A DNA stretch of 64,000 nt, from positions 1 through 64,000 of the forward strand of contig CADECF010000012.1 of NCBI GenBank assembly GCA_902825775.1, in the 5' to 3' direction. The translations under genes were made by a program, and so were the position numbers. Source of the DNA: an uncultured Lysobacteraceae bacterium. Its GTDB lineage: Bacteria > Pseudomonadota > Gammaproteobacteria > Xanthomonadales > Xanthomonadaceae. This document shows, piece by piece, positions 1 through 64,000 of the stretch (its first letter is position 1; every line of letters starts with the position of its first letter). Below the pieces are notes generated by a model. It was not told the DNA's origin and did not search any database. It saw only the letters and a program-made list of their open reading frames with translations.

Positions 1-1
1 C

Positions 2-1915
2 ATCAACTGCAATCTGCAGCGCCTCGACGGCCCGGTGCGCGGCAACGGCAAGATCATCCAGGAACTGGAAGGCGCGTTCCGCGGCGCCGGCTGGAACGTG
101 ATCAAGACCGTCTGGGGCAGCTATTGGGATCCGCTGCTCGCCAAAGACCATCAGGGCATGCTCAAGCGGCTGATGATGGAAACCGTCGACGGCGAATACC
201 AAAACTGCAAAGCCTTCGGCGGCGCCTACACGCGCGAGCATTTCTTCGGCAAATATCCGGAAACGCTGGCGATGGTGGCCAATCTTTCCGACGACGACAT
301 CTGGCGTTTGAACCGCGGCGGCCACGATCCGCACAAGGTGTATGCGGCTTACCAGAACGCCGTCGATACCAAGGGACAGCCGACCGTCATCCTCGCCAAG
401 ACGGTGAAGGGCTACGGCATGGGCGCAGCGGGCGAAGCGCTCAATCCCACCCACCAGACCAAGAAGCTCGACGACGAAGCGGTGCGCGCGTTCCGCGACC
501 GTTTCAAGATCGCGATCCCCGACGAACAACTGAAGGACGGCAACGTGCCGTTCTTCCACCCCGGCGAAAAATCGCCGGAAGTCGAATACCTGATGGAGCG
601 CCGCAAAGCGCTCGGCGGCTTCCTGCCGCAGCGCCGCCGCAAGAGCAAGGAATCGCTCACCGCGCCGAAGCTGGAAGTGTTCGACCGCCTGCTCAAATCC
701 ACCGGCGACCGCGAAATCAGCACCACCATGGCCTTCGTGCAATCGCTCAGCATCGTGTTGCGCGATAAGCAAGTCGGCCCGCGCTGCGTGCCGATCGTCG
801 CCGACGAAGCGCGCACCTTCGGCATGGAAGGCATGTTCCGGCAGCTGGGCATCTACGCGCCGCAAGGCCAGAAGTACAAACCGGTCGACGCCGACCAGCT
901 GATGTACTACCGCGAAGACGCGGCCGGACAAGTGCTGGAAGAAGGCATCACCGAAGCCGGCGCCTTCGCCAGCTGGATGGCCGCGGCCACCAGCTACAGC
1001 ACCAACGACCTGCCGATGCTGCCGTTCTACATCTACTACTCCATGTTCGGTTTCCAGCGCATCGGCGACGCCGCCTGGCAAGCCGCCGACATGCGCGCGC
1101 GCGGCTTCCTGCTCGGCGCCACCGCCGGCCGCACCACGCTCAACGGCGAAGGTTTGCAGCATGAGGACGGCCATAGCCATTTGTTGGCCGGCGCGATTCC
1201 CAATTGCCGCGCCTACGACCCGACCTTCGGTTTCGAAGTCGCGGTGATCCTGCAGCACGGCATGCACCGCATGCTCGACGAGCAGCAAGACGAGTACTAC
1301 TACCTCACCCTGATGAACGAGAACTACGCCCACCCGGACATGCCCGAGGGCGCGGCCGACGGCATCATCAAGGGCATGTACCTGCTGAAGGATGCCGGCA
1401 AACCGAAGAAGGGCGAACTGCGCGTGCAACTGCTCGGCAGTGGCACCATCCTGCGCGAAGCGATCGCCGCCGCGGAATTGCTCGACAAGGATTTCGGCGT
1501 CACCGCCGACATCTGGTCCTGCCCCAGCTTCACCGAACTGCGCCGCGACGGCTACGACGTCGAGCGCCACAACCGCTTCAACCCGGAAGCGAAAACCCCG
1601 CGCAAACCCTACGTCACCGAACTACTGGAAGGCCGCCAGGGCCCGGCCATCGCCGCCACCGATTACGTCCGCGCCTTCGCCGACCAGATCCGCGCCTTCG
1701 TGCCGATGCACTACACCGTGCTCGGCACCGACGGCTTCGGCCGCTCGGATACCCGCGCGAATCTGCGCCGCCATTTCGAAGTCGACCGTTTCCACATCGC
1801 TCACGCCGCCATTGCGGCATTGGCGGCGGAAGGGAAGATGACGGCTAAGGATGTGGCGCGGGCGATCAAGCAATACAAGATCGATACCGACAAACCCAAT
1901 CCTGTCACCGTCTGA
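2..1915 (+). CDS. aceE: Pyruvate dehydrogenase E1 component, 3' part (5' end outside window)
   Basis: This is the homodimeric E1 subunit of pyruvate dehydrogenase, a thiamine-diphosphate enzyme that decarboxylates pyruvate and acetylates the lipoyl groups of E2. The frame is open at the left edge and gives 637 residues of a family usually near 890 aa, so the first quarter is missing. Recognisable family blocks are NCNLQRLDGPV at the edge, HFFGKYPET, LNRGGHDP, VPIIADEARTFGMEG-like, YIYYSMFGFQRIGD, GRTTLNGEGLQHEDGHSH, and the C-terminal VLGTDGFGRSD with RRHFEVD. Composition is typical of the host. The gene ends just before a REP-like palindrome. Confidence 0.97.
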   Translation: MNCNLQRLDGPVRGNGKIIQELEGAFRGAGWNVIKTVWGSYWDPLLAKDHQGMLKRLMMETVDGEYQNCKAFGGAYTREHFFGKYPETLAMVANLSDDDIWRLNRGGHDPHKVYAAYQNAVDTKGQPTVILAKTVKGYGMGAAGEALNPTHQTKKLDDEAVRAFRDRFKIAIPDEQLKDGNVPFFHPGEKSPEVEYLMERRKALGGFLPQRRRKSKESLTAPKLEVFDRLLKSTGDREISTTMAFVQSLSIVLRDKQVGPRCVPIVADEARTFGMEGMFRQLGIYAPQGQKYKPVDADQLMYYREDAAGQVLEEGITEAGAFASWMAAATSYSTNDLPMLPFYIYYSMFGFQRIGDAAWQAADMRARGFLLGATAGRTTLNGEGLQHEDGHSHLLAGAIPNCRAYDPTFGFEVAVILQHGMHRMLDEQQDEYYYLTLMNENYAHPDMPEGAADGIIKGMYLLKDAGKPKKGELRVQLLGSGTILREAIAAAELLDKDFGVTADIWSCPSFTELRRDGYDVERHNRFNPEAKTPRKPYVTELLEGRQGPAIAATDYVRAFADQIRAFVPMHYTVLGTDGFGRSDTRANLRRHFEVDRFHIAHAAIAALAAEGKMTAKDVARAIKQYKIDTDKPNPVTV

Positions 1916-1928
1916 CGCTCCCGCTTTA

Positions 1929-1965
1929 GCCCTCTCCCGCCTGCGGGAGAGGGTTGGGAGAGGGC
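1929..1965. repeat. REP-like palindrome, CCCTCTCCCGC family
   Basis: CCCTCTCCCGC at 1930-1940 faces GCGGGAGAGGG at 1943-1953, followed by a GGTTGGGAGAGGGCGCGCG tail. The same unit with the same tail recurs at 53845-53883, and an inverted relative lies at 53983-54008. It sits right after the aceE stop, so it may also act as a 3' RNA hairpin, although no T-run follows. Confidence 0.8.
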
Positions 1966-2015
1966 GCGCGACCTAACAGATCGCGTCAAACCCAACCGCA
2001 AAAGGCGTACCGAAC

Positions 2016-2315
2016 ATGCTCACCGTCACCTGGTACGAAGCCGGCAAACCCGACCCCACCGCCTTCGCCCCCGCCTGGACCCGCGTCTTCGGCATCGCCA
2101 ACGACGGCACCGTCTACGCCCCCGCTGCCCTGACCGGCGACGAAGGCGAAACCCTAGCGAAAGCCGCCGCCGAAGGCATCGCCGCCGCGATGAAAAACGA
2201 CCACGCCTTCCTGCCCATCCAGTGGCTGGTCCGCAGCTATCCCTACGAGTTCGAAGTGATCCGGGTTTGCAGGATCATTGAAGGATTTGCGCAGCAGGCC
2301 CGGTCGAGGCGCTAA
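2016..2315 (+). CDS. Small hypothetical protein
   Basis: A 99-aa protein starting MLTVTWYEAGKPDP, with no signal peptide or membrane segment. Codon use and GC match the host up to about residue 80 (WLVRSYPYEFEVIRV). The last 15 residues (IIEGFAQQARSRR) are basic and look less constrained. The gene lies at the left edge of an AT-richer island, so the C-terminus could have been changed by island insertion; that is inference. I do not recognise the family. Confidence 0.6.
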   Translation: MLTVTWYEAGKPDPTAFAPAWTRVFGIANDGTVYAPAALTGDEGETLAKAAAEGIAAAMKNDHAFLPIQWLVRSYPYEFEVIRVCRIIEGFAQQARSRR

Positions 2316-2606
2316 AGTCTCTCGCACACGGGGTCGCGCAGGGCGTCTAAGAGAATGGTTGCATCTGCCGCTGGTATGGCTTTCGCGGGGTAAATGCATG
2401 CATGACGCTGACTTCGTGGTACCTGCGCGCAGCGACGGCTTACTTAGCGCTGGCAAGGTCAGATTGCCTTCATATCGCAGGATCCGGCGCTCGTTAGGGG
2501 CTAGAGTGGCTTGAGTACTGGACGACCTAGGCAGCGAGGCCTAGCCTAGAGCCAACCGAGAGCCGAATTCGCGAACGGGCGGCTCACAATAAGAGGGGTG
2601 CGTGAA
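2316..2606. other. Non-coding island boundary
   Basis: About 290 bases between a host-like gene and the island. I see no convincing gene, tRNA or integrase remnant. GC falls toward the right end. The last bases carry AAGAGGGG, which serves as ribosome binding site for the ATG at 2607. Confidence 0.5.
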
Positions 2607-2846
2607 ATGTCTGAAGCGCTTGCCGCCATTCTTAAACGTATGCGTGCAGAATCTAATAATCCTGAAGATTTCGCTTTTCGTGTACTCAATACGTTTCCTG
2701 CATCTGCCGAATCGATCGCTGCTTTGCAAGAGAGAAATTCCATGCAGCTAGCAGCCTTGCTCAGGTACTTATACGAAGAAGACGTCCTCTCGGTAGAGCA
2801 GGTAGAAGGGGCCCTGTTCGAGATGGCTCGCTCTCAAGGTATATAG
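2607..2846 (+). CDS. Small helical protein, first gene of the HEPN island
   Basis: A 79-aa soluble, probably all-helical protein starting MSEALAAILKRMRAES. The ATG at 2607 is preferred over the upstream GTG at 2598 because AAGAGGGG ends nine bases before it and abuts the GTG. It lies 49 bases upstream of the 202-aa winged-helix-like gene on the same strand and shares its AT-richer composition, so it is probably the first member of that operon. I do not recognise the family; a regulator or small third component would fit the position. Confidence 0.6.
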   Translation: MSEALAAILKRMRAESNNPEDFAFRVLNTFPASAESIAALQERNSMQLAALLRYLYEEDVLSVEQVEGALFEMARSQGI

Positions 2847-2895
2847 CTGCTTGTCTACAGCCAGATCAACGCACTTTAGCCAATTGAGAACAGTC

Positions 2896-3504
2896 ATGTT
2901 CAGTAACGCAAAGCCCCAGATAGAAATGATCCTCGACTTGGTAAAACTTTGCCCTGAAAAGCTTCAAGAAAAATGCTTCGATATTCTGCTTACGTCTTAT
3001 GTTGGAAGTTTGAACAAAGATACTGCGGCACAAAAACAAGCGAAGCAGCAGGAGTCTGAGCAACAGGTTGAGAAGGACAGCAAGAAAGACCCGGTTGGCA
3101 CATCACAGATTCCGGATGCAATTCGTACTCGTCTGGTTAGCATGGCGAGTCGGATCAAAGTTACGCCGGAGCAAATTGCAAATCTTTTCGACTTCAACAC
3201 TGACCCGTTTTCTTACCATGCATTTGCAGTTCAGGGGACAACGAAGGTCGAGAAAACAAAGAACATAGCGCTGTTGTTATCTGCCAAAAGCTATCTTTCT
3301 GGAGCAGGTTGGACTGCGGACTGGAAGGAATTTAGGGCTAATTGCGCAGATCAGAATTGCTACGACAAGGCCAATAATCCCACCACCATGAAACATAATT
3401 GGTTCAAGACAGCGTCACCTGCTGAAGGTATTGCACTCAGCTCAGCTGGCATTACGGCCGCTGAGGCAGCGCTCGCGAAGTTTGCCGGTGGCAGCGCGGA
3501 ATAA
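2896..3504 (+). CDS. Winged-helix-like protein, partner 1 of HEPN pair 1
   Basis: Unknown family, 202 aa from the ATG at 2896; a TTG at 2851 would add 15 residues. An N-terminal helical block is followed by a charged Lys/Glu/Gln linker. The C-terminal domain reads like a winged helix: an LLSAKSYLSGAGW helix, WKEFRANCADQNCYD, NNPTTMKHNWFK, then a wing ending GIALSSAGITAAEAAL. The same layout (helix, D-I/E-F turn, second helix, LT/LS-x-x-G end) is seen in the 170-aa protein at 4489-5001. The stop is two bases from the next start, so translation is likely coupled. A partner or sensor role for the HEPN protein is inference. Confidence 0.65.
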   Translation: MFSNAKPQIEMILDLVKLCPEKLQEKCFDILLTSYVGSLNKDTAAQKQAKQQESEQQVEKDSKKDPVGTSQIPDAIRTRLVSMASRIKVTPEQIANLFDFNTDPFSYHAFAVQGTTKVEKTKNIALLLSAKSYLSGAGWTADWKEFRANCADQNCYDKANNPTTMKHNWFKTASPAEGIALSSAGITAAEAALAKFAGGSAE

Positions 3505-3506
3505 CC

Positions 3507-4322
3507 ATGACACCAACAAGCGAAGAGCTCGAAGCGTTCCACGATAGGGTTCAGAGAGTGGACGCGGATCTCGCAAAGCTCAAGAGTGGCGAAGTAACTC
3601 GCGGCGAGCAGATATCCTCTCTCGGCTCTTTGGCGCGCGATTGGGTGAAAATATCGACCGGGCTAAAGAATGGTGCGGAAGGATTTGTTCCCTCACTCGA
3701 CACGTATGACCTGGCAATGGGAGAGGTTCTGAACGCGACTAAAGTTCGATCGAGAGCATCTGCATATCGCAGCCGGTTGAAACCATTTCGAGATGGCTTC
3801 ATAGATTCCGTCGTAATGCCATTGATGCGTTTCGAAGGCAGCCCAGCTCAAGCTGCCGCGAGACAGTTGGAATCGTTGCTATCAGACGTCGTTACATCAG
3901 AAGAAACTCAATATGTTGCGGAAGCGGCAAAGTGCTCTTCTTTGCATTGCCATCGCGCTGCGATCATCTTGCTGTGGGCGGCTGCCATAGCGCGTATGCA
4001 TACCAATATTCAGGTTCTTGGATTCTCTGCATTCAACGCGGCAGCGACAGCTGCGCTGACAAAAAAAGGGCAGCCATACAGTCGGATTACAAAAGGTCTA
4101 TCAATAGGCAGCCTGCCCGAACTGCAGCGTGGCCGCGATTTCGACCTAATTGCCGTCGGTATGGAGCTGTGGGGTTACGATCTTCAAGCGTTCGAAGAGT
4201 TGGATAGATTGTTGGGGGTGCGTAACAGTGCTGCACATCCGGGTATGTTTCTGCCGCTCACTACAGACGTTCGGGTGTTTGCGGAAAAACTAAAACGCTA
4301 TGTTTTCAACTACATTAAATAA
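3507..4322 (+). CDS. HEPN-like protein with RNSAAH motif, partner 2 of pair 1
   Basis: A 271-aa soluble protein. The C-terminal half is helical and ends with GVRNSAAHPGMF, where R239-N-x3-H244 matches the R-(polar)-x3-H signature of HEPN ribonuclease domains. Upstream it has helical segments such as CHRAAIILLWAAAIARMHTNIQ, typical of the first HEPN helix pair. The N-terminal half (about residues 1-110) is helical and unassigned. HEPN proteins are commonly RNases in toxin-antitoxin, abortive-infection and CRISPR systems; RNase activity here is inferred from the motif only. The gene starts two bases after its winged-helix-like neighbour. AT-rich composition sets it apart from the host. Confidence 0.7.
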   Translation: MTPTSEELEAFHDRVQRVDADLAKLKSGEVTRGEQISSLGSLARDWVKISTGLKNGAEGFVPSLDTYDLAMGEVLNATKVRSRASAYRSRLKPFRDGFIDSVVMPLMRFEGSPAQAAARQLESLLSDVVTSEETQYVAEAAKCSSLHCHRAAIILLWAAAIARMHTNIQVLGFSAFNAAATAALTKKGQPYSRITKGLSIGSLPELQRGRDFDLIAVGMELWGYDLQAFEELDRLLGVRNSAAHPGMFLPLTTDVRVFAEKLKRYVFNYIK

Positions 4323-4488
4323 CTGACAGTAATAACTTTATTTCCACGCTCACATTGTTAACAGACCACTAATTCCAATGTGACCTGAAGTAAAGAGGTT
4401 GGAGTAACTGTGTATTTGAATCAACTATGAGCACAACTTAAACTTGGTCAAACAATTACTCCGTCCTATTTCTCGTTGCGAGGAAACT

Positions 4489-5001
4489 ATGGCTAGTCAA
4501 AAAACCACATTAAACAGCATATATCGCTTCCGTTTAGCAAATGGTGACATCGAGTTCGAGGTAGAGGGTGATCGTCAGTTTGTTATCGACCTCGCAACAA
4601 AGTATGCGCCTGCAGTGACGGCGGCAGTTAGTCATAAACAATCAACCATTACTGACAAGAATAAGGTTTCTGCGCAAGAGTTCCGTGGCAGCGAAAAAAG
4701 CCTGTCGATTAGAGAATTTATTCGTTCGTTTGATCTAAAGAGGCATACAGATTACGTGCTCGCCTTCGGCTATTTTTTAGAGAAGCATATGGGCCAGGAG
4801 TCATTCACGCCGGCAGATATCAATAGTCTTTACTACGAAGCTAAGCTTGAAGGTTCCAATACAAGCCAAATGTTGCTTCAAAACATAAAGCAGGGATATG
4901 TCATGGAGGCAAAAGGCAGCGAAGGCACTAGGAAACGATACATTCTGACAACATCCGGAGAGCGGCACGTTGAGCAGAAACGACTGACGGGAGCGGAGTA
5001 G
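4489..5001 (+). CDS. Winged-helix-like protein, partner 1 of HEPN pair 2
   Basis: A 170-aa soluble protein. The ATG at 4489 is chosen because GAGGAAACT lies just upstream; a TTG at 4444 would add 15 residues. The N-terminus has a strand-rich IEFEVEGDRQFVIDL segment. After a linker comes SLSIREFIRSFDLKRHTD, then a winged-helix-like domain: LAFGYFLEKHMG, ESFTPADINSLYYEAKL, NTSQMLLQNIKQGYVMEA and RKRYILTTSGERHVE. The domain aligns by eye with the C-terminus of the 202-aa protein at 2896-3504. It is followed 15 bases later by a HEPN-like gene. The 166 bases upstream are AT-rich and may hold its own promoter. Role as sensor or neutralising partner is inference. Confidence 0.7.
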   Translation: MASQKTTLNSIYRFRLANGDIEFEVEGDRQFVIDLATKYAPAVTAAVSHKQSTITDKNKVSAQEFRGSEKSLSIREFIRSFDLKRHTDYVLAFGYFLEKHMGQESFTPADINSLYYEAKLEGSNTSQMLLQNIKQGYVMEAKGSEGTRKRYILTTSGERHVEQKRLTGAE

Positions 5002-5016
5002 CTCGGTTTCATCGTG

Positions 5017-5487
5017 ATGACAAATAACATAAAGCCGCCGCCGCTTTCTCCGCTGCTTAGGTCGGCTCTTGAGGTATTGGATCACGGCCTATGGCATTAT
5101 TTTAGAAGCGACACGTCGACAGACATGAAGTTCGCACTTCTGCACGTAGATCAAGCAATTGAACTATTACTAAAAGAAAAGGTCCGTGCCAGCGGCCGTT
5201 CAATTTATAAGAACCCGAAAGAAACGATATCAATATATGGCGCTTATGATGCATTAAACATTTTGGGAGTCTCCATTCCAGAGAAACCGGACTTAGAGCT
5301 CCTGCACGAAGAGCGTAATAGCATCCAACATAAGTACGCGACACTATCCGCCGATGATGCGGCATTCCATATTGATAAAGCTATGCGCTTCGTCAAAAGA
5401 TTTTTGAGAGACGAGCTTGATGTAGCTATTGAAGCCCATGTACCGTCCGAATACCTTGAACAGCTCGGAATTTTGGAAGCTTCTTGA
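5017..5487 (+). CDS. HEPN-like protein with RNSIQH motif, partner 2 of pair 2
   Basis: A 156-aa soluble helical protein. It has the layout of a minimal HEPN domain: FALLHVDQAIELLLKEKVRA as the first long helix, then HEERNSIQHKYATL with R100-N-x3-H105, the R-x4-H ribonuclease signature, then the helix AAFHIDKAMRFVKRFLRDEL. The start may be GTG 5014 or ATG 5017; the Shine-Dalgarno is weak, which suits translation coupled to the upstream winged-helix-like gene. It resembles the 271-aa protein at 3507-4322 only around the motif. RNase function is inferred from the motif. Confidence 0.75.
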   Translation: MTNNIKPPPLSPLLRSALEVLDHGLWHYFRSDTSTDMKFALLHVDQAIELLLKEKVRASGRSIYKNPKETISIYGAYDALNILGVSIPEKPDLELLHEERNSIQHKYATLSADDAAFHIDKAMRFVKRFLRDELDVAIEAHVPSEYLEQLGILEAS

Positions 5488-5617
5488 CTATGGAAAAAAG
5501 ACGGTTACCCCGCCTTTACAAGCGTCGCCAACAAGAGTTGGCGAAAGGTCAGAGAGCATTAGTGTTTTTAAACGCTATTTTCTCTACTCATTTTTTGAAG
5601 ACTAAGTTAGTCAGCCA

Positions 5618-5932
5618 CTAAGCCCAGGCAATACGCTGTTCCATAACGATAAGCTGAGCTACGTCCGCTACCCTGCCGATAACTGTGATGCCGGTGTAGT
5701 TCATGGAGCCTATCACTACAAGATCTACTGACGGGGCGATAGCAGATTTTACGGATGCGGCAATTTGAGTGGCCGATGAATTGCTCTTGAGTAAGAAGAA
5801 TGATGTCGGCTCTTCCCAGTGATCAACGCAATGGCTGCTGAGCGCATCGATCATCGCGTTGTATCTGGCTAGATATTCCCGCCCGCCTACAGTCTTATTT
5901 TCTACGCGAAACGTAATCCAGAAAACGTCCAT
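5618..5932 (-). CDS. Small hypothetical protein of the island
   Basis: A 104-aa protein starting MDVFWITFRVENKTVGG, with YLARYNAMIDAL, HWEEPTSFFLLKSNSSATQI and PSVDLVVIGSMNY. The alternating strands and helices suggest a small alpha/beta ferredoxin-like fold. I recall similar small proteins annotated as SinR-like or of unknown function, but cannot be more precise. It is convergent with the HEPN gene at 5017-5487 and shares the AT-richer composition, so it appears to be island cargo. Confidence 0.6.
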   Translation of the reverse strand: MDVFWITFRVENKTVGGREYLARYNAMIDALSSHCVDHWEEPTSFFLLKSNSSATQIAASVKSAIAPSVDLVVIGSMNYTGITVIGRVADVAQLIVMEQRIAWA

Positions 5933-5955
5933 ATATTCCTCGAATGTTCGTAAAT

Positions 5956-5973
5956 GGGTCAGAGTACATTTCT
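5956..5973. repeat. Possible mobile-element end motif GGGTCAGAGTAC
   Basis: GGGTCAGAGTACATTTCT lies at the right edge of the AT-rich island. A near copy, GGCCAGAGTACGTTTTTCT, lies at 46565-46583, at the right edge of the second AT-rich block. From memory, similar sequences occur beside Y1/REP-associated transposases in Xanthomonadaceae. No transposase is present in either place, so these could be remnants. Confidence 0.4.
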
Positions 5974-6962
5974 CAAACGGCCGTTACCGGCACGCGCAGC
6001 CGCGCCATCGCACTAATGTCGCTAATTCGACTATTGAGATACTCATACCATGCGCTCTGAATGCGCTCGGCCGGCTCAACGAGCTTCTCGAAACCTTCTA
6101 GTGAGCCTTCTTGCGCGATCAGCGTCTTGTACTGCTTCGCATATTTCCCATCTTCGTGGTGAAACAGGAAGTACGTCAGGCTCCAGTACTCGATGTAATA
6201 CAGATTGACGTTCCGCCCCACCGGCGGCCCGGTATCGGCCATCAAATCGCGTAGCGGAATGATCCGCCCCTTACGGATGTCGTCCTGCAAATCGCCGGTC
6301 AACGTCAACCCGCGCAGATGCCAGATCGGATACGTATCCGGATCCACATCCCCGGGAATCAACTTGCCATCGCGAATGTGGCTGGTGCTGAAGTAAGTCG
6401 CGATGCCTTCGTCGATCCATTTCACTTTCGGAAAATGCGCGACTTCGTTGCGTAGCTGGTGCGTGGCTTCGTGCAGCATCCAGTGGTACGGGTTTTTGGC
6501 GGCCGCGTCGTAGTAGGCGTACGACCACGGCGCGCGGTAGAAGGCTTCGGCCCAGGGGTGGCTGGTGTTGTGGGCTTTGAATTCGGCCTGGTCCTTGAAC
6601 AGCATCAACTTCAGCTTGGGCGGGCGCGGGGCTAGCGCGATTTCTTCGCGGAAGAACGTGGTGTAGGCGGCGTACAGGCTTTCGACGGCTTGGGCGACGA
6701 GCGCGGTCTGTTCCGGTGTCGCGTTGGACGAAATCACGTAATGCGTGGTCTCGAGCGTGAGCGCGGCGGCGGCGATGCCCGGCGGAAGGTCGGCGCGCGG
6801 CGTTGCGGGTTGCGCGGCGGTGACCGCGTCCGGCTTGCGGCCGGGCTTGATGAAGTGAGTCAGGATCACCGTGCCGGCCACGCCGCACACGATCAGTGCG
6901 ATCAGCAGGATCAGCACCCGGGTCTTGATGGCGCCCACCGGTATCGATGCGTGCGGATTCAT
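5973..6962 (-). CDS. Membrane-anchored DUF1570-like putative zinc metallopeptidase
   Basis: A 329-aa protein. Residues 14-36 form one hydrophobic segment (VLILLIALIVCGVAGTVILTHF) acting as signal anchor, so the body is probably periplasmic. The catalytic-looking part contains MLHEATHQL, an HExxH zinc site, followed by WIDEGIATYF, the glutamate-containing second element of gluzincin-type DUF1570 proteins. Its start overlaps the stop of the Excalibur-domain gene by four bases (ATGA), so the two are translationally coupled. Substrate unknown. Confidence 0.7.
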   Translation of the reverse strand: MNPHASIPVGAIKTRVLILLIALIVCGVAGTVILTHFIKPGRKPDAVTAAQPATPRADLPPGIAAAALTLETTHYVISSNATPEQTALVAQAVESLYAAYTTFFREEIALAPRPPKLKLMLFKDQAEFKAHNTSHPWAEAFYRAPWSYAYYDAAAKNPYHWMLHEATHQLRNEVAHFPKVKWIDEGIATYFSTSHIRDGKLIPGDVDPDTYPIWHLRGLTLTGDLQDDIRKGRIIPLRDLMADTGPPVGRNVNLYYIEYWSLTYFLFHHEDGKYAKQYKTLIAQEGSLEGFEKLVEPAERIQSAWYEYLNSRISDISAMARLRVPVTAV

Positions 6963-7303
6963 TCGCAGCCCTTGCCGTCGTTGTCGCGGTCCAGATGCGG
7001 CCCGTAGCCCGGATCGCCGCGCCGCACCGGCGCAGCGCCCGCGGCGCGGGCGGCGGCGCAGTTGCGGAAGGCGCCGGCGGCGGCGGGTGTGACGTAGCCG
7101 GTCAGATTGTTACGCGGCGCCGGGTCACTGCTGGACGCCAGCGAAGCGGCCGCGACGCCGGGCGGGCGGTGGCAGTGGTAGCCGCCGTGCTTGCGGTCGT
7201 GATGGCAACCATGCCGATCGAGGCCGCCGCCATGGGCTTGGGCCGCCGTAACGGGCATCAATGCCGCAACCAACGCGAGCCCTATCGACATTGAGCGGTC
7301 CAT
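6959..7303 (-). CDS. Secreted Excalibur-domain protein
   Basis: A 114-aa protein from the ATG at 7303 (MDRSMSIGLALVAALMP), chosen because a signal peptide follows directly (cleavage near AAQA). A His-rich segment (HGGGLDRHGCHHDRKHGGYHCHRP) resembles the YHYH/HGC pattern of exported proteins. The C-terminus DPGYGPHLDRDNDGKGCE is an Excalibur calcium-binding motif (DxDxDGxxCE). Expected to be periplasmic or secreted. It overlaps the downstream metallopeptidase-like gene by four bases. Confidence 0.75.
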   Translation of the reverse strand: MDRSMSIGLALVAALMPVTAAQAHGGGLDRHGCHHDRKHGGYHCHRPPGVAAASLASSSDPAPRNNLTGYVTPAAAGAFRNCAAARAAGAAPVRRGDPGYGPHLDRDNDGKGCE

Positions 7304-7410
7304 GCTGATCCCCCCGGCGCAGCTATCGGGGAATATGGACGCAATTAATGGGCCAATGGACATCGCCCGCGCCGCCCACTAGCGTAGGCCGTACGAACAG
7401 GGGGACATCG

Positions 7411-7926
7411 ATGAACGAGTGGATCAGGCGCATCCTGGGTGCGTCGTCGCTGATCGGCTGCGGCGCGGGGCTGGCGGTGGTGTGGTTGACCGTCCAGCAG
7501 GGCATGCCCAACTTCCTCACCGGCATGCTCGTATGCCTGTTCTCGCTGCTGTACGGCTATGGCGCCGTGACCGGCGTGATGCTGCTGCAAAAGCATCCGC
7601 ACGGCGTCACCGCGAACTTTTTCTATTGGGCCACGCAGACGGTGCAATACACCACGGTCGTCGCGTCGTACCTGTTTTGGACGCCTGCCGCCGTACTGAT
7701 GTGGTGGAACGGTAGCCGCGGCAAGCTGGAGTTCGCCGCGCAGCTGGGCACCACGTTCCGCTTCACCATGGCCGAAATCGGCACCGAGGCGCGCATCGGC
7801 TTGAACGTGCTCGCCATAGCCGCGTGCGTTTACCTATTCAGGCAGAGCCGGCGCGAAGCCGCGCAGAGCGGAGCGCGCGCATCGACCGATGTCGAAGCGG
7901 GCGAGCTGACTGGGGCGGAAGCCTGA
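7411..7926 (+). CDS. Four-helix integral membrane protein, unknown function
   Basis: A 171-aa protein. The ATG at 7411 is preferred because AGGGGGAC lies just upstream. Hydrophobic segments include ILGASSLIGCGAGLAVVWL, FLTGMLVCLFSLLYGYGAV, VQYTTVVASYLFWTPAAVL and IGLNVLAIAACVYLF, so about four membrane helices, with a polar Ala/Glu-rich C-tail. No domain recognised. Divergent from the Excalibur gene, with about 100 bases between. Confidence 0.65.
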   Translation: MNEWIRRILGASSLIGCGAGLAVVWLTVQQGMPNFLTGMLVCLFSLLYGYGAVTGVMLLQKHPHGVTANFFYWATQTVQYTTVVASYLFWTPAAVLMWWNGSRGKLEFAAQLGTTFRFTMAEIGTEARIGLNVLAIAACVYLFRQSRREAAQSGARASTDVEAGELTGAEA

Positions 7927-8030
7927 TCGAAGCGGCGAACCCTGTCGAAGGGAAGGCGCGCCACGCCCCGCACGGCAGTGGGCGCATGCGCCGCGGCGGC
8001 ATCCAATAGGCCTTTCTCGAGGCTGAAAAT

Positions 8031-8660
8031 ATGACCGCGATCATAGAAACGCGCCGCTTGCGCTTGACGCCGTTGCGCGCAAGGCATGCGGACGACCTGC
8101 TGGCGTTGGTCACCGAGGCCTGGGTGCGCCGTTTTCTGTTCGACAACCAACGTCTGGATGCGGACGACATCGTCGAAATGATCGCGCGCTCCGAACGTCT
8201 GCACACCGAACGCGGCGCCGGCGGCTGGGCGGTGCACGCGCACGACGAAGAGGCCATGGCCGGTGCGTTCTGGCTGTGGCCGTTCCAGGATCCGCAACGG
8301 CTGGAGCTGGCTTTCGCTTTGAGTTCGCGTTGGCGCGGCCGCGGTTATGCGATGGAAGCCGGCGACGCGTTGTTGACGCACCTCCGCGACGAACTGCGCT
8401 GGCCGCGCGTGCACGCCAGCACCGACATCGGCAACGGCGCGTCGATCCGTACGTTGTGGCGGCTGGGTTTCAAGGAAACCGGACTGAGCGCCGGCCCGAC
8501 CGGTCCGTTGCGCCTGTTCTCGTGCGAATTCAACGCGGATTCCGCCGCGACACGCGAACGCTGGACGCAAGCCCATGCGCAACCGGCGCCCGACCGCGAA
8601 CCCGCCGGGCGCCGCCGCCGTACCGATAGTTATCCCGCGAACGTCACCGAACCGGTGTAG
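8031..8660 (+). CDS. GNAT N-acetyltransferase, RimJ/RimL-like
   Basis: A 209-aa protein starting IIETRRLRLTPLRARHADDL, the usual opening of RimJ/RimL-type GNAT enzymes that acetylate an amine using acetyl-CoA. The acetyl-CoA loop is visible in LSSRWRGRGYAMEAGDAL, followed by VHASTDIGNGASIRTLWRLGFKETG, the end of the fold. A basic, probably disordered tail follows. The 3' end overlaps the convergent VOC gene by 31 bases. Substrate not predictable. Confidence 0.85.
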   Translation: MTAIIETRRLRLTPLRARHADDLLALVTEAWVRRFLFDNQRLDADDIVEMIARSERLHTERGAGGWAVHAHDEEAMAGAFWLWPFQDPQRLELAFALSSRWRGRGYAMEAGDALLTHLRDELRWPRVHASTDIGNGASIRTLWRLGFKETGLSAGPTGPLRLFSCEFNADSAATRERWTQAHAQPAPDREPAGRRRRTDSYPANVTEPV

Positions 8661-9067
8661 CTGACCATCCACTGCACGCCGAACTTGTCGACGCAGATGC
8701 CGTACAGCTCGGCCCATTCGGTTTTGCTCAGCGGCATCTCGGATTTTCCGCCGGCGGACAGGCCGTCGAAGATGCGGTTCGCTTCGTCGGCGCCGTCGGC
8801 TTCCACGTGGATGTAGGTGTTGGTGCCGACTTTGAAATTGGCGCCGTAGCCGCCCGAGACGTCGCTGGCCATCAGCATCTGCTTGCCCAGCGGCAGCGCG
8901 ATGTGAGCCGTCTTGTCCAGGTCGGCCTCGCCGACGCCCATGTTGCCGGGGAAATCGCGGAAGCGCAGGGCCGTGGCGAACTCGCCGCCGAAAATGGAAC
9001 GGTAGTGATCGAACGCCTCGCGGGCGTTGCCGTCGAAGTTCAGGTAGGGATTCACAATGCTGACCAT
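8630..9067 (-). CDS. VOC family protein, PhnB-like
   Basis: A 145-aa protein with a PhnB/glyoxalase-like fold: it starts VNPYLNFDGNAREAFDHYRS and has IFGGEFATALRF, ADLDKTAHIALPLG, LMASD and the C-terminal ELYGICVDKFGVQWMVSY. The family covers metal-dependent isomerases, dioxygenases and resistance proteins; PhnB-type members are mostly uncharacterised. A GGAG Shine-Dalgarno precedes the ATG at 9067. Convergent with and overlapping the GNAT gene at its end. Confidence 0.85.
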   Translation of the reverse strand: MVSIVNPYLNFDGNAREAFDHYRSIFGGEFATALRFRDFPGNMGVGEADLDKTAHIALPLGKQMLMASDVSGGYGANFKVGTNTYIHVEADGADEANRIFDGLSAGGKSEMPLSKTEWAELYGICVDKFGVQWMVSYTGSVTFAG

Positions 9068-9187
9068 GGGTCGTCTCCTTGAAGGCCCGGAAGTGGGCGT
9101 TATGGGATAGACGAATGGGCGGGGGCGGGATCGACATGCCCGTGGGCGGCTTTTCTCCGCGGGACCGATTTTTGTAGAAGCGGTTTT

Positions 9188-9211
9188 GTGGGAGCGGCTT
9201 CAGCCGCGAGC
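9188..9211. repeat. Single REP unit GTGGGAGCGGCTTCAGCC
   Basis: A lone half of the element that elsewhere occurs as inverted pairs (23092-23241, 28455-28538, 52245-52317). It contains GGCTTCAGCC, itself a short imperfect palindrome. It lies downstream of the threonine aldolase gene. Confidence 0.75.
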
Positions 9212-9279
9212 TTTTTGCTCTTGGCAAGAAAAAGCTTACAAGCCAGAGCAGTTGAGCAAGCTCGACTCTACAAACCGGG

Positions 9280-10293
<1,014 letters not shown>

Positions 10294-10317
10294 GCAGCGA
10301 TGTTAAGCGATAGGCCC

Positions 10318-10399
10318 GTAGCCCGGGTAAGCGAAGCGCACCCGGGGCCCGACGTTGCATGACGAAGCGACCCGGGTGCGCTTCGCTTACCCGGGCTAC
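10318..10399. repeat. Long inverted repeat GTAGCCCGGGTAAGCGAAGC, copy 1
   Basis: A 29-base arm at 10318-10346 and its exact reverse complement at 10371-10399, separated by 24 bases. The same arms make the repeat at 11663-11741. The stop codon of the serine hydrolase gene (10396-10398) lies inside the right arm. The element is expected to form a strong hairpin in RNA. Confidence 0.9.
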
Positions 10400-11613
10400 G
10401 GTTGCTTGCCGCTCGCGAGGTTTTCTTCGACGGCGCTGAAGGCGGAATGGGTGCCGCTACGCGCCTCCGGCAGACCCGTGGCGAAATAGGTCACGCCGGT
10501 GCCGGACTTGCGGTCGATCCACAGACCGGACACCAGGCCGTAAGCCGAGCCGGAATGGCCGACGCGCGCGATGCCGTCGCCGAACGGATCGTCGCGGCAG
10601 TCCTTGCCCTTGGTCGCCAAGGTTTGCACGGCTAGGCCGTAACGGCAGAAGAACCCGTGCGGCGGTTCGCCGCCGAGGTCTTCTTCCGAAGTCATGCCGT
10701 TGCCCGGCGAATACGTCCATACCGGCTGCGTCAGCGTGCGCAGCGATTCCGGCTGGAGTAGACGCACGCCGTCGACGCTGCCCTCGCCCAACAGCAAACG
10801 TCCGATCTTCGCCAGGCCGTTCGCGGAAATGCGCAAACCGCCCTGCGGCGAAAACAGCGAGCCGTTGGCGCCGGCGCGCCAGTGCGACAGGTCGCAATCG
10901 CCGGCGCTGGACTTGTTGACCGAACACGCCGGCTTGGCGCCGTGGTTGTCGTCGCGCACCGGTTCGCCTTCGGCGTCGTACAGCACCACGGCGCGCGCGG
11001 CGGTGGCGTCGTCGCACATCTCCCAGTTGAAGCAGCCGCTGATTTTCAGCGGGCGCAGCACCAGCCGGTCCATCAGCTTGTCGAAACGCTCGCCGGTAGC
11101 CTTCTCCATCGCCGCGGCGACCAGCGGGAAATTGAGATTGGTGTAGCGGAAGTAAGTGCCGGGCGCATGTTCGTCGTCCCAGGCGCGAGGGTCTTTCAGG
11201 ATGTCGTGCACTTCGCCGTCCAGCGGCACCGCGTAATAGCCGGCCGCATCGGTGAGGCTGGAGCGGTGCGACATCAGCAGGCGCAACGTGATCGGCGCAT
11301 CCGGATATTTCGGATGGCGCAATCGCCAGCCGAGCGATTCGGAGACGTCGGCGTCCAGATCGAGCTTGCCCGCTTCCACCAACCGCATCACGCCGATCGC
11401 GGTGACCAGTTTCGAAATCGAGGCGATCCGGACCGGATCGTCGGCATCGGCTTTGCGATTGGCCGCGACATCGGCCAGGCCGGTCGAGCGGGTCGCGGTG
11501 ACGCCGTCGCGATCGAAGGCGACGCGCACCGTGGCGACCGGTTCGGCGGCATGGACGGCGCCGGCAAGCGTGAACGCGGCAGCCAATAAGCGGCATAACA
11601 CGGTGTGCGTCAT
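10396..11613 (-). CDS. Serine hydrolase, beta-lactamase/class C-like
   Basis: A 405-aa exported protein. The start at 11613 (MTHTVLCRLLAAAFTLAGAVHA) is chosen for its signal peptide and upstream GAGAG; in-frame codons extend further but look non-coding. Residues after the signal form a beta-lactamase-related fold: ASISKLVTA (SxxK nucleophile), FRYTNLNF (YxN) and GHSGSAYG in place of KTG. Such proteins are esterases, DD-peptidases or beta-lactamase relatives; activity here is unassigned. Copies of the same 29-base inverted repeat lie on both sides of the gene. Confidence 0.85.
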   Translation of the reverse strand: MTHTVLCRLLAAAFTLAGAVHAAEPVATVRVAFDRDGVTATRSTGLADVAANRKADADDPVRIASISKLVTAIGVMRLVEAGKLDLDADVSESLGWRLRHPKYPDAPITLRLLMSHRSSLTDAAGYYAVPLDGEVHDILKDPRAWDDEHAPGTYFRYTNLNFPLVAAAMEKATGERFDKLMDRLVLRPLKISGCFNWEMCDDATAARAVVLYDAEGEPVRDDNHGAKPACSVNKSSAGDCDLSHWRAGANGSLFSPQGGLRISANGLAKIGRLLLGEGSVDGVRLLQPESLRTLTQPVWTYSPGNGMTSEEDLGGEPPHGFFCRYGLAVQTLATKGKDCRDDPFGDGIARVGHSGSAYGLVSGLWIDRKSGTGVTYFATGLPEARSGTHSAFSAVEENLASGKQP

Positions 11614-11662
11614 CGTTGGCTCTCTTATGCGGACAAGAACTAAGGTACCGGAACGCCCCACG

Positions 11663-11741
11663 GTAGCCCGGGTAAGCGAAGCGCACCCGGGAACTGGGCC
11701 GGGCGGCGATTCCCCGGGTGCGCTTCGCTTACCCGGGCTAC
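11663..11741. repeat. Long inverted repeat GTAGCCCGGGTAAGCGAAGC, copy 2
   Basis: Arms at 11663-11691 and 11713-11741, identical to those at 10318-10399 but with a different 21-base loop. It lies between divergent genes, upstream of both the serine hydrolase and the MFS transporter. Confidence 0.9.
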
Positions 11742-11837
11742 GCGAATGCACGGCGACGCGACACAGCGATGCGCAGATAGCGGTTCACACGCATGCTGCA
11801 ATGCACAATAATGGAGTTATTCCCCGAAGGATCCGGC

Positions 11838-13049
11838 ATGGCGGCCATCGATACCGCATCGGCACTACCCCTCACCCGACGCGGCGTGCAGCTGACCCTG
11901 TTCGCATTGGCGATGGGCGGCTTCGCCATCGGCACCAGCGAATTCGCGGTGATGGGCCTGATGCCCGATATCGCGCGCGGGTTGGCTATCAGCGAGCCGC
12001 AAGTCGGCCACGTGATCAGCGCCTATGCGCTGGGTGTGGTGATCGGCGCGCCGCTGCTGGCGATCCTCGGCGCGCGCATGCGCCGGCGGCCCTTGTTGCT
12101 GGCGCTGATGGCGTTCTACGCGCTCGGCAATATCGCCAGCGCCCTGTCGCCGAATTATCACGCCATGCTGTTGTTCCGCTTCATCGCCGGGCTGCCGCAC
12201 GGCGCCTACTTCGGCGTGGCCGCGTTGGTGGCCGCATCGATCAGTCCGCCCGAGCAGCGCGGCGTCGCCGTCAGCCGGGTGCTGCTCGGTTTGGCGATCG
12301 CGCTGCTGATCGGCAACCCATTGGCGACCTGGCTCGGGCAGACGTTCGAATGGCGTTACGCCTTCGTGCTGGTGGCGATGATCGCGATGCTGACCGTCGT
12401 GCTCGTCGCACGCACGCTGCCGCCCGATCCGAACGAGCGGCGCCAGGACCCGATCCGCGAACTGCGCGACTTCAACCGCACGCCGGTATGGCTGGCGATG
12501 GGCATCGGCGCGATCGGTTTCGCCGGCATGTTCTGCGTGTTCAGCTATCTGGCGCCGACGATGATCCACGTGACCGGCGTGCCGGAATCGTGGACGCCGT
12601 TCGGGCTGGTGGCGTTCGGCGTGGGCGGCATCATCGGCAATCTCGCCGGCGGCTGGCTGTTCGATCGCTTCCAGTTCCGCGCGGCCGCGATCGTGTTGGT
12701 TTGGTCGGCGTTGCTGCTGGTGGCGTTTCCGTTCGCCGCGCATTCGATGTGGACGATTCTGCCTGCAGTGGTCGCCGTCGGCACCATGGGCGCCTTGGCG
12801 CCGGTGCTGCAGGCGCATCTGATGGATGTGGCCGGCGGGGCGCAGACCTTGGCGGCGGCATCCAACCATTCCGCATTCAATGCGGCCAACGCGTTGGGCC
12901 CATGGCTCGGCGGCATGGCGATCACCGCGGGTTACGGTTGGACGTCGACCGGTTACGTCGGCGCGGCCACCGCGGTCGGCGGATTGCTGATCTATGCCTG
13001 GGCGGTGCGCGACGCGCGGCGCCTTCAGCCTGCCGAAGAAGCTTGCTGA
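11838..13049 (+). CDS. MFS transporter, AraJ/YdhP-like
   Basis: A 403-aa protein with about 12 membrane helices, probably a drug or sugar efflux permease of the DHA1 type. The N-terminus LTLFALAMGGFAIGTSEFAVMGLMP is the hallmark of AraJ-like exporters, followed by VGHVISAYALGVVIGAP and the loop ARMRRRPLLLALM. The ATG at 11838 has GAAGGA six bases upstream, which favours it over ATG 11793. A terminator follows at 13108. Substrate unknown. Confidence 0.88.
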   Translation: MAAIDTASALPLTRRGVQLTLFALAMGGFAIGTSEFAVMGLMPDIARGLAISEPQVGHVISAYALGVVIGAPLLAILGARMRRRPLLLALMAFYALGNIASALSPNYHAMLLFRFIAGLPHGAYFGVAALVAASISPPEQRGVAVSRVLLGLAIALLIGNPLATWLGQTFEWRYAFVLVAMIAMLTVVLVARTLPPDPNERRQDPIRELRDFNRTPVWLAMGIGAIGFAGMFCVFSYLAPTMIHVTGVPESWTPFGLVAFGVGGIIGNLAGGWLFDRFQFRAAAIVLVWSALLLVAFPFAAHSMWTILPAVVAVGTMGALAPVLQAHLMDVAGGAQTLAAASNHSAFNAANALGPWLGGMAITAGYGWTSTGYVGAATAVGGLLIYAWAVRDARRLQPAEEAC

Positions 13050-13107
13050 GCGGCATTAGCGACGTTTCGCCGGCTATCCGCATCCAGTCGGATAGGGCCG
13101 ACCGCAC

Positions 13108-13127
13108 ACCCGCGGCGGCGGGTTTTT
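13108..13127 (+). terminator. Intrinsic terminator after the MFS gene
   Basis: ACCCGC and GCGGGT pair around a GGCG loop and are followed by TTTTT. It lies 59 bases after the MFS stop and just upstream of the DUF5700-like gene. Confidence 0.75.
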
Positions 13128-13140
13128 CGGGAAACGCTCC

Positions 13141-14220
13141 ATGTCGCCAACCGCGGTCTCGAGAAATGTCCGTCGACAGCGCAGGATCGCGCTCGTTTCC
13201 GGACTACTCCTGCTCACGCTTGCGGCCGGCATCGCCTGCGCACAGACGCCGTCCGTGGCGGTGACGTTCGACCGTGCGGAGGCTGAGGCCGCGCTCGTCA
13301 TCCTGGACAAGAACGCGGCCGGTCAAAAAGCAACGGATGCGGATTGGCGCGCGCTGTTCGGCACGACCGGCTACCTGCGTTTGCAGGCGCGCGAGACCGG
13401 CATGGGGCGCGCTTTCACCGATGAGGATTTCAAGGCGTTCCTCGACGCGCCGCGCACGCCGGCGCAGGTCGAAGCCTTGCGCAAGACGCTCGACGATTGG
13501 AGTTCGCAATCCATCGACGCGCCGGCCGCCGCCGCGCGCGCCTATCTGCCGGCGGATGCGCGCCTGAAGGCCACCGTATTCCCGACGATCAAGCCCAGGC
13601 CCAACGAATTCGTCTACGACCTCAAGGGCGATCCGGCCATTTTCCTGTATCTGGATCCGGCGGTATCCGGCGCAAAGGCCAGGAACACGATGGCGCACGA
13701 ACTGCATCACATCGGTCTGGGTTCGGTGTGTCCGCGCGAAACGGCGCACGAATCCGAAACCGGATCCGCGGCCGCGCTGCGCAAGTGGATATCGGCCTTC
13801 GGCGAAGGGCTGGCGATGCTCGCCGCCGCGGGCGGACCGGACGCACATCCGCATGCGGCGAGCAAACCCGGCGAACGCGCGGAGTGGGACGCCAATATCG
13901 CGAGATTCGATCAGCAGCTCGCGGAGCAGAACGCTTTCTTTCTCGCAGTGCTGGACGGGAAAGCCGGCGATGAAAAAGCCGTAGAACGCAGGATGATGGG
14001 CTATTTCGGCGTGCAGGGGCCCTGGTACACCGTGGGTTGGAAGATGGCCGTCACCATCGAAACGCAACTGGGTCGAGAGCGGGCGATTAGCGCGTTTTGC
14101 GACAGCCGGCGACTATTGGCCGCCTACGACGAAGCCGCGCGTCTGCGCAATCGCGATGGCGCCGCCCTGCCGTTGTGGGATCCGCGTTTGGTGCGTGCGC
14201 TGGCAGGCGAGAGCGAATAA
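13141..14220 (+). CDS. Exported DUF5700-like putative zinc protease
   Basis: A 359-aa protein with a basic N-terminus and hydrophobic segment (LVSGLLLLTLAAGIACA), so exported. The motif TMAHELHHIGLG is an HExxH zinc site, and the downstream FGEGLAMLAAAGGP could supply the third ligand. The pattern ALFGTTGYLRLQAR with the HELHH site matches what I recall of DUF5700. Substrate unknown. It is followed closely by the frameshifted lipase. Confidence 0.7.
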   Translation: MSPTAVSRNVRRQRRIALVSGLLLLTLAAGIACAQTPSVAVTFDRAEAEAALVILDKNAAGQKATDADWRALFGTTGYLRLQARETGMGRAFTDEDFKAFLDAPRTPAQVEALRKTLDDWSSQSIDAPAAAARAYLPADARLKATVFPTIKPRPNEFVYDLKGDPAIFLYLDPAVSGAKARNTMAHELHHIGLGSVCPRETAHESETGSAAALRKWISAFGEGLAMLAAAGGPDAHPHAASKPGERAEWDANIARFDQQLAEQNAFFLAVLDGKAGDEKAVERRMMGYFGVQGPWYTVGWKMAVTIETQLGRERAISAFCDSRRLLAAYDEAARLRNRDGAALPLWDPRLVRALAGESE

Positions 14221-14328
14221 CCGGCAAGCAGCCGCGCCGTTCGGACGCATTCTGTGCGATGGACTTTCGTCGCCCGGCGCTCTAGCGTATGCGCCGGCAT
14301 CGGGGGGATGCCGTCAACAGGGGGATTC

Positions 14329-15248
14329 ATGGAACGTCTTTGCGTATTGGCCTGCGCGCTGATGCTGGCTGCGTGCGCCAGCAGTCCGCTGGTGCGCATC
14401 GATCCGCCGGCGCCGGGCGGGCCCGCGCACGAGCTCGTGCCGTCCACGCAACTGCAGTACCTGTCGTGCAACGAAAAGTATTTCGGTTTCCTGTCGGATT
14501 ATTCGCTCGACGGCGCGGCCGCAAACTACGCCTATGCGCTGATGGCCAGCAATACCTATGTGGACGAGGACACGCCGCATACCGGATTCCCGGATGGAAC
14601 AGGCTCGACCGCTACGAGAGCGAAAGCGGACTGGCGTTGGACGTCTACAGCCGCAATGCGGGCGGGCAGGAAAACTTCGTAGTGGCCTACAAGGGGACGG
14701 ATTTCAAGAGCCTCGCCGACTGGCGCGCCAACGGGTCGCTGATCGAACCGCGGCAGTTCAAGCAGGCCTATCGGCATCTGGCCGCGCTGCGGGCGGCCCA
14801 TCCCGGGGCGAAAGTAATGGTGACCGGACACTCGCTCGGCGGCGCTATCGCGCTGAACATGTCGCTGCGTTTCGACAACGTGCCGGCAGTGGTGTTCAAC
14901 ACCTCGCCGAATCTGTTTTTTCATACCAAGTTCAAAAACAACGAACGCATCCATCTCTACGAGACGGGCGAAATTCTGGGCCCGTTCAACCGCACGCTGG
15001 TGCGGGCCGGGCTGCCGCAGATCAAGCCCTACAAATACAACTTCATGGATTTCTACGGCCGCTATTTCAGCCCCGTGCCCGAGCACAGCATGTATCTGTT
15101 GAGCCGCGGCGTGCTGATCAGTGCGATCCATGGCGGCGGCGAGGGCGCGCGCGAAGCGTTCGTCGCCAATATCGATGCGGAAGCCGCGAAGAGGACGGAG
15201 TGGGCGGTATGCGCGCCGCTGTACGGGGCGCCGCCGCCGGAGGGCTGA
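14329..15248 (+). pseudogene. Class 3 lipase-like lipoprotein, frameshifted
   Basis: The 5' part (14329 to about 14592) encodes a lipoprotein signal MERLCVLACALMLAACASS and residues up to DEDTPHTGFP. The remainder is in another frame, from GWNRLDRYESESGLALD (about 14592) to 15248, with VVAYKGTDFKSLADWRANG and the nucleophile elbow VTGHSLGGAIAL of lipase class 3. Joining the frames needs one extra base near 14590-14592 (CCCGGATGG). Both halves look intact and host-like, so this is either a recent single-base deletion or a sequencing error. If repaired, the product would be an outer-membrane-anchored lipase or esterase of about 306 aa. Confidence 0.8.
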
Positions 15249-15319
15249 AGGATCGGTGGGCCGGATCGTCCGATCCGGCGGAATCCTACGCCGGATCGTG
15301 TCTGCTGCCGCCGCTGCCG

Positions 15320-15550
15320 TTATCGGCAGACGCGCGGGGGCGCATCCGGCGCAATCGCCATGGCATAGCGCAGATCGGCGTCGACGGCGGACTGGTAAGC
15401 GGTTGTCCGCTCGACGCGATCGGTTTGCGCAGCCGAAGCGCCCGGCGGTGCGGCCATCGCCGCTGCCGGATCGCGCAGCAAAGCGGTGAAGGAAGCGGCG
15501 GATAGCAATAGCGCCAGCACGGCGCGGATAGCCAGGGTCGTGGTGAGCAT
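15320..15550 (-). CDS. Small exported protein
   Basis: A 76-aa protein starting MLTTTLAIRAVLALLLSAASF, a signal peptide or anchor, then an Ala/Pro-rich part and AYQSAVDADLRYAMAIAP. GGAG stands at good distance upstream of the ATG at 15550. No family recognised. It is convergent with the lipase pseudogene and follows the cytochrome/TPR pair on the same strand at 153 bases. Confidence 0.5.
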   Translation of the reverse strand: MLTTTLAIRAVLALLLSAASFTALLRDPAAAMAAPPGASAAQTDRVERTTAYQSAVDADLRYAMAIAPDAPPRVCR

Positions 15551-15702
15551 GTCGGTTCTCCGGGTCGCCCCTCGGCGCGGATCGCCGAAATGTCGGGCTT
15601 TGTAGGATTGACGAACCGCAGGCTGGGAAATCGACAAGCGTCCCCGTTTTTTTCTGCATCCGGCGGAGTCGCCGGGGCCGTCTCCCGATCCGGGGCCGCG
15701 GG

Positions 15703-16668
15703 TCAGTCCGGGAAAGCGGCGGCCAATCGATCTTGGTCGAACAAAGAATCGGATTCGCGTGCGCGCAGCGGCTCGCTCCAGCGCGGCATGCGCGCCAGCC
15801 ACGCCGCGATCCGAGAGGCGGCGTTCGGGTCGCCGGCGTCGGCGGCGCTCTGGATGGCGGCCAGCTCCAAGTCCGCATCGCGCAGCCCTTGCCGTTCGCG
15901 CGACAGCGACGGCACCGCATAGCGTTCGTCGATCATCCCCAGCGCAGTGCGCGCGCTGGACAACATCAAGCGTGCGGTAGCGGGGTCGCGCGCATCGAGC
16001 GCGTATTGCGCGGCCTGCAGCGCGGCGCGCGCATCCGACAAGTACGTCGCCAATCCGATCGGCTGCGCTTGCGTCGCCGGGCACGCCTGCGGCGACAGCG
16101 CGCGTACGTATTCGGCGATGCCGTCCAAGGTCAGCGCCGATGGCGGCGGCCCGTCGAATTCTTCGACGATCAGGCCGCGCACGAAATTCTCCAATGCGTG
16201 CGTGTTGCGCTCGCGCGACACCTTGAGTTGCGATGCGGGTCCGGCGAGATCGGGGATCGCGGTCGGATTATCGACGCCGTCGCCGCGATGGGAACTCATC
16301 AACGATGAAGTCACGTCCGCGGTGCCCGGCGCGCCCGACAAACCCGGAAAACTGAAATCGGGATTGCCGCGTCCGTTGCGATGGCAACTGTCGCAAGACA
16401 GGCCTGCGCGCGCGGCTTGCCCGCCGAGCAGCAGCGGCGTGCGGAACGCGGCGCGGCCGATCGCGATGCGCCGCGCGATGCGCGGATCCTCGGCCGGCGT
16501 CAGGCACTCGCTCGGCAGCTGCGCGAGCCCGCGCGCCTGGCGCTCGGACGGCAGCCAGCGCGCAGCGCGCAAAGGCGCCTGCGTGGCGACCGCTGCGAGC
16601 GCGGATGCGCACGCGGCGGCCAGCAGCGCGCCGGTCAGGAAGCGTCGGGCTTGGCCGCCGCGATCCAT
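15703..16668 (-). CDS. Exported c-type cytochrome-like protein
   Basis: A 321-aa protein with an N-terminal signal (FLTGALLAAACASALAAVA). One haem-binding site is visible in LSCDSCHRNGRGNPDF (CxxCH), with methionine candidates in TSSLMSSHRGDG. LDGIAEYVRAL is the terminal helix typical of cytochrome c folds. The C-terminal 120 residues are helical, Ala/Arg-rich and unassigned. The gene starts 34 bases inside the 3' end of the upstream TPR gene, so they form one operon. Possible role in an electron-transfer or sensory pathway of the envelope. Confidence 0.75.
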   Translation of the reverse strand: MDRGGQARRFLTGALLAAACASALAAVATQAPLRAARWLPSERQARGLAQLPSECLTPAEDPRIARRIAIGRAAFRTPLLLGGQAARAGLSCDSCHRNGRGNPDFSFPGLSGAPGTADVTSSLMSSHRGDGVDNPTAIPDLAGPASQLKVSRERNTHALENFVRGLIVEEFDGPPPSALTLDGIAEYVRALSPQACPATQAQPIGLATYLSDARAALQAAQYALDARDPATARLMLSSARTALGMIDERYAVPSLSRERQGLRDADLELAAIQSAADAGDPNAASRIAAWLARMPRWSEPLRARESDSLFDQDRLAAAFPD

Positions 16669-17579
16669 CGGCGCAGTTCATCGGCCTGGGCGCAGCCGAA
16701 GCGGCACGTGTTCTCCAACTTCGCGAGCATGCGCCGCGCGCCGGCGAGGTCGCCGCGTTCGACCATCAGTTCGCCGTAGTACTCGGTGGCGCCCAGGTGA
16801 TCGGGCGCGGCGGCCAATGCCTGCCGGTAATAATCCTCGGCGATGGCATAACGGCCCAGCTTGCGGTTCGCGTAGCCCAGATAGGTGAGGATGTCCGGAT
16901 GCGGGCCGAACGTGCGCGCCGAATCGCTCAGTGCGACGAGGGCGCTTTCGTACCGATGTTCGTTGATCAGCGACACCGCCTGCACGTACGCGCTATCGCC
17001 GCGTTCGTCGCTCGCCGTCAGCACATCCTGCGGCGCCGTCTGCAACTGCGATGTGGGCGGGCCGCCGAGCGCGGCTTCGACGGCGGGGATGGCGGCTTTC
17101 AGGTCGGCGGCTTGCGGACAAGCGTCGGCACAAGTCGCGGCGCGCTGCTTCAGGTCGTCGAGCACGGCTTTGGCCTTGTCGGGTTTTTCGAGTTTGGCCC
17201 AGGCGATGCCCAGTTCCTGATGCGCCGGGATCAAGTTGTCGTCGTACTTGACCGCTTTTTCGAAGAAGCGGCTGGCGTCCTTCAATTCGCCCAGGCCGGC
17301 GCGCGCCAGGCCGGCCATGTAATTGGTGTTGGGGTCGCGCGGCAGCGACTGCAGCACGCGGCCGAAAGCCCGGTCGGCGTCCTTGTAGTTCTGCGCCTGC
17401 AGCGCTTCGAGCCCTTTCTTGTATTCGGCGGTCGGGTCGTAACTGCGCGCGCTCATGCTGGGCGGACTGTTGGGCATATTGTTGCCGCCGCCACCGCCGC
17501 CATCGGCCAGCGCCATCGGTGCGGACAGCAAGAGTGCGGTGCCGAGCGCGGCGCCTGCGATTTTCGGAGCGCGGGTCAT
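16635..17579 (-). CDS. Exported tetratricopeptide-repeat protein
   Basis: A 314-aa protein from the ATG at 17579, chosen for GGAGGAAAA upstream and the signal peptide KIAGAALGTALLLSAPMALA. A Gly/Asn-rich linker is followed by TPR units, for example YKKGLEALQAQNYKDADRAF, NTNYMAGLARAGLGELKDA and ILTYLGYANRKLGRYAIAED. TPRs mediate protein-protein contacts; periplasmic location is expected. It overlaps the cytochrome gene by 34 bases, which suggests the two products act together. Confidence 0.82.
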   Translation of the reverse strand: MTRAPKIAGAALGTALLLSAPMALADGGGGGGNNMPNSPPSMSARSYDPTAEYKKGLEALQAQNYKDADRAFGRVLQSLPRDPNTNYMAGLARAGLGELKDASRFFEKAVKYDDNLIPAHQELGIAWAKLEKPDKAKAVLDDLKQRAATCADACPQAADLKAAIPAVEAALGGPPTSQLQTAPQDVLTASDERGDSAYVQAVSLINEHRYESALVALSDSARTFGPHPDILTYLGYANRKLGRYAIAEDYYRQALAAAPDHLGATEYYGELMVERGDLAGARRMLAKLENTCRFGCAQADELRRWIAAAKPDAS

Positions 17580-17876
17580 GGGGTTTTCCTCCGGTAGATG
17601 GGGCACTACAGCGGACAGCGGGCGAGGACGCTCGCCGGATTCGGACGGCATCGGTCGGCACAGCAACGTTACACCCGTCGATGCAGGGCGGATCACCCGC
17701 GGATGGCTTTTCCGATGACTGGCCAAAGTGAGGGCGGCGAGCCTGACGACCGCGGTCGCGCCTGGCTCGCCTGTAGGAGTTATCCTACAACCAACCACGC
17801 GTTTAGCCTATGCCATGAAAGCGACCGTGACGGCATCTTGATTCCGCTTGCAATGCCCGTCACGCAGGGGGCCGCG

Positions 17877-18104
17877 ATGGAACGTAACGCGATGAAACGT
17901 AATTTGATCGTCATCGAATCTTCGGGCATCGGTTGGCGCGTCGCCGACGACAAAACCGCATCCGAAACGTTCACCACCAAGGCCAAGGCGATCATGGCCG
18001 CTTATACGCGTGCGTCGGAGCGCCAGCAGGCCACCGGCCGCGCTGTGGCGATCAAGATGCCCGACGGCTGGGGCGGCACGGTGGTGGTCGGTTCCGAGGC
18101 GTGA
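17877..18104 (+). CDS. DUF2188-like small protein
   Basis: A 75-aa protein with the DUF2188 pattern: GWRVADDKTASETFTTKAKAI, TGRAVAIKMPDGW and a short C-end. Proteins of this type are small soluble strand-rich proteins of unknown role. The ATG at 17877 has AGGGGG upstream; a second ATG at 17892 is possible. The roughly 300 bases between it and the divergent TPR gene hold no visible gene. Confidence 0.65.
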   Translation: MERNAMKRNLIVIESSGIGWRVADDKTASETFTTKAKAIMAAYTRASERQQATGRAVAIKMPDGWGGTVVVGSEA

Positions 18105-18279
18105 GCCTTCGCGTCCGGGGCTAAGGCGTCCCGATGCTCCATTCAGGGCGGATGCCGGGGCGGCGTCACATGCCGCAAGCCCGGAAGGACTACTATGACG
18201 GCAATACGCTGATGCCGCCCGCTGTTCTGTCGGGCGCCCGCGATCGTCCCGGTCGCCCTTTCCCGAGTACCCCCGAATC

Positions 18280-18711
18280 ATGTCCCACACCCACGCCCCC
18301 GGGCTGGTGCTGCATATGTATCCCGAAGTCCTGCTGAAGTTCGGCGCCAGCCATACCGTAGAGCCGCGCGATGCCGCCGCCGCGCAGCATTACTTCGTGT
18401 GCCTGGCCGCCGATGCGAACGCGGGCTTGTGGACGCCGCTATACCAGACCCGCGGCGATCATCGCCTGGCGATACCCGAAGCGGCCAAGGCCGGGCACGC
18501 GCGCTGGACGCGCGGCCCTTCGTACTACGATCCAGACGAGCTGTGGCGCATTCCGCACAAGGCCGCGCAGCGCGGTGCGGCGGCGGCGATGGATCAGTCC
18601 GGGCCGAAATCGGCGAACACGGTCGCGCTGTCGTCGGTACCCAGCCGCGCGCAGTTCCCGGCGGATTCGGCTTTCCGGACAACGTACGACGCAAGCCAGG
18701 ACTTGAGATAG
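18280..18711 (+). CDS. Hypothetical soluble protein
   Basis: A 143-aa protein starting MSHTHAPGLVLHMYPEVLL, with HYFVCLAADANAGLWTPLY, GHARWTRGPSYYDPDELWRI and a C-terminus rich in polar residues. No signal peptide or membrane segment. Host-like codon use supports a real gene, but the family is unknown to me. Confidence 0.55.
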   Translation: MSHTHAPGLVLHMYPEVLLKFGASHTVEPRDAAAAQHYFVCLAADANAGLWTPLYQTRGDHRLAIPEAAKAGHARWTRGPSYYDPDELWRIPHKAAQRGAAAAMDQSGPKSANTVALSSVPSRAQFPADSAFRTTYDASQDLR

Positions 18712-18830
18712 GCGGGCGGCGTGTTGCCCCGGCAAGACGGTGATCGCGGCAGGAGTCCGAATGGGTGCGTTTGAGCGCCGGACCGTCGCAGACCGGCCGA
18801 CGCCCGTCGATCAGGCAGGTCTTGCGGAGA

Positions 18831-19205
18831 TCAGGCGCCGACTGCGCGCCTGACCGCGTTCAGATCCTTCACCGCACGCACTTCGACGCAGCCGGTGTTC
18901 GCCCACGGGAATTTGGATGCGATCTCGACGGCTTCTTCCATATTCGCGGCCTCGATCAGATTGAATCCGCCGAGAATTTCCTTGGTCTCGGCGAAGGGGC
19001 CGTCGACGATCGTGGTGCGGCCGTTGCGGATGCGCACCGTCTTGGCCGCATTGGCCGCTTCCAGCTGCTGAGATTCCAGCAGCCGGCCGCTGGCGCGCAG
19101 TTCGTCGGCGTGTACGAAGCAGTTGCGCATCATCGTGTCGGCTTCGCCTTGCGGCAGGGCTTCGAGCAGCGAGTCGTCGTTGTAGATCAGAGCGAGAAAT
19201 TGCAT
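18831..19205 (-). CDS. YCII/DGPF-domain protein
   Basis: A 124-aa protein starting MQFLALIYNDDSLLEALPQ, with IRNGRTTIVDGPFAETKEILGG. The DGPF signature defines the YCII-related family, often encoded with ECF sigma factors and of uncertain function. The ATG at 19205 has GGAGGA upstream. No sigma gene is adjacent here. Confidence 0.88.
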   Translation of the reverse strand: MQFLALIYNDDSLLEALPQGEADTMMRNCFVHADELRASGRLLESQQLEAANAAKTVRIRNGRTTIVDGPFAETKEILGGFNLIEAANMEEAVEIASKFPWANTGCVEVRAVKDLNAVRRAVGA

Positions 19206-19343
19206 GTCGTCCTCCAGGCAGGCCGACACAAGTAAAGCGATGCGTGTCTGCGGTCAAGTGCCTGGCGGTCGGTGCCGCAATCGCCGTTCACGGCTTCCGC
19301 ATGCGACGCCGAGGATTGTCCCGCTGGCAGGACACCGCGATCG

Positions 19344-19901
19344 CTACAGCCGGGCGATGAGCTCATCCGTATCCAACACGTCGGCGAATTCCGCGCGCAA
19401 GGTCGCCAGGTGGGCGCGGCCGATGTCTTCCGCGGCCAGGGTACCGCCCTCGCCATCGGGCAGGTCGAAACAGGCGCAAGCATCGCCGATCACGGTCGTG
19501 CAGTAGCCCAGATTGCTGGCCACGCGTGCGGTCGTGGATACGCACATGTCGGTGCTGATGCCGAACAGCGCCACGCCGCTCGCGCCGAGGCGTCGCAGCC
19601 GCAGGTCCAGATCCGTGCCGATGAAGGCAGCATTGACCGATTTGCCGACGATCGGCTCGCCCGCCTGCGGCTCGAAACCTTCACGGAATGCATTGCCCGG
19701 ATGGGCCGGGTGCAGCGGCGATCCGTCGATGATCGAATCGTGCCGCACATGGATCAATGGACGTCCGCTGGCGCGCCACGCGGCGAGCAGGCGCTGGCCG
19801 TTGGCTTCCATGGCGGGGTTGCCGCGCCGGCCCCACGGCGGATAGTCGAAGCCGCGTTGCACGTCGATCGGGATCAGTACGGTGGTCTTGTCGAAAATCA
19901 T
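19344..19901 (-). CDS. Isochorismatase-family cysteine hydrolase
   Basis: A 185-aa protein. The catalytic triad of the family is visible: Asp in LIPIDVQRGF, Lys in VGKSVNAAF and Cys in ISTDMCVSTTARVASNLGY. Family members hydrolyse amides or vinyl ethers (nicotinamidase, N-carbamoyl hydrolases, isochorismatase); the substrate here is open. It is divergent from an Lrp/AsnC regulator 168 bases away, which probably controls it. Confidence 0.88.
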   Translation of the reverse strand: MIFDKTTVLIPIDVQRGFDYPPWGRRGNPAMEANGQRLLAAWRASGRPLIHVRHDSIIDGSPLHPAHPGNAFREGFEPQAGEPIVGKSVNAAFIGTDLDLRLRRLGASGVALFGISTDMCVSTTARVASNLGYCTTVIGDACACFDLPDGEGGTLAAEDIGRAHLATLRAEFADVLDTDELIARL

Positions 19902-20069
19902 GATGGGAGGTCCTGAAGTTAATCGTTGTCGCGGCGAAACGGGGATGGGTATGGGCCGCGGGCGGCATCGAACGAGGCGGCACTGTGCCGGTTCGCATCT
20001 GCCGGTCTCAACCCGGCACAATGCCGGCGGCGCCGGCGATCCGCCGACGCCCCTGCAGGGAACAGCGGC

Positions 20070-20504
20070 ATGAAGACCCTCGACGATATCGACCGCAAGC
20101 TCATCGCGTTGCTTCAGGACAATGCGCGGCTGTCCACCGTAGCGCTCGCAAAGGCCGTGGGCCTGTCGCGCAGCACCGTGCAGGAGCGCCTGCAACGTCT
20201 GGAGAACGCCGGCGTGATCGCGCAATACACCGTGCGCCTGGGCAGCGACGGCGATCCTCTGCAGGCTTGGCTGCTATTGCGCTACGCCGACAGTTTCAGC
20301 TGCGACGATGTCATGCCCTCGCTCGCGGAATTGCCGCAGGTGCAGCAGGCGTTCAGCGTGGCCGGTGAAATCGATCTGGTGCTGCTGGTACGGGCCGACG
20401 GTCCAAGACAACTGGCGGAACTGCGCGAAACCATCGCGATGCTCAAGGGCGTCGACGATGTCACCACGCTGACGGTACTGCGCACGATGCTCGATCGGCG
20501 CTGA
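20070..20504 (+). CDS. Lrp/AsnC family transcriptional regulator
   Basis: A 144-aa protein with the family layout: LDDIDRKLIALLQDNARLS and the helix-turn-helix VALAKAVGLSRSTVQERLQRLENAGVI (residues 1-60), then a RAM ligand domain with VAGEIDLVLLVRADG. Lrp family proteins form dimers or octamers that bind amino acids. Divergent orientation to the isochorismatase gene suggests that gene is its target. Confidence 0.92.
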   Translation: MKTLDDIDRKLIALLQDNARLSTVALAKAVGLSRSTVQERLQRLENAGVIAQYTVRLGSDGDPLQAWLLLRYADSFSCDDVMPSLAELPQVQQAFSVAGEIDLVLLVRADGPRQLAELRETIAMLKGVDDVTTLTVLRTMLDRR

Positions 20505-20679
20505 CGCGATCCGGCGGATGGAAAAGAAATCCGTCATCGCGTGCGATGACCTTCGGCACGTTTTCGCGCAAGGCCGTTTGCTTAGAATCGCGGCGGACGA
20601 TCGAACGGCCGTCCGGCTGGCGAACCCAGCGCGTCAGGAAAGAAATCACCCCACCGCGGCATCAAGTCCGAGAACCGAA

Positions 20680-20997
20680 ATGAACATCGCCATCCGCAAG
20701 CATCTCAAGCGCCTCGCCTTGGGCGCGACCCTGGCTTTGGGCGTCGCCGCCATCGCCCAAGCGCAACAGGCCTCCGGCAACATCATGGGCGAAGCCGTGA
20801 CCGGCGACACCGTCGTGGTGCACAACCCGGCGATCGGTTTCCATCGCGAAATCGCTGTCGAAAAAGACGGCAAGTACAACCTGCGCCGGGTGCCGATCGG
20901 CATCTATGAAGTCACGGTCAAGCATGCCGACGGCAGCCAGACCGTGCCGACCAAGCAGATCCGCGTGCAGTCGGGCACCACCGCACGCGTGCAATGA
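20680..20997 (+). CDS. Exported carboxypeptidase-regulatory-like domain protein
   Basis: A 105-aa protein with a signal peptide (HLKRLALGATLALGVAAIAQA) and a beta-sandwich domain: VTGDTVVVHNPAIGFHREI, GKYNLRRVPIGIYEVTVKHADG. The fold resembles the CarboxypepD_reg plug-like domains at the N-terminus of TonB-dependent receptors, here as a free periplasmic protein. A perfect palindrome after the gene serves as terminator. Confidence 0.75.
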   Translation: MNIAIRKHLKRLALGATLALGVAAIAQAQQASGNIMGEAVTGDTVVVHNPAIGFHREIAVEKDGKYNLRRVPIGIYEVTVKHADGSQTVPTKQIRVQSGTTARVQ

Positions 20998-21023
20998 TCG
21001 GTTGAAACCGCAATGCTCATGCG

Positions 21024-21049
21024 ACAAGGCCGGCGATCGCCGGCCTTGT
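21024..21049. terminator. Palindrome between convergent genes
   Basis: ACAAGGCCGGCG and its exact complement form a 26-base perfect palindrome between the stop at 20997 and the convergent DUF3297-like stop at 21053. It can act in both directions, though the T-tract is short. Confidence 0.65.
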
Positions 21050-21052
21050 TCG

Positions 21053-21313
21053 TTACGGATCCGTACTCGCGTCGGAAGGATCGCGAAAATAGACTTCCAC
21101 GGTTCCCTTCACCTTGAGCGTCATCGGATTGCCGCGGCGGTCAAGCGTCTTGCCCACCGGCAACCGCACCCAGCCCTCGCTGACGCAGTACTCCTCGACA
21201 TTGTTTTTTTCCGCGCCGTTGAAGCGCACGCCCACGCCGCGTTCGAGCGCGGCGGCATCGTGGAAGGGGCTGCGTTCGTCGGAGGACAGGCGGTCGGGCG
21301 GGGTATCGGACAT
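21053..21313 (-). CDS. DUF3297-like small protein
   Basis: An 86-aa protein with FHDAAALERGVGVRFNGAEK and VRLPVGKTLDRRGNPMTLK, which matches my memory of DUF3297. Soluble, function unknown. It follows msrB on the same strand with 50 bases between, and ends at a bidirectional palindrome. Confidence 0.75.
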   Translation of the reverse strand: MSDTPPDRLSSDERSPFHDAAALERGVGVRFNGAEKNNVEEYCVSEGWVRLPVGKTLDRRGNPMTLKVKGTVEVYFRDPSDASTDP

Positions 21314-21363
21314 CGGTCTGTGCGGTAGGCTGGAGTGCGTACAGGATAACGCCTGGCGCGCGA

Positions 21364-21831
21364 TCAAGCCGCAGGCATCGCCTCCGCGCCTGCGCGTCGC
21401 AGCGGATCCGGCAGGGCTTCGCCGTTCGGCGTGAAGCCCAGCGAAACCGAGTTGAGGCAGTGCCGCTCGCCGGTCGGCGGCGGTCCATCCGGGAATACAT
21501 GGCCCAGGTGGCTGCCGCAGCGCGCGCAGACGATCTCGGTGCGGATCATGCCGTGGCTGATGTCGCGGATCTCGCGCACGTGCGCGGCATCGTATGGCTG
21601 GAAGAAACTCGGCCATCCGGTGCCGGAATCGAACTTGGCGCTGGATCGGAACAGCGGCAGGCCGCAGAAGCGGCAGGTGTAGACGCCGTCGCGCTTGTTG
21701 TCGAGGAAAACGCCGCAGAACGGCGCTTCGGTGCCGTGCGCCAGCAGCACATGACGTTCTTCATCGCTGAGCGCGGCACTGAGGTCGCTGCGCTGGGCGT
21801 CGGTCGGCGGGGTCAGGTCGAAGGCGGTCAT
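21364..21831 (-). CDS. msrB: Peptide-methionine (R)-S-oxide reductase
   Basis: A 155-aa enzyme that reduces R-methionine sulfoxide in proteins. Zinc-binding CxxC pairs are CRFCG and CARCG. The catalytic cysteine stands in [12 protein letters not shown], and family blocks [15 protein letters not shown] and [12 protein letters not shown] are present. There is no signal peptide, so it is cytoplasmic. Confidence 0.95.
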
Positions 21832-21884
21832 GCGGCGTACCTCGGCGGCGGGGTGCTAAGGAAATGCGACCGGAAGCGCCCGAT

Positions 21885-22277
21885 TCAAGGCGCGATGCGC
21901 ACCATGCGGTCCAGCAGATGTTCCATGGTCGCAGCCATATCGGCGCATTTGCCCATGTGCACGGGCGAAGTCTGGATGATCGCGCTGCGTTTGGCGGTGA
22001 GCCAGTGGAACCGCGCGCGCAGCGGCAGACGGCCGATCGGGCCACTGCCGGCGCCGCCCCGGCAGATCGCCGGAATGGTGTCCAAGTGCCGGCGCAAGGC
22101 ATCGAGGTCGATCGTCGGATCCAGCGCCCGCACGCGCGCGGCATCCAATTCGATACGCGCTTGCAGATATTCGCTGGCCTCGCAGGACAGGATGATGCCC
22201 ACGTTGACGAATTCCTCGCGCTCCACGCGCGGCACCACGCGGATCACCGCATAGTCGTAGGTGTCATGCGCGCGCAC
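21885..22277 (-). CDS. DUF3037-like protein
   Basis: A 130-aa soluble protein with TYDYAVIRVVPRVEREEFVN, VGIILSCEASEYLQ and a C-terminal helix ATMEHLLDRMVRIAP. It fits DUF3037, a family I know as regularly encoded next to HipA-like kinases. It overlaps the end of that kinase gene by 14 bases, so the two are one unit. Confidence 0.8.
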   Translation of the reverse strand: MRAHDTYDYAVIRVVPRVEREEFVNVGIILSCEASEYLQARIELDAARVRALDPTIDLDALRRHLDTIPAICRGGAGSGPIGRLPLRARFHWLTAKRSAIIQTSPVHMGKCADMAATMEHLLDRMVRIAP

Positions 22278-23037
22278 GGATGGCCTCCTCGACGAAACCT
22301 TCGCGTTGCATCAGCCGCCGCTGCAGATAATCGGCATACGCCGCGCGCTGCAAGGCGGGCGTGGCGAACGCATCTTCGCCTTGCAGCCACGCGTCGGGCA
22401 GTTGCGCGACGATGCCGGCGATCGCTTGCGGCGTCAGCTTCGCGGCCAGCGCCGCATCGGCGTCGGCGATCCTGTCCGCCCACGGCAGCAATACGTGATC
22501 CTTGACCAGCGGGAACGGATTGCCGGCATTGGCGATGCTGCCGTCCCAACCATGATGGAAGTACAAGGCCGCGCCGTGATCGATCAATTTCAGCTGCCGA
22601 TGCCATACCAGCAGATTGGTATTGCGCGCGGTGCGGTCGACGTTGCTGACGTAGGCATCGAACCAGACCACTTGCGAAGCCAGCAGCGCGTCCGGCTGTT
22701 CGGCCACCGGATCGAAGGCGACAGCGCCGGGCAGATAGTCCAATGCGAGATTGAGGCCGGCGCTGGCGCGGATCAGGTGTTGGATTTCCGGATCCGGTTC
22801 GGTGCGCGCCAGTTCCGGATCCAATTCGACGAACACGATCTCCGGCACCGGCAGGCCGAGCGCCCGCGCGATCTCGCCGGCCACCCATTCGGCCACGAGC
22901 GCTTTGGCGCCTTGTCCGGCGCCGCGGAACTTGAGCACGTACAGGCCGTCGTCGTCGCCCTCGACCACGGCCGGCATCGAGCCGCCTTCGCGCAGCGGGG
23001 TGACGTAACGGGTGGCGGCGATGGTGCGCGGGCTCAT
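22264..23037 (-). CDS. HipA-like kinase family protein
   Basis: A 257-aa protein. Kinase-like blocks: DDGLYVLKFRGAGQG (lysine strand), ALVAEWVAGEIARALGLPVPEI, VVWFDAYVSNVDRTARNTNLLV with the catalytic Asp/Asn, and KLIDHGAALYFH with the metal-binding Asp. It is shorter than HipA toxin (about 440 aa) and is paired with DUF3037 instead of a HipB antitoxin. A toxin role is not established. Confidence 0.8.
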   Translation of the reverse strand: MSPRTIAATRYVTPLREGGSMPAVVEGDDDGLYVLKFRGAGQGAKALVAEWVAGEIARALGLPVPEIVFVELDPELARTEPDPEIQHLIRASAGLNLALDYLPGAVAFDPVAEQPDALLASQVVWFDAYVSNVDRTARNTNLLVWHRQLKLIDHGAALYFHHGWDGSIANAGNPFPLVKDHVLLPWADRIADADAALAAKLTPQAIAGIVAQLPDAWLQGEDAFATPALQRAAYADYLQRRLMQREGFVEEAIRARA

Positions 23038-23090
23038 GGCGCAAGCATAGCCTTTCGCCTCTCGTAGGAGCGGCTTTGCAGGAGCGACTT

Positions 23091-23242
23091 TGTGGGAGCG
23101 GCTTCAGCCGCGAGCTTTTTTCTTCAGCTGTCATCCCGAGCGAAGCGAGGGATCTGGTTTCGCTAGCGTCGTCAAGCAGATCCCTCGCTTCGCTCGGGAT
23201 GACAAAGATCAAAAAAAGATCGCGGCTGAAGCCGCTCCCACA
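23091..23242. repeat. Nested double palindrome built from two repeat families
   Basis: Outer arms: GTGGGAGCGGCTTCAGCCGCG at 23092-23112 and its complement at 23221-23241. Inner arms: TCATCCCGAGCGAAGCGAGG and following bases at 23131-23155 with complement at 23178-23202. Two different REP families are therefore nested. The whole would fold into a long two-part hairpin. Confidence 0.9.
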
Positions 23243-23259
23243 CAAAGCCGCTCCCACAG

Positions 23260-23544
23260 TCAGCGGCTTTCGTGCCGCCCCTGCGCCTTGGCCCTGCGTA
23301 TCACGGCCCGCACCAGATCCCGATCGGTATGCCGCGAAATCGGAACGGCTCCCGAACGGATCGCTTCTTCGCGCAATCCGACAGTGACGTCGTAATGCGC
23401 ACCGCTGGTCTTGTCCTGGAAGGCGCGGCGCGGGATGCCCAATCGCGCCGCGAAAGCGTGCAGTTCGTCCAGCGTATCGGCCATCAGGTGCGCCCAGCGT
23501 TCGCCCCGCCACAACGTGACGGCATCGTCGACATAGACCGTCAT
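23260..23544 (-). CDS. DUF4031-domain protein
   Basis: A 94-aa soluble protein starting MTVYVDDAVTLWRGERWAHL, with DTLDELHAFAARLGIPRRAF and HYDVTVGLREEAIRSGAV, which matches DUF4031. Function unknown. It ends beside the nested repeat and stands alone. Confidence 0.85.
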   Translation of the reverse strand: MTVYVDDAVTLWRGERWAHLMADTLDELHAFAARLGIPRRAFQDKTSGAHYDVTVGLREEAIRSGAVPISRHTDRDLVRAVIRRAKAQGRHESR

Positions 23545-23729
23545 AGCCGACCTGCTGGAATGTGGCCGCGTAACATGCGCACAGCATAGCGAAAGATGAA
23601 CGCAGGCTTGCGTTTCTCTGTCTTCGATCGCGCTATCGGCGCATGCGCGCGTCCGGGAAGGCCTTATTCACGCCATATTCGTAAGGTGCGGACAAGACTC
23701 GCATCTCCGGTAAGTGGAAGGAGGTTGCG

Positions 23730-24152
23730 ATGAAGATGCGTTTCGCTGCATATGCCCTCGCGCTGGCTTGCGCGTCGGGCGCGGTTATCGCGCAAGATGC
23801 GCTGACCGCGCCGCAGGTGCGCGCCAAGCTCACTGCGCAGGGCTACACCAAGATCAACGACGTCAAGTTCGAGGACGGCGTTTGGAAAGCCGATGCGCGC
23901 AGCGCCAACGGCAATCGCGTCGATGTGCGCTTGGATCCCAAGACCGGACGCGTCTATCCCGACGAGCAGATCGCCAATATGAGCGAAGCCGACGTCCGCG
24001 CCGCGCTGTCCGCGGCGGGCTATACCGATATCCACGACGTCGATTACGAGGACGGCATCTGGAATGCGGAAGCCGACGATCCGGCCGGCAAGGATGTGGA
24101 GCTCAAGATCGATCCGAACACAGGCAAGGTGATCGGCAAGGAAAAGGATTGA
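23730..24152 (+). CDS. Exported protein with two PepSY-like domains
   Basis: A 140-aa protein with a strong AGGAGG site and a signal peptide (FAAYALALACASGAVIA). Two tandem PepSY-like units follow: VRAKLTAQGYTKINDVKFEDG with VRLDPKTGRVY, and VRAALSAAGYTDIHDVDYEDG with KIDPNTGKVIG. PepSY domains are seen as protease-inhibitory or envelope-regulatory modules. Downstream is a long palindrome. Confidence 0.85.
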   Translation: MKMRFAAYALALACASGAVIAQDALTAPQVRAKLTAQGYTKINDVKFEDGVWKADARSANGNRVDVRLDPKTGRVYPDEQIANMSEADVRAALSAAGYTDIHDVDYEDGIWNAEADDPAGKDVELKIDPNTGKVIGKEKD

Positions 24153-24172
24153 CCGCGCGTCGGAAGTTTTTA

Positions 24173-24297
24173 GCCCCTCTCCCACCGGGCGAGGGGTTGG
24201 GGTGAGGGTCCGGCGAAGTTGCGAATGTTCCAGCATTCGGGACTTCGCCGGACCCTCATCCGCCCTTCGGGCACCTTCTCCCGAGGGGAGAAGGGAA
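24173..24297. repeat. Long hairpin repeat between convergent genes
   Basis: GAGGGTCCGGCGAAGT at 24204-24219 pairs with its complement at 24242-24257, and CGAATG at 24222-24227 pairs with CATTCG at 24234-24239. On each side stand shorter REP-like units (CCCCTCTCCC..., CTTCTCCCGAGGGGAG). Lies between the PepSY gene and the convergent 700-aa gene, so it may also terminate both. Confidence 0.85.
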
Positions 24298-24304
24298 AAA
24301 CAAA

Positions 24305-26407
24305 TCAGCCGGCATCCTTGATCGCCATCTGCCCGGGTATCGTGCGCCCGGTCTGCAGGCTCATGCTGAGCAGGTTCTCGGCCATGTGGAACTGGTAGAA
24401 ATCGTTGGAGACGACGCGATACACCTCTTCCGGCGTCCTCGCGGCGGCCAGCGCTTCCTGCATGCCGAAAGCGACGACCGGATCGCGGTCCAGCGCATCT
24501 AGTTTCTCCTGGCCCTGCAGCCCGCGCACGTAATCGCGGGCCTGGTCGCGCAGCGCCATCAGCTCCGACGTGGAAAAGGTGAGCTGCACGTGCTGATCGC
24601 CGTCGAAACTGCCGTACGAAGTTTGCGGATTGGCCACATCTCGGTTGTAGGCATCGTTCAGATACGAAGTCAGCGTCGAATCGTAATTGCCGAGCACAAC
24701 GCGCCATTGCGTCTGACTGTCGATCGGTTGGCCGTCGGCGCCGATGTTGAAGCTGACGTCGCTGACATGGTTGTTGCCCAGCGCGTAGGTATTGCGCTGC
24801 TCGATGGTGCCGTCCTGCCAGGTGGTACGGGTGATGGTGAGCTGGCTGTCGCTGCTGCCGCCCAGTTCCAGTCCGCCGACCTGCACGCCGATGAAGGCCG
24901 CATGCTCGCCGGTGTAGATGCTGGTGGTGCCCGACTGCTGCACGCCGGGGGGGCTCCAGCCAGGTACTTGGCCGGTGCTCATGAACTGCTGGTACGCGGC
25001 CTGGCCTTCGCTGGTGCTCAGATCGATGCGCGCCACCGACATGTTCTGGGTTTCGGATTTGTATTCGGTCGACAGGCCGACCGCGAGCGTGCCCTGGCGG
25101 CCGAGGCCGAGGAACATCTCGTTCTCCACCGTGCGCACCGGGCCGGAATAAACCTCGACCACCGAACCTTCAAGGCGCCGCACGCCGAAGCCTAATCCAT
25201 CCAGCTCGGTCGTCGTGCCGCCGGCGGTGAAAGCCTTGTACGAGGCTTCCCACGCCGAGCCCTGCAGGCTTTGGCCGCGGATCAGCACCGAAGTACCGGT
25301 GGGCATGTTGAGCGGGTCGAGCGGATTGGGCGCCGCTTCGAGTTGGCCATTGGCCAGTTGCGTGCCCTGTTGCGGCGTCACCACCGCTTCGTAGGTCAAG
25401 CGCGCGCCGCTGAATTCGTGATACGAACCCGACACCGGCAAGCCGCGCACCAGGCGGCTGAGCATCGGCGAACTGTCCGACAACGCCCTCACCGAATCGG
25501 GCAACTGGCCGAGCCGATCGGCCCATTTGTACAGCGTACCCAGCGGCGTCCTGCCGAAATCGACGCCGGCTTCGCCCTGGGTCTGCACCGACATGCGGAA
25601 TTGCTGGGTCTGTTCGAAATTGACGCCGGTCTGCACATCCGACAGTTCCGTCTTGCCTTCGACGGTGATGCCCGCTTCGCCGCGCACCGGCACGAAGGAC
25701 GGCGTGCTGATGCCGCCGGCGCCGGTGGTGAACGTCACCTGCGAACCGGGATTGATCAGCGCGCCCATCATGTCTTCGGGCACGGTGGCCAGGATCTGGT
25801 AGCCGGCCGCGATCTGCTCCGGCGTGGCATTGGGCGGCAGATCCACGCCGAGCAGCGCCAGCGCGCCGCGCATCTGCGGCAGCGGCACGCGTTGCGGGTC
25901 GACAGTGGCCGCCGGTGCGGTCAGGTACGACGGAATTTCGTTCGGCTTCGCATTCGCTTCGTCGACGATCCGGTTCAACTCGCGCACGTACGGATCGTTG
26001 TTGAAGTACTGCAGCGACTGGCTGTACTCGTAACTCGCGGTGGCGCCGTTGAGGCCGTCGTAATCGCTGCGCTGCGGCGCCATGCGGTCGAGCGCGGCCT
26101 GCGCGGCCTCGGCGCGCGTCTGGTTGAAGGTTTGTGCGCGGCCTTCGTACACCGACTGCGCGGCATACGAAGGCATGCCGGCCAAGTCGCCGGTATCGGG
26201 CACCGGCAGGGCATGGATCGCCTGCACCGCTTCCTGCGGTGTCGTCGCTTCCGCGGGCGTCCGTGCGGGCGGCGTCGCCGGCGCGGTGGGCGCGGGCGCC
26301 TGCGCCGGGGCGGCCTGTTCGGCCAGATAGGCCTGCCGGATCGCCTGCTGGTCTTCCGGCGGCAAGTGAGCATAAGTTTGCGAATTGACGCCGTAGATCT
26401 CGCCCAT
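24305..26407 (-). CDS. Large hypothetical protein (700 aa)
   Basis: It starts MGEIYGVNSQTYAHLPPED and lacks a signal peptide. Residues about 25-65 form a Pro/Ala-rich linker. The central 400 residues are strand-rich and Gly/Thr-rich (for example QVTFTTGAGGISTPSF, FGRTPLGTLYKWADRLGQLP, MFLGLGRQGTLAVGLST). The C-terminal 150 residues are helical (LMALRDQARDYVRGLQGQEKLDALDRDPVVAFG). I know no family for it. The missing Sec signal and the linker allow for a protein exported by another route, but there is no direct evidence. Codon use is host-like. Confidence 0.75.
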   Translation of the reverse strand: MGEIYGVNSQTYAHLPPEDQQAIRQAYLAEQAAPAQAPAPTAPATPPARTPAEATTPQEAVQAIHALPVPDTGDLAGMPSYAAQSVYEGRAQTFNQTRAEAAQAALDRMAPQRSDYDGLNGATASYEYSQSLQYFNNDPYVRELNRIVDEANAKPNEIPSYLTAPAATVDPQRVPLPQMRGALALLGVDLPPNATPEQIAAGYQILATVPEDMMGALINPGSQVTFTTGAGGISTPSFVPVRGEAGITVEGKTELSDVQTGVNFEQTQQFRMSVQTQGEAGVDFGRTPLGTLYKWADRLGQLPDSVRALSDSSPMLSRLVRGLPVSGSYHEFSGARLTYEAVVTPQQGTQLANGQLEAAPNPLDPLNMPTGTSVLIRGQSLQGSAWEASYKAFTAGGTTTELDGLGFGVRRLEGSVVEVYSGPVRTVENEMFLGLGRQGTLAVGLSTEYKSETQNMSVARIDLSTSEGQAAYQQFMSTGQVPGWSPPGVQQSGTTSIYTGEHAAFIGVQVGGLELGGSSDSQLTITRTTWQDGTIEQRNTYALGNNHVSDVSFNIGADGQPIDSQTQWRVVLGNYDSTLTSYLNDAYNRDVANPQTSYGSFDGDQHVQLTFSTSELMALRDQARDYVRGLQGQEKLDALDRDPVVAFGMQEALAAARTPEEVYRVVSNDFYQFHMAENLLSMSLQTGRTIPGQMAIKDAG

Positions 26408-26539
26408 GGCGATGCGCTCCCGCAGGTCGTGGATATCGGGAAAGATAGGCAGAGCGTGGGGCGAGAGGTACTAGGGACGACCCTAGCGGAATGAAGGCCG
26501 CCGCTTGCTTCGTTGCCCCATCGACACCATCTTGAGCGG

Positions 26540-28411
26540 ATGGCCGAACCCGTCGTCCCCGCAGCCCCCGAAACCGAACACGACGGCGTCGTCGGTTCCG
26601 CGCCCGTCGCCCGCGCCGCCACCGCGCGCGGCGAATGGCAGGTGATCCGCGACCTGGTCCCGTTCCTGAAGCCCTACAGCGGCCGTATCGCCTTGGCCCT
26701 GGCCCTGGTGATCGCCGGCAAGCTGGCCAACCTGACAGTGCCGATGGTGCTCAAGCGCCTGGTCGACGGGCTGGACGTCGAACCGACCTTATTGATGTTG
26801 CCGGTGGCCCTGCTGGTGGCTTACGGCGCCTCGCGCCTGTCGGTGACGCTGTTCACCGAGCTGCGTCAGGTCGTCTTCGCTCGTGTCATGGCGCGGGTAT
26901 CGCGGCGGGTGACGCTGCAAGTATTCCGCCATCTGCACGCGCTGTCGCTGCGCTTCCATCTGGCGCGGCGCACCGGCGGCGTGGCGCGCGACGTCGAACG
27001 CGGCGGTGCGGCGATCTCCGATCTGCTCGATTGGACCCTGTACACGATCCTGCCGACCGCATTGGAAGTGCTGCTGGTCACCGGCGTGCTGGTCTGGCTG
27101 TACGACTGGGGCTTCGCCGCGATCACCCTGGTCACGCTGGCCGCGTACATCGTGTTCACCTTCTCGGTGACCGAATGGCGCACGCGCTACTACCGTGCCG
27201 CCGTGGAAGCCGATACCCACGCCAACGAACGCGCGGTCGATTCGCTGCTCAACTACGAGACGGTGAAGTACTTCGGCAACGAGGAGCACGAGGCGCGCCG
27301 CTACGACGAGAACCTGGTGCGGCTGGAGAACGCGCAGGTCAAGAGCCGCAAGACCCTGGCCGTGCTCAATCTGGGCCAGACCGCGATCGTGGCCGTCGGC
27401 GTCACCGCGATGATGTGGCGCGCCGCCGCCGGCGTAGTCGCCGGCACCATGACCATCGGCGACCTGGTATTGGTCAACGCTTATTTATTGCAGCTGTCGG
27501 CGCCGCTGAACATGCTCGGCATGATGTATCGCGAAGTGAAGCAAGCGTTCACCAATCTGGAACGCCTGTTCGGCCTGCTCGACGAACGCCAGGACGTGCA
27601 GGACCGTCATGGTGCGCTGCCGCTGCGCGTATCGCAGCCGCGCGTGGCGTTCGAGCGCGTGCGCTTCGCCTACGATGCGCGGCGCGAGATATTGCAGGAC
27701 GTGAGCTTCGAGATTCCGCCGGGCGGTACGGTAGCCGTAGTCGGTCATTCCGGTTCTGGGAAATCGACCCTGGCGCGGCTGCTGTACCGCTTCTACGACG
27801 TAGACGCCGGCCGCATCGCGATCACCGACGACGAAAGCGTCGTCCGCGACATCCGCGACTACACACAGGCCAGCGTGCGCGGCGCGATCGCGATCGTGCC
27901 GCAGGACACGGTGCTGTTCAACGACACCATCTACTACAACATCCTGTACGGCCGCCCGGGCGCGAGCCGCGAGGAAGTGGAGCGGGCCGCGCGCGCGGCG
28001 CATATCCATGACCTGATCGTGTCGCTGCCGGACGGTTACGAGTCCGAAGTGGGCGAACGAGGCTTGAAGCTATCCGGCGGCGAGAAGCAGCGCGTCGCGA
28101 TCGCGCGTGCGCTGCTGAAGAATCCCGCGATCCTGATCTTCGACGAGGCCACTTCCGCGCTCGATTCCAAGTCGGAGAAGGCAATCCAGGCCGAGCTGGA
28201 CCGGATCGCGATCGGCCGCACCACGCTGGTGATCGCGCATCGGCTTTCGACGGTGATGGATGCCGACGAAATCCTGGTGATGGATGCGGGCCGCATCGTC
28301 GAGCGCGGCAGCCATGCGCAACTGATGGCGGTCGGCGGCCACTATGCGCAGATGTGGCGCCTGCAGCAGCAGGAACAGCGCGCCGCGGCGCAGGCCGAAG
28401 CGGCGGTTTAG
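26540..28411 (+). CDS. ABC exporter, Atm1/HMT1-like half transporter
   Basis: A 623-aa fusion of membrane and ATPase domains. About six membrane helices lie in residues 45-320 (for example IALALALVIAGKL, LLMLPVALLVAYG). The ATPase has Walker A GHSGSGKST, signature LSGGEKQRVAIARALLK, Walker B ILIFDEATSALD and the H-loop VIAHRLST. YETVKYFGNEEHEARRYDE in the membrane part is typical of Atm1/HMT1 exporters, which move glutathione-linked sulfur or metal species. The upstream TTG at 26513 is less likely than ATG 26540. Works as a homodimer in the inner membrane. Confidence 0.9.
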   Translation: MAEPVVPAAPETEHDGVVGSAPVARAATARGEWQVIRDLVPFLKPYSGRIALALALVIAGKLANLTVPMVLKRLVDGLDVEPTLLMLPVALLVAYGASRLSVTLFTELRQVVFARVMARVSRRVTLQVFRHLHALSLRFHLARRTGGVARDVERGGAAISDLLDWTLYTILPTALEVLLVTGVLVWLYDWGFAAITLVTLAAYIVFTFSVTEWRTRYYRAAVEADTHANERAVDSLLNYETVKYFGNEEHEARRYDENLVRLENAQVKSRKTLAVLNLGQTAIVAVGVTAMMWRAAAGVVAGTMTIGDLVLVNAYLLQLSAPLNMLGMMYREVKQAFTNLERLFGLLDERQDVQDRHGALPLRVSQPRVAFERVRFAYDARREILQDVSFEIPPGGTVAVVGHSGSGKSTLARLLYRFYDVDAGRIAITDDESVVRDIRDYTQASVRGAIAIVPQDTVLFNDTIYYNILYGRPGASREEVERAARAAHIHDLIVSLPDGYESEVGERGLKLSGGEKQRVAIARALLKNPAILIFDEATSALDSKSEKAIQAELDRIAIGRTTLVIAHRLSTVMDADEILVMDAGRIVERGSHAQLMAVGGHYAQMWRLQQQEQRAAAQAEAAV

Positions 28412-28671
28412 GGCTGTTCGGCGTCGCGGCGCGGCTTTTGTGGGAGCGGCTCTTGTGGGAGCGGCTTCAGCCGCGAGCTCTTTCCATCCTGATCGGACAA
28501 TCTTGGGTGCAAGAGCTCGCGGCTGAAGCCGCTCCCACGAAAAGCTTCTTCGCGCCGAGGTCGATGTGCCTTCGCCGCCGCCTGGACCTCCGGCGGGGCG
28601 AACCTGAGATCGCAATCCGCCCGCGCGAGCGGACTGGCCGCCAGCAGTGCGACGATCATCGGTTTGATCAT
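28408..28671 (-). other. Possible small secreted ORF overrun by a REP element
   Basis: From the ATG at 28671 the frame gives MIKPMIVALLAASPLARADC, a credible signal peptide, then DLRFAPPEVQAAAKAHRP. The rest is only the translated repeat at 28455-28538 (GSGFSRELLHP and so on) and ends at 28408, overlapping the ABC exporter stop. It could be a real gene truncated by repeat insertion, or chance. The remainder of the 350-base gap holds only the repeat and the palindrome at 28698. Confidence 0.3.
28455..28538. repeat. REP pair GTGGGAGCGGCTTCAGCC, inverted
   Basis: A 28-base arm at 28455-28482 and its complement at 28511-28538. A further partial unit (TGTGGGAGCGGC) stands directly upstream at 28440-28450. 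Same family as 23092-23241 and 52245-52317. Confidence 0.9.
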
Positions 28672-28697
28672 CAGAAATCCGGTGGCGCGCATGATCC

Positions 28698-28723
28698 GAT
28701 CCGCAGCATCGATGCTGCGGATC
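28698..28723. repeat. Perfect 26-base palindrome
   Basis: GATCCGCAGCATC and its exact complement, 40 bases downstream of the DUF3016-like stop on the minus strand. It has no T-run in either direction, so a terminator role is doubtful; a protein binding site is possible. Confidence 0.6.
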
Positions 28724-28763
28724 TTGGATCGTGCCGCGTGCCGGCGCTATCCGGATCTTGCGC

Positions 28764-29321
28764 TCACGCGTCCGGGCGCTTGAATTCCTTGTTCAACCAA
28801 TCGTCGATCAGGCGCTTCTCGTAGCGCAGCGTATCGCTACTGTTGACGGTCGGCGTACCCATCAGGAAAGCCAGATCGGTGAGCTTGCGGTCGCCTTGCG
28901 CGATGACGCGGCCATCCGCGGCGGTGAGCGTGAAGCCGAGTTCGATCCGCGGCGGATAGATGTCGCGAACGAAGCGGGTCGAACTCGCGTTGGCGCCGCG
29001 CCATGGCTCGAACTGTCCTGCACGGCGGATGTCGTGGATGGTGACCGACAGTCGCTCGCCCGCAGGCAGGCGCTGCTCCGCGCGCTTGCGCAAATGGTTG
29101 GCCAACTGCTGCACCCAATCGCCGCGCTTGGCTTCCCAGCGGTTGTTGCTTTGGCGTATTTCTGCGAATTGCGCGGGATCGTCCCAAGCGACGTCGACCC
29201 GGCCCTCCGCGGGCAGGCTGCGCGGCGCTTTGGGGTCGGTCACGTCCGAGATCTTAGCGGCTGCCGGGGCGGTCAGCAGTGCGCCCAGGAACAGCGCTGG
29301 GATGAGGGTCGAGAACTTCAT
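28764..29321 (-). CDS. Exported DUF3016-like protein
   Basis: A 185-aa protein from ATG 29321, chosen for AGGAG upstream and the signal peptide KFSTLIPALFLGALLTAPAA. Conserved-looking blocks: GRVDVAWDDPAQFAEIR, ANHLRKRAEQRLPAGERLSV and YPPRIELGFTLTAADGRVI, which match DUF3016. Function unknown; periplasmic location is expected. Confidence 0.8.
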   Translation of the reverse strand: MKFSTLIPALFLGALLTAPAAAKISDVTDPKAPRSLPAEGRVDVAWDDPAQFAEIRQSNNRWEAKRGDWVQQLANHLRKRAEQRLPAGERLSVTIHDIRRAGQFEPWRGANASSTRFVRDIYPPRIELGFTLTAADGRVIAQGDRKLTDLAFLMGTPTVNSSDTLRYEKRLIDDWLNKEFKRPDA

Positions 29322-29449
29322 GGCGATACTCCTGCATGGAGCGATGACGATGATTCTGGACCTCTTTGCGGGGGCTGCAACCATCCTTCGATAGGGATCC
29401 GCGCGCTTGTTGTCATGCATTCAAGATCGGGTTAGCGGACGTTATGGCG

Positions 29450-29476
29450 AAAAAAAGCCGCTCCTCGCGGAGCGGC
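29450..29476 (-). terminator. Intrinsic terminator of the slipin-rtcB operon
   Basis: On the minus strand GCCGCTCC, loop GCGA, GGAGCGGC is followed by TTTTTTT. The eight-base GC stem and T-run make a classic intrinsic terminator 37 bases after the rtcB stop. Confidence 0.9.
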
Positions 29477-29512
29477 CTGAAAACACGCCGAAAACGTCGT
29501 ACAACGGATTTC

Positions 29513-30733
29513 TCATCCTTTCACGCACAGCGCCTGACGCAAGGTGTGCACCACTTCCACCAAGTCGCTTTGCGCGGCCATGACCGCATCGATCGACTTG
29601 TAGGCGGCCGGCGATTCGTCGATCACCGCCGCATCCTTGCGGCATTCGACGTGCGCCGTCGCTTCCCGGTGCTGCGCCAGCGTGATCTGCTGGCGCGCGG
29701 CGGTACGGCTCATCACGCGGCCGGCGCCGTGGCTGCAGCTGTGGAAGCTGTCCGCATTGCCCTTGCCGCGCACGATGTAGCTGCGCGTGCCCATGCTGCC
29801 CGGGATGATGCCAAGCTCGCCTTCGCGCGCGCTGACCGCGCCCTTGCGGGTGACCAGCAGCGATTCGCCGCCGTGCGTCTCGCGCTGCACGTAGTTGTGG
29901 TGGCAGTTGACCGCCATCTTCTCCAACTGGAACTTCGGCAAACGGTGGCGCATCTCGTGCAGCACCCGCGCCATCATCGCCTCGCGGTTGTGGCGCGCGT
30001 AATCCTGCGCCCACGACACCGCTTCCACGTAATCGTCGAACAGCGGCTCGCCTTCCATGAAGAAGGCCAGGTCCTTGTCCGGCAGATGGAAGCCGAGCAC
30101 GCGGTGCGCCAACTGCTCGCGCGCGCGCTCGATGAAGTAGGTGCCGATCAGGTTGCCGGTGCCGCGCGAACCGCTGTGCAGCATCACCCACACCGCATCG
30201 GCCTCGTCCAGGCAGACTTCGATGAAGTGGTTGCCGCCGCCCAGTGTGCCGATCTGGCGATCGAGCTTGTCGGTGCGGATTTTGCGGTGTTTGGCCTTGA
30301 TCGCCTCCAATCCCGCCATCAGTCCCGATTGCGCCACGCGCGTCTCGTGGCTGTCCGGTAGCCTGCGATGCTCGCCGCCGGGGCCGTTGCCGACCGGCAC
30401 GCTGCGTTCGATGGACGAACGCAACTGCGCCAGGTTATCGGGCAGGTCGCTCGCGCGCAGCGTGGTCCGCACCGCGGCCATGCCGCAGCCGATGTCGACG
30501 CCGACCGCGGCCGGGATGATCGCGCCGCGGGTCGGGATCACCGAACCCACCGTCGCGCCCTTGCCCAGATGCACGTCCGGCATCACCGCCACCCACGGCC
30601 CGACGAACGGGATAGCGGCGATGTTGCGCAGCTGCGCGTGGGCCTGGTCTTCCAGCGGCACGCCGCGCACCCAGCCCTTGATCGGCGTGGCGCTGCCTTC
30701 GGCGTGCAGCCATTCGAAAGTTTGCGTGTTCAT
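29513..30733 (-). CDS. rtcB: RNA-splicing ligase RtcB
   Basis: A 406-aa GTP- and manganese-dependent RNA ligase joining 2',3'-cyclic phosphate (or 3'-phosphate) and 5'-OH ends, as made by many toxin RNases. Motifs: PDVHLGKGATVGSVIP, GVDIGCGMAAVRT (metal-binding Cys), GGGNHFIEV, HSGSRGTGN, VNCHHNYVQRETHGG and CSHGAGRVMSR with the His that is guanylylated. The ATG at 30733 has AGGAGAC upstream. It is the last gene of the operon slipin, 258-aa unknown, rtcB; no RtcR or RtcA gene is seen in the window. Confidence 0.96.
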   Translation of the reverse strand: MNTQTFEWLHAEGSATPIKGWVRGVPLEDQAHAQLRNIAAIPFVGPWVAVMPDVHLGKGATVGSVIPTRGAIIPAAVGVDIGCGMAAVRTTLRASDLPDNLAQLRSSIERSVPVGNGPGGEHRRLPDSHETRVAQSGLMAGLEAIKAKHRKIRTDKLDRQIGTLGGGNHFIEVCLDEADAVWVMLHSGSRGTGNLIGTYFIERAREQLAHRVLGFHLPDKDLAFFMEGEPLFDDYVEAVSWAQDYARHNREAMMARVLHEMRHRLPKFQLEKMAVNCHHNYVQRETHGGESLLVTRKGAVSAREGELGIIPGSMGTRSYIVRGKGNADSFHSCSHGAGRVMSRTAARQQITLAQHREATAHVECRKDAAVIDESPAAYKSIDAVMAAQSDLVEVVHTLRQALCVKG

Positions 30734-30800
30734 GACTGTCTCCTTGTCGAGCCGCGTCATGGTCGTCGCGGCCCACTATGGTCTTTATGCTCGATGTCCA

Positions 30801-31577
30801 TCAACCGTTGTCGTTGCTCAGCCCATACAGCCGCAGCTCGCGCGCATTCAGCTGACGCTTGCGACAGGCATAGACGTCGTGACGACCGAACAGCGTCTGA
30901 TTGCTCGCGACGCCTTTCTTGTCCTGCCAGTCCGGGCATTGCGAGGGTTCGCGCTGGCGCAATACATCGAAGGGCTTGGCCTGTGTGTTCGCCGCCTCCG
31001 CCACCGGCGCCAGTTCGACATGGAACCAAATGCCGGCGATCCGATGCAGTTGCCGCTTCGCATCCAGGCATCGCCGCGATTCCGATGCCGCATGCGGCGA
31101 CTGCGTCGTCGACCGCCGGTATTCGCGCCGGGCCTTTTCGCGCCATCGGTTCACTCTCAACAACCCACTCTTGGGATCGACATAGAATCTGGGCCGCCAA
31201 TAGCCTTCCAACGGTTGCGGGCCGCGCCATTCGTCCGCGGCGCACAGCACACCGTCGATGTCTACGACTGCGATAGCGACGAAGTCCTTAAGATGCTGGT
31301 GGATGTGTTGCTGCACAGTGTTGCGACGGTCGATACCCGCGCAAATCTCGGCGTACACCTTGTCCCACGGACGGCCGACATTGGCCGCGAGATAACGTTC
31401 CAGCGGGCGCAGATTCTCGTTCAGCCATTTGCGGGAGGCATGCCGTCGACGCAGGCCTTCCTGCATCGGCGATTCCTCGAGGTCCGCGGGTAGCCGCGAT
31501 CCGTTCGCGCCATGTCCACCACGGCGAGGGCGTTCGACGATCACTTTGTACATATCCTTGCGCATGACACGTTCCAT
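30801..31577 (-). CDS. Conserved-looking unknown protein between slipin and rtcB
   Basis: About 258 aa if read from the ATG at 31577 (MERVMRKDMYKVIVERPRRGG); later ATGs at 31565 and 31553 are possible. Basic, soluble. Readable parts are MQEGLRRRHASRKWLNENL, PLERYLAANVGRPWDKVYAE and HQHLKDFVAIAVVDIDG, then FYVDPKSGLLRVNRW. The second half is basic and could bind RNA; that is inference. It lies 47 bases after slipin and 67 before rtcB on the same strand. I do not know the family's function. Confidence 0.75.
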   Translation of the reverse strand: MERVMRKDMYKVIVERPRRGGHGANGSRLPADLEESPMQEGLRRRHASRKWLNENLRPLERYLAANVGRPWDKVYAEICAGIDRRNTVQQHIHQHLKDFVAIAVVDIDGVLCAADEWRGPQPLEGYWRPRFYVDPKSGLLRVNRWREKARREYRRSTTQSPHAASESRRCLDAKRQLHRIAGIWFHVELAPVAEAANTQAKPFDVLRQREPSQCPDWQDKKGVASNQTLFGRHDVYACRKRQLNARELRLYGLSNDNG

Positions 31578-31624
31578 TCTTTCGTAAGGGGCCGCGCGGC
31601 CGGGTCCTTCCGGCCGCGCGGGTA

Positions 31625-32755
31625 TTACTGCTTCAGGGTCACCAGCTGCTTCAGCACGCCATCCAGGCCGCCGAACACGGTGAGCTTGTCGATCTTCTCG
31701 GTGACCTTTTCCAAGGCCTCGAGCTCCTTCAGGCGCAGCAACGTCGGACTCTCGTCGACCAGCTTCGCGGTGTTGAGCAGGGAACGCGTCGCGTTCGCCT
31801 CCTCGCGACGGCGGATGACGTTGGCCTGGGCCGCCTTCTCCGCCTGCACCACGCTGTTGAGGATGTCCTTCATCTCGCCCGGCAGGATCACGTCCTTCAC
31901 GCCCACGCCGAGCACCTCGAGGCCGAACTCGCCGACCTTGCCGCGCACGTAGCCGAAAATGTCGGCGTCGAGCGAAGCCTTGTCGCCGAGCAGTTCGTCC
32001 AGCGTCTTGGCGGAGACCGCCTTGCGCAGGCCGTACTGCAGCTCGCGGTACAGGTGATCGCCGAACTTGGCCACCTTGGTGCGCGCGGCGACCGGGTCGG
32101 TCACGCGCATGCTGGCGGCCAGGTTGACGCGCAGGCTGACCTTGTCGCGGGTCAACAGCTCCTGACCCGATACTTCGACCGACTGCACGCGCAACTCGAT
32201 CACCTCGGCCGCCACGTTCTTCTGGAAGTTCCAGAAGGCGTAGGCGCCCGGCGCCAGCGTGCGCGCAAGCTTGCCGTCGACGAACACCAGGCCCGCCGAC
32301 TCCGCCGGCACTTCCACCGCCACCGCGACCTTGGACAATAGGCCGAGCTGGCGCAGACGTGCGGCGACGTCGGCGCGGACTTCGAGGCCGTCGGCCAGCG
32401 ACACGCGCTGCACCTCGACCCGGACCAGGCCGCGCCAATACAGCCTGCGCGCGCCCGGTGCGAGCACATCCTCGAGCTTGCCGTTCTTCAGCACCAGGCC
32501 AACTTCGTCGGCACCGATGTCGGCATGCACGAAAGTCTCGTCAAGCCGCTCGCCGAGACGTGCGATCAGCGCGTCGACGTCGTGGCCGGCGTACTCCGGC
32601 GCGGCGATGTTGAAGGTCCGCACTTCGACGCGCTTGAGCGGATCGAAGATGCGGTACACGCCCGCGTCGAGCACGCGCTCGAATTGACGGTTGCGATACA
32701 CCAGGCCGCGCTCGCCGTCGCCGATCACGACCCTCTTGGTCCAGAACATGGGCAT
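31625..32755 (-). CDS. Slipin family (SPFH/band 7) protein
   Basis: A 376-aa protein. SPFH-type blocks include IGDGERGLVYRNRQFERVL, EVPAESAGLVFVDGKLARTL, LLTRDKVSLRVNLAASMRV and VLGVGVKDVILPGEMKDI, and the C-terminal coiled coil runs through VQAEKAAQANVIRRREEANATRSLL. It has no clear N-terminal membrane hairpin. GGAG lies two bases before the first ATG (32755) but eight before the second (32749), so MFWTKRVV may be the true start. SPFH proteins form ring-shaped scaffolds. It heads the operon with RtcB. Confidence 0.88.
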   Translation of the reverse strand: MPMFWTKRVVIGDGERGLVYRNRQFERVLDAGVYRIFDPLKRVEVRTFNIAAPEYAGHDVDALIARLGERLDETFVHADIGADEVGLVLKNGKLEDVLAPGARRLYWRGLVRVEVQRVSLADGLEVRADVAARLRQLGLLSKVAVAVEVPAESAGLVFVDGKLARTLAPGAYAFWNFQKNVAAEVIELRVQSVEVSGQELLTRDKVSLRVNLAASMRVTDPVAARTKVAKFGDHLYRELQYGLRKAVSAKTLDELLGDKASLDADIFGYVRGKVGEFGLEVLGVGVKDVILPGEMKDILNSVVQAEKAAQANVIRRREEANATRSLLNTAKLVDESPTLLRLKELEALEKVTEKIDKLTVFGGLDGVLKQLVTLKQ

Positions 32756-32822
32756 TGCTCCTTGGTTGGCTCTGGTGGTCCGATCCTGGGTGAGGCGAGC
32801 GCAGTGGATCGGTTCCTGCGCT

Positions 32823-32851
32823 TAAAAATAAATAAAAGGGGAAACGCCCCT
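32823..32851 (-). terminator. Terminator-like hairpin upstream of slipin
   Basis: On the minus strand AGGGG, loop CGTTT, CCCCT is followed by TTTATTTATTTTT. The stem is only five pairs but GC-rich with a long U-tract. It lies between the tRNA-like RNA segment and the slipin start, so it either ends a separate ncRNA or attenuates read-through into the operon. Confidence 0.65.
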
Positions 32852-32987
32852 GACGCCGATGCCGCGGAACGATCGCGCTGTCCGCGAGGAGGTCTATCCT
32901 TTTCCAGGTCGTCGCGATGCAATGCGATAACGCGTTCCAAGACAAACCCGCGCGCTTCGAGGACGAAGGCCCGGCGACATCGCCGTT

Positions 32988-33039
32988 GCGGCGTTCCGTT
33001 GCGCGATGCGCCGCAGCGCATCGTTTGGCGGAACGCCGC
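32988..33039 (-). ncRNA. Two-tier long hairpin in the slipin-rtcB leader
   Basis: GCGGCGTTCCG at 32988-32998 pairs exactly with CGGAACGCCGC at 33029-33039 (11 pairs). Inside, CGATGCG at 33004-33010 pairs with CGCATCG at 33017-33023. It lies downstream of the tRNA mimics and before the terminator. Between it and slipin no gene is visible. Confidence 0.65.
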
Positions 33040-33058
33040 ACGGGGCGTTTCCTGTTGT

Positions 33059-33072
33059 GGGACTTTCGTCCC
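33059..33072 (-). ncRNA. GNRA-capped hairpin
   Basis: On the minus strand GGGAC-GAAA-GTCCC, five GC-rich pairs closed by a GAAA tetraloop. It directly follows the Tyr-like anticodon hairpin and repeats the tetraloop seen in tRNA mimic B. Confidence 0.7.
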
Positions 33073-33078
33073 GTGTTT

Positions 33079-33095
33079 CCAGATTTACAGTCTGG
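33079..33095 (-). ncRNA. tRNA-Tyr-like anticodon stem-loop
   Basis: On the minus strand CCAGA-CTGTAAA-TCTGG. The seven-base loop CTGTAAA equals the anticodon loop of bacterial tRNA-Tyr (anticodon GUA), and the stem CAGA/TCTG also equals that of E. coli tRNA-Tyr. The CCAGA arm (33091-33095) can instead pair with TCTGG at 33162-33166, the 5' end of tRNA mimic A, so the two folds exclude each other. Confidence 0.65.
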
Positions 33096-33166
33096 GTTTG
33101 GAGCGGGATTTGAACCCGCGACTCTCGGTGTCTAGACCGATGCTCTACCCGTCTGAGCTATCCAGA
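33091..33166 (-). ncRNA. tRNA-like element A with six-base anticodon loop
   Basis: Read on the minus strand, it has a D-arm GCTC...GAGC with GGG in the loop, an anticodon-type arm TCGGT-CTAGAC-ACCGA (six-base loop in place of seven), a five-base variable region GAGTC, and a canonical T-arm GCGGG-TTCAAAT-CCCGC. The acceptor is imperfect: either TGGA with TCCA, or TCTGG with CCAGA seven bases further on. It therefore looks like a tRNA mimic, not a working tRNA. It abuts element B. Confidence 0.75.
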
Positions 33167-33239
33167 GGTGGACGAACCGGATTCGAACCGGCGGCCTGCG
33201 GCTTTCGCCGCTGCTCTCACCTGACTGAGCTACCGTCCT
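33167..33239 (-). ncRNA. tRNA-like element B with GAAA tetraloop in place of anticodon
   Basis: Read on the minus strand, acceptor GGACGG pairs with TCGTCC (five Watson-Crick pairs plus G-U), followed by ACC. The D-arm GCTC...GAGC and T-arm GCCGG-TTCGAAT-CCGGT are canonical. The anticodon arm is GCGGC-GAAA-GCCGC, a five-pair stem with a GNRA tetraloop, so there is no anticodon and it cannot decode. The 3' ACC runs straight into element A. It stands about 410 bases upstream of the slipin start on the same strand. Confidence 0.8.
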
Positions 33240-33243
33240 CGCG

Positions 33244-33542
33244 AAACACCTTCAAACAGCCTCGGGCATACGCCACGGCAACGCCGCGCGCACCGGACGG
33301 GCATGGGAACCCGTACCGCTAGAAACCGTTCGAACGATGTTTCGCATTGGCGCCTCGACAAGCGCCAATCCTTGTGCGCGACCCGATTGCATCGGCGTGT
33401 GCCGCCCGCCGCCCGTGCCCAGCATCCGGGCACAGCGCTTGCGCGCCTCACAGCGGAAATCCCTTTGTCGGGCAGTCCTTGCCCGGATGCTGGGATGCGG
33501 ATCGGTCGTGCGAAAACTTCAAGTGTCTCCATTGCGAACCCA
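33244..33542. other. Non-coding structured region upstream of the tRNA mimics
   Basis: No gene is visible in about 300 bases. A 15-base arm at 33418-33432 (CCCAGCATCCGGGCA) has its exact complement at 33480-33494. A shorter hairpin ATTGGCGC/GCGCCAAT lies at about 33344-33368. The promoter of the minus-strand RNA should lie in the part next to 33244, but I cannot name its boxes. Confidence 0.5.
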
Positions 33543-33581
33543 CAAAAGAAAACGCCCCCGGATGCGGCATCCGAGGGCGTT
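33543..33581 (-). terminator. Intrinsic terminator
   Basis: On the minus strand AACGCCC pairs with GGGCGTT, with an inner GGATG/CATCC stem, followed by TTCTTTTG. It lies 45 bases after the small minus-strand ORF at 33626-33742, which supports that ORF being transcribed. Confidence 0.75.
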
Positions 33582-33625
33582 CGCGTTCCTCGGAGATCGG
33601 GGCGACCGATCTCCAAAGCGGGAAA

Positions 33626-33742
33626 TCAGTCGAATAAGGTCGTGCCGTCCCGCCGCGCGGTTGCGCGCAGCGCGAGATAGCCCGCATCGCGCTGTTCGCG
33701 CGAGGTGCATGGCTTGGCTGCGATGTGGAAGACGGGGTTCAT
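33626..33742 (-). CDS. Possible 38-aa protein
   Basis: ATG at 33742 gives MNPVFHIAAKPCTSREQRDA and ends LRATARRDGTTLFD before a stop. Codon use is host-like with G/C in third positions, and a clear terminator follows on the same strand. No Shine-Dalgarno is visible. Family unknown. Confidence 0.4.
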   Translation of the reverse strand: MNPVFHIAAKPCTSREQRDAGYLALRATARRDGTTLFD

Positions 33743-33765
33743 GCGGATTCGTTTCGGTTTTCGTT

Positions 33766-33779
33766 CGCCGATATCGGCG
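33766..33779. promoter_or_regulatory. Short perfect palindrome between divergent genes
   Basis: CGCCGATATCGGCG lies between the small minus-strand ORF and the SMP-30 gene. Size and position suit a binding site for a dimeric regulator, but no regulator is adjacent. Confidence 0.3.
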
Positions 33780-33911
33780 TTGGGCGCGCAACATAACCAC
33801 ATGCTTTATCGAATGCAAGCATTTTTTCGCGCGGCGGACGAACGGCGACATCCGTCGGTATCGGCGGCGATTAGAATGACGCCGCGGCACGCACGAAAAC
33901 AGGAAAGCGAG

Positions 33912-34808
33912 ATGGCCGAAAGCGACTACCGGATACACGACGAACGTTTCAGAAGCCTGATCCGCACCAGCGCCAACCTGGAGCGTCTGCATACGGGATG
34001 CCGCTGGACCGAAGGCCCCGTCTATTTTCCGGCGCTGCGTACCTTGTTGTGGAGCGACATCCCCAACGACCGCATGCTCCGCTACGACGAACCGTCCGGA
34101 CACGTCGGCGTATTCCGCCAGCCCGCAAATTACACCAACGGCAATACCGTCGATCGGCAGGGCCGCCTGGTGAGTTGCGAGCACGGCGGCCGGCGCGTAG
34201 TGCGCACCGAGCACGATGGCACGATGACGGTGCTGGCCGATCGCTACCAGGGCAAGCGTTTCAACAGCCCCAACGACGTGGTGGTGCGGTCGGACGGCTC
34301 GATCTGGTTCACCGACCCGTCCTACGGCATCGATTCGGACTACGAAGGTCATAAATCCGAAAGCGAGATCGGTGCGCGTCATGTCTATCGCATCGATCCC
34401 GCCGGACCGGTCGCCATCGTCGCGGACGATTTCACCCAACCCAACGGGCTGGCGTTTTCGCCGGACGAAAAGCGCCTGTACATCGCGGACACCGGCTTGG
34501 GCGACGGCGTGATGCGCGTATTCGATGTCGGCGACGGCGGCAAGCTCTCCGGCGGCGCAGAATTCGCGCGCTGCAAGAGCGGGCGTTACGACGGCTTCCG
34601 CGTCGATGCCGAGGGCCGCATCTGGAGCAGTGCGGGCGAGGCCATCCATTGCTACCTGTCCGACGGACGGCTGATCGGGGAAATCGCGATGCCCGAGCGC
34701 GTGTCCAACCTCGTATTCGGCGGTTACAAGCGGAACCGTCTGTACATCACCGCCACCTCGTCCCTGTATTCGGTGCTGGTCGCCGCCAACGGCGCAAAAA
34801 CGTTCTGA
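33912..34808 (+). CDS. SMP-30/gluconolactonase family protein
   Basis: A 298-aa beta-propeller lactonase. The family opening LHTGCRWTEGPVYFPALRTL is followed by DRQGRLVSCEHGGRRVVR, FNSPNDVVVRSDGSIWFTDP with a metal ligand Asn, and FTQPNGLAFSPDEKRLYIADT. Such enzymes hydrolyse sugar lactones; the substrate here is open. The start at 33912 has AGGAAAGCGAG upstream; there is no signal peptide. Confidence 0.9.
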   Translation: MAESDYRIHDERFRSLIRTSANLERLHTGCRWTEGPVYFPALRTLLWSDIPNDRMLRYDEPSGHVGVFRQPANYTNGNTVDRQGRLVSCEHGGRRVVRTEHDGTMTVLADRYQGKRFNSPNDVVVRSDGSIWFTDPSYGIDSDYEGHKSESEIGARHVYRIDPAGPVAIVADDFTQPNGLAFSPDEKRLYIADTGLGDGVMRVFDVGDGGKLSGGAEFARCKSGRYDGFRVDAEGRIWSSAGEAIHCYLSDGRLIGEIAMPERVSNLVFGGYKRNRLYITATSSLYSVLVAANGAKTF

Positions 34809-34984
34809 TCGCTGACGCGGCGCAGCAATCCGCTGCGAACGGTTAATCCAGCGAACTGCCGGAGCCGCCGCAGCGACGCTCGCGGAAAATCGCCGCTGAG
34901 AGGCGTTCGTACGCACGCAAGTTGACGCCTTCGTGACGGATGCGCGCGCAGCCTGCGGGCACGCAACGCATCCTGGAGACGAAG

Positions 34985-35434
34985 ATGAACAGCCCCCCGC
35001 GCAACGCGTTCTGCACGCTGTTGATGATCGCCGGCATTTCGCTGCCGTTATACGCGCATGCCAGCGACGAGATGGCCAAGAAGATGGATAGCAACGGCGA
35101 TGGCAAGGTTTCCGCAGCCGAACATGCGGCTGCCGCCAAGGCCATGTTCGAGCGTATGGATGCCGACAAGGATGGCAGCGTCACTGCGACCGAAATGGAC
35201 GCTAGCCATGCGGCGATGAAGAAGGACGGCCGCGCGACCGACAGCGAAATGTCGTCCGCCGACAAGATCAAAACCATCGACACCGATGGCGACGGCAAAC
35301 TTTCCGCCGCCGAGCACGAAGCCGGCGCCAAGTCCATGTTCGGCAAAATGGACAGCGACATGGACGGCAGCGTCAGCGAGGCCGAAATGAAGGCCGGCCA
35401 TCAGTCGATGATGGGCAAGAAGAGCGGCAAATAA
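34985..35434 (+). CDS. Exported EF-hand protein (four calcium loops)
   Basis: A 149-aa protein with a signal peptide (TLLMIAGISLPLYAHA). Four EF-hand-like loops are visible: DSNGDGKVSAAE, DADKDGSVTATE, DTDGDGKLSAAE and DSDMDGSVSEAE, in two pairs. The product is probably periplasmic and calcium-binding. The ATG at 34985 has GGAGACG upstream. Confidence 0.88.
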   Translation: MNSPPRNAFCTLLMIAGISLPLYAHASDEMAKKMDSNGDGKVSAAEHAAAAKAMFERMDADKDGSVTATEMDASHAAMKKDGRATDSEMSSADKIKTIDTDGDGKLSAAEHEAGAKSMFGKMDSDMDGSVSEAEMKAGHQSMMGKKSGK

Positions 35435-35532
35435 AGGTTTCCGGCAGCTGCCGCGATTCAGCGTTCCAGCGCGCCGCTTGATAGCGGCGCGCGGCGGCCG
35501 CATCTTCTGGCTTTCGACTGCGGCAAACCCCC

Positions 35533-36219
35533 ATGAACGCTTCCAGCATGCCTAACGCCAAAGCTCCGTTGCGCATCGATTTCGTTTCGGACGTGTCCTG
35601 TCCCTGGTGCGCGATCGGTCTGCAATCGTTGCAGCAGGCCATCGATCGCGTCGGCGACGAGATTCCCGTCGAAATCCATTTCCAGCCCTTCGAACTCAAC
35701 CCGCAGATGCCGGCGGAAGGGCAGGATGCGGTCGAGCATCTCACCGGCAAATACGGCATTACCGCGGAGCAAGCCGCGCAGAACGGCGAAGCGATCCGCG
35801 CGCGCGGATCGCAGTTGGGTTTCGTGTTCGATATGGGCCGGCGGCGCCGCGTCTACAACACCTTCGATGCGCATCGCTTGCTGCATTGGGCGGAAACGGA
35901 AGGCCAGGAGCGCCAGCTCGCGCTCAAGCAGGCGCTGTTACGCGCTTATTTCAGCGAGGGCCGGGACGTGTCTTCGCATGAGGTGCTGGCCGAAGTGACC
36001 GCGCAGGCCGGCCTGGATGCCGGGCGGGCGCGCCGGATCCTGGCCTCGGACGAGTACGCCGACGCGGTTCGCGACCAGGAGCGCTTCTATGCCACCCAGG
36101 GCATCCGCGCCGTGCCCTCGGTGATCCTGGACGAACGGCTGCTGGTGCAGGGCGGACAGCCGGTCGAGGTCTTCGAGCAGGCCCTGCGGCAGGCCGCCGG
36201 GCGGGCCAGGGCGCCGTAA
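35533..36219 (+). CDS. DsbA-family oxidoreductase, FrnE-like
   Basis: A 228-aa cytoplasmic thioredoxin-fold protein with the active site SDVSCPWCAIG near residues 23-26, FQPFELNPQMP, an inserted helical domain with RRVYNTFDAHRLLHWAE, and the cis-proline loop GIRAVPSVILDERLLVQGGQP. This is the FrnE/2-hydroxychromene isomerase-like branch of the DsbA family. No signal peptide. Confidence 0.92.
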   Translation: MNASSMPNAKAPLRIDFVSDVSCPWCAIGLQSLQQAIDRVGDEIPVEIHFQPFELNPQMPAEGQDAVEHLTGKYGITAEQAAQNGEAIRARGSQLGFVFDMGRRRRVYNTFDAHRLLHWAETEGQERQLALKQALLRAYFSEGRDVSSHEVLAEVTAQAGLDAGRARRILASDEYADAVRDQERFYATQGIRAVPSVILDERLLVQGGQPVEVFEQALRQAAGRARAP

Positions 36220-36308
36220 GTCTATGACTTCAGAGGGGTGACTTCCGGCCCATGGCAGGGTCGTTCTGGTGTTGTAGTCTACCAACACACCAAACCAGGA
36301 GCCCCAAA

Positions 36309-36503
36309 GTGAACGCCCTTCGCAACTCCCGCAATCTGCCGTCGACCCCCGTCCGCACGGTTGCGGGCAAGACCCCCGCCCCGGTCCGCCATGTCCATCG
36401 CGAGCGCGATTTCGGCATCGGTTACGGCAACAGCAGCGGGTACGGCAGCGCCGAGCGCCGCTACACCGCCGGCAACGCCCCCAGCTACTTCCGTTGCCGC
36501 TGA
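36309..36503 (+). CDS. Small basic protein with GTG start
   Basis: A 64-aa protein. GTG at 36309 is taken because AGGAG stands eight bases upstream. Sequence features: VNALRNSRNLPSTPVRTVAG, a basic middle, and a Gly/Ser/Tyr-rich end DFGIGYGNSSGYGSAERRYT. No signal or membrane segment. Family unknown. Confidence 0.55.
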   Translation: MNALRNSRNLPSTPVRTVAGKTPAPVRHVHRERDFGIGYGNSSGYGSAERRYTAGNAPSYFRCR

Positions 36504-36624
36504 ACGCGGGGGTCCGGAACGCGCGTTGATGCGCGCTCCACAAAAGTGACGGCCGGCTAAGCGCAACGCGAACTACCGGCGATGTATCGCATTGCGATCA
36601 CGCAACGGCTGCCACGGTGGCGCC

Positions 36625-37964
36625 ATGGCATCGTTGCATCCATGGCGCCTGACGTTATCGATCGCGATCGGCGCGATCGTTTTTGCGCTGTGCGCTTGCG
36701 CCAGGTATGCGCAGATGAGCGTGCACGAAGGCACCGGCCCGAATCCGGTATTGCCGGCGCCGCAGAAACAGTTGATCCCCACGCTCGATATCGCGCCCGC
36801 CGTCGGCTGGAAAGACGGCGCCAAACCGACCGCCGCGCCGGGCTTCGTCGTGAACGCCTTCGCCACCGGCTTCGATCATCCGCGCTGGCTATACGTACTG
36901 CCCAACGGCGACGTACTGGTCGCCGAAACCAATGCGCCGCCGCGTCCGGAAGACGGCAAAGGCCTGAAGGCCGCAGTGAAAGGCGTGGCGATGAAACGCG
37001 CCGGCGCCGCCACGCCCAGCGCCAACCGCATCACGCTGCTGCGCGATGCCGACGGCGACGGCGTCGCCGAAACGCGCACCGTATTCCTGCAGAACCTGAT
37101 GTCGCCGTTCGGCATGGCGCTGATCGGCGACACCTTCTACGTCGCCAATGCCGATGCGGTGGTGCGTTTTCCATATAAGGAAGGCGAAACATCGATATCT
37201 ACCGCGCCGACCAAGGTCGCAGACTTACCCGGTGGTCCGATCAACCATCATTGGACCAAGAACCTGATCGCCAGCCGCGACGGAAACAAGCTCTACGCGA
37301 GCATCGGCTCCAACAGCACAACGTCGCCGAGAACGGCATGGAGAACGAGGTCGACCGCGCCGCGATCCTCGAAGTCGATCCGCGCACCGGCGCCACGCGC
37401 CTGTTCGCCTCGGGTTTGCGCAATCCGGTCGGCATGGCCTGGCAGCCGCAGAGCGGCGCGTTGTGGACGTCGGTCAACGAACGCGACGAACTGGGCAACG
37501 ATCTGGTGCCCGACTACATGACCTCGGTGCGCGACGGCGGTTTCTATGGCTGGCCGTACAGTTATTACGGCCCGCATGTGGACGAGCGCGTGCAGCCGCC
37601 GCGTCCGGATCTGGTGGCCAAGGCGATCAAACCCGACTACGCGCTCGGTTCGCACACCGCATCGCTGGGTTTGACGTTCTACACCGGCAAGCTGTTTCCG
37701 GCGCGCTACGCCAACGGCGTGTTCGTCGGCCAGCACGGGTCGTGGAATCGCAAACCGCCCAGCGGTTACAAGGTGGTGTTCGTGCCGTTCGCCGACGGCA
37801 AGCCGAGCGGCGGCGTCGAGGATGTGCTCACCGGGTTCCTGGATGCGAAAGGCCAGGCGCAGGGACGACCGGTTGGCGTAGCGGTCGACAAGCGCGGCGC
37901 GTTGCTGGTCGCGGACGATGTCGGCAATGTGGTGTGGCGGGTGACACCGGTTTCGGGGCGCTGA
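36625..37964 (+). pseudogene. PQQ-type sorbosone dehydrogenase, frameshifted
   Basis: The first part (36625 to about 37315) carries an export signal or lipoprotein-like segment (IVFALCAC) and propeller blocks DHPRWLYVLPNGDVLVAETN, ITLLRDADGDGVAETR and LYASIGSNS. The second part, in another frame, runs from [16 protein letters not shown] to 37964 with [38 protein letters not shown] and [20 protein letters not shown]. Between them AGCACAACGTC has two bases too many (AGCAACGTC would restore the frame). Both parts look intact, so the lesion is recent or an error. The intact protein would be an exported sugar dehydrogenase of about 445 aa. Confidence 0.85.
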
Positions 37965-38067
37965 CGCGAAGCTCGAAACTCAGACTCGGTAATAAGGACC
38001 GCGGTGTATTCCTACTCAGGCAGGAGTCTTTGTCCGACGCTACTGGTTCCTTCTCTTAGACATCCTG

Positions 38068-38106
38068 AACTCGCCGGCGACTTGAGCCGTTGTCGGCGAG
38101 TTTTGC
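38068..38106 (+). terminator. Terminator-like hairpin
   Basis: AACTCGCCG at 38068-38076 pairs with CGGCGAGTT at 38094-38102, followed by TTGCAATTT. It lies about 100 bases after the dehydrogenase and before the RHS gene. The rest of this 270-base gap holds nothing I can identify. Confidence 0.6.
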
Positions 38107-38238
38107 AATTTGCGAGTCGCATCACCGTTTCCGATGGCCGCGCTTGGATGGGCCATCCGTCTTCTTCGCCACTTGTTGAATAACCATTGAAGGGGTTGCG
38201 CTGCCCGACCCGGCCGCCTCACCGGATCAGGGCCCTGT

Positions 38239-41200
38239 ATGCGCATCAACCGTTTTGCCGTTCGGGCGCAAGCCTTTGCAGTCGCTTCGCTTTTTTCATT
38301 GGCCTGTACCGTCGCGCTCGCTCAAACCACGATCCCGCAGGAATACGACAAGACCATCCAATCCGCGCAAGCCGTCGGTGCATTGGGCACGGATCTGTTC
38401 GGCGAGCAGACCAACTTCTATACCGGCGCTACGAGTTTCTCGGCGACCGATGTCAACCTGCCTGGCAACAACTCCCTGCCGGTCCAGATCGGCCGACGCC
38501 TGGTCGTGCAAAGCCGCGAAGACGGTGATTTGTCGTATATGACCACCAGTCCCTTCGGCGATTGGGAGCTGGACATCCCGCATCTGCACGGCACTTTCGC
38601 GGCCAATACGGGCTGGCAGGTGACCAATTTCAGCCCGATGGACGGCTGGGGCGATCCGAACCAGCGCTGCTCGGCCAAAGGCCTGCGCGATGCCGTGACG
38701 ACTCAAGGTACGTTCGGCGGCCTATGGCAAGGCAGCCAGTACTGGCATGGCTATCACCTGTATGCCCCGGGCATGGGCGATCAGGAAATGCTTAAGGTCA
38801 ACACGGCCAACAACCCTCATTTTCCCAGCGACGGCAAAGACTATCGCTGGGTCACCAATAACCAGTGGTACTTCTCCTGTTTATCCGCTACCGCGAACGG
38901 CGTGCCCGGTGAAGGCTTTCTGGCGATCGCCCCGGACGGCACGCGCACTACCTTCAACTGGATCGTGCAGACCGGCACCTCGCCCATCGTCAAGCAACTG
39001 GGCAAAGCCGATCCGATCGGCGGCACGCTATCGTCGGGTGCCGGCGGGCTAAGGCCGGGCATGCGGCCACGTTTTCCGGTCGGCGACAACACCAGCCTGA
39101 GTCGCGTGGAAGTCTGGATCTTGCCGACCAAGGTCGAAGACCGCTTCGGCAATACGGTCACGTACACGTACGATCCGGCAAAACCCTGGCGACTGACCAA
39201 GATCGCAGCCAGCGATGGTCGCCAACTCACGATGGCGTACAACGGCAACGGGCACATCGCCTCCGTGTCCGACGGCACACGCACTTGGACCTATACGTAT
39301 AACGGGCACGCGCTCACGGCGGTGACCTTGCCAGACGCGTCGAAGTGGACGATCGCGTTCTCTGGTTTGCTAGCAGCCCATACCGAGCCGCGCCAAGACC
39401 AAACGGTGGCGTTGTGTTCGCTGCGCAGCTCATACACCACGCAGTCCACCGCCACTGGCACGATCACTCATCCCTCCGGCGCGGTGGGCGAGTTCAAATT
39501 CAAATCGCAGCTGCATGGGCGCTCTTACGTACCCAAGGTCTGCGTCAAGCCGGACCCGTTCGGCGAGGCCGATTACGCCAAGTTCCCTTACCTGTACGAC
39601 GTGGTCGGCCTGATTCAGAAGAAGATCACCGGCCCGGGCCTGCCTGCTTACCAGTGGAACTACAGCTACGGCGCACCGAACAATAGTTGGGCCGAGAACT
39701 GTCCCAATAACAGCTGCGCGGCCACCAAAACAGTGGAAGTGGCCGGCCCTGGCGAGTTCGTGCGCTACACCTTCGGCAATAAATACCTGGAAACCGACGG
39801 CAAGCTGCTCAAAGTGGAGCGCGGCGCCAGCGCAAACGCGATCTTGCGAACCGACACCACCAGCTACTTGCTGAACCCCGCCGGACAGCCCTATCCGGCA
39901 GTAGTCGGCGCCAGCCCCTATGAACGTGGTGACCGAACGGCGGAGAAATTGACGCCAGTCCTGCAGCGCCAAATCATCCAGCAAGGGACGACCTTCACTT
40001 GGCTGGCTCAAGGTTTCGATCCGTACGCCAACCCGACCAAGGCGACTCGTTCCAGCACGCTGGGTTATTCGCGTACCGATGTCACCGCCTATCACCACAA
40101 CACAAGCCTATGGGTCATCGGTCAAGCGGCCTCATCTACCAACAGTAATACGGGTCTGGTCGAATCCAAGACCGACTACGACGCGCTGGCCCGCCCGTGG
40201 AAGACGTACGCCTTCGGCAAGCTGCAGCAGACTTTGGCCTACAACGCCGACGGCACGCTGCTCAACGTCAAGGATGGCAAGAACAACACGACCACCTTCG
40301 CCACCTGGAAGCGCGGCCTCCCGCAGAAGATCACCTTCGCCGATGCCAAATCCAAATCCGCTGTAGTCAACAATATCGGCGGCCTGGATTCGGTCACCGA
40401 CGAGAACGGTTACACGACGAATTACGCCTACGATCCTATCGGCCGGCTCAAGACCATCGACTACCCCGATGCCGATACCGTCAACTGGACCAGCACTTCG
40501 CTTAGCTTCGCCAAGTCCAATACCGCGGCTTACGGTTTACCGGCCGGACACTGGCGTCAAACCATCCAAACCGGCAATGGTTATCAGGTCACCTACTTTG
40601 ATGCGATGTGGCGCCCGGTCGTCGGCACCGCGTACGACAACGTCAATGTGGCCGGCACGCTCACCCAGCGGGTGACCCGCTTCGACGCACAAGGCCGGCC
40701 CACGTTCGCCTCCTATCCGCAGCGCAACCAGAATGCAGCGGTCTACAACACCTGGGCCAATCCGGTCGTCAATCCCAATGCGCAAGGCACCACGACCACG
40801 TATGACGCTTTGGGCCGCACGACGAAGGTCCAGCAAGCTAGCGAAGTCGGCGTACTGAGCACGACCACCGAATATCTGACCGGGTTCCAAACGCGGGTCA
40901 CCAACCCACGCGGCTTCAAGACCACGACAAGTTTTGTGGCCTATGACCAACCCAGCACCGATCAGCCGCGCACCATCGCGCACCCCGAGGGCGCGATCAC
41001 TGAAATCTCGCGCGACGTATTCGGCAAGCCCAAAACCCTCACCCGGCGCAATGCCAACGCCACGGTTTCGTTAACCCGCAGCTACGCTTACTTCGCTAGC
41101 CAGGAACTGTGCCGCACGGTCGAGCCAGAGTCCGGTGCGACCGATTATGGCTACGACACGGCTGGGAATCTCGCCTGGTCGGCCGCGGGCTTGCCCATGA

Positions 41201-43116
41201 ATATCGGCTGCGATCTGGAAGGCGACCACTCTGCGATCGCGCCACGCCGCGTAGACCGCACCTACGATGCCCGCAATCGGCTCAAGACGCTCGTCTTCCC
41301 AGACGGCTTGGGCAACCAGAGCTTGACTTACAAGCCCGACGGCCGCTTGGCCACGCTCAGCGCCAACAATGGCGGAGGGAATCTCGTCACCACCACGTAT
41401 GAGTACAACAAGCGCCGCCTGCCGGTCAGCGAGCGGCTGACCTGGGGCGCAGTGGATTGGACGCTGGGCTACGGCTACAACACCAATGGCCACCTGGCGT
41501 CGCAGAGTCAGCCGGTCGCGCCGGTCATCACCTACCTGCCCAATGCGCTGGGTCAGCCGACCCAGGCCGGTAGCTACGCCACCGGCGTCAAGTACTACGC
41601 CAATGGCGCGATTCAACAATTCACCTATGGCAATGGGATCGTCCACACGCTGACCCAGAACGTGCGCGGTCTGCCCGACACCAGTTGCGACTTCAGCGGC
41701 ACCTGCAACGCCAGTGCCGTGCTCAACGATGGTTACGACTACGACCAGAACGGCAACGTGGCCGCGATCAGCGACGGCCGAACCCTGCACCGCGGCAACC
41801 GCACGATGACTTACGACGGCCTGGACCGGCTCAAGACCACGGTCTCGCCGATGTTCGGCAACGCGGCTTACGCCTACGACGTGCTGGACAACATGACCCG
41901 CGCCACCATCGGCGGCCCGGCCACCCGGGACCACTATTACTGCTACGACGCCCGCAACCAGCTGACCAACGTCAAGACCGGCGGCTGCAACGGCACCAGC
42001 GTGATGGGGCTGGGTTACGACGTGCAGGGCAACCTGACCCACAAGAACGGCACCGCGCTGACCTTCGACTACGGCAACCGGCTGCGCAGCGTCAGCGTGG
42101 CCGGCTCGGCCTATGTCTACGACGGCCACGGCCGGCGCGTCCGGGACACCGTGAACGGGCTCAACAAGTACAGCTTCTACAGCCAGACCGGGCAGTTGGC
42201 CTTCGCCAGCGACCTGCGCACGGGCAAGTACAGCAACTACGTCTACCTCAACGGCAGTCTGGTCGCGATAAGAGAGCAGCCGCATAACCGTGGCGCGGTA
42301 GCTACCAAATATCTTCACACCGACAGCTTGAGTACGCCGGTGGCGGTCACCGATCAAAGCAAAGTCATCATCGAGAAGAGCGAGTACGAGCCGTACGGGC
42401 ATGTGATCAACCGGCTACTCAAGGATGGACCGGATTACACAGGTCATGTCGCCGATGTAGCGACAGGGATGATCTATGCACAACAACGTTATCTACTCGG
42501 CGGCATCTTGCCGCCGGTCTGGGCAAGCGTGGATCCAGTGAGTCCGAATCCGAATACGGGTGCCAGTTTTGGACGATATCTTTACGGTATTTGGAATCCC
42601 TACCGTTTTCGCGATCCTGATGGACGCCATGTTTGTGCTGCAGACAGTACTAAGGCGCAATGCGATACCTTCAAAGAAGGACTTGCAAAAGCTGACCAGG
42701 CGTCAAGAAGCGATCGTTTGACTAAAACCCAGCAAAATAATCTAAAGGATTCTGTTGCCTTCTTTGGAAAAGAAGGTGACGACAAAGTAGTCATTTCGTT
42801 TGGAGATTTAAATGGCGACTTCGCTAGAATTAATACAGACAGGGAAGGTAGGGGGAGCGTTACCTTCGACCTGAAAGCTATTGCAGAAAAACACCCAGAG
42901 AGTTCTGGCCTAGTAAATGGATTGGCCATGAGAAGTCTTCATGAGGGTGACCATGGCGTTCGCATTATTCGAGAAGGATATCCCGCGAGTAGAGACGAAC
43001 GAATCGACAGAGAACGAAGCGGCTATCGTGCCGAGGCGTACTATCAGAAAGCATCGGATTTCCTTCTAAATGGAGGAAATATGTGGGCTCCGTGGAATTC
43101 TGGGGGATGGTTTTGA
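38239..43116 (+). CDS. RHS/YD-repeat protein with HExxH C-terminal tip
   Basis: A 1625-aa exported protein with a signal peptide (AVASLFSLACTVALA). YD/RHS repeats fill most of the length, for example GNTVTYTYDPAKPWRLTKI and YGYDTAGNLAWSAAG. The core ends with LHTDSLSTPVAVTDQ, SEYEPYGHVI, YAQQRYL and RFRDPDGRH, the usual RHS boundary. The last 150 residues (from CAADSTKAQCDTF) are AT-richer and contain MRSLHEGDHGVR, a zinc-type HExxH at H1568-H1572, with a later Glu in YRAEAYYQ. Such tips are variable toxins; metallopeptidase activity is inferred. No N-terminal PAAR or VgrG part is seen. Confidence 0.92.
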   Translation: MRINRFAVRAQAFAVASLFSLACTVALAQTTIPQEYDKTIQSAQAVGALGTDLFGEQTNFYTGATSFSATDVNLPGNNSLPVQIGRRLVVQSREDGDLSYMTTSPFGDWELDIPHLHGTFAANTGWQVTNFSPMDGWGDPNQRCSAKGLRDAVTTQGTFGGLWQGSQYWHGYHLYAPGMGDQEMLKVNTANNPHFPSDGKDYRWVTNNQWYFSCLSATANGVPGEGFLAIAPDGTRTTFNWIVQTGTSPIVKQLGKADPIGGTLSSGAGGLRPGMRPRFPVGDNTSLSRVEVWILPTKVEDRFGNTVTYTYDPAKPWRLTKIAASDGRQLTMAYNGNGHIASVSDGTRTWTYTYNGHALTAVTLPDASKWTIAFSGLLAAHTEPRQDQTVALCSLRSSYTTQSTATGTITHPSGAVGEFKFKSQLHGRSYVPKVCVKPDPFGEADYAKFPYLYDVVGLIQKKITGPGLPAYQWNYSYGAPNNSWAENCPNNSCAATKTVEVAGPGEFVRYTFGNKYLETDGKLLKVERGASANAILRTDTTSYLLNPAGQPYPAVVGASPYERGDRTAEKLTPVLQRQIIQQGTTFTWLAQGFDPYANPTKATRSSTLGYSRTDVTAYHHNTSLWVIGQAASSTNSNTGLVESKTDYDALARPWKTYAFGKLQQTLAYNADGTLLNVKDGKNNTTTFATWKRGLPQKITFADAKSKSAVVNNIGGLDSVTDENGYTTNYAYDPIGRLKTIDYPDADTVNWTSTSLSFAKSNTAAYGLPAGHWRQTIQTGNGYQVTYFDAMWRPVVGTAYDNVNVAGTLTQRVTRFDAQGRPTFASYPQRNQNAAVYNTWANPVVNPNAQGTTTTYDALGRTTKVQQASEVGVLSTTTEYLTGFQTRVTNPRGFKTTTSFVAYDQPSTDQPRTIAHPEGAITEISRDVFGKPKTLTRRNANATVSLTRSYAYFASQELCRTVEPESGATDYGYDTAGNLAWSAAGLPMNIGCDLEGDHSAIAPRRVDRTYDARNRLKTLVFPDGLGNQSLTYKPDGRLATLSANNGGGNLVTTTYEYNKRRLPVSERLTWGAVDWTLGYGYNTNGHLASQSQPVAPVITYLPNALGQPTQAGSYATGVKYYANGAIQQFTYGNGIVHTLTQNVRGLPDTSCDFSGTCNASAVLNDGYDYDQNGNVAAISDGRTLHRGNRTMTYDGLDRLKTTVSPMFGNAAYAYDVLDNMTRATIGGPATRDHYYCYDARNQLTNVKTGGCNGTSVMGLGYDVQGNLTHKNGTALTFDYGNRLRSVSVAGSAYVYDGHGRRVRDTVNGLNKYSFYSQTGQLAFASDLRTGKYSNYVYLNGSLVAIREQPHNRGAVATKYLHTDSLSTPVAVTDQSKVIIEKSEYEPYGHVINRLLKDGPDYTGHVADVATGMIYAQQRYLLGGILPPVWASVDPVSPNPNTGASFGRYLYGIWNPYRFRDPDGRHVCAADSTKAQCDTFKEGLAKADQASRSDRLTKTQQNNLKDSVAFFGKEGDDKVVISFGDLNGDFARINTDREGRGSVTFDLKAIAEKHPESSGLVNGLAMRSLHEGDHGVRIIREGYPASRDERIDRERSGYRAEAYYQKASDFLLNGGNMWAPWNSGGWF

Positions 43117-43191
43117 CTACGACATGATAAATAGTCGAGCTAATCGCTCAGTTGATTCCTCCTGCTATGGCTATACCGGAGGAAATTGCTA

Positions 43192-43710
43192 GTGCTTATT
43201 CGATCGTCTCAAACGATGAAAATTTTTTCCTTTGCATTGATTCTCTTGTGCGGCGCATGCGCTGCAACTCGCGAACTCAGTAATTCTAAGTCAATGGCTC
43301 CACCTGCGGACAGAAGGGGATATTTTGCAGAGCCAGAGGATTTTTTTGGCGTCTACTTTAAGCCGAATCAGCCTTCTCCTGACGGGATGCTAATACCAGC
43401 GTTGTCTGAAACACTCGGTGATGCGGAACGTGCCCTTGAGCATGACTTAACCGTGATCTCCGCCTTCCCCAAAGACGCAAGGTTTAGAGTGGTTGGTTTT
43501 ACTGACGCGAAAGAATGCATTGGAAGAGAATGCGTGGAGTTGTCACTACGCCGAGCTCAGTTAATTCATGATTGGCTAATCAGTCACGGCGTGTCTAGCG
43601 CGCGCTTGGGCTCACCATATGGTTATGGGAGCGCTCGGCCGATAGGTGATAACACTACCGAATCTGGCCGCGCTAGGAATCGCCGTGCGTATATCAGTGA
43701 CGAAAAATAA
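43192..43710 (+). CDS. OmpA-C-like lipoprotein
   Basis: A 172-aa protein. GTG at 43192 is preferred, with GGAGG eight bases upstream; ATG 43216 is an alternative. The signal SFALILLCGAC has a lipobox. The C-terminal domain is OmpA-like: FRVVGFTDAKECIGRECVELSLRRAQLIHDWL and a GYGSARPIGDNTTESGRARNRR end that fits peptidoglycan binding. It is AT-rich and lies 75 bases after the RHS gene, so it belongs to the same acquired block. Whether it protects against the RHS tip is unknown. Confidence 0.75.
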   Translation: MLIRSSQTMKIFSFALILLCGACAATRELSNSKSMAPPADRRGYFAEPEDFFGVYFKPNQPSPDGMLIPALSETLGDAERALEHDLTVISAFPKDARFRVVGFTDAKECIGRECVELSLRRAQLIHDWLISHGVSSARLGSPYGYGSARPIGDNTTESGRARNRRAYISDEK

Positions 43711-43782
43711 CCGTAGGCCGAGTCGGTTTATGAAGGCAGCCTTCCAGCTGGTTAACCCACGGGATAACGGGGTCAGAGAGAC

Positions 43783-43861
43783 TGGGGTGAAACCCCAACA
43801 TTGTTTGCTTTCAGACGTCGCTGCAGTGAGATGGCGATGTTGGGGTTTCACCCCAACCTAC
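43783..43861. repeat. Palindromic element TTGGGGTGAAACCCCAACAT-type, copy 1
   Basis: TGGGGTGAAACCCCAACA at 43783-43800 and the inverted TGTTGGGGTTTCACCCCAAC ending near 43858, with about 40 bases between containing GTGAGATGGC. A second copy at 44692-44773 shares the arms and the GTGAGATGGC core. The two copies flank the gene at 43923-44672. Confidence 0.9.
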
Positions 43862-43922
43862 CGTGCTATGGCCGGATGCGACTAAAACGAAAGTGGGGCA
43901 CAGATTCCAGGAGGCTAAATTT

Positions 43923-44672
43923 ATGAGAATGGCTAGTTTGTTTCTCCTTTCCTGGCTCGGGATCACGTTCGTGGCGTCGGCCACAGAACCGCTGACGGCT
44001 GCAGAAGTCGAAAGGCTTCCACTGAATCTTCTCGCGGAGAGAACTCTTGGCGAGGCTGGAAAATTGATGATGGATGTGGAGCGTCCAAAATCGAAGCTTA
44101 GCCGCGCAGAGATTAGATTCTTCAGCTATGCATTCACAACAGGAAGTCAATACGGTATTTGCGGTTCAAAATGGGTCACGCTTGGTTTTGATGAAAGTGG
44201 GAGGATTAACTCGATAGATAGTGAGCCACGATATGGCGTCGAGGCTTCGATTTACACAGATCAGAAGCAGTGGACATACGACGAATATGACTCCTTGTGC
44301 GGCGCAGTAAAAAGCACTCGCGCTTACTTCCCCGCCCCAGATGCGCAGTCTGCATTAACTATATCTGCTTACCTGGATCTGCTGGCCGAAAAAGGGCCAT
44401 CAAAACCGACTGATTACGCGTTTGAGTGTTCTGGATCTTGCGCCAAAATTGAGCCTAAAAATTACATAAAGAGCATCGAGCTCAGCAATATTTCAAGTGC
44501 TGATACGATCGATTGTGATAAAGAGAGTCCGTATGAAAAGTGCTACAGACTAACATTGCAAGGAGATCCGCCAGGGCTGTTTCCTAGAGAACTGAGAATA
44601 TATGGCCGCATGCGTATGAACGAAGTAACTATTACGCGGGTTAAGCTTTGGGTTGGCGCTACATATTATTGA
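43923..44672 (+). CDS. Exported hypothetical protein
   Basis: A 249-aa protein with AGGAGG upstream of ATG 43923 and a signal peptide (MRMASLFLLSWLGITFVASA). Eight or so cysteines (for example YGICGSKW, SLCGAVKS, FECSGSCAKIE, IDCDKESPYEKC) suggest disulphides in the periplasm. No family recognised. It stands between two copies of the same palindromic element and downstream of the RHS gene; an immunity role would be guesswork. Confidence 0.65.
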   Translation: MRMASLFLLSWLGITFVASATEPLTAAEVERLPLNLLAERTLGEAGKLMMDVERPKSKLSRAEIRFFSYAFTTGSQYGICGSKWVTLGFDESGRINSIDSEPRYGVEASIYTDQKQWTYDEYDSLCGAVKSTRAYFPAPDAQSALTISAYLDLLAEKGPSKPTDYAFECSGSCAKIEPKNYIKSIELSNISSADTIDCDKESPYEKCYRLTLQGDPPGLFPRELRIYGRMRMNEVTITRVKLWVGATYY

Positions 44673-44691
44673 TGCTGATGCGATAGGGCCG

Positions 44692-44773
44692 TAAGTTGGG
44701 GTGAAACCCCAACATGGTTTGGTTCCATACGCTACTGCCGTGAGATGGCTATGTTGGGTTTCACCCCAACCTA
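44692..44773. repeat. Palindromic element TTGGGGTGAAACCCCAACAT-type, copy 2
   Basis: Arms TAAGTTGGGGTGAAACCCCA and the inverted ATGTTGGGTTTCACCCCAAC; the core GTGAGATGGC is shared with copy 1 at 43783-43861. One base is missing in the right-hand G-run relative to copy 1. Confidence 0.9.
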
Positions 44774-44904
44774 CCTCGCTTAGCGTCGCTGGCCAATCTG
44801 CTATCGGCAAAAAAATGGTGATTCTCCGACTTAACTCGGTAGACCACATTTATGGCTCGACTATCTCATTGCGGAGGAATGTCAGTTAGTGCGACCCTTT
44901 CCTT

Positions 44905-46551
44905 ATGAGCCGAACGCCAGGCCGAAACCTGCCATGTCCTTGTGGTAGCGGCAAGAAGTTTAAACATTGCCATGGTGGCCCCAATGCAGACTACGAGAAA
45001 TTGATATCTCGTGGCGCGGCCGAAGCTCAGCGTCAGGCAGCCATCCATCGTCTGCAAAGTGAGCGGCAACAGGGGCTAGGACGAGGCATCATTTCCGCCG
45101 ACGCTAATGGCACCCGCATCGTCATAGCCGGAAAGCGCAAATGCTGGGGAGTATGGAAGACATTCCACGATTTCCTTTATGCCTACATCGTTGATGTTCT
45201 AGGAAGAGAGTGGTTTCAGGCCGAGGCAATTAAAGGCCCCGATCTCCGCCATCCAATATTGAAGTGGCATGAGCAACTGGTGGCCCTATCTAAGGCTCAA
45301 CCCATGGCTGCGGGCGATGTAAAACAAGTCCGAATGACTGGCGCTGTCAGTGCCTATCTGACCTTGGCCTATGACCTTTACACCTTGGAACACAATGCTG
45401 ATCAGGCCCAAACACCGGGTATCCAGGATCGTCTGCTCCGCCGATTGAAGCGACCAGACCAGTTTGTGGGTGCTCGATACGAGACCCGAGTGGCGGCCAT
45501 GTTTCTTCGGGCAGGGTTCAATCTGATTTGGGAGGACGAAACGGATCGCTCTTCAACCCATTGCGAGTTCACTGCAACTTATCCCAAGACGGGTAGGAGC
45601 TTCTGGGTCGAGTGCAAGATGCGCAACCAAAGCTCGAGCGGTAAATCCCAATCTGGCTTCGGAAAGTTCGTTGGCCTGGTCAGTGATGCACTACGCAAGC
45701 AGACAGAGGCGGAGCGGCTGATCTTCGTTGACATTAACACTCCGGCCAAGCCGCGCACCGCCGGCAGTTATTACGATTGGCGAACGGCAGCTGTGAGCGA
45801 TCTCCGGCGCTTTGAGGGCAGCAAGTCGGCGCAAGGTCTGCCCAACGCTCTAGTATTCATCACCAACTTCCCGGACCACCATCACTTGAATGAAGTTGTC
45901 GCCGACGCCGGGGCAATCCTGGAAGGGTTCAGGATCAACGAATACCGAACGGGGCAGCTCACTACCCTTCGACAGAAGATCGAGCAGAGAGAACGATACC
46001 TCGAGGTCGAGGCGTTCTTCGCATCAATGGTTGAGCATGTCGACGTGCCATCTACATTCGATGGCGAAATTCCGGGTTTGAATGAGCAGCGCCTTCTAGT
46101 TGGACGCCGGTATCAAATGGACGATGGCCAGATAGGCGAATTGGAAGATGCCTGCGTGGACGAGCAAGACGGAAAGGTCTGGCTAATAATGCACCTGGAA
46201 AATGGCCAGAGGGCGACTTACCGAAACCAGCTTACCGATGCAGAGTTCGCTGCTTGGAAGCGCTATCCGGAGACGTTCTTCGGCGATGTTCGCCAACCGC
46301 AGCATAATGTTGAAGATCCGATAGAAATATTTGACCGGTTGCTTGCTGTCTACGCGCAAACACCCAAGGAACGGCTGTTGGAGCTCATGGCGCCCAACCC
46401 CGGACCCAATCGCGACGCTTTGGCTCTCTTGGAACAGCCAGCGCTTGCAAAGCTATATGCCGAGGGCATTACCAATTCAATGCTGCAGCAAGCTGGGCCG
46501 CGACCTGTTCCTGTCAATATGCAGCGAATGCGCAAGCCTCCTAATAGATAA
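44905..46551 (+). CDS. SEC-C zinc-motif protein with PD-(D/E)XK nuclease-like domain
   Basis: A 548-aa soluble protein. Residues 8-24 are a SEC-C zinc motif, PCPCGSGKKFKHCHG. A middle region resembles a restriction-endonuclease fold: RYETRVAAMFLRAGFNLIWE (E193), HCEFTA (E221) and SFWVECKMR (E236-x-K238). The C-terminal 200 residues include a strand-rich part and no known domain. Composition is less GC-rich than the host. It could be a nuclease of a defence or repair system; cleavage activity is inferred from residue spacing only. Confidence 0.7.
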   Translation: MSRTPGRNLPCPCGSGKKFKHCHGGPNADYEKLISRGAAEAQRQAAIHRLQSERQQGLGRGIISADANGTRIVIAGKRKCWGVWKTFHDFLYAYIVDVLGREWFQAEAIKGPDLRHPILKWHEQLVALSKAQPMAAGDVKQVRMTGAVSAYLTLAYDLYTLEHNADQAQTPGIQDRLLRRLKRPDQFVGARYETRVAAMFLRAGFNLIWEDETDRSSTHCEFTATYPKTGRSFWVECKMRNQSSSGKSQSGFGKFVGLVSDALRKQTEAERLIFVDINTPAKPRTAGSYYDWRTAAVSDLRRFEGSKSAQGLPNALVFITNFPDHHHLNEVVADAGAILEGFRINEYRTGQLTTLRQKIEQRERYLEVEAFFASMVEHVDVPSTFDGEIPGLNEQRLLVGRRYQMDDGQIGELEDACVDEQDGKVWLIMHLENGQRATYRNQLTDAEFAAWKRYPETFFGDVRQPQHNVEDPIEIFDRLLAVYAQTPKERLLELMAPNPGPNRDALALLEQPALAKLYAEGITNSMLQQAGPRPVPVNMQRMRKPPNR

Positions 46552-46898
46552 AATCAAAAACAGAGGCCAGAGTACGTTTTTCTAACTCAACGACCTTGCT
46601 GCCTCAGGTGCCAGCAATTGCTTTGCAGACCTAAGCATGTCCAGGCTGTCGAGGTGCTCAGCAAAGTAATGTGCCGTGCGATCGCAAATGAATCGACGCG
46701 GGATTTGTGATTTTTTGTTTTCAATGGCCGCAGCGGCGATGTAATTCCGTCTTGATTCGCGTCGATCAGCTGTGGGGGTGGTCGATACGCCGGTCGCTTT
46801 CCAATACTCTCCCGGAAGGCGGCCGGCGGCTTTTTGGGTTGATGCATGCAAAGCGATTGGCTCTTCCTAAACGCAGGCCGCTCCCTTAGGGTGTCGCG
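46552..46898. other. Island edge without a clear gene
   Basis: About 350 bases. At 46565-46583 stands GGCCAGAGTACGTTTTTCT, a near copy of the motif at 5956-5973. A minus-strand frame 46582-46851 reads 89 aa with a plausible but unrecognised end (HYFAEHLDSLDMLRSAKQLL) and could be a decayed gene. Composition returns to host-like toward 46898. Confidence 0.4.
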
Positions 46899-48137
46899 AT
46901 GACCGACACCGCCGCCTCCGCAATCACTCCGATTCCTGTCGCCGAACGCTACGACCTGGTCGATGCCTTGCGCGGTTTCGCCCTATGCGGCGTGCTGCTG
47001 GCCAATCTGTCGGCATTCTCGTTATACGAATACCTCGCCCAGCCCGCGCAAGCGGCGTTGCCGACGGCGGACTTCGACCGGATCGCGAAGCACGCGCTGG
47101 AGTGGCTGCTGACGCATAAAGCCGTGACCGTGTTCTCGATTCTGTTCGGGTTCGGCTTCGCGATGCAACTGGAGCGCGCCGAAGCGCGCGGCGGCGACGG
47201 ATTGCGCGTATTCGCGCGGCGCATGGCGGTGCTGCTGGCGATCGGCGCGCTGCATTCGGCGTATTGGTGGGGCGATATCCTGTTCGTGTACGCGTTGGCC
47301 GGATTCGCACTGATCCTGTGCCGGAAATGGCCGTCGCGATGGCTGATCTGGGGCGGCTTCGCGATCGCATTGGCGGGCACCACAGCGGTGCGCGCGTGGT
47401 TCGCGTCGGTCTCCCGCGCCGGACCCTTGTCGCGGCAGGAAGTGATGACGCAGGCCTTCGATGCATTGTCCGAACCGAGTTTGGCATCGGCTTTCGCGGG
47501 CAATGCGGGGCTGCTGCAATGGTGGTATCCGCTCGGCGGACTGATGCTGGTGTTGTTTTCGCTGGGCCGGTTCATGCTCGGCTACTGGGCCGGACGCCAT
47601 CGCCTATTGCAGGCGCCCGCGCAGCATGTGCCGTTGCTCAAGCGCATCCTCGCCTGGACGTTACCGCTGGGTTTGTTGACCACCGCATTGCAATTCTGGG
47701 CCGAGCCGGTGCGTGCGGCATTGCCGTGGCTGAGCAAGAGTTTGAGTGTGCATGTGTGGATGGCGCTGGTCGCGTTCGCCGGACCGCTGCTGCTCGGCAT
47801 CGCGGTGGGCACGATTTTCGTATTGCTCTACCTGCGCGCCGGGTGGCAGCGATGGTTGCGTCACTTCGCGCCGGCCGGACGGATGGCGTTGACCAACTAT
47901 CTGATGCAGACGGCGGTGTGCAGCGCGATCTTCTATGGCTATGGGTTGGGCATCGGCCCGGGCTACGGCACGATCGCGTGGTTCGCGGTCTGGGCGCTGC
48001 TGTTCTCCGCGCAGATGGTGTTCAGCCGGTGGTGGCTGATGCGTTTTCGCTTCGGGCCGATGGAATGGTTGTGGCGCAGCCTGACTTACGGGCGTTTGCA
48101 GCCGATGCGGTCGGCGGCGGTGCTGGTATCGCGTTGA
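46899..48137 (+). CDS. DUF418-domain membrane protein, YeiB-like
   Basis: A 412-aa protein. RYDLVDALRGFALCGVLLANL is the opening typical of DUF418/YeiB proteins. About eight membrane helices follow, with VFSILFGFGFAMQLERAEARG and GRMALTNYLMQTAVCSAIFYGYG, the conserved late block of the family. Transport of an envelope precursor has been suggested for the family; no substrate is known. Confidence 0.9.
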   Translation: MTDTAASAITPIPVAERYDLVDALRGFALCGVLLANLSAFSLYEYLAQPAQAALPTADFDRIAKHALEWLLTHKAVTVFSILFGFGFAMQLERAEARGGDGLRVFARRMAVLLAIGALHSAYWWGDILFVYALAGFALILCRKWPSRWLIWGGFAIALAGTTAVRAWFASVSRAGPLSRQEVMTQAFDALSEPSLASAFAGNAGLLQWWYPLGGLMLVLFSLGRFMLGYWAGRHRLLQAPAQHVPLLKRILAWTLPLGLLTTALQFWAEPVRAALPWLSKSLSVHVWMALVAFAGPLLLGIAVGTIFVLLYLRAGWQRWLRHFAPAGRMALTNYLMQTAVCSAIFYGYGLGIGPGYGTIAWFAVWALLFSAQMVFSRWWLMRFRFGPMEWLWRSLTYGRLQPMRSAAVLVSR

Positions 48138-48162
48138 ATCGGCGCGGATGAAAAAATCAAGA

Positions 48163-48226
48163 GCGTGCGGATGAATCCGCACCTACATATTTTTCGGCTT
48201 TTGTAGGTGCGAATTCATTCGCACGC
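48163..48226. repeat. Inverted repeat between convergent genes
   Basis: GCGTGCGGATGAATCCGCAC with CTACA, and TGTAGGTGCGAATTCATTCG with CACGC, form a long imperfect hairpin whose loop contains ATATTTTTCGGCTTT. It lies between the DUF418 gene and the convergent TesA gene and can terminate both. Confidence 0.75.
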
Positions 48227-48237
48227 TTTCACCCGCC

Positions 48238-48930
48238 TCATTTCAGCAGTGGCTCCAGCGCCGTCCACACATGGTCGCGCAGCTTCGGCTGCGCTGCAGC
48301 GACCGGGTGCAGGTTGTCGTTCTGGAAATTGGCGCGATCGGTGGCGATGGGTTGCAGCAGGAACGGCAGCAGGGCGACGTCGAACTGCTTGGCCAGCGCG
48401 GTGAAGTTGCGTTCGAAGCCCTGCGTGTATTCGGGCCCGTAATTGGGCGGAATGCGCATGCCGATCAACAGCACCTTGGCGCCTACCGACTGCGATGCGC
48501 CTATCATCCGCGCCAGGTTGACCTTGGTTTCGCGCAAGGGCAGTCCGCGCAAGCCGTCGTTGGCGCCCAGTTCGATCACCACCACCGACGGTTTGTGCCT
48601 GACCACCGCATCGACGATCCGTGCGGAGCCGCCGGCGCTGGTTTCGCCGCTGATGCTGGCATTGACGACGCGCCATCCGGGCCGGGTCTTGGCGATGCGG
48701 TCGGCGGTCAGCGCGACCCAGCCTTGCGCGGCGTCCAGGCCGTAGGCGGCCGACAGCGAATCGCCCATCACCAGCACGGTGCGCGTAGTCTCGTTTGCGG
48801 GCGCGGCCGCTTGCGCGCGCGCCGCCTGCGCGTACGCGGCGGGGGCCAACGCCAGGAGCAGGACGGCAAGACTTCCGGCCCATTGAAGCGGCCCGCGGGA
48901 TGCCGCATATCGTCGATTATTAAGACCCAT
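48238..48930 (-). CDS. tesA: GDSL lysophospholipase/arylesterase TesA-like
   Basis: A 230-aa periplasmic hydrolase. The start at 48930 gives a basic N-end and a signal peptide (WAGSLAVLLLALAPAAYA). SGNH motifs: VLVMGDSLSAAYG (catalytic Ser), INGETSAGG-like SISGETSAGG, VVIELGANDGLRGLP, and DNLHPVAAAQP with the catalytic Asp and His. Divergent from the YbbA/YbbP-type ABC transporter genes 46 bases away, as in many proteobacteria. Confidence 0.92.
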   Translation of the reverse strand: MGLNNRRYAASRGPLQWAGSLAVLLLALAPAAYAQAARAQAAAPANETTRTVLVMGDSLSAAYGLDAAQGWVALTADRIAKTRPGWRVVNASISGETSAGGSARIVDAVVRHKPSVVVIELGANDGLRGLPLRETKVNLARMIGASQSVGAKVLLIGMRIPPNYGPEYTQGFERNFTALAKQFDVALLPFLLQPIATDRANFQNDNLHPVAAAQPKLRDHVWTALEPLLK

Positions 48931-48976
48931 TAATGACGTCTCCCGAAAATAGAGCCAGGTAAGCATAAGGATGATC

Positions 48977-49684
48977 ATGGCCGATTCCATCGGACTGCAA
49001 GCTGAAGTGAAGCGGGCGCAAGCGATGCAGGTGACCGGTTTGGGCAAACGGGTGCCGTTGCCTGGCGGCGAATTGACCATACTCGAAGACATCGGTTTCG
49101 CGATCGATGCCGGCGATACGGTGGCGATCGTCGGCGCCTCCGGTTCGGGCAAGAGCACCTTGCTGTCGCTGATGGCCGGCCTCGACACGCCCAGCAGCGG
49201 CGCGGTGACGCTGGACGGGCAGCCGATGTCGGCGCTGGACGAGGACGGTCGCGCGCGCGTGCGCAGCGAAAAGGTCGGCTTCGTGTTCCAGAGTTTCCAG
49301 TTGCTGCCTTCGCTGACCGCACTGGAGAACGTGATGCTGCCGCTGGAACTGCGCGGCGATGCCGACGCGGAAACGCCGGCCCGTTCGATGCTGTCGAAGG
49401 TCGGTCTGGGCGAACGCCTCGGCCATTATCCGCGCCAGCTGTCCGGCGGCGAGCAGCAGCGCGTCGCGCTGGCGCGCGCTTTCGTCACGCAGCCATCGTT
49501 GCTGTTCGCCGACGAACCCACCGGCAACCTCGACACGCATACCGGGCAGGCGATCATCGAATTGCTGTTCGACATGAACCACGACGCCGGCACCACGCTG
49601 GTATTGGTCACGCATGACGAACACCTCGCCTCGCGCTGCAGCCGCGTGCTGCGCTTGGACAGCGGCCGGCTGGTGCAAGCGTGA
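48977..49684 (+). CDS. ybbA: ABC transporter ATPase, YbbA/LolD-like
   Basis: A 235-aa ATPase with Walker A GASGSGKST, Q-loop VFQSFQLLPSLTALENV, signature LSGGEQQRVALARAF, Walker B LLFADEPTGNLD and the H-loop LVTHDEHLA. The family belongs to the MacB/LolD branch. ATG 48977 has AAGGA five bases upstream. It overlaps the permease start by four bases (GTGA), so they form one transporter, next to tesA. Confidence 0.9.
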   Translation: MADSIGLQAEVKRAQAMQVTGLGKRVPLPGGELTILEDIGFAIDAGDTVAIVGASGSGKSTLLSLMAGLDTPSSGAVTLDGQPMSALDEDGRARVRSEKVGFVFQSFQLLPSLTALENVMLPLELRGDADAETPARSMLSKVGLGERLGHYPRQLSGGEQQRVALARAFVTQPSLLFADEPTGNLDTHTGQAIIELLFDMNHDAGTTLVLVTHDEHLASRCSRVLRLDSGRLVQA

Positions 49685-52230
49685 ACATGCCCGGCAAAGC
49701 CCGCACGGCGAATCTGTTCGGATTGGCCTGGCGGCAATTGCGCCGCGATCTGGCCGCAGGCGACATCCGCATCCTGCTCGCTGCGCTGGTGCTGGCGGTG
49801 GTCGCGGTGACCGCGGTCGGCTTCATCACCGACCGCGCCGAGCGGGCGCTGGCGATCGAGGCCAACCGCTTGCTCGGCGGCGATGCGGTGGTGCGCGGCG
49901 ACGCGCCCATCGCAGGCACGATCCGCGACGCGGCCAACGCCGCCGGCCTGCAGCGCACCGAAACGGTGGAATTCCAGAGCATGATCCGCGCAGGTGCGGG
50001 CGATGCGGCCAATCTGCGGTTGGGCGATCTGCGCGCGCTCGGCGCGGGATTCCCGTTGCGCGGCAGTTTTCGCATCGCCGACGGTGCGGGCGAACGCGAT
50101 GCCGGCGTCATTCCGTCGCCGGGCACGGTGTGGATGAGCCGCGCCGGCGCCGACACGCTCGGCGCGACGCTCGGCGACGACATCGGCATCGGCAATTCCA
50201 AGTTGCGGTTGTCGGCGTTGGTGGTGCAGGAGCCCGATGCCGCGCTGGATTATTTCAACGTCGCGCCGAAAGTGTTCCTCAATCTTTCCGATCTGCCGGC
50301 GACGGGCCTGGTGCAGGAAGGCAGCCGCATCCGCTATCGGATGGTCGTCGCTGGCGAAAGCGGCGCGGTGGAGAAGTTCGTCAAGACGGCGCGGCCCGCA
50401 CTCGCGCGCGGACAACGTTTGGAGACCATCGGCGAAGCGCGCCCGGAAATCCGCTCCGCGCTCGATCGTGCGGGCCGATTCCTCGGATTGGCCGCGCTGG
50501 TATCCGTCGTGCTCGCCGCGATCGCGGTGGCGATGGCCGCACGCCGCCATAGCGAACGCCACTTGTCCGGCGCAGCGGTGATGCGTTGCCTAGGCGCGAG
50601 CCAGCGTACGTTGGCAAGCATCCATATCGGCGAAATGGTGCTGCTCGGCCTGATCGCCAGCAGCATCGGCGTGCTGATCGCATTCGGCCTGCAGTGGGCG
50701 GTGGGCCACTGGTTGGCCCAGACGATGCAATTGTCGATTCCGCCCGCGGGGTGGCTGCCGGCGCTGCAAGGTTATATCGTAGGCATGGTGGTGCTGCTCG
50801 CTTTCGGCGCGCCGCCGGTGCTCGCGCTGCGGCGCGTGTCCGCCTTGCGCGTGTTGCGCCGCGATCTGGACGCGACCGAACCGAGCGCATGGCTGGTGGC
50901 GTTGGCAGGTTTCGCGGGGCTGGCCGCATTGCTGTGGTGGAAGGCGGGTTCGGCGACGCTCGGCAGCGCGATGTTGATCGGCATCGCCGCGACGCTGGCG
51001 GTGCTCGCGCTGCTGGCTTGGCTGCTGATCGTGGCGGTGCGCCGGTTGCGTTCGCGGCTGCGCGGCAGCCTCCGTTATGGATTGGCCAACGTCAGCCGCC
51101 GCGCCCGCACCAGCATCGCGCAGGTATCGGCCTTGGGCCTGGGGTTGATGGCGCTGTTGCTGCTGACCTTCGTGCGTACCGATCTGCTGGACCGCTGGCA
51201 GTTGTCGCTGGCCGAGAACGCGCCCAATCGTTTCATCATCAACGTGCAGAGCGACCAGGTGCAACCGGTGCGCGACTTCATCGCATCGCAAGGCGTGCCC
51301 GCGCCGACGCTGGTGCCGATGATCCGCGGCCGCCTGGTCGAGCTCAACGGCAAGCCGACCCGCGGCGCCGATTACGCGAACCGCAGCGGCGATCCGGATC
51401 AGGACCGCGAATCGCAGCGCCGCGCCGACCGCGAATTCAACCTGTCGGTCGCGGACGCCTTGCGCGACGACAACAAAGTGGTGGCCGGCAAGTTCTGGAG
51501 CGGCAAGCCGGCGGCTCCCGAATTGTCGGTGGAAGAGCGCTATGCGCAATCGCTGGGCTGGAAGATCGGCGACCGCGTCGCTTTCGACATCGCCGGGCAG
51601 AAGTTCGAGGCGCCGATCACCAGCCTGCGCAGCGTGGAATGGGAAAGTTTCCGTCCCAACTTCTTCGTGATCGCATCGCCCGGCGCGCTCGACGGCTTCC
51701 CCGCCAGCTACATCACCGCGGTCAGCGTGCCGCCGGAAAAGACGCGCTTCACCGCGTCGCTGGTGCAACGTTTCCCCAATCTGTCGGTGATCGACGTGGA
51801 TGCCGTGCTCAAGCAGGTGCGCAACACCGGCGACCAGGTATCCAAAGTCGTGCAGGTGGTGTTCTGGTTCTCGCTGGCCGCCGGCGTGCTGGTGTTGCTC
51901 GCGGCGATCAGCGCCAGCCAGGACGAACGCCTGCTCGAAGGCGGCGTGATGCGCGTGCTGGGCGGCAGCCGCCGGCAATTGCGGTTGGCGCAGGCCTCGG
52001 AGTTCGCGGCGATCGGTTTGTTATCGGGATTGGTTGCGGCGATCGCGGCGTCGGTGTTGTCGGGCGTCGTGGCCACACGCGTGTTCGATTTGCCGTGGGA
52101 GCCGAACTGGACGTTGGCGGCGGTCGGCGGCGGTTTGGGTATGCTGGCCGCATTGGTCGCCGGTTTGTTCGCCACGCGCCGCGTGCTGGATGCGCCGCCG
52201 TCGGTGACGCTGCGCGAATTGCAGAATTGA
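49681..52230 (+). CDS. ybbP: FtsX-like ABC permease, YbbP-like
   Basis: An 849-aa permease. One helix near the N-terminus (ILLAALVLAVVAVTAVGFI) is followed by a large periplasmic region, then FtsX blocks with several helices (for example LAALVSVVLAAIAVAMAARRH, VVLLAFGAPPVLALRRVSALRVLRRDL), a second periplasmic region, and a final FtsX domain with GVMRVLGGSRRQLRLAQASEF. The start is GTG 49681 or ATG 49687. It pairs with YbbA; the transported compound is unknown, probably a lipid or lipoprotein. Confidence 0.9.
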   Translation: MNMPGKARTANLFGLAWRQLRRDLAAGDIRILLAALVLAVVAVTAVGFITDRAERALAIEANRLLGGDAVVRGDAPIAGTIRDAANAAGLQRTETVEFQSMIRAGAGDAANLRLGDLRALGAGFPLRGSFRIADGAGERDAGVIPSPGTVWMSRAGADTLGATLGDDIGIGNSKLRLSALVVQEPDAALDYFNVAPKVFLNLSDLPATGLVQEGSRIRYRMVVAGESGAVEKFVKTARPALARGQRLETIGEARPEIRSALDRAGRFLGLAALVSVVLAAIAVAMAARRHSERHLSGAAVMRCLGASQRTLASIHIGEMVLLGLIASSIGVLIAFGLQWAVGHWLAQTMQLSIPPAGWLPALQGYIVGMVVLLAFGAPPVLALRRVSALRVLRRDLDATEPSAWLVALAGFAGLAALLWWKAGSATLGSAMLIGIAATLAVLALLAWLLIVAVRRLRSRLRGSLRYGLANVSRRARTSIAQVSALGLGLMALLLLTFVRTDLLDRWQLSLAENAPNRFIINVQSDQVQPVRDFIASQGVPAPTLVPMIRGRLVELNGKPTRGADYANRSGDPDQDRESQRRADREFNLSVADALRDDNKVVAGKFWSGKPAAPELSVEERYAQSLGWKIGDRVAFDIAGQKFEAPITSLRSVEWESFRPNFFVIASPGALDGFPASYITAVSVPPEKTRFTASLVQRFPNLSVIDVDAVLKQVRNTGDQVSKVVQVVFWFSLAAGVLVLLAAISASQDERLLEGGVMRVLGGSRRQLRLAQASEFAAIGLLSGLVAAIAASVLSGVVATRVFDLPWEPNWTLAAVGGGLGMLAALVAGLFATRRVLDAPPSVTLRELQN

Positions 52231-52244
52231 GATAGCGCTTGTTC

Positions 52245-52317
52245 GTGGGAGCGGCTTCAGCCGCGAGCTCTTGATCTAGTTCCGGCTCGGAAAGCCCGCG
52301 GCTGAAGCCGCTCCCAC
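52245..52317. repeat. REP pair GTGGGAGCGGCTTCAGCC, inverted
   Basis: Arms at 52245-52270 and about 52295-52317 around a loop with GATCTAGTTCCGG. It lies between the ybbP-like gene and the convergent 109-aa membrane protein. Confidence 0.9.
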
Positions 52318-52331
52318 AGGTTCGACTCGTC

Positions 52332-52661
52332 TCAACCCAACCGGCGCGCCGCGAAGTAATAGGCGAGATTGCCCAAGCCGGTCGCGCCCAGCAGCACTGC
52401 GAAAATGCCCGGCGTCGGTTCGGTCCAGCCGAAGGCTTCGATCAGTGCGAAACCGATCGCCAGCGCTACCAGCACCACGCCCCAGCGCAGCGAGCTGTGG
52501 CGGCGGCGCACTTCCTCGCCTTCCAGGATCGAGCGCAGCAATTCCTGCGAGCCGTTGGATTCGACCATCTTGCGGCGCAGATATGCGTCCACGACCGCCT
52601 TGATGGCATAGGTGATGCAGATGAACAGGGTGATCGGTACGAGGATTCCAGGCAGGTCCAT
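52332..52661 (-). CDS. Small membrane protein
   Basis: A 109-aa protein with one helix at the N-terminus (GILVPITLFICITYAIKAVV), a charged middle (RRKMVESNGSQELLRSILEG) and two C-terminal helices (WGVVLVALAIGFALIEAFG, IFAVLLGATGLGNLAYYFA). It is divergent from the ECF sigma gene with about 110 bases between, and may be controlled by it. Function unknown. Confidence 0.75.
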   Translation of the reverse strand: MDLPGILVPITLFICITYAIKAVVDAYLRRKMVESNGSQELLRSILEGEEVRRRHSSLRWGVVLVALAIGFALIEAFGWTEPTPGIFAVLLGATGLGNLAYYFAARRLG

Positions 52662-52771
52662 GGCGGTTTTCCGGGGTTGGGTGGTCTACGGTGCAAGAGA
52701 TACGGCCCGCCGGCGGCCGGTTGCACGTCCGGCAGTTGCAACCGCAGGCCCTCGAGGCGTATCCCGTGCCC

Positions 52772-53368
52772 ATGGACCGCCGTTCCGAGATTGCCCAGGC
52801 CGACCCGTGCGACGACCGCGCGCTGGTCCAGGCCGTGTTGAGCGGTGCGCCCGGCGCTTTCGAGCGGCTGGTGCGGCAATACCAGGGCTTGTGCTGGCAC
52901 ATCGTGCTGCGCATGGTGCGGCATCCCGAGGACGCCCGCGACCTGTGCCAGGAAACCTTCCTGCGCGTGCATCAGTACTTGCACCAATACCGCTTCGATA
53001 GCGCATTGAAATCCTGGATAGGCCAGGTCGCCTATTCGGTCGCCAAGCGGCATCTGGAGCGCAAGCGCATACCGCTGGTCGACAGCCAGGACGAAGAGGG
53101 CGCATCGGTGGTCGAAACAGTCAGCGACGGTTTCGATCTGGAAGGCGATCGCGCCCAGGCGCAGGCCTCGGCGCTGCTGCATGCCGCGATCGACGCGCTG
53201 CCGCCGCTGCAGCGCACGGTGCTGACGCTATATCACTTGGAAGAAATGCCGATCGGCGAGATTTCACGCATCACCGGCCTGGCCGAAGGTACGATCAAAA
53301 GCCACCTGTTCCGCACCCGCAAACAATTGCGCGACGTGCTGGAACCACGGATGGGAGTCGCCGCATGA
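52772..53368 (+). CDS. ECF-type RNA polymerase sigma factor
   Basis: A 198-aa sigma factor from the ATG at 52772. Region 2: FERLVRQYQGLCWHIVLRMV, HPEDARDLCQETFLRVHQYL and SWIGQVAYSVAKRHLERKR. Region 4: IDALPPLQRTVLTLYHLEEM and GEISRITGLAEGTIKSHLFR, the helix-turn-helix for the -35 box. It overlaps the next gene by four bases (ATGA), the usual layout for a sigma and anti-sigma pair. Confidence 0.93.
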   Translation: MDRRSEIAQADPCDDRALVQAVLSGAPGAFERLVRQYQGLCWHIVLRMVRHPEDARDLCQETFLRVHQYLHQYRFDSALKSWIGQVAYSVAKRHLERKRIPLVDSQDEEGASVVETVSDGFDLEGDRAQAQASALLHAAIDALPPLQRTVLTLYHLEEMPIGEISRITGLAEGTIKSHLFRTRKQLRDVLEPRMGVAA

Positions 53369-53826
53369 ACATCAGCAAGAACCGCCTTAAGGAATTCGAC
53401 AAGCCCGACGAGCGCGAATGGCAGGCGCAGGAACAGGCCATGCGCGACGAGCGCCTGGGCATCGCCGCTGCCGGCAACGACGCGCCCGACGCGCACTACC
53501 GGACGATCGCTCGCGCGCTGCGCGAGCCGCCGATGGAGGCATTGCCCGAGGATTTCGCACGGCAGGTCGCGGGCCTGGCCGTGGTGCGCGCACCGCTTTC
53601 GCGAGATGCGACGGGTTTCGAGCGGTTGATGCTGAACCTGCTCGGCGTGGCGCTGGCGATGTCCGGCGTGGTCGCGCTGGCGATGTACGGCAACGAGGCG
53701 ATCGCAGGTGTCGACGAGCGGATCGTGCGCTGGGGACTGCTGCTTGCGGTGTGCGCGGGGCTGTCGTGGTCGGTGGATGTTGCGCGGCGGTTTTTCGGCC
53801 GAGATGGACGGATGCGTCACGCCTGA
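53365..53826 (+). CDS. Probable anti-sigma or sigma-linked membrane protein
   Basis: A 153-aa protein. The N-terminal 80 residues are soluble and acidic (EWQAQEQAMRDERLGIAAAG), followed by two helices: LMLNLLGVALAMSGVVALAMYG and GLLLAVCAGLSWSVDVARRFF. The coupled start after an ECF sigma gene and the cytoplasmic-plus-membrane layout suggest an anti-sigma factor. No zinc HxxxCxxC motif is visible. Confidence 0.7.
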   Translation: MNISKNRLKEFDKPDEREWQAQEQAMRDERLGIAAAGNDAPDAHYRTIARALREPPMEALPEDFARQVAGLAVVRAPLSRDATGFERLMLNLLGVALAMSGVVALAMYGNEAIAGVDERIVRWGLLLAVCAGLSWSVDVARRFFGRDGRMRHA

Positions 53827-53844
53827 GCGTTGTGCTTTGCTTTA

Positions 53845-54008
53845 GCCCTCTCCCGCTTGCGGGAGAGGGTTGGGAGAGGGCGCGCGGGATTTCAGATGGC
53901 GATGCCTGCTCGTTTCAGACGAATCAAGGGCTCGTACATCAGACGCTCGTAGCTATCTGATATGGCGCGCGCCCTCACCCCGGCCCTCTCCCGCAAGCGG
54001 GAGAGGGC
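53845..54008. repeat. Two REP units of the CCCTCTCCCGC family in opposite orientation
   Basis: GCCCTCTCCCGCTTGCGGGA with the GGTTGGGAGAGGGCGCGCG tail at 53845-53883, and GCCCTCTCCCGC/GCGGGAGAGGGC at 53983-54008, with GCGCGCGCCC near 53966 mirroring the tail. About 100 bases lie between the two. The first unit is nearly identical to the one after aceE. Confidence 0.85.
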
Positions 54009-54082
54009 GCAGTAGCAAGCGGAAGAGGGGGTGGATCGCGCGGGCTTGTAGAATCCCCGCATGAAATCCCTGTACCCGCCTC

Positions 54083-55123
54083 ATGCCGACTGAGGCCAAC
54101 GACTCGCCGCTGGAAACACTGCTGCTGCCGTTCGCGAGCGGCGTGCTGGCGTGGCCCGACGATGGTGCATTGTTCCTGCGCGCACGCGACGGCTGGCCGC
54201 TGCATCGCCAGCCGTTGCCGGGCTTGGTCTGCGCGCAGAGCTTCAAGCCCGAGTACGACCGCCTGCAACGTTCCGGCTTGGATACCGAGGATGCGCAGCG
54301 TCTATTCCCGTTGGTGCTGGTGCTTCCTCCCAGGCAACGCGACGAAGCGCGCGCCTTGTTCGCCGAGGCGATCGCGCGGCTGCAGCCCGGCGGGATCGTG
54401 GCGGCGAGCATGGCCAACGACGAAGGCGCGAAATCCGGCGAATCGGATCTGGCGCGCATCGGCGGGCCGTTGCAGACGATCTCGAAGAACAAATGCCGCG
54501 TGTTCTGGACCAGCCCATTGGATGGCGCGGCGGATGCGGCCCTGGCCGTGCAATGGCAGGCGCTCGACGCGCCGCGGCCGATCCTCGACGGACGCGTCGT
54601 CAGCCGCCCCGGCGTATTCGCATGGGATAGGATCGATGCCGCCTCGGCGCTGCTCGCGCGGCATCTGCCCGACGACCTGGCCGGCGCGGGCGCCGATCTC
54701 GGCGCGGGTTACGGCTATCTCGCGATGGAAGTGCTGGCCCGCAACCCGCGCGTGACCGCATTGGATCTGTACGAGGCCGAAGCGCGCGCGCTGGATCTGG
54801 CGCGCATCAATATGCAAAAGACCGCGTCGCAAGCGACGCTCGGCTTCCATTGGCACGACGTCGCCGCCGGCCTGCCGCAACGCTACGACTTCATCGTCAG
54901 CAATCCGCCGTTCCACGCGCAGGGCCGCGCCGAGCGTCCCGACATCGGCCGTCGGTTCATCGCCGCCGCTGCGGATGCGCTCAAACCCGGCGGCCGCCTG
55001 TGGCTGGTCGCCAATCGCCACTTGCCCTACGAATCGGTACTCGATGCCCGTTTCGGCAGCGTGCGCACGGTGGCGCAGCGCGACGGCTTCAAGGCGATCG
55101 AAGCGGTGAAGTCCGGCCGATGA
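54083..55123 (+). CDS. rsmC: 16S rRNA m2G methyltransferase, RsmC-like
   Basis: A 346-aa protein of two methyltransferase-like halves. The N-terminal half lacks the SAM motif; the C-terminal half has DLGAGYGYLAMEVLARNP (SAM loop), VTALDLYEAEARAL and the catalytic FIVSNPPFHAQG, then DALKPGGRLWLVANRHLPYE. This is the RsmC/RlmG layout, which methylates guanine in rRNA. Fourteen bases downstream starts an RsuA-like pseudouridine synthase. Confidence 0.85.
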   Translation: MPTEANDSPLETLLLPFASGVLAWPDDGALFLRARDGWPLHRQPLPGLVCAQSFKPEYDRLQRSGLDTEDAQRLFPLVLVLPPRQRDEARALFAEAIARLQPGGIVAASMANDEGAKSGESDLARIGGPLQTISKNKCRVFWTSPLDGAADAALAVQWQALDAPRPILDGRVVSRPGVFAWDRIDAASALLARHLPDDLAGAGADLGAGYGYLAMEVLARNPRVTALDLYEAEARALDLARINMQKTASQATLGFHWHDVAAGLPQRYDFIVSNPPFHAQGRAERPDIGRRFIAAAADALKPGGRLWLVANRHLPYESVLDARFGSVRTVAQRDGFKAIEAVKSGR

Positions 55124-55136
55124 AACGGATGCGCGC

Positions 55137-55862
55137 ATGAAACTGGTCAAACTGATCGCCAATCTCGGTTACGGCAGCCGCAAGCAAGTCGCGGCCTTGT
55201 TCCGCGAAGGCCGCATCACCGATCCGCGGGGCGAGGTGCTGTACGCCGACGATACGGTCGCGCATGGCGACGTCCGCGTCGACGGCGAACCGCTCGATCC
55301 GCCGCCCGGCCTGGTGCTGATGCTGCACAAACCGGTCGGCTATACCTGCTCCACCAAGGATCGCGGCCGATTGGTCTACGACTTGCTGCCGCCGCGTTTC
55401 GCGGCGCGTTCGCCGCTGTTGTCCACGGTCGGTCGCCTGGATCGCGAGACCAGCGGTTTATTGCTGATGACCGACGACGGCACATTGCTGCACCGTATCG
55501 TCTCTCCCAAATCGCATCTGCCCAAGGTCTATGAGGCTACGCTCGCGTCGGAACTACGCGGCGACGAAGCGGCGCTGTTCGCCAGCGGCACGCTGCTGCT
55601 GGAATCGGAGCAGACGCCGCTGCAGCCCGCGCAAATGCTGGCGCTCGGGCCCAGGCGCGTGCGCCTGGCGCTCACCGAGGGCCGCTATCACCAAGTGCGC
55701 CGCATGTTCGCGGCGGTGGGCAATCACGTCGAGGCGCTGCATCGCGCGGCGGTCGGCGGACTGATGCTGAATGGGCTCGACGAAGGCCGCTGGCGCCCGT
55801 TGGACGCCGAAGACTTGCAGCGTTTATGGCAACCGCACGCGTCGCCGGAGAAGTCGACGTAG
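55137..55862 (+). CDS. rsuA: 16S rRNA pseudouridine synthase, RsuA family
   Basis: A 241-aa enzyme. The N-terminus is an S4 RNA-binding domain (LIANLGYGSRKQVAALFREG). The catalytic block is STVGRLDRETSGLLLMTDDG, with the Asp that attacks the ribose. The end motif VRLALTEGRYHQVRRMFAAV is shared by RsuA/RluB/E/F. Other members of this subfamily are possible. It follows the RsmC-like gene closely, so the two form an rRNA-modification unit. Confidence 0.85.
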   Translation: MKLVKLIANLGYGSRKQVAALFREGRITDPRGEVLYADDTVAHGDVRVDGEPLDPPPGLVLMLHKPVGYTCSTKDRGRLVYDLLPPRFAARSPLLSTVGRLDRETSGLLLMTDDGTLLHRIVSPKSHLPKVYEATLASELRGDEAALFASGTLLLESEQTPLQPAQMLALGPRRVRLALTEGRYHQVRRMFAAVGNHVEALHRAAVGGLMLNGLDEGRWRPLDAEDLQRLWQPHASPEKST

Positions 55863-55992
55863 AATCGCGGCAGCATCATATTGCCGAGACGACGACGCTG
55901 GTCGCGAAAACCCATTCTTCAGAGTCCACGGACGGGTCTCATCCTCATGCAGCTCGCTGCGCCGCCAGGCCGGCGCGGCTCTGCGCGCAAGC

Positions 55993-58335
55993 ATGAACAT
56001 CGTCGCGTACCGCTTCGGCGAATACAGCCTGGATTTGGGCAAGCGCGAATTGATGCGCGGCGGCGATATCGTCGCCTTGCCCGCGCGCGTCTTCGAATGC
56101 CTCACCTGCCTGATCGAACATCGCGACCGCGCCGTGCATCGCGACGAGCTGGTGCGCGCCGTGTTCGGCCGCGCCGATGTGTCCGACGCCCAGCTCGGCC
56201 AGATCGTGCTGCGCGCGCGGCGCACGATCGGCGACGACGGCCACGAACAGCGCTACATACGCACCGTGCCGCGCTACGGTTTTTCGTGGGTGGCGCCGGT
56301 GGTCGTGGATACCGCGCCGGAAAATGCGCCGGAGCAGGAGTACGCGGCAACGCCGATCGCGGCCGTAATTCCGGAACTGCCGGCCACGCAACCCGAAGCC
56401 GCACCGTCCCCGCCGATGCCACCGCCAACCCCCAAGCGCAGGCTGCCGATACTGATCGCCGCGGTGGTAGTGGTCTGCATCGCGCTCGGCATGCTCGCAG
56501 GTGTGCTGATGCGCGGCGCATCGCCGTTGCCGGCGCAGGCCACGATGGCCGAAGACGCGTTCATGGTGCTGCCGATGCAGGTGACCGGTCCCGGCGATAT
56601 CGCCTGGGCGCGGCTGGGCCTGATGGATTTCGTCGCCGACCGCATGCGCCGCGCCGGTATCCGCGTGTTGTCCAGCGAGGCCACGCTCGGCGCGATCGCG
56701 CAGCGCGGTACCGCCGCGCAGCAGGGCCGAGGGCGCGTGAGCGGCCGCGTGGCGCATCGCCAAGGGCAGTGGCAGGTGGATCTGGAAGTCGTCGACCGCA
56801 ATCGCCCGGTGCAGCACGCGCAGGCGCGGCATGCCAGCCTGATCGATGCGGTGCGCCTGGCTACCGATCGTTTGCTGGCGGCGTTCGGGCGCAGCCTGCC
56901 TTACGACAAGAACGACGCGCCGGCGCTGGCCGAGCGTTTGCTGCGAGCGCAGTCGGCGATGCTGGCCAACGAGCTCGATACGGCGCGCCGCATCCTCAAC
57001 GAAGCGCCCGAACTGCAGCGCAATCTTCCGCAATTGCGCTACCGGTTGGGGCAGGTGGATTTCCGCGCCGGCGACTACGCGCGCAGCCTGGCCACGGTCG
57101 ACGACTTGCTGGCGCAGCCGCAGACGGCGCAGGACCCGCTGTTCCATTCGCGCCTGCTCAACGCGCGCGGCGCTTCGCTGGTGCGGATGGGGCGTTTCGC
57201 CGATGCCGAGCGCAGCTTCGACGCGTCGGTGCAGTTGCTGCAGCCCACGCCGTATGCGGCCGAGCTGGGACAGGCATTGACCGGCCGCGCCGTCACTCAT
57301 TCGGCGCAGGGCCGCTTCGATCGTGCTTTGGCCGATCTCGGCCAGGCACGGATCTACCAAGTGCGCGCCGGCGATCTGTTGGCGGTGGCCCGGGTCGACG
57401 CCAATCTGGGCAGCGTGGAAATGGATCGCGGACGTCCCGCCGCGGCTATCGACTATTACCGCGCGGCGGTGCCGGTGTTCGAATCCATGGGCGCCGTCAA
57501 CGAACTGGCCGGCGCGCGCTGGTTGCTCACCAGTGCGCAACTGGGCCTGCTCGAAAACGATGCGGCGCTGGCAGAAAGCGAACGCTTGTACGCCTTGCTC
57601 GGTCGCATCCGCGATCCCGCCGTACGCGCCAGGACGATCCTGGGCCGCGCCGAAGCGCTGATGGCAGTGGGCCGCATCCGCGAAGCGCGCGAATTATTGT
57701 TGCTGCCCGCGGCGGCGGTGCCGATCCTGGCCGAAACCCATCAACGCGAATACCTGATGGCCGATTTGGCGCGGCGCGCCGGCGATGCGCGCTCTGCGGC
57801 GCTGCTGGCCGAACGGGCGCTGCGCGATTGGTCGCCGGAAGAGAGCCCCACGTTGCGCGAATGGACGCAATTGCGCTGGTGGCAGGCGTCGTTGGAGGCC
57901 GACCTGCCGCGCCCGCAGTTCGCGGCGCCGCCTTCGGCCGATTCCTTGCCGGGATTCCTGATCCGCGCGCTGGGACATGCCGCACGCAACGAAACCGCCG
58001 ACGCGCAACGCGAATTCGCGGCCGCACTCGCGCTGGCCGAACGCGGCGGCACGCCCGCCGACATTGCCGAGGCGGTTTCCGCACAAGCCCACTGGCTGCT
58101 GGCGCAGGACCGCTATGAAGAGGCGGGCGCCCTGATCGGCCGGGTGGCGCCATGGGCGACACGCGATTTCGAACTGGCCATGTTGCAAGTGCATCTGTTC
58201 CGCGGCGAGGGCCAGATCGAACCCTGGCGGGCCGCGTTGGCGCAGGCGCGGCGCCTGGCCGGAGAGCGCACGATTCCCGCCGAGCTCACTCTGGAGCCGG
58301 CGCCCAGGGTACGAGTTTCACCTGCAACTAATTGA
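55993..58335 (+). CDS. CadC-like winged-helix regulator with TPR domain
   Basis: A 780-aa protein from ATG 55993; the frame stays open upstream but overlaps the rsuA-like gene. Residues 1-105 form an OmpR-type winged helix (YRFGEYSLDLGKRELMRGG, LVRAVFGRADVSDAQLGQIV, IRTVPRYGFSWVAPV). A Pro-rich linker and one membrane helix (ILIAAVVVVCIALGMLAGVL, about 155-177) follow. The periplasmic part has a domain with MVLPMQVTGPGDIAWARLGL and then about ten TPR-like helix pairs. This is the CadC layout: DNA binding inside, sensing outside. The target may be the adhesin gene 161 bases downstream, but that is inference. Confidence 0.85.
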   Translation: MNIVAYRFGEYSLDLGKRELMRGGDIVALPARVFECLTCLIEHRDRAVHRDELVRAVFGRADVSDAQLGQIVLRARRTIGDDGHEQRYIRTVPRYGFSWVAPVVVDTAPENAPEQEYAATPIAAVIPELPATQPEAAPSPPMPPPTPKRRLPILIAAVVVVCIALGMLAGVLMRGASPLPAQATMAEDAFMVLPMQVTGPGDIAWARLGLMDFVADRMRRAGIRVLSSEATLGAIAQRGTAAQQGRGRVSGRVAHRQGQWQVDLEVVDRNRPVQHAQARHASLIDAVRLATDRLLAAFGRSLPYDKNDAPALAERLLRAQSAMLANELDTARRILNEAPELQRNLPQLRYRLGQVDFRAGDYARSLATVDDLLAQPQTAQDPLFHSRLLNARGASLVRMGRFADAERSFDASVQLLQPTPYAAELGQALTGRAVTHSAQGRFDRALADLGQARIYQVRAGDLLAVARVDANLGSVEMDRGRPAAAIDYYRAAVPVFESMGAVNELAGARWLLTSAQLGLLENDAALAESERLYALLGRIRDPAVRARTILGRAEALMAVGRIREARELLLLPAAAVPILAETHQREYLMADLARRAGDARSAALLAERALRDWSPEESPTLREWTQLRWWQASLEADLPRPQFAAPPSADSLPGFLIRALGHAARNETADAQREFAAALALAERGGTPADIAEAVSAQAHWLLAQDRYEEAGALIGRVAPWATRDFELAMLQVHLFRGEGQIEPWRAALAQARRLAGERTIPAELTLEPAPRVRVSPATN

Positions 58336-58496
58336 AAAATAACAAGAATTAGAGGTGTAGTGAAACAGTAACGCACTGAGAGTGACGGCCAGGAGTGGCC
58401 GTGGAAGGGTCTCGCGTCCTGTCGAAGGTTGGGGTTATGCACCTGCCGACAGTCGCCTGCCATCCCCCGCAATCCACTTCTGGAGATCGATCAGAA

Positions 58497-61400
58497 ATGA
58501 ACCGCACGCCGCTGTACGCCGCGTTGTTGTTGCTGTTGTCCGGTCCCGGCATCGGCCTCGCTCAAACAACCGCCACCTCCTCCCCCAATGAAGCCACATC
58601 GGCGTGTCCGGAGAATTCCGCGGACGCGGCCATCGCCGACAACTGTCTTAATGAAGCGCAAGCCGCCGAAGGCTCGCGTTACGTGCAAGTCGACGGCGCC
58701 GGCGACGGCAGCGACGACGCGGTCGCCAGCGGCGAAAACGCGATCGCCGCCGGCGCGTCCAGCCGCGCCGAAGGTCAGGGCGCAGTGGCGGTGGGCGTGC
58801 AGAGCGCGGCGCTGAGCTACGGCTCGCTCGCGGTCGGTATGAATACGCTGACCGAGGCCGAATACGCCACCGCGATCGGCTACTCGGCCAAAGCCGGCGG
58901 CATGAGCGGCGTGGCCGTCGGCGCCGGTGCCGATGCGGCGGGCTCGTCGTCGGTCGCCATCGGCGGCCAGTACAGCTGGATCGGTGGTTGGAAAAAGACT
59001 CAGGCCGCGGGCGGGCATTCGGTCGCGGTCGGCACCGGTGCGTCGAGCGCCGGCGATTTCTCGACGGCGCTCGGTGCCGATGCGCATGCGTTCGGCAACA
59101 ACAGCACGGCGCTGGGCTCGGGATCCTCGTCCAATGGCGAGAGCAGCATGGCGCTGGGGCTGATCTCGAAAGCCGAAGGCGACGGTTCGATGGCGATCGG
59201 CGTCGCCAGCCGGTCGATGGGTTTGATCAGCATGGCCGTGGGCTCCAATAGTTACGCCGACGGCGAAGGCGGCGCTTCTTTCGGCGCTTACGCCGCGGCC
59301 ACGGAGACCGGCGCCACTTCGATAGGTTCTGGCAGCGAGGCCACCGCGTATTTCGCCACCGCGCTCGGCGGCAACAGCGAGGCCTCGGCCGAACATAGCG
59401 TGGCGATCGGTTCGTATTCGGTCGCCGATCGCGCGCACACGGTTTCGGTCGGCGCTGCCGGCGACGAACGTCAGATCGCGAATGTCGCTGCCGGCAGCGA
59501 GGCCACCGACGCGGTGAATCTGCAACAGTTGCAGGACGCGACCGAAAGCACGCGTTACGTCGCAGCCAGCGGCAGCGCCGACAGCGACAATGCCGCGGCG
59601 GTCGACGGCGATTACGCCACGGCCGTGGGCGAATCCGCGTATGCAGGCGGCCTCGGCGCCAGCGCCTTGGGCAGCGGCGCATTCGCGTTGGGCGCCAATG
59701 CCACCGCGAGCGGCTTCAACAGCGTCGCCTCGGGCGACGACAGCTCGGCGTACGGCGCTTTCAGCGACGCATCCGGCAACAGCAGCGTCGCGGTCGGCGG
59801 CGAACTGCACCACGAATACGTCGATCCGGAAACGCATAAGCCGGTCGTGCTCGAAGGCACCACGGGCGCCAGCGGCGTCGGCGCGAGCGCGTTCGGCGCG
59901 GGCGCGCAGGCTTCGGGCGAGTTGGGTTTGGCGATGGGTGCGGCGTCTTCCGCATCGGGACAGTGGTCGACGGCGGTCGGTTCGCGCGCCAATGCCGAAG
60001 GCGACAGCAGCGTCGCCGTCGGCGAATGGGCGAAAGCGACCGGCGCGCAAAGCACGGCGGTCGGCGGCAGCCGGCCGGCGGGTCCGAATCTGGGCCATGT
60101 GTCGACCACAGCGTCGGCCGAGCGCGCATCCGCCTTCGGCTCATCCGCGCAGGCGACCGGCATCCAATCCACCGCACTGGGCTGGAACGCCTTCGCCACC
60201 GACGTCAGCGCCACTTCCGCCGGCGAAAGCGCGTTCGCGAATTCGAAATGGTCGACCGCGCTCGGCGGCAGTTCGTTCGCCGATGGGCAGGGCGCGACCG
60301 CGATCGGTTTCTACGCCAATGCGCTGGCGGAAAACAGCGTCGCGCTCGGCACAGGCTCAGTAGCGGATCGTGCCGGCACCGTGTCCGTCGGCGCCGGCCC
60401 GAACTGGGACGGCTTCCCGGAAAATCGCCAGATCACGCACGTCGAAGCGGGCACCGAAGCCAACGACGCGGTGAATCTCGCGCAGCTGGAAGAAGCCACC
60501 GACGATGTGAAATACATCGCCGCGAACGGCGATACGGATAACGACCAGGGCGCGACGGCCGAAGGCGATTTCACGACCGCCGTCGGTTCGGCGGCCTCGG
60601 CGCTCGAGTTCGGCGCCACCGCATTCGGCAGCGGCGCGTTCGCGCTGGGCGAATACGCCACCGCAGCCGGTTTCAACAGCGTGGCGTCGGCGAAGTGGGC
60701 TACCGCTTACGGCGTCGGCAGCCTGGCGACCGGGCAAAGCGCCGTCGCGGTCGGCGGGCAGATGGTCGTCATCAACGGTTCGACCTGGGAAGAAGAAATC
60801 TGGTCGACCGAAGCCTCCGGCCAGGAAAGCACCGCGGTCGGCACCGCCGCGCGCGCCACTAGCTACGGCAGCACCGCGATAGGCGTGGTATCCGAAGCCA
60901 GCGGCGAAACGTCGACGGCGATCGGCGCGGCCAGCACGGCGCGCGGCGATTGGAGCGTGGCCGTCGGCGGCGAATCTCGCGCGTACGGTGTATTCAGCAC
61001 GGCACTCGGCAACCAGGCCCAGGCGCGCGGTGATCGCACCATCGCGATGGGCGGTCTCGCAGTTGCGGAAGGTACCGAAAGCCTCGCATACGGCGGACTG
61101 TCGGCCACCGGTGGCGTGCAGAGCGTGGCCTTGGGCTGGAACAGCATCGTCTTCCCCGGCGCCGACGGCAGCATGGCGTTGGGCGCCAACAGCGAAGTCG
61201 CGCCTGGCGTACAAAATTCCGTCGCGCTCGGCAGCTTCTCTTATGCGGATCGTGCGAATGCGGTTTCGGTCGGCACGCCGGCACGCGACCACAACGGCCA
61301 GTTGCCGGTGCCGGTGGAAGCGATCGATCGCCAGATCATCCACGTCGCCGCCGGCACCGAAGCCACCGACGCGGTCAACCTGTCGCAGTTGGAAGAAGCC

Positions 61401-64000
61401 ACCGGCAGCGTGAAATATCTCGCCGCTACCGGCGATGCCGACAACGACCAGGGCGCATCGGTGGATGGCGATTTCGCCACCGCGGTGGGTTCGGCCGCAT
61501 CGGCGTTGGCGTACGGCGCAACGGCGACCGGCAGCGGCGCGATGGCGCTCGGCGCATATTCGACCGCGTCCGGTTTGAACAGCACCGCTTCGGGCCAATG
61601 GAGTTCCGCTTACGGCGTCGGCTCGGAAGCCAGCGGCCAGAGCGCGACCGCCATCGGCGGCCAGATGGAAGTGTTCGATTGGGAAAGCCAGGAAATGCAG
61701 ACCTGGTCGACGACCGCTTCCGGCCAGGAAAGCACCGCGATCGGCGTGGCCGCGGTCGCCAGCGAATACGGCACCGTCGCCATCGGCGCCGTCTCGGCCG
61801 CAACCGGCGAAATGGCGATCGCCGTCGGCGCCACCGCGCGCGCGAGCAACTACAAAAGTCTTGCGATCGGCGTGCAGGCGCATTCTGACGGCGACCGCAG
61901 CATCGCGATCGGCGCATCGGCCGAGGCGATGGACGCGCGCAGCGTGGTGGTCGGTTCGGACGCGGTCGCGTACGGCGAAGCCAACACCGCCGTGGGCCAG
62001 TTCGCCGGCACCGCCGGTTTGGACAGCAGTGCGTTCGGCCGCCAGGCCAAGGCGCGCGTGCAGGGCAGCACCGCGTTGGGCGCGCAGAGCGACGTATTGG
62101 CGGAAAACGCCGTCGCGCTCGGTGCGTATTCGGTCGCGGACCGCGCCAACACGGTATCGGTCGGCAGCGCGTACGAAGTGACCGATAGCGATGGCTATCC
62201 GGTCGGCCCGTTCCAGCGCCAGATCACCAACGTCGCCGCCGGCACCGAGGATTTCGATGCGGTCAACGTCGCGCAATTGAACGAAGTCGCCGGCGACATG
62301 AAGTACGTTGCCGCCAACGGCAGCGAAGACGACGATCAGGGCGCGACGGCCGAAGGCGATTTCGCCACCGCCGTGGGTTCTGCGGCATCTGCATTGGAAA
62401 TGGGCGCCACCGCTTTCGGCAGCGGCGCATTCGCAGTCGGCGAATACGCGACTGCGGCCGGCTTCAACAGCGTGGCGTCGGCGAAGTGGGCCACGGCTTA
62501 CGGCGTCGGCAGCCTAGCGACGGGACAAAGCGCCGTCGCCGTCGGCGGACAGATGGTGGTGTGGGACGGCAATACCGGGGAAGAGCAGATCTGGTCGACC
62601 GAAGCGTCCGGCCAGGAAAGCACCGCGGTCGGCACCGCGGCGCGCGCCACTAGCTACGGCAGCACCGCGATAGGCGTGGTATCCGAAGCCAGCGGCGAAA
62701 CGTCGACGGCGATCGGTGCGGCCAGTACGGCGCGCGGCGATTGGAGCGTGGCCGTCGGCGGCGAATCGCGCGCGTACGGCACCTTCAGCACGGCACTGGG
62801 CAATCAAGCGCAGGCGCGCGGCGATCGCACCATCGCGATGGGCGGCTTGTCCGTCGCCGAAGGCACCGAAAGCCTCGCGTTCGGCGGCTTGGCAGCGACC
62901 GGCGGCGTGCAGAGCGTGGCCTTGGGTTGGAACAGCATCGTCTTCCCCGGCGCCGACGGCAGCATGGCGTTGGGCGCGAATAGCGAAGTGGCGCCCGACG
63001 TCGCCAATTCGGTCGCGTTGGGCAACAACTCGTATGTCGACCGCGCCAACGCGGTATCGGTCGGCACGATCGCGCGCGTGCACGACGGACAGATCCCGAT
63101 CGATGTCGAAGCCATCGACCGTCAGATCATCCACGTCGCCGCCGGCACCGAAGCCACCGATGCGGTCAACCTGGCGCAGTTGCAGGAAGTCGCCGACCAA
63201 GTCGGGGAAGGCAACCGCTACTTCAAGGCCGACGGCCTCGAAGACGACGATGCCCAAGTCAGCGGCAAGTACGCCGTCGCGGCCGGCGCGCGCAGCAGTG
63301 CGCGCGGCACCGGCACCACCGCGATGGGCGGCAGCGCATTGGCCGACGGCCAGTACGCGACCGCGGTGGGTTTCGGCAGCAATGCGATGGAGGACGACAG
63401 CGTCGCCGTCGGCGCCGGTGCGCGCGCTTCGGCGGCCGGCGCGGGTGCGTTCGGCGGTTCGTCGCGCGCTTCGGGCGTCAACAGCACTGCGATCGGCACC
63501 GGCAGTTATGCCGGGGCGGCGAACAGCGTCGCGCTCGGTGCGGGTTCGGTGGCCAATCGCGCCAACGCGATCTCGGTGGGTGCGGCCGGCGTCGAACGCC
63601 AGATCACCAACGTCGCCGCGGGCACTGCCGACACGGATGCGGTCAACGTCAGGCAATTGCGCGAAGCCGGCCTGGTCGGCGAGAACGGCAGCACGCTGAG
63701 CGCGGTCAGCTACGACAATAAGGACAAGGACAGCATCACGCTGTCCGGCGAAGACGGCACCACGCTGAAAAACGTCAAGTCCGGCCTGGTTTCCGCCGAC
63801 AGCACCGACGCGATCAACGGCAGCCAGCTGTTCGGCGCGCAACGCGGCATGGCCGATGCGCTCGGCGGCGGTTCCACCGTCAATGCGGCGGGCGCCATCG
63901 TCGGCACCAGCTTCAACGTGATGGGCGGTGCGTTTGGCAACGTCGGCGATGCGCTCGAAGCCTTGGATCGCGGCTGGTCGGCGCTGGATGGACGCGTGAC
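58497..64000 (+). CDS. Trimeric autotransporter adhesin, YadA-like (3' end outside window)
   Basis: The frame from ATG 58497 stays open to the right edge (1834 codons seen). Signal peptide: LYAALLLLLSGPGIGLAQ. The passenger consists of YadA-head-like units with AVAVG, TAIG and SVAIGG strands every 14-16 residues, separated by neck/stalk joints such as ATDAVNLQQL, ANDAVNLAQL, ATDAVNLSQL, DAVNVAQL and DAVNVRQL. A block at about 60535-61400 recurs almost unchanged 1791 bases later (597 codons). The last part (STDAINGSQLF, ALDRGWSALDGRV) begins a stalk; the membrane anchor is not in the window. Expected to be a surface trimer for adhesion. Confidence 0.95.
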   Translation, partial: MNRTPLYAALLLLLSGPGIGLAQTTATSSPNEATSACPENSADAAIADNCLNEAQAAEGSRYVQVDGAGDGSDDAVASGENAIAAGASSRAEGQGAVAVGVQSAALSYGSLAVGMNTLTEAEYATAIGYSAKAGGMSGVAVGAGADAAGSSSVAIGGQYSWIGGWKKTQAAGGHSVAVGTGASSAGDFSTALGADAHAFGNNSTALGSGSSSNGESSMALGLISKAEGDGSMAIGVASRSMGLISMAVGSNSYADGEGGASFGAYAAATETGATSIGSGSEATAYFATALGGNSEASAEHSVAIGSYSVADRAHTVSVGAAGDERQIANVAAGSEATDAVNLQQLQDATESTRYVAASGSADSDNAAAVDGDYATAVGESAYAGGLGASALGSGAFALGANATASGFNSVASGDDSSAYGAFSDASGNSSVAVGGELHHEYVDPETHKPVVLEGTTGASGVGASAFGAGAQASGELGLAMGAASSASGQWSTAVGSRANAEGDSSVAVGEWAKATGAQSTAVGGSRPAGPNLGHVSTTASAERASAFGSSAQATGIQSTALGWNAFATDVSATSAGESAFANSKWSTALGGSSFADGQGATAIGFYANALAENSVALGTGSVADRAGTVSVGAGPNWDGFPENRQITHVEAGTEANDAVNLAQLEEATDDVKYIAANGDTDNDQGATAEGDFTTAVGSAASALEFGATAFGSGAFALGEYATAAGFNSVASAKWATAYGVGSLATGQSAVAVGGQMVVINGSTWEEEIWSTEASGQESTAVGTAARATSYGSTAIGVVSEASGETSTAIGAASTARGDWSVAVGGESRAYGVFSTALGNQAQARGDRTIAMGGLAVAEGTESLAYGGLSATGGVQSVALGWNSIVFPGADGSMALGANSEVAPGVQNSVALGSFSYADRANAVSVGTPARDHNGQLPVPVEAIDRQIIHVAAGTEATDAVNLSQLEEATGSVKYLAATGDADNDQGASVDGDFATAVGSAASALAYGATATGSGAMALGAYSTASGLNSTASGQWSSAYGVGSEASGQSATAIGGQMEVFDWESQEMQTWSTTASGQESTAIGVAAVASEYGTVAIGAVSAATGEMAIAVGATARASNYKSLAIGVQAHSDGDRSIAIGASAEAMDARSVVVGSDAVAYGEANTAVGQFAGTAGLDSSAFGRQAKARVQGSTALGAQSDVLAENAVALGAYSVADRANTVSVGSAYEVTDSDGYPVGPFQRQITNVAAGTEDFDAVNVAQLNEVAGDMKYVAANGSEDDDQGATAEGDFATAVGSAASALEMGATAFGSGAFAVGEYATAAGFNSVASAKWATAYGVGSLATGQSAVAVGGQMVVWDGNTGEEQIWSTEASGQESTAVGTAARATSYGSTAIGVVSEASGETSTAIGAASTARGDWSVAVGGESRAYGTFSTALGNQAQARGDRTIAMGGLSVAEGTESLAFGGLAATGGVQSVALGWNSIVFPGADGSMALGANSEVAPDVANSVALGNNSYVDRANAVSVGTIARVHDGQIPIDVEAIDRQIIHVAAGTEATDAVNLAQLQEVADQVGEGNRYFKADGLEDDDAQVSGKYAVAAGARSSARGTGTTAMGGSALADGQYATAVGFGSNAMEDDSVAVGAGARASAAGAGAFGGSSRASGVNSTAIGTGSYAGAANSVALGAGSVANRANAISVGAAGVERQITNVAAGTADTDAVNVRQLREAGLVGENGSTLSAVSYDNKDKDSITLSGEDGTTLKNVKSGLVSADSTDAINGSQLFGAQRGMADALGGGSTVNAAGAIVGTSFNVMGGAFGNVGDALEALDRGWSALDGRV

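Follow-up and report, generated by a model that had tools for sequence, protein, structure and literature searches.

The window, i.e., the whole stretch of 64,000 nucleotides analyzed here from an uncultured Lysobacteraceae bacterium, carried on its minus strand a slipin gene (SPFH/Band 7; positions 31625–32755; PF01145, E-value = 1.8 × 10−30), an ORF encoding a 258-aa protein with no assigned family (30801–31577), and the RNA ligase gene rtcB (29513–30760; PF01139, E-value = 2.2 × 10−124). Two tRNA-like modules, B (33167–33239) and A (33094–33167), were located 5' of slipin, and the gene coordinates and Pfam matches bore out the proposal of a sequence-only reading of the same DNA that all three genes lie on the strand of the modules and downstream of both. 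The family-wide comparison was based on slipin matches of more than 280 bits, which were found in 79 of 247 Lysobacteraceae genomes (counted by eye among the matches listed), so that 78 loci were compared besides that of the window. At 76 of the 79 loci, a co-directional rtcB gene lay 3' of slipin, and none was found after slipin at the remaining three (L112, L138, and L141). The 258-aa protein had no Pfam or NCBIfam match and no convincing fold match; relatives were detected by tblastn at 19 of the 78 other slipin loci, and the gene stood between slipin and rtcB in 20 of 79, i.e., in some relatives only. Its conserved stretches were DMYKVIVERPRRGG and HIHQHL. A gene for a DUF3016 protein (28764–29420) directly followed rtcB on the same strand, and an ORF of 1625 aa with YD/RHS-like repeat sequence, as judged by eye, was present at 38239–43116. 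As regards an RtcR-controlled repair operon, the window contained RtcB and had no RtcR gene; the search for RtcR (PF06956) in the genome to which the window belongs yielded no match, with a positive E. coli control.

The tandem tRNA-like modules

Both modules were reported by ARAGORN as tRNA-???, neither receiving a functional tRNA call, and the Rfam tRNA model assigned them 44.5 and 46.4 bits (gathering score 29), so their tRNA shape is not a matter of chance. The two methods thus agree with the earlier suggestion of two abutting tRNA-shaped elements upstream of slipin, the 258-aa gene, and rtcB, neither of them a normal tRNA. As read from the sequence, module B had a D-arm (GCTC/GAGC), a T-arm (GCCGG/CCGGT), and, where the anticodon arm is expected, a five-pair stem closed by a tetraloop (GCGGC-GAAA-GCCGC), all as previously described for it; its acceptor, which had been called canonical, consisted of six pairs and an A-A mismatch instead of seven pairs. 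Module A was seen much as described before, with normal D- and T-arms, a six-base loop (CTAGAC) in a position that is hypervariable among relatives, and a poor acceptor of just four pairs (TGGA/TCCA). Consequently, both a 7-nt loop with a defined anticodon and a 7-bp acceptor with CCA, as required of a functional tRNA, were lacking in the window. No CCA was encoded after module B, and N-CCA was present at this place in 27 of 46 aligned loci (counted by eye); since CCA can be added post-transcriptionally, its absence from the DNA is by itself no argument. In many relatives, ARAGORN assigned ordinary isotypes to module A, with anticodons varying from species to species. A repeat search with the A+B dimer gave two other matches in its own genome (78–79% over 56–58 nt), which are presumed to be ordinary tRNA genes.

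A larger conserved RNA in the Lysobacteraceae

Sequence conservation continued on both sides of the modules, which are the core of a larger multi-domain RNA conserved in the family of the window. On the minus strand, approximately 530 nt belong to this RNA (33372 to about 32838), its ends being those predicted from conservation and structure. Read 5' to 3', it is composed of an upstream domain, the modules B and A, the hairpins hp1 and hp2, and a downstream domain with a long-range closing helix. Rfam recognized this RNA as tRNA only. The upstream domain (33240–33372) includes a 5' hairpin and then a long-range helix (33343–33337/33249–33243) enclosing further helices. Of the two hairpins, hp1 (33079–33095) has a 7-nt loop, of the CUGUCAC type in relatives, and hp2 (33059–33072) is closed by a GNRA tetraloop. 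The downstream domain (32838–33053) is bounded by the closing helix 33042–33052/32840–32850. After this long-range helix, at 32837–32851, the sequence is rich in U, and the window additionally has a small hairpin resembling a terminator; judging by the sequence, this tract could be the end point of a discrete RNA before slipin.

The fold of this RNA is kept by compensatory change in the family, to which the covariation statistics refer. In the alignment of 46 of the 75 matched loci (A1; divergent-B and near-identical loci omitted), the segment comprising B, A, hp1, and hp2 contained 49 pairs, with 95.0% of cells paired; compensatory change was recorded at 35 pairs and in 264 cells, compared with 68.8 ± 7.8 cells in shuffled alignments and at most 36 in slid ones, so that the compensatory changes looked for since the first reading were strongly in evidence. 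They were present in nine of the ten helices of the core (helices 1–4 in module B and 5–8 in module A covarying), including six of six pairs in hp1 (90.0% of cells paired) and four of five in hp2 (96.5%). The upstream domain had 45 pairs (96.7% of cells paired) and 182 double-change cells versus 52.7 shuffled and at most 35 slid, and the downstream domain (33062–32830) had 39 pairs (91.8%) and 147 double-change cells versus 43.4 shuffled and at most 45 slid; it should be noted that the structures of both flanking domains came from RNAalifold runs on the very alignments tested, which favors them over their slid versions. The shuffle control ignores the relatedness of the sequences; the slid controls nevertheless did not exceed 45. 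Alignments A3 and A5 (the latter covering the attenuator region described below) included 34 of 74 loci each, with L104 omitted from A3 and L080 from A5, and alignment A4 included 35 of 74.

A covariance model, R1, was built from 46 loci and covered both modules together with hp1 and hp2. A match upstream of slipin was obtained at 75 of the 79 family loci, one of them weak (L129, 31.5 bits); of the four loci without a match, three had merely 115–354 nt of upstream sequence, and the fourth, the true miss L141, had a slipin of only 43% identity. ARAGORN found one or two tRNA-like elements upstream of slipin, often abutting, in 63 of 79 loci. When the 247 whole genomes were scanned, 73 matches of at least 107 bits were counted by eye among those listed, all in slipin-positive genomes; 71 were situated just upstream of slipin on its contig, and in the two other genomes (G014 and G242) the assembly was fragmented and the match lay on a contig other than that of slipin. 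Below approximately 100 bits, the model also matched other sites, and slipin-linked matches of 99.7, 91.2, and 86.5 bits fell within that range.

Further 5', the same strand carried a conserved control region, the attenuator part of which was single-copy in its own genome according to the repeat search. A promoter-like motif, TTGCAT-17-TATGTT (33790–33818), is located approximately 47 nt 5' of a 38-codon leader ORF (33626–33742; MNPVFHIAAKPC...), the stop codon of which lies about 14 nt before an attenuator hairpin, P1 (33592–33614; GGAGATCGG...CCGATCTCC); an intrinsic-terminator-like hairpin with a U tract was found by a terminator scan at 33550–33582. The attenuator motif was recognized in 67 of the 79 loci and unrecognized in 12, some of which had short upstream sequence. 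An ATG-initiated ORF stopping 11–36 nt 5' of the hairpin was present in 66 of the 67, and the leader ORF had at least 28 codons in 92.5% of the 67 loci, compared with 8.7% of base shuffles. Thus, both a leader ORF near a control hairpin and a terminator with a U tract (33582–33550), as expected of an attenuator, were found. P1 had 100% of lettered cells paired and compensatory changes in two of eight pairs, the terminator hairpin had 99.5% of cells paired and eight of 11 pairs invariant, and the mean conservation of region 33620–33530 was 74–92% per 20-base block. From its sequence, the 5' arm of the terminator, CCCTCGG, could pair alternatively with the upstream CCGAGG; the CCGAGG/CCTCGG complementarity was invariant in A5 and therefore carries no covariation signal. 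The promoter-like motif occurred in 56 of 66 family loci and in 1.2% of shuffles, its regular expression having been drawn from the same alignment, which means that this test is not independent; a stricter, first expression matched 7 of 66 loci, the generic hexamer score was 7.35 versus a background of 7.12, and a generic sigma70 scan found nothing. In our reading of these sequences, the family of the window may have replaced RtcR control by attenuation.

Slipin loci beyond the family

Relatives were sought in 369 genomes of the class, of which 21 contained slipin at E-value ≤ 10−30 (19 of these outside the family). Among the R1 matches listed, the three best out-of-family ones (117–121 bits) adjoined slipin; of the 18 out-of-family R1 loci inspected, four had slipin (L144, L145, L147, and L154) and 14 were ordinary tRNA clusters. 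Conversely, R1 matched with at least 35 bits upstream of slipin in 17 of the 19 out-of-family slipin loci (L182–L200), in one case about 1.3 kb away (L193), and in the other two (L187 and L199) no full match was obtained, just one of T-arm size. A scan of 84,980 species, with an alignment of slipin as the query, yielded at least 468 relatives, the best 80 of which were kept; by title, these were mostly Gamma- and Betaproteobacteria, with a few members of the family and one MAG labeled as Verrucomicrobia. R1 matched in 76 of these best 80, the match ending 119–584 nt before slipin; the misses were real in L248 and L252, and L249 and L284 had just 184–226 nt of upstream sequence. Together with the family loci, these matches confirm that the elements occur at other slipin loci, a tRNA-like match preceding slipin at most of the Gamma- and Betaproteobacteria loci examined. 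At the named loci, many of the matches were in the range of approximately 50–80 bits, below those of ordinary tRNA pairs, so it is the position and not the score that carries the argument there.

RtcR was found at 30 of the best 80 relatives (counted by eye, with the 36%-identity match of L234 excluded), and in many relatives a divergent RtcR gene and a sigma54-like promoter preceded the RNA. Of the 24 RtcR-adjacent loci, 23 were tested for such a promoter, L252 being left out as it had no RNA match; all 23 had one with a score of 9–10 of 11, 42–161 nt before the RNA; at two of these loci, 5% or 7% of shuffles scored as high, and at the remaining 21 no more than 2% did. Since the promoter-like sequence stands before the RNA in RtcR-type operons, RNA and slipin are probably on one transcript there. 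RlaP (PF10127, named for an RNA repair pathway) and RtcB were frequent downstream, and in several lineages rtcB was located upstream of the RNA, with the RNA still in front of slipin. For this reason, the linkage to slipin and rtcB assumed at the outset is strong but closer for slipin, and for rtcB it is not constant.

Six loci came from a plasmid collection. In Photobacterium, the element scored 118.7 bits and had RtcR and RtcB in its surroundings; it was also present in two Burkholderia loci (75.5 and 59.6 bits, with RtcR and RlaP at the first), and no element was found near slipin at the E. coli, Citrobacter, and Subdoligranulum loci. At the Citrobacter locus, a T-arm match of 9.9 bits was all that was obtained; R1 did not match the E. 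coli locus, and ARAGORN made no call at either. The E. coli leader had no Rfam match at E-value ≤ 1, and folding of the enterobacterial leader showed no clear gain over shuffles (z = −1.35 and −0.73). The E. coli (L203:5680–7919) and Citrobacter (L206:5682–7913) segments were seen to contain slipin-RlaP, a sigma54-like promoter, and, by eye, a T-arm-like stretch, with RtcR adjacent in Citrobacter; a search of 5426 E. coli genomes found the E. coli segment in 1617 of them, at a coverage of at least 80%. Slipin had no match in the phage collection at E-value 10−20.

The flanking parts of the RNA reached less far. Outside the family, and with the exception of close relatives, the upstream-domain HMM gave weak matches before the tRNA-like module (L237, E-value = 2.5 × 10−5; L243, 4.8 × 10−5; others, such as L264, 0.001–0.03), and the downstream-domain and attenuator HMMs matched at E-value < 0.01 only in Dyella-, Luteimonas-, and Lysobacter-like loci and in L253. 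The latter is the Verrucomicrobia-labeled MAG, whose slipin was 76% identical to that of the window and which matched the upstream, downstream, and attenuator regions; either a binning error or a transfer may be involved. The two hairpins were also considered as a class-wide mark. An hp1 scan was positive after 33 of 99 slipin-proximal T-arms versus 39 of 167 control T-arms, and a GNRA hairpin scan after 45 of 99 versus 36 of 167, with both hairpins in 18 versus 9 cases; this simple scan did not clearly separate the two sets, and the mark was rejected. Accordingly, hp1 and hp2 are claimed only for the family and for those individual relatives whose alignments display them.

The anticodon loops and acceptors of the elements were surveyed in 70 unique family RNAs (the second match of L120 and the weak match of L129 omitted). 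The loop of module A had seven bases in 56 of 70 RNAs, with 29 distinct anticodons and U33 in 31 of the 56; in module B, 38 of the 70 had a four-base loop, no fewer than 20 of these being GNRA, and the T-loops were nearly fixed. Overall, loops of 3–8 nt and acceptors of 4–6 pairs were found in the family, B often having a tetraloop. In 95 pairs of RNAs with 80–97% identity, the mean loop distance was 0.438 for A and 0.449 for B, compared with 0.051–0.095 for T-loops and 0.155 overall; the sequence of the anticodon loop is not maintained. A lack of constraint fits such fast-changing loops as well as active diversification does, and an arm whose shape is kept without its sequence suits a shape-reading partner or a decoy.

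Acceptors were short in the family and, elsewhere, shorter on average than those of ordinary tRNAs. Of the 77 out-of-family slipin-proximal elements, 17 had a 7-bp acceptor, the mean being 5.05 pairs, and 10 had an encoded CCA; for the other upstream tRNAs, both counts were 53 of 69, with a mean acceptor of 6.13 pairs. The family or family-like loci L249, L253, L268, L275, L279, L284, and L285 were omitted from this count. A further 22 of the 77 had six pairs, which brings those with six or seven pairs to 39, and the commonest anticodon was CAT (11 of 77), so some of the out-of-family elements may be ordinary tRNAs. Out-of-family anticodons carrying A34 (for example, ATT, AAT, AAG, and AAA) were also seen, as was TTA, which is assigned to Stop; bacteria hardly use A34 anticodons such as these, or TTA.

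Four or more tRNA calls were obtained at 12 of the best 80 relatives (counted by eye), with up to 15 in L246, and most of the additional calls look like ordinary tRNA genes. Arrays of mostly ordinary-looking tRNAs were seen upstream of the mimic and slipin at L246:1372–2966, L257:1425–3228, L253:32–3103, and L213:1564–3136. None of the 12 loci had an RtcR match within 3.5 kb or less on either side; the comparison framed for Fisher's test was 0/13 versus 30/67, with L221 taken as an array locus and L274 (three calls, RtcR present) not, and is given without a p-value. By analogy with the trn operon of Anabaena, the arrays beside slipin are possibly spare tRNAs.

Possible roles of the RNA

The reading we prefer, with a probability of roughly 0.55, is that modules B and A together form the tRNA-mimic core of a noncoding RNA that is conserved and encoded on the 5' side of slipin-type RNA-repair operons. 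Such an RNA would be made upon tRNA damage or translation stalling, the trigger acting via RtcR in many lineages and via the leader-peptide attenuator in the family of the window. It would offer the shape of a tRNA elbow and anticodon arm to slipin, to RtcB, or to the attacking nuclease, and may serve the repair complex as a partner, or as a decoy, that does not decode; the analogy is with the possible role of YrlA next to Ro and RtcB. Slipin appears to be its likeliest protein partner, because the RNA precedes slipin even where rtcB lies elsewhere.

The main rival is a cis-regulatory leader, in which the tRNA-like domains belong to a long 5' UTR and set slipin expression in response to the cleavage of tRNA, to free RtcB or slipin, or to processing by RNase P/Z, with the upstream attenuator as the other half of the control. 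We regard it as possible, though below even odds. A cis-acting leader would give identical synteny and covariation; it suits the same-strand location ahead of slipin seen at most loci, the family's leader ORF and terminator, and the sigma54-like promoter upstream elsewhere. However, RtcR operons already own a damage sensor and still keep the RNA, and a simple leader has no obvious need for two tRNA-shaped and two further domains.

More tentative than either is a specific decoy function, which we consider somewhat doubtful. The anticodon loops of the mimic, kept in shape and continually re-randomized, would be attacked by, or absorb, changing anticodon nucleases of phages, of rivals, or of the cell's own toxins, and the cleaved ends would be delivered to RtcB on a slipin scaffold.

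That the RNA is a true bacterial Y RNA of the YrlA family, with its Ro partner lost or located elsewhere, is improbable. The Rfam YrlA model matched 33112–33211 weakly (26.3 bits, E-value = 0.004), and the setting beside rtcB and, in relatives, RtcR is similar; the score is, however, far below the gathering value of 69, and a tRNA-like shape alone may explain it. None of five further loci (L201, L203, L204, L206, and L190) contained YrlA at gathering. The statement that no Ro gene is present held in the search of the window's own genome, which had no TROVE match; across 109 family genomes, TROVE matches occurred in seven, three of them over the cut-off, and all were partial, within profile positions 293–363 of 442. 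Membership of YrlA was therefore rejected on the score and the absence of Ro from this genome, and what stands of the earlier Y RNA idea is the analogy of a tRNA-like domain near rtcB.

YrlA is a tRNA-like noncoding RNA of the RtcR-type rsr-yrlBA-rtcBA operon of Salmonella with RtcB, and its competition with an anticodon nuclease has been proposed (PMC7790460). YrlA fragments were undetected in Salmonella upon tRNA cleavage (PMC7790460), which means that being a mimic does not require being cleaved as a substrate. The likeness consists in a noncoding RNA with a tRNA-like domain in an RtcR-type repair operon with RtcB; unlike YrlA, the present RNA is partnered by slipin instead of Ro, has complete D-, anticodon-, and T-arms in two tandem modules, extra structured domains, and hypervariable anticodon loops, and falls below the YrlA gathering score. 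In Anabaena, the TrcR regulon, de-repressed by translational stress, includes a tRNA gene array (the trn operon), rtcB, and a slipin gene (PMC10272220); it differs in that these are separately numbered genes under repressor control, and the accessible excerpt describes no tRNA-mimic RNA beside slipin. The tRNA-Other of Bacillus cereus, a pseudo-tRNA with no role in translation, is likewise a tRNA-shaped RNA outside translation, but it is a single element with a Trp anticodon in a genomic island and, in the portion of the article at hand, is not described in an RNA-repair operon (PMC3399842). Among the papers listed by searches of the open-licence PMC library, no title or opening part of an abstract described such an RNA. 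Gene sets of slipin, RlaP, and RtcB in RNA repair were reportedly described by Burroughs and Aravind in 2016, and the protein context found here, namely, slipin, RlaP, RtcB, and RtcR, is said to resemble theirs; that work is not known to mention such an RNA.

It is very unlikely that the elements are functional atypical tRNAs read by the ribosome: the ordinary isotypes of module A in many species and CAT as the commonest anticodon outside the family speak for such a function, and against it stand anticodons that differ among close family members, loops of 3–8 nt, tetraloops in B, acceptors of 4–6 pairs, and the A34 and TTA anticodons outside the family. Equally slight are the chances that they are decayed tRNA genes, remnants of an array or integration site that stayed by slipin and might derive from ordinary arrays such as those upstream in several relatives, since the compensatory changes in nine of ten helices, the conserved T-loops, the retention at most loci, and the class-wide linkage point to selection on structure and not to decay; a relic or chance tRNA was ruled out by covariation and slipin linkage.

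Bacterial RtcB systems repair RNA, and the RNA partners known for them are, to our knowledge, encoded next to Ro. The present RNA, conserved, structured, and several hundred nucleotides long, contains two tRNA mimics in tandem and has relatives at slipin loci in two classes, which makes it a concrete molecule to test in this respect. In many proteobacteria its shape is kept and the sequence of its anticodon loops varies freely, as might be expected if it were a partner, decoy, or sensor, so far undescribed, for the repair of broken tRNA. Annotation programs can mislabel such mimics as tRNA genes. If the decoy reading were true, lineages with spare arrays of ordinary tRNAs would have in the whole locus a tRNA-damage defence island. 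In the family of the window, the leader ORF and attenuator point to an RtcR-independent control of RNA repair.
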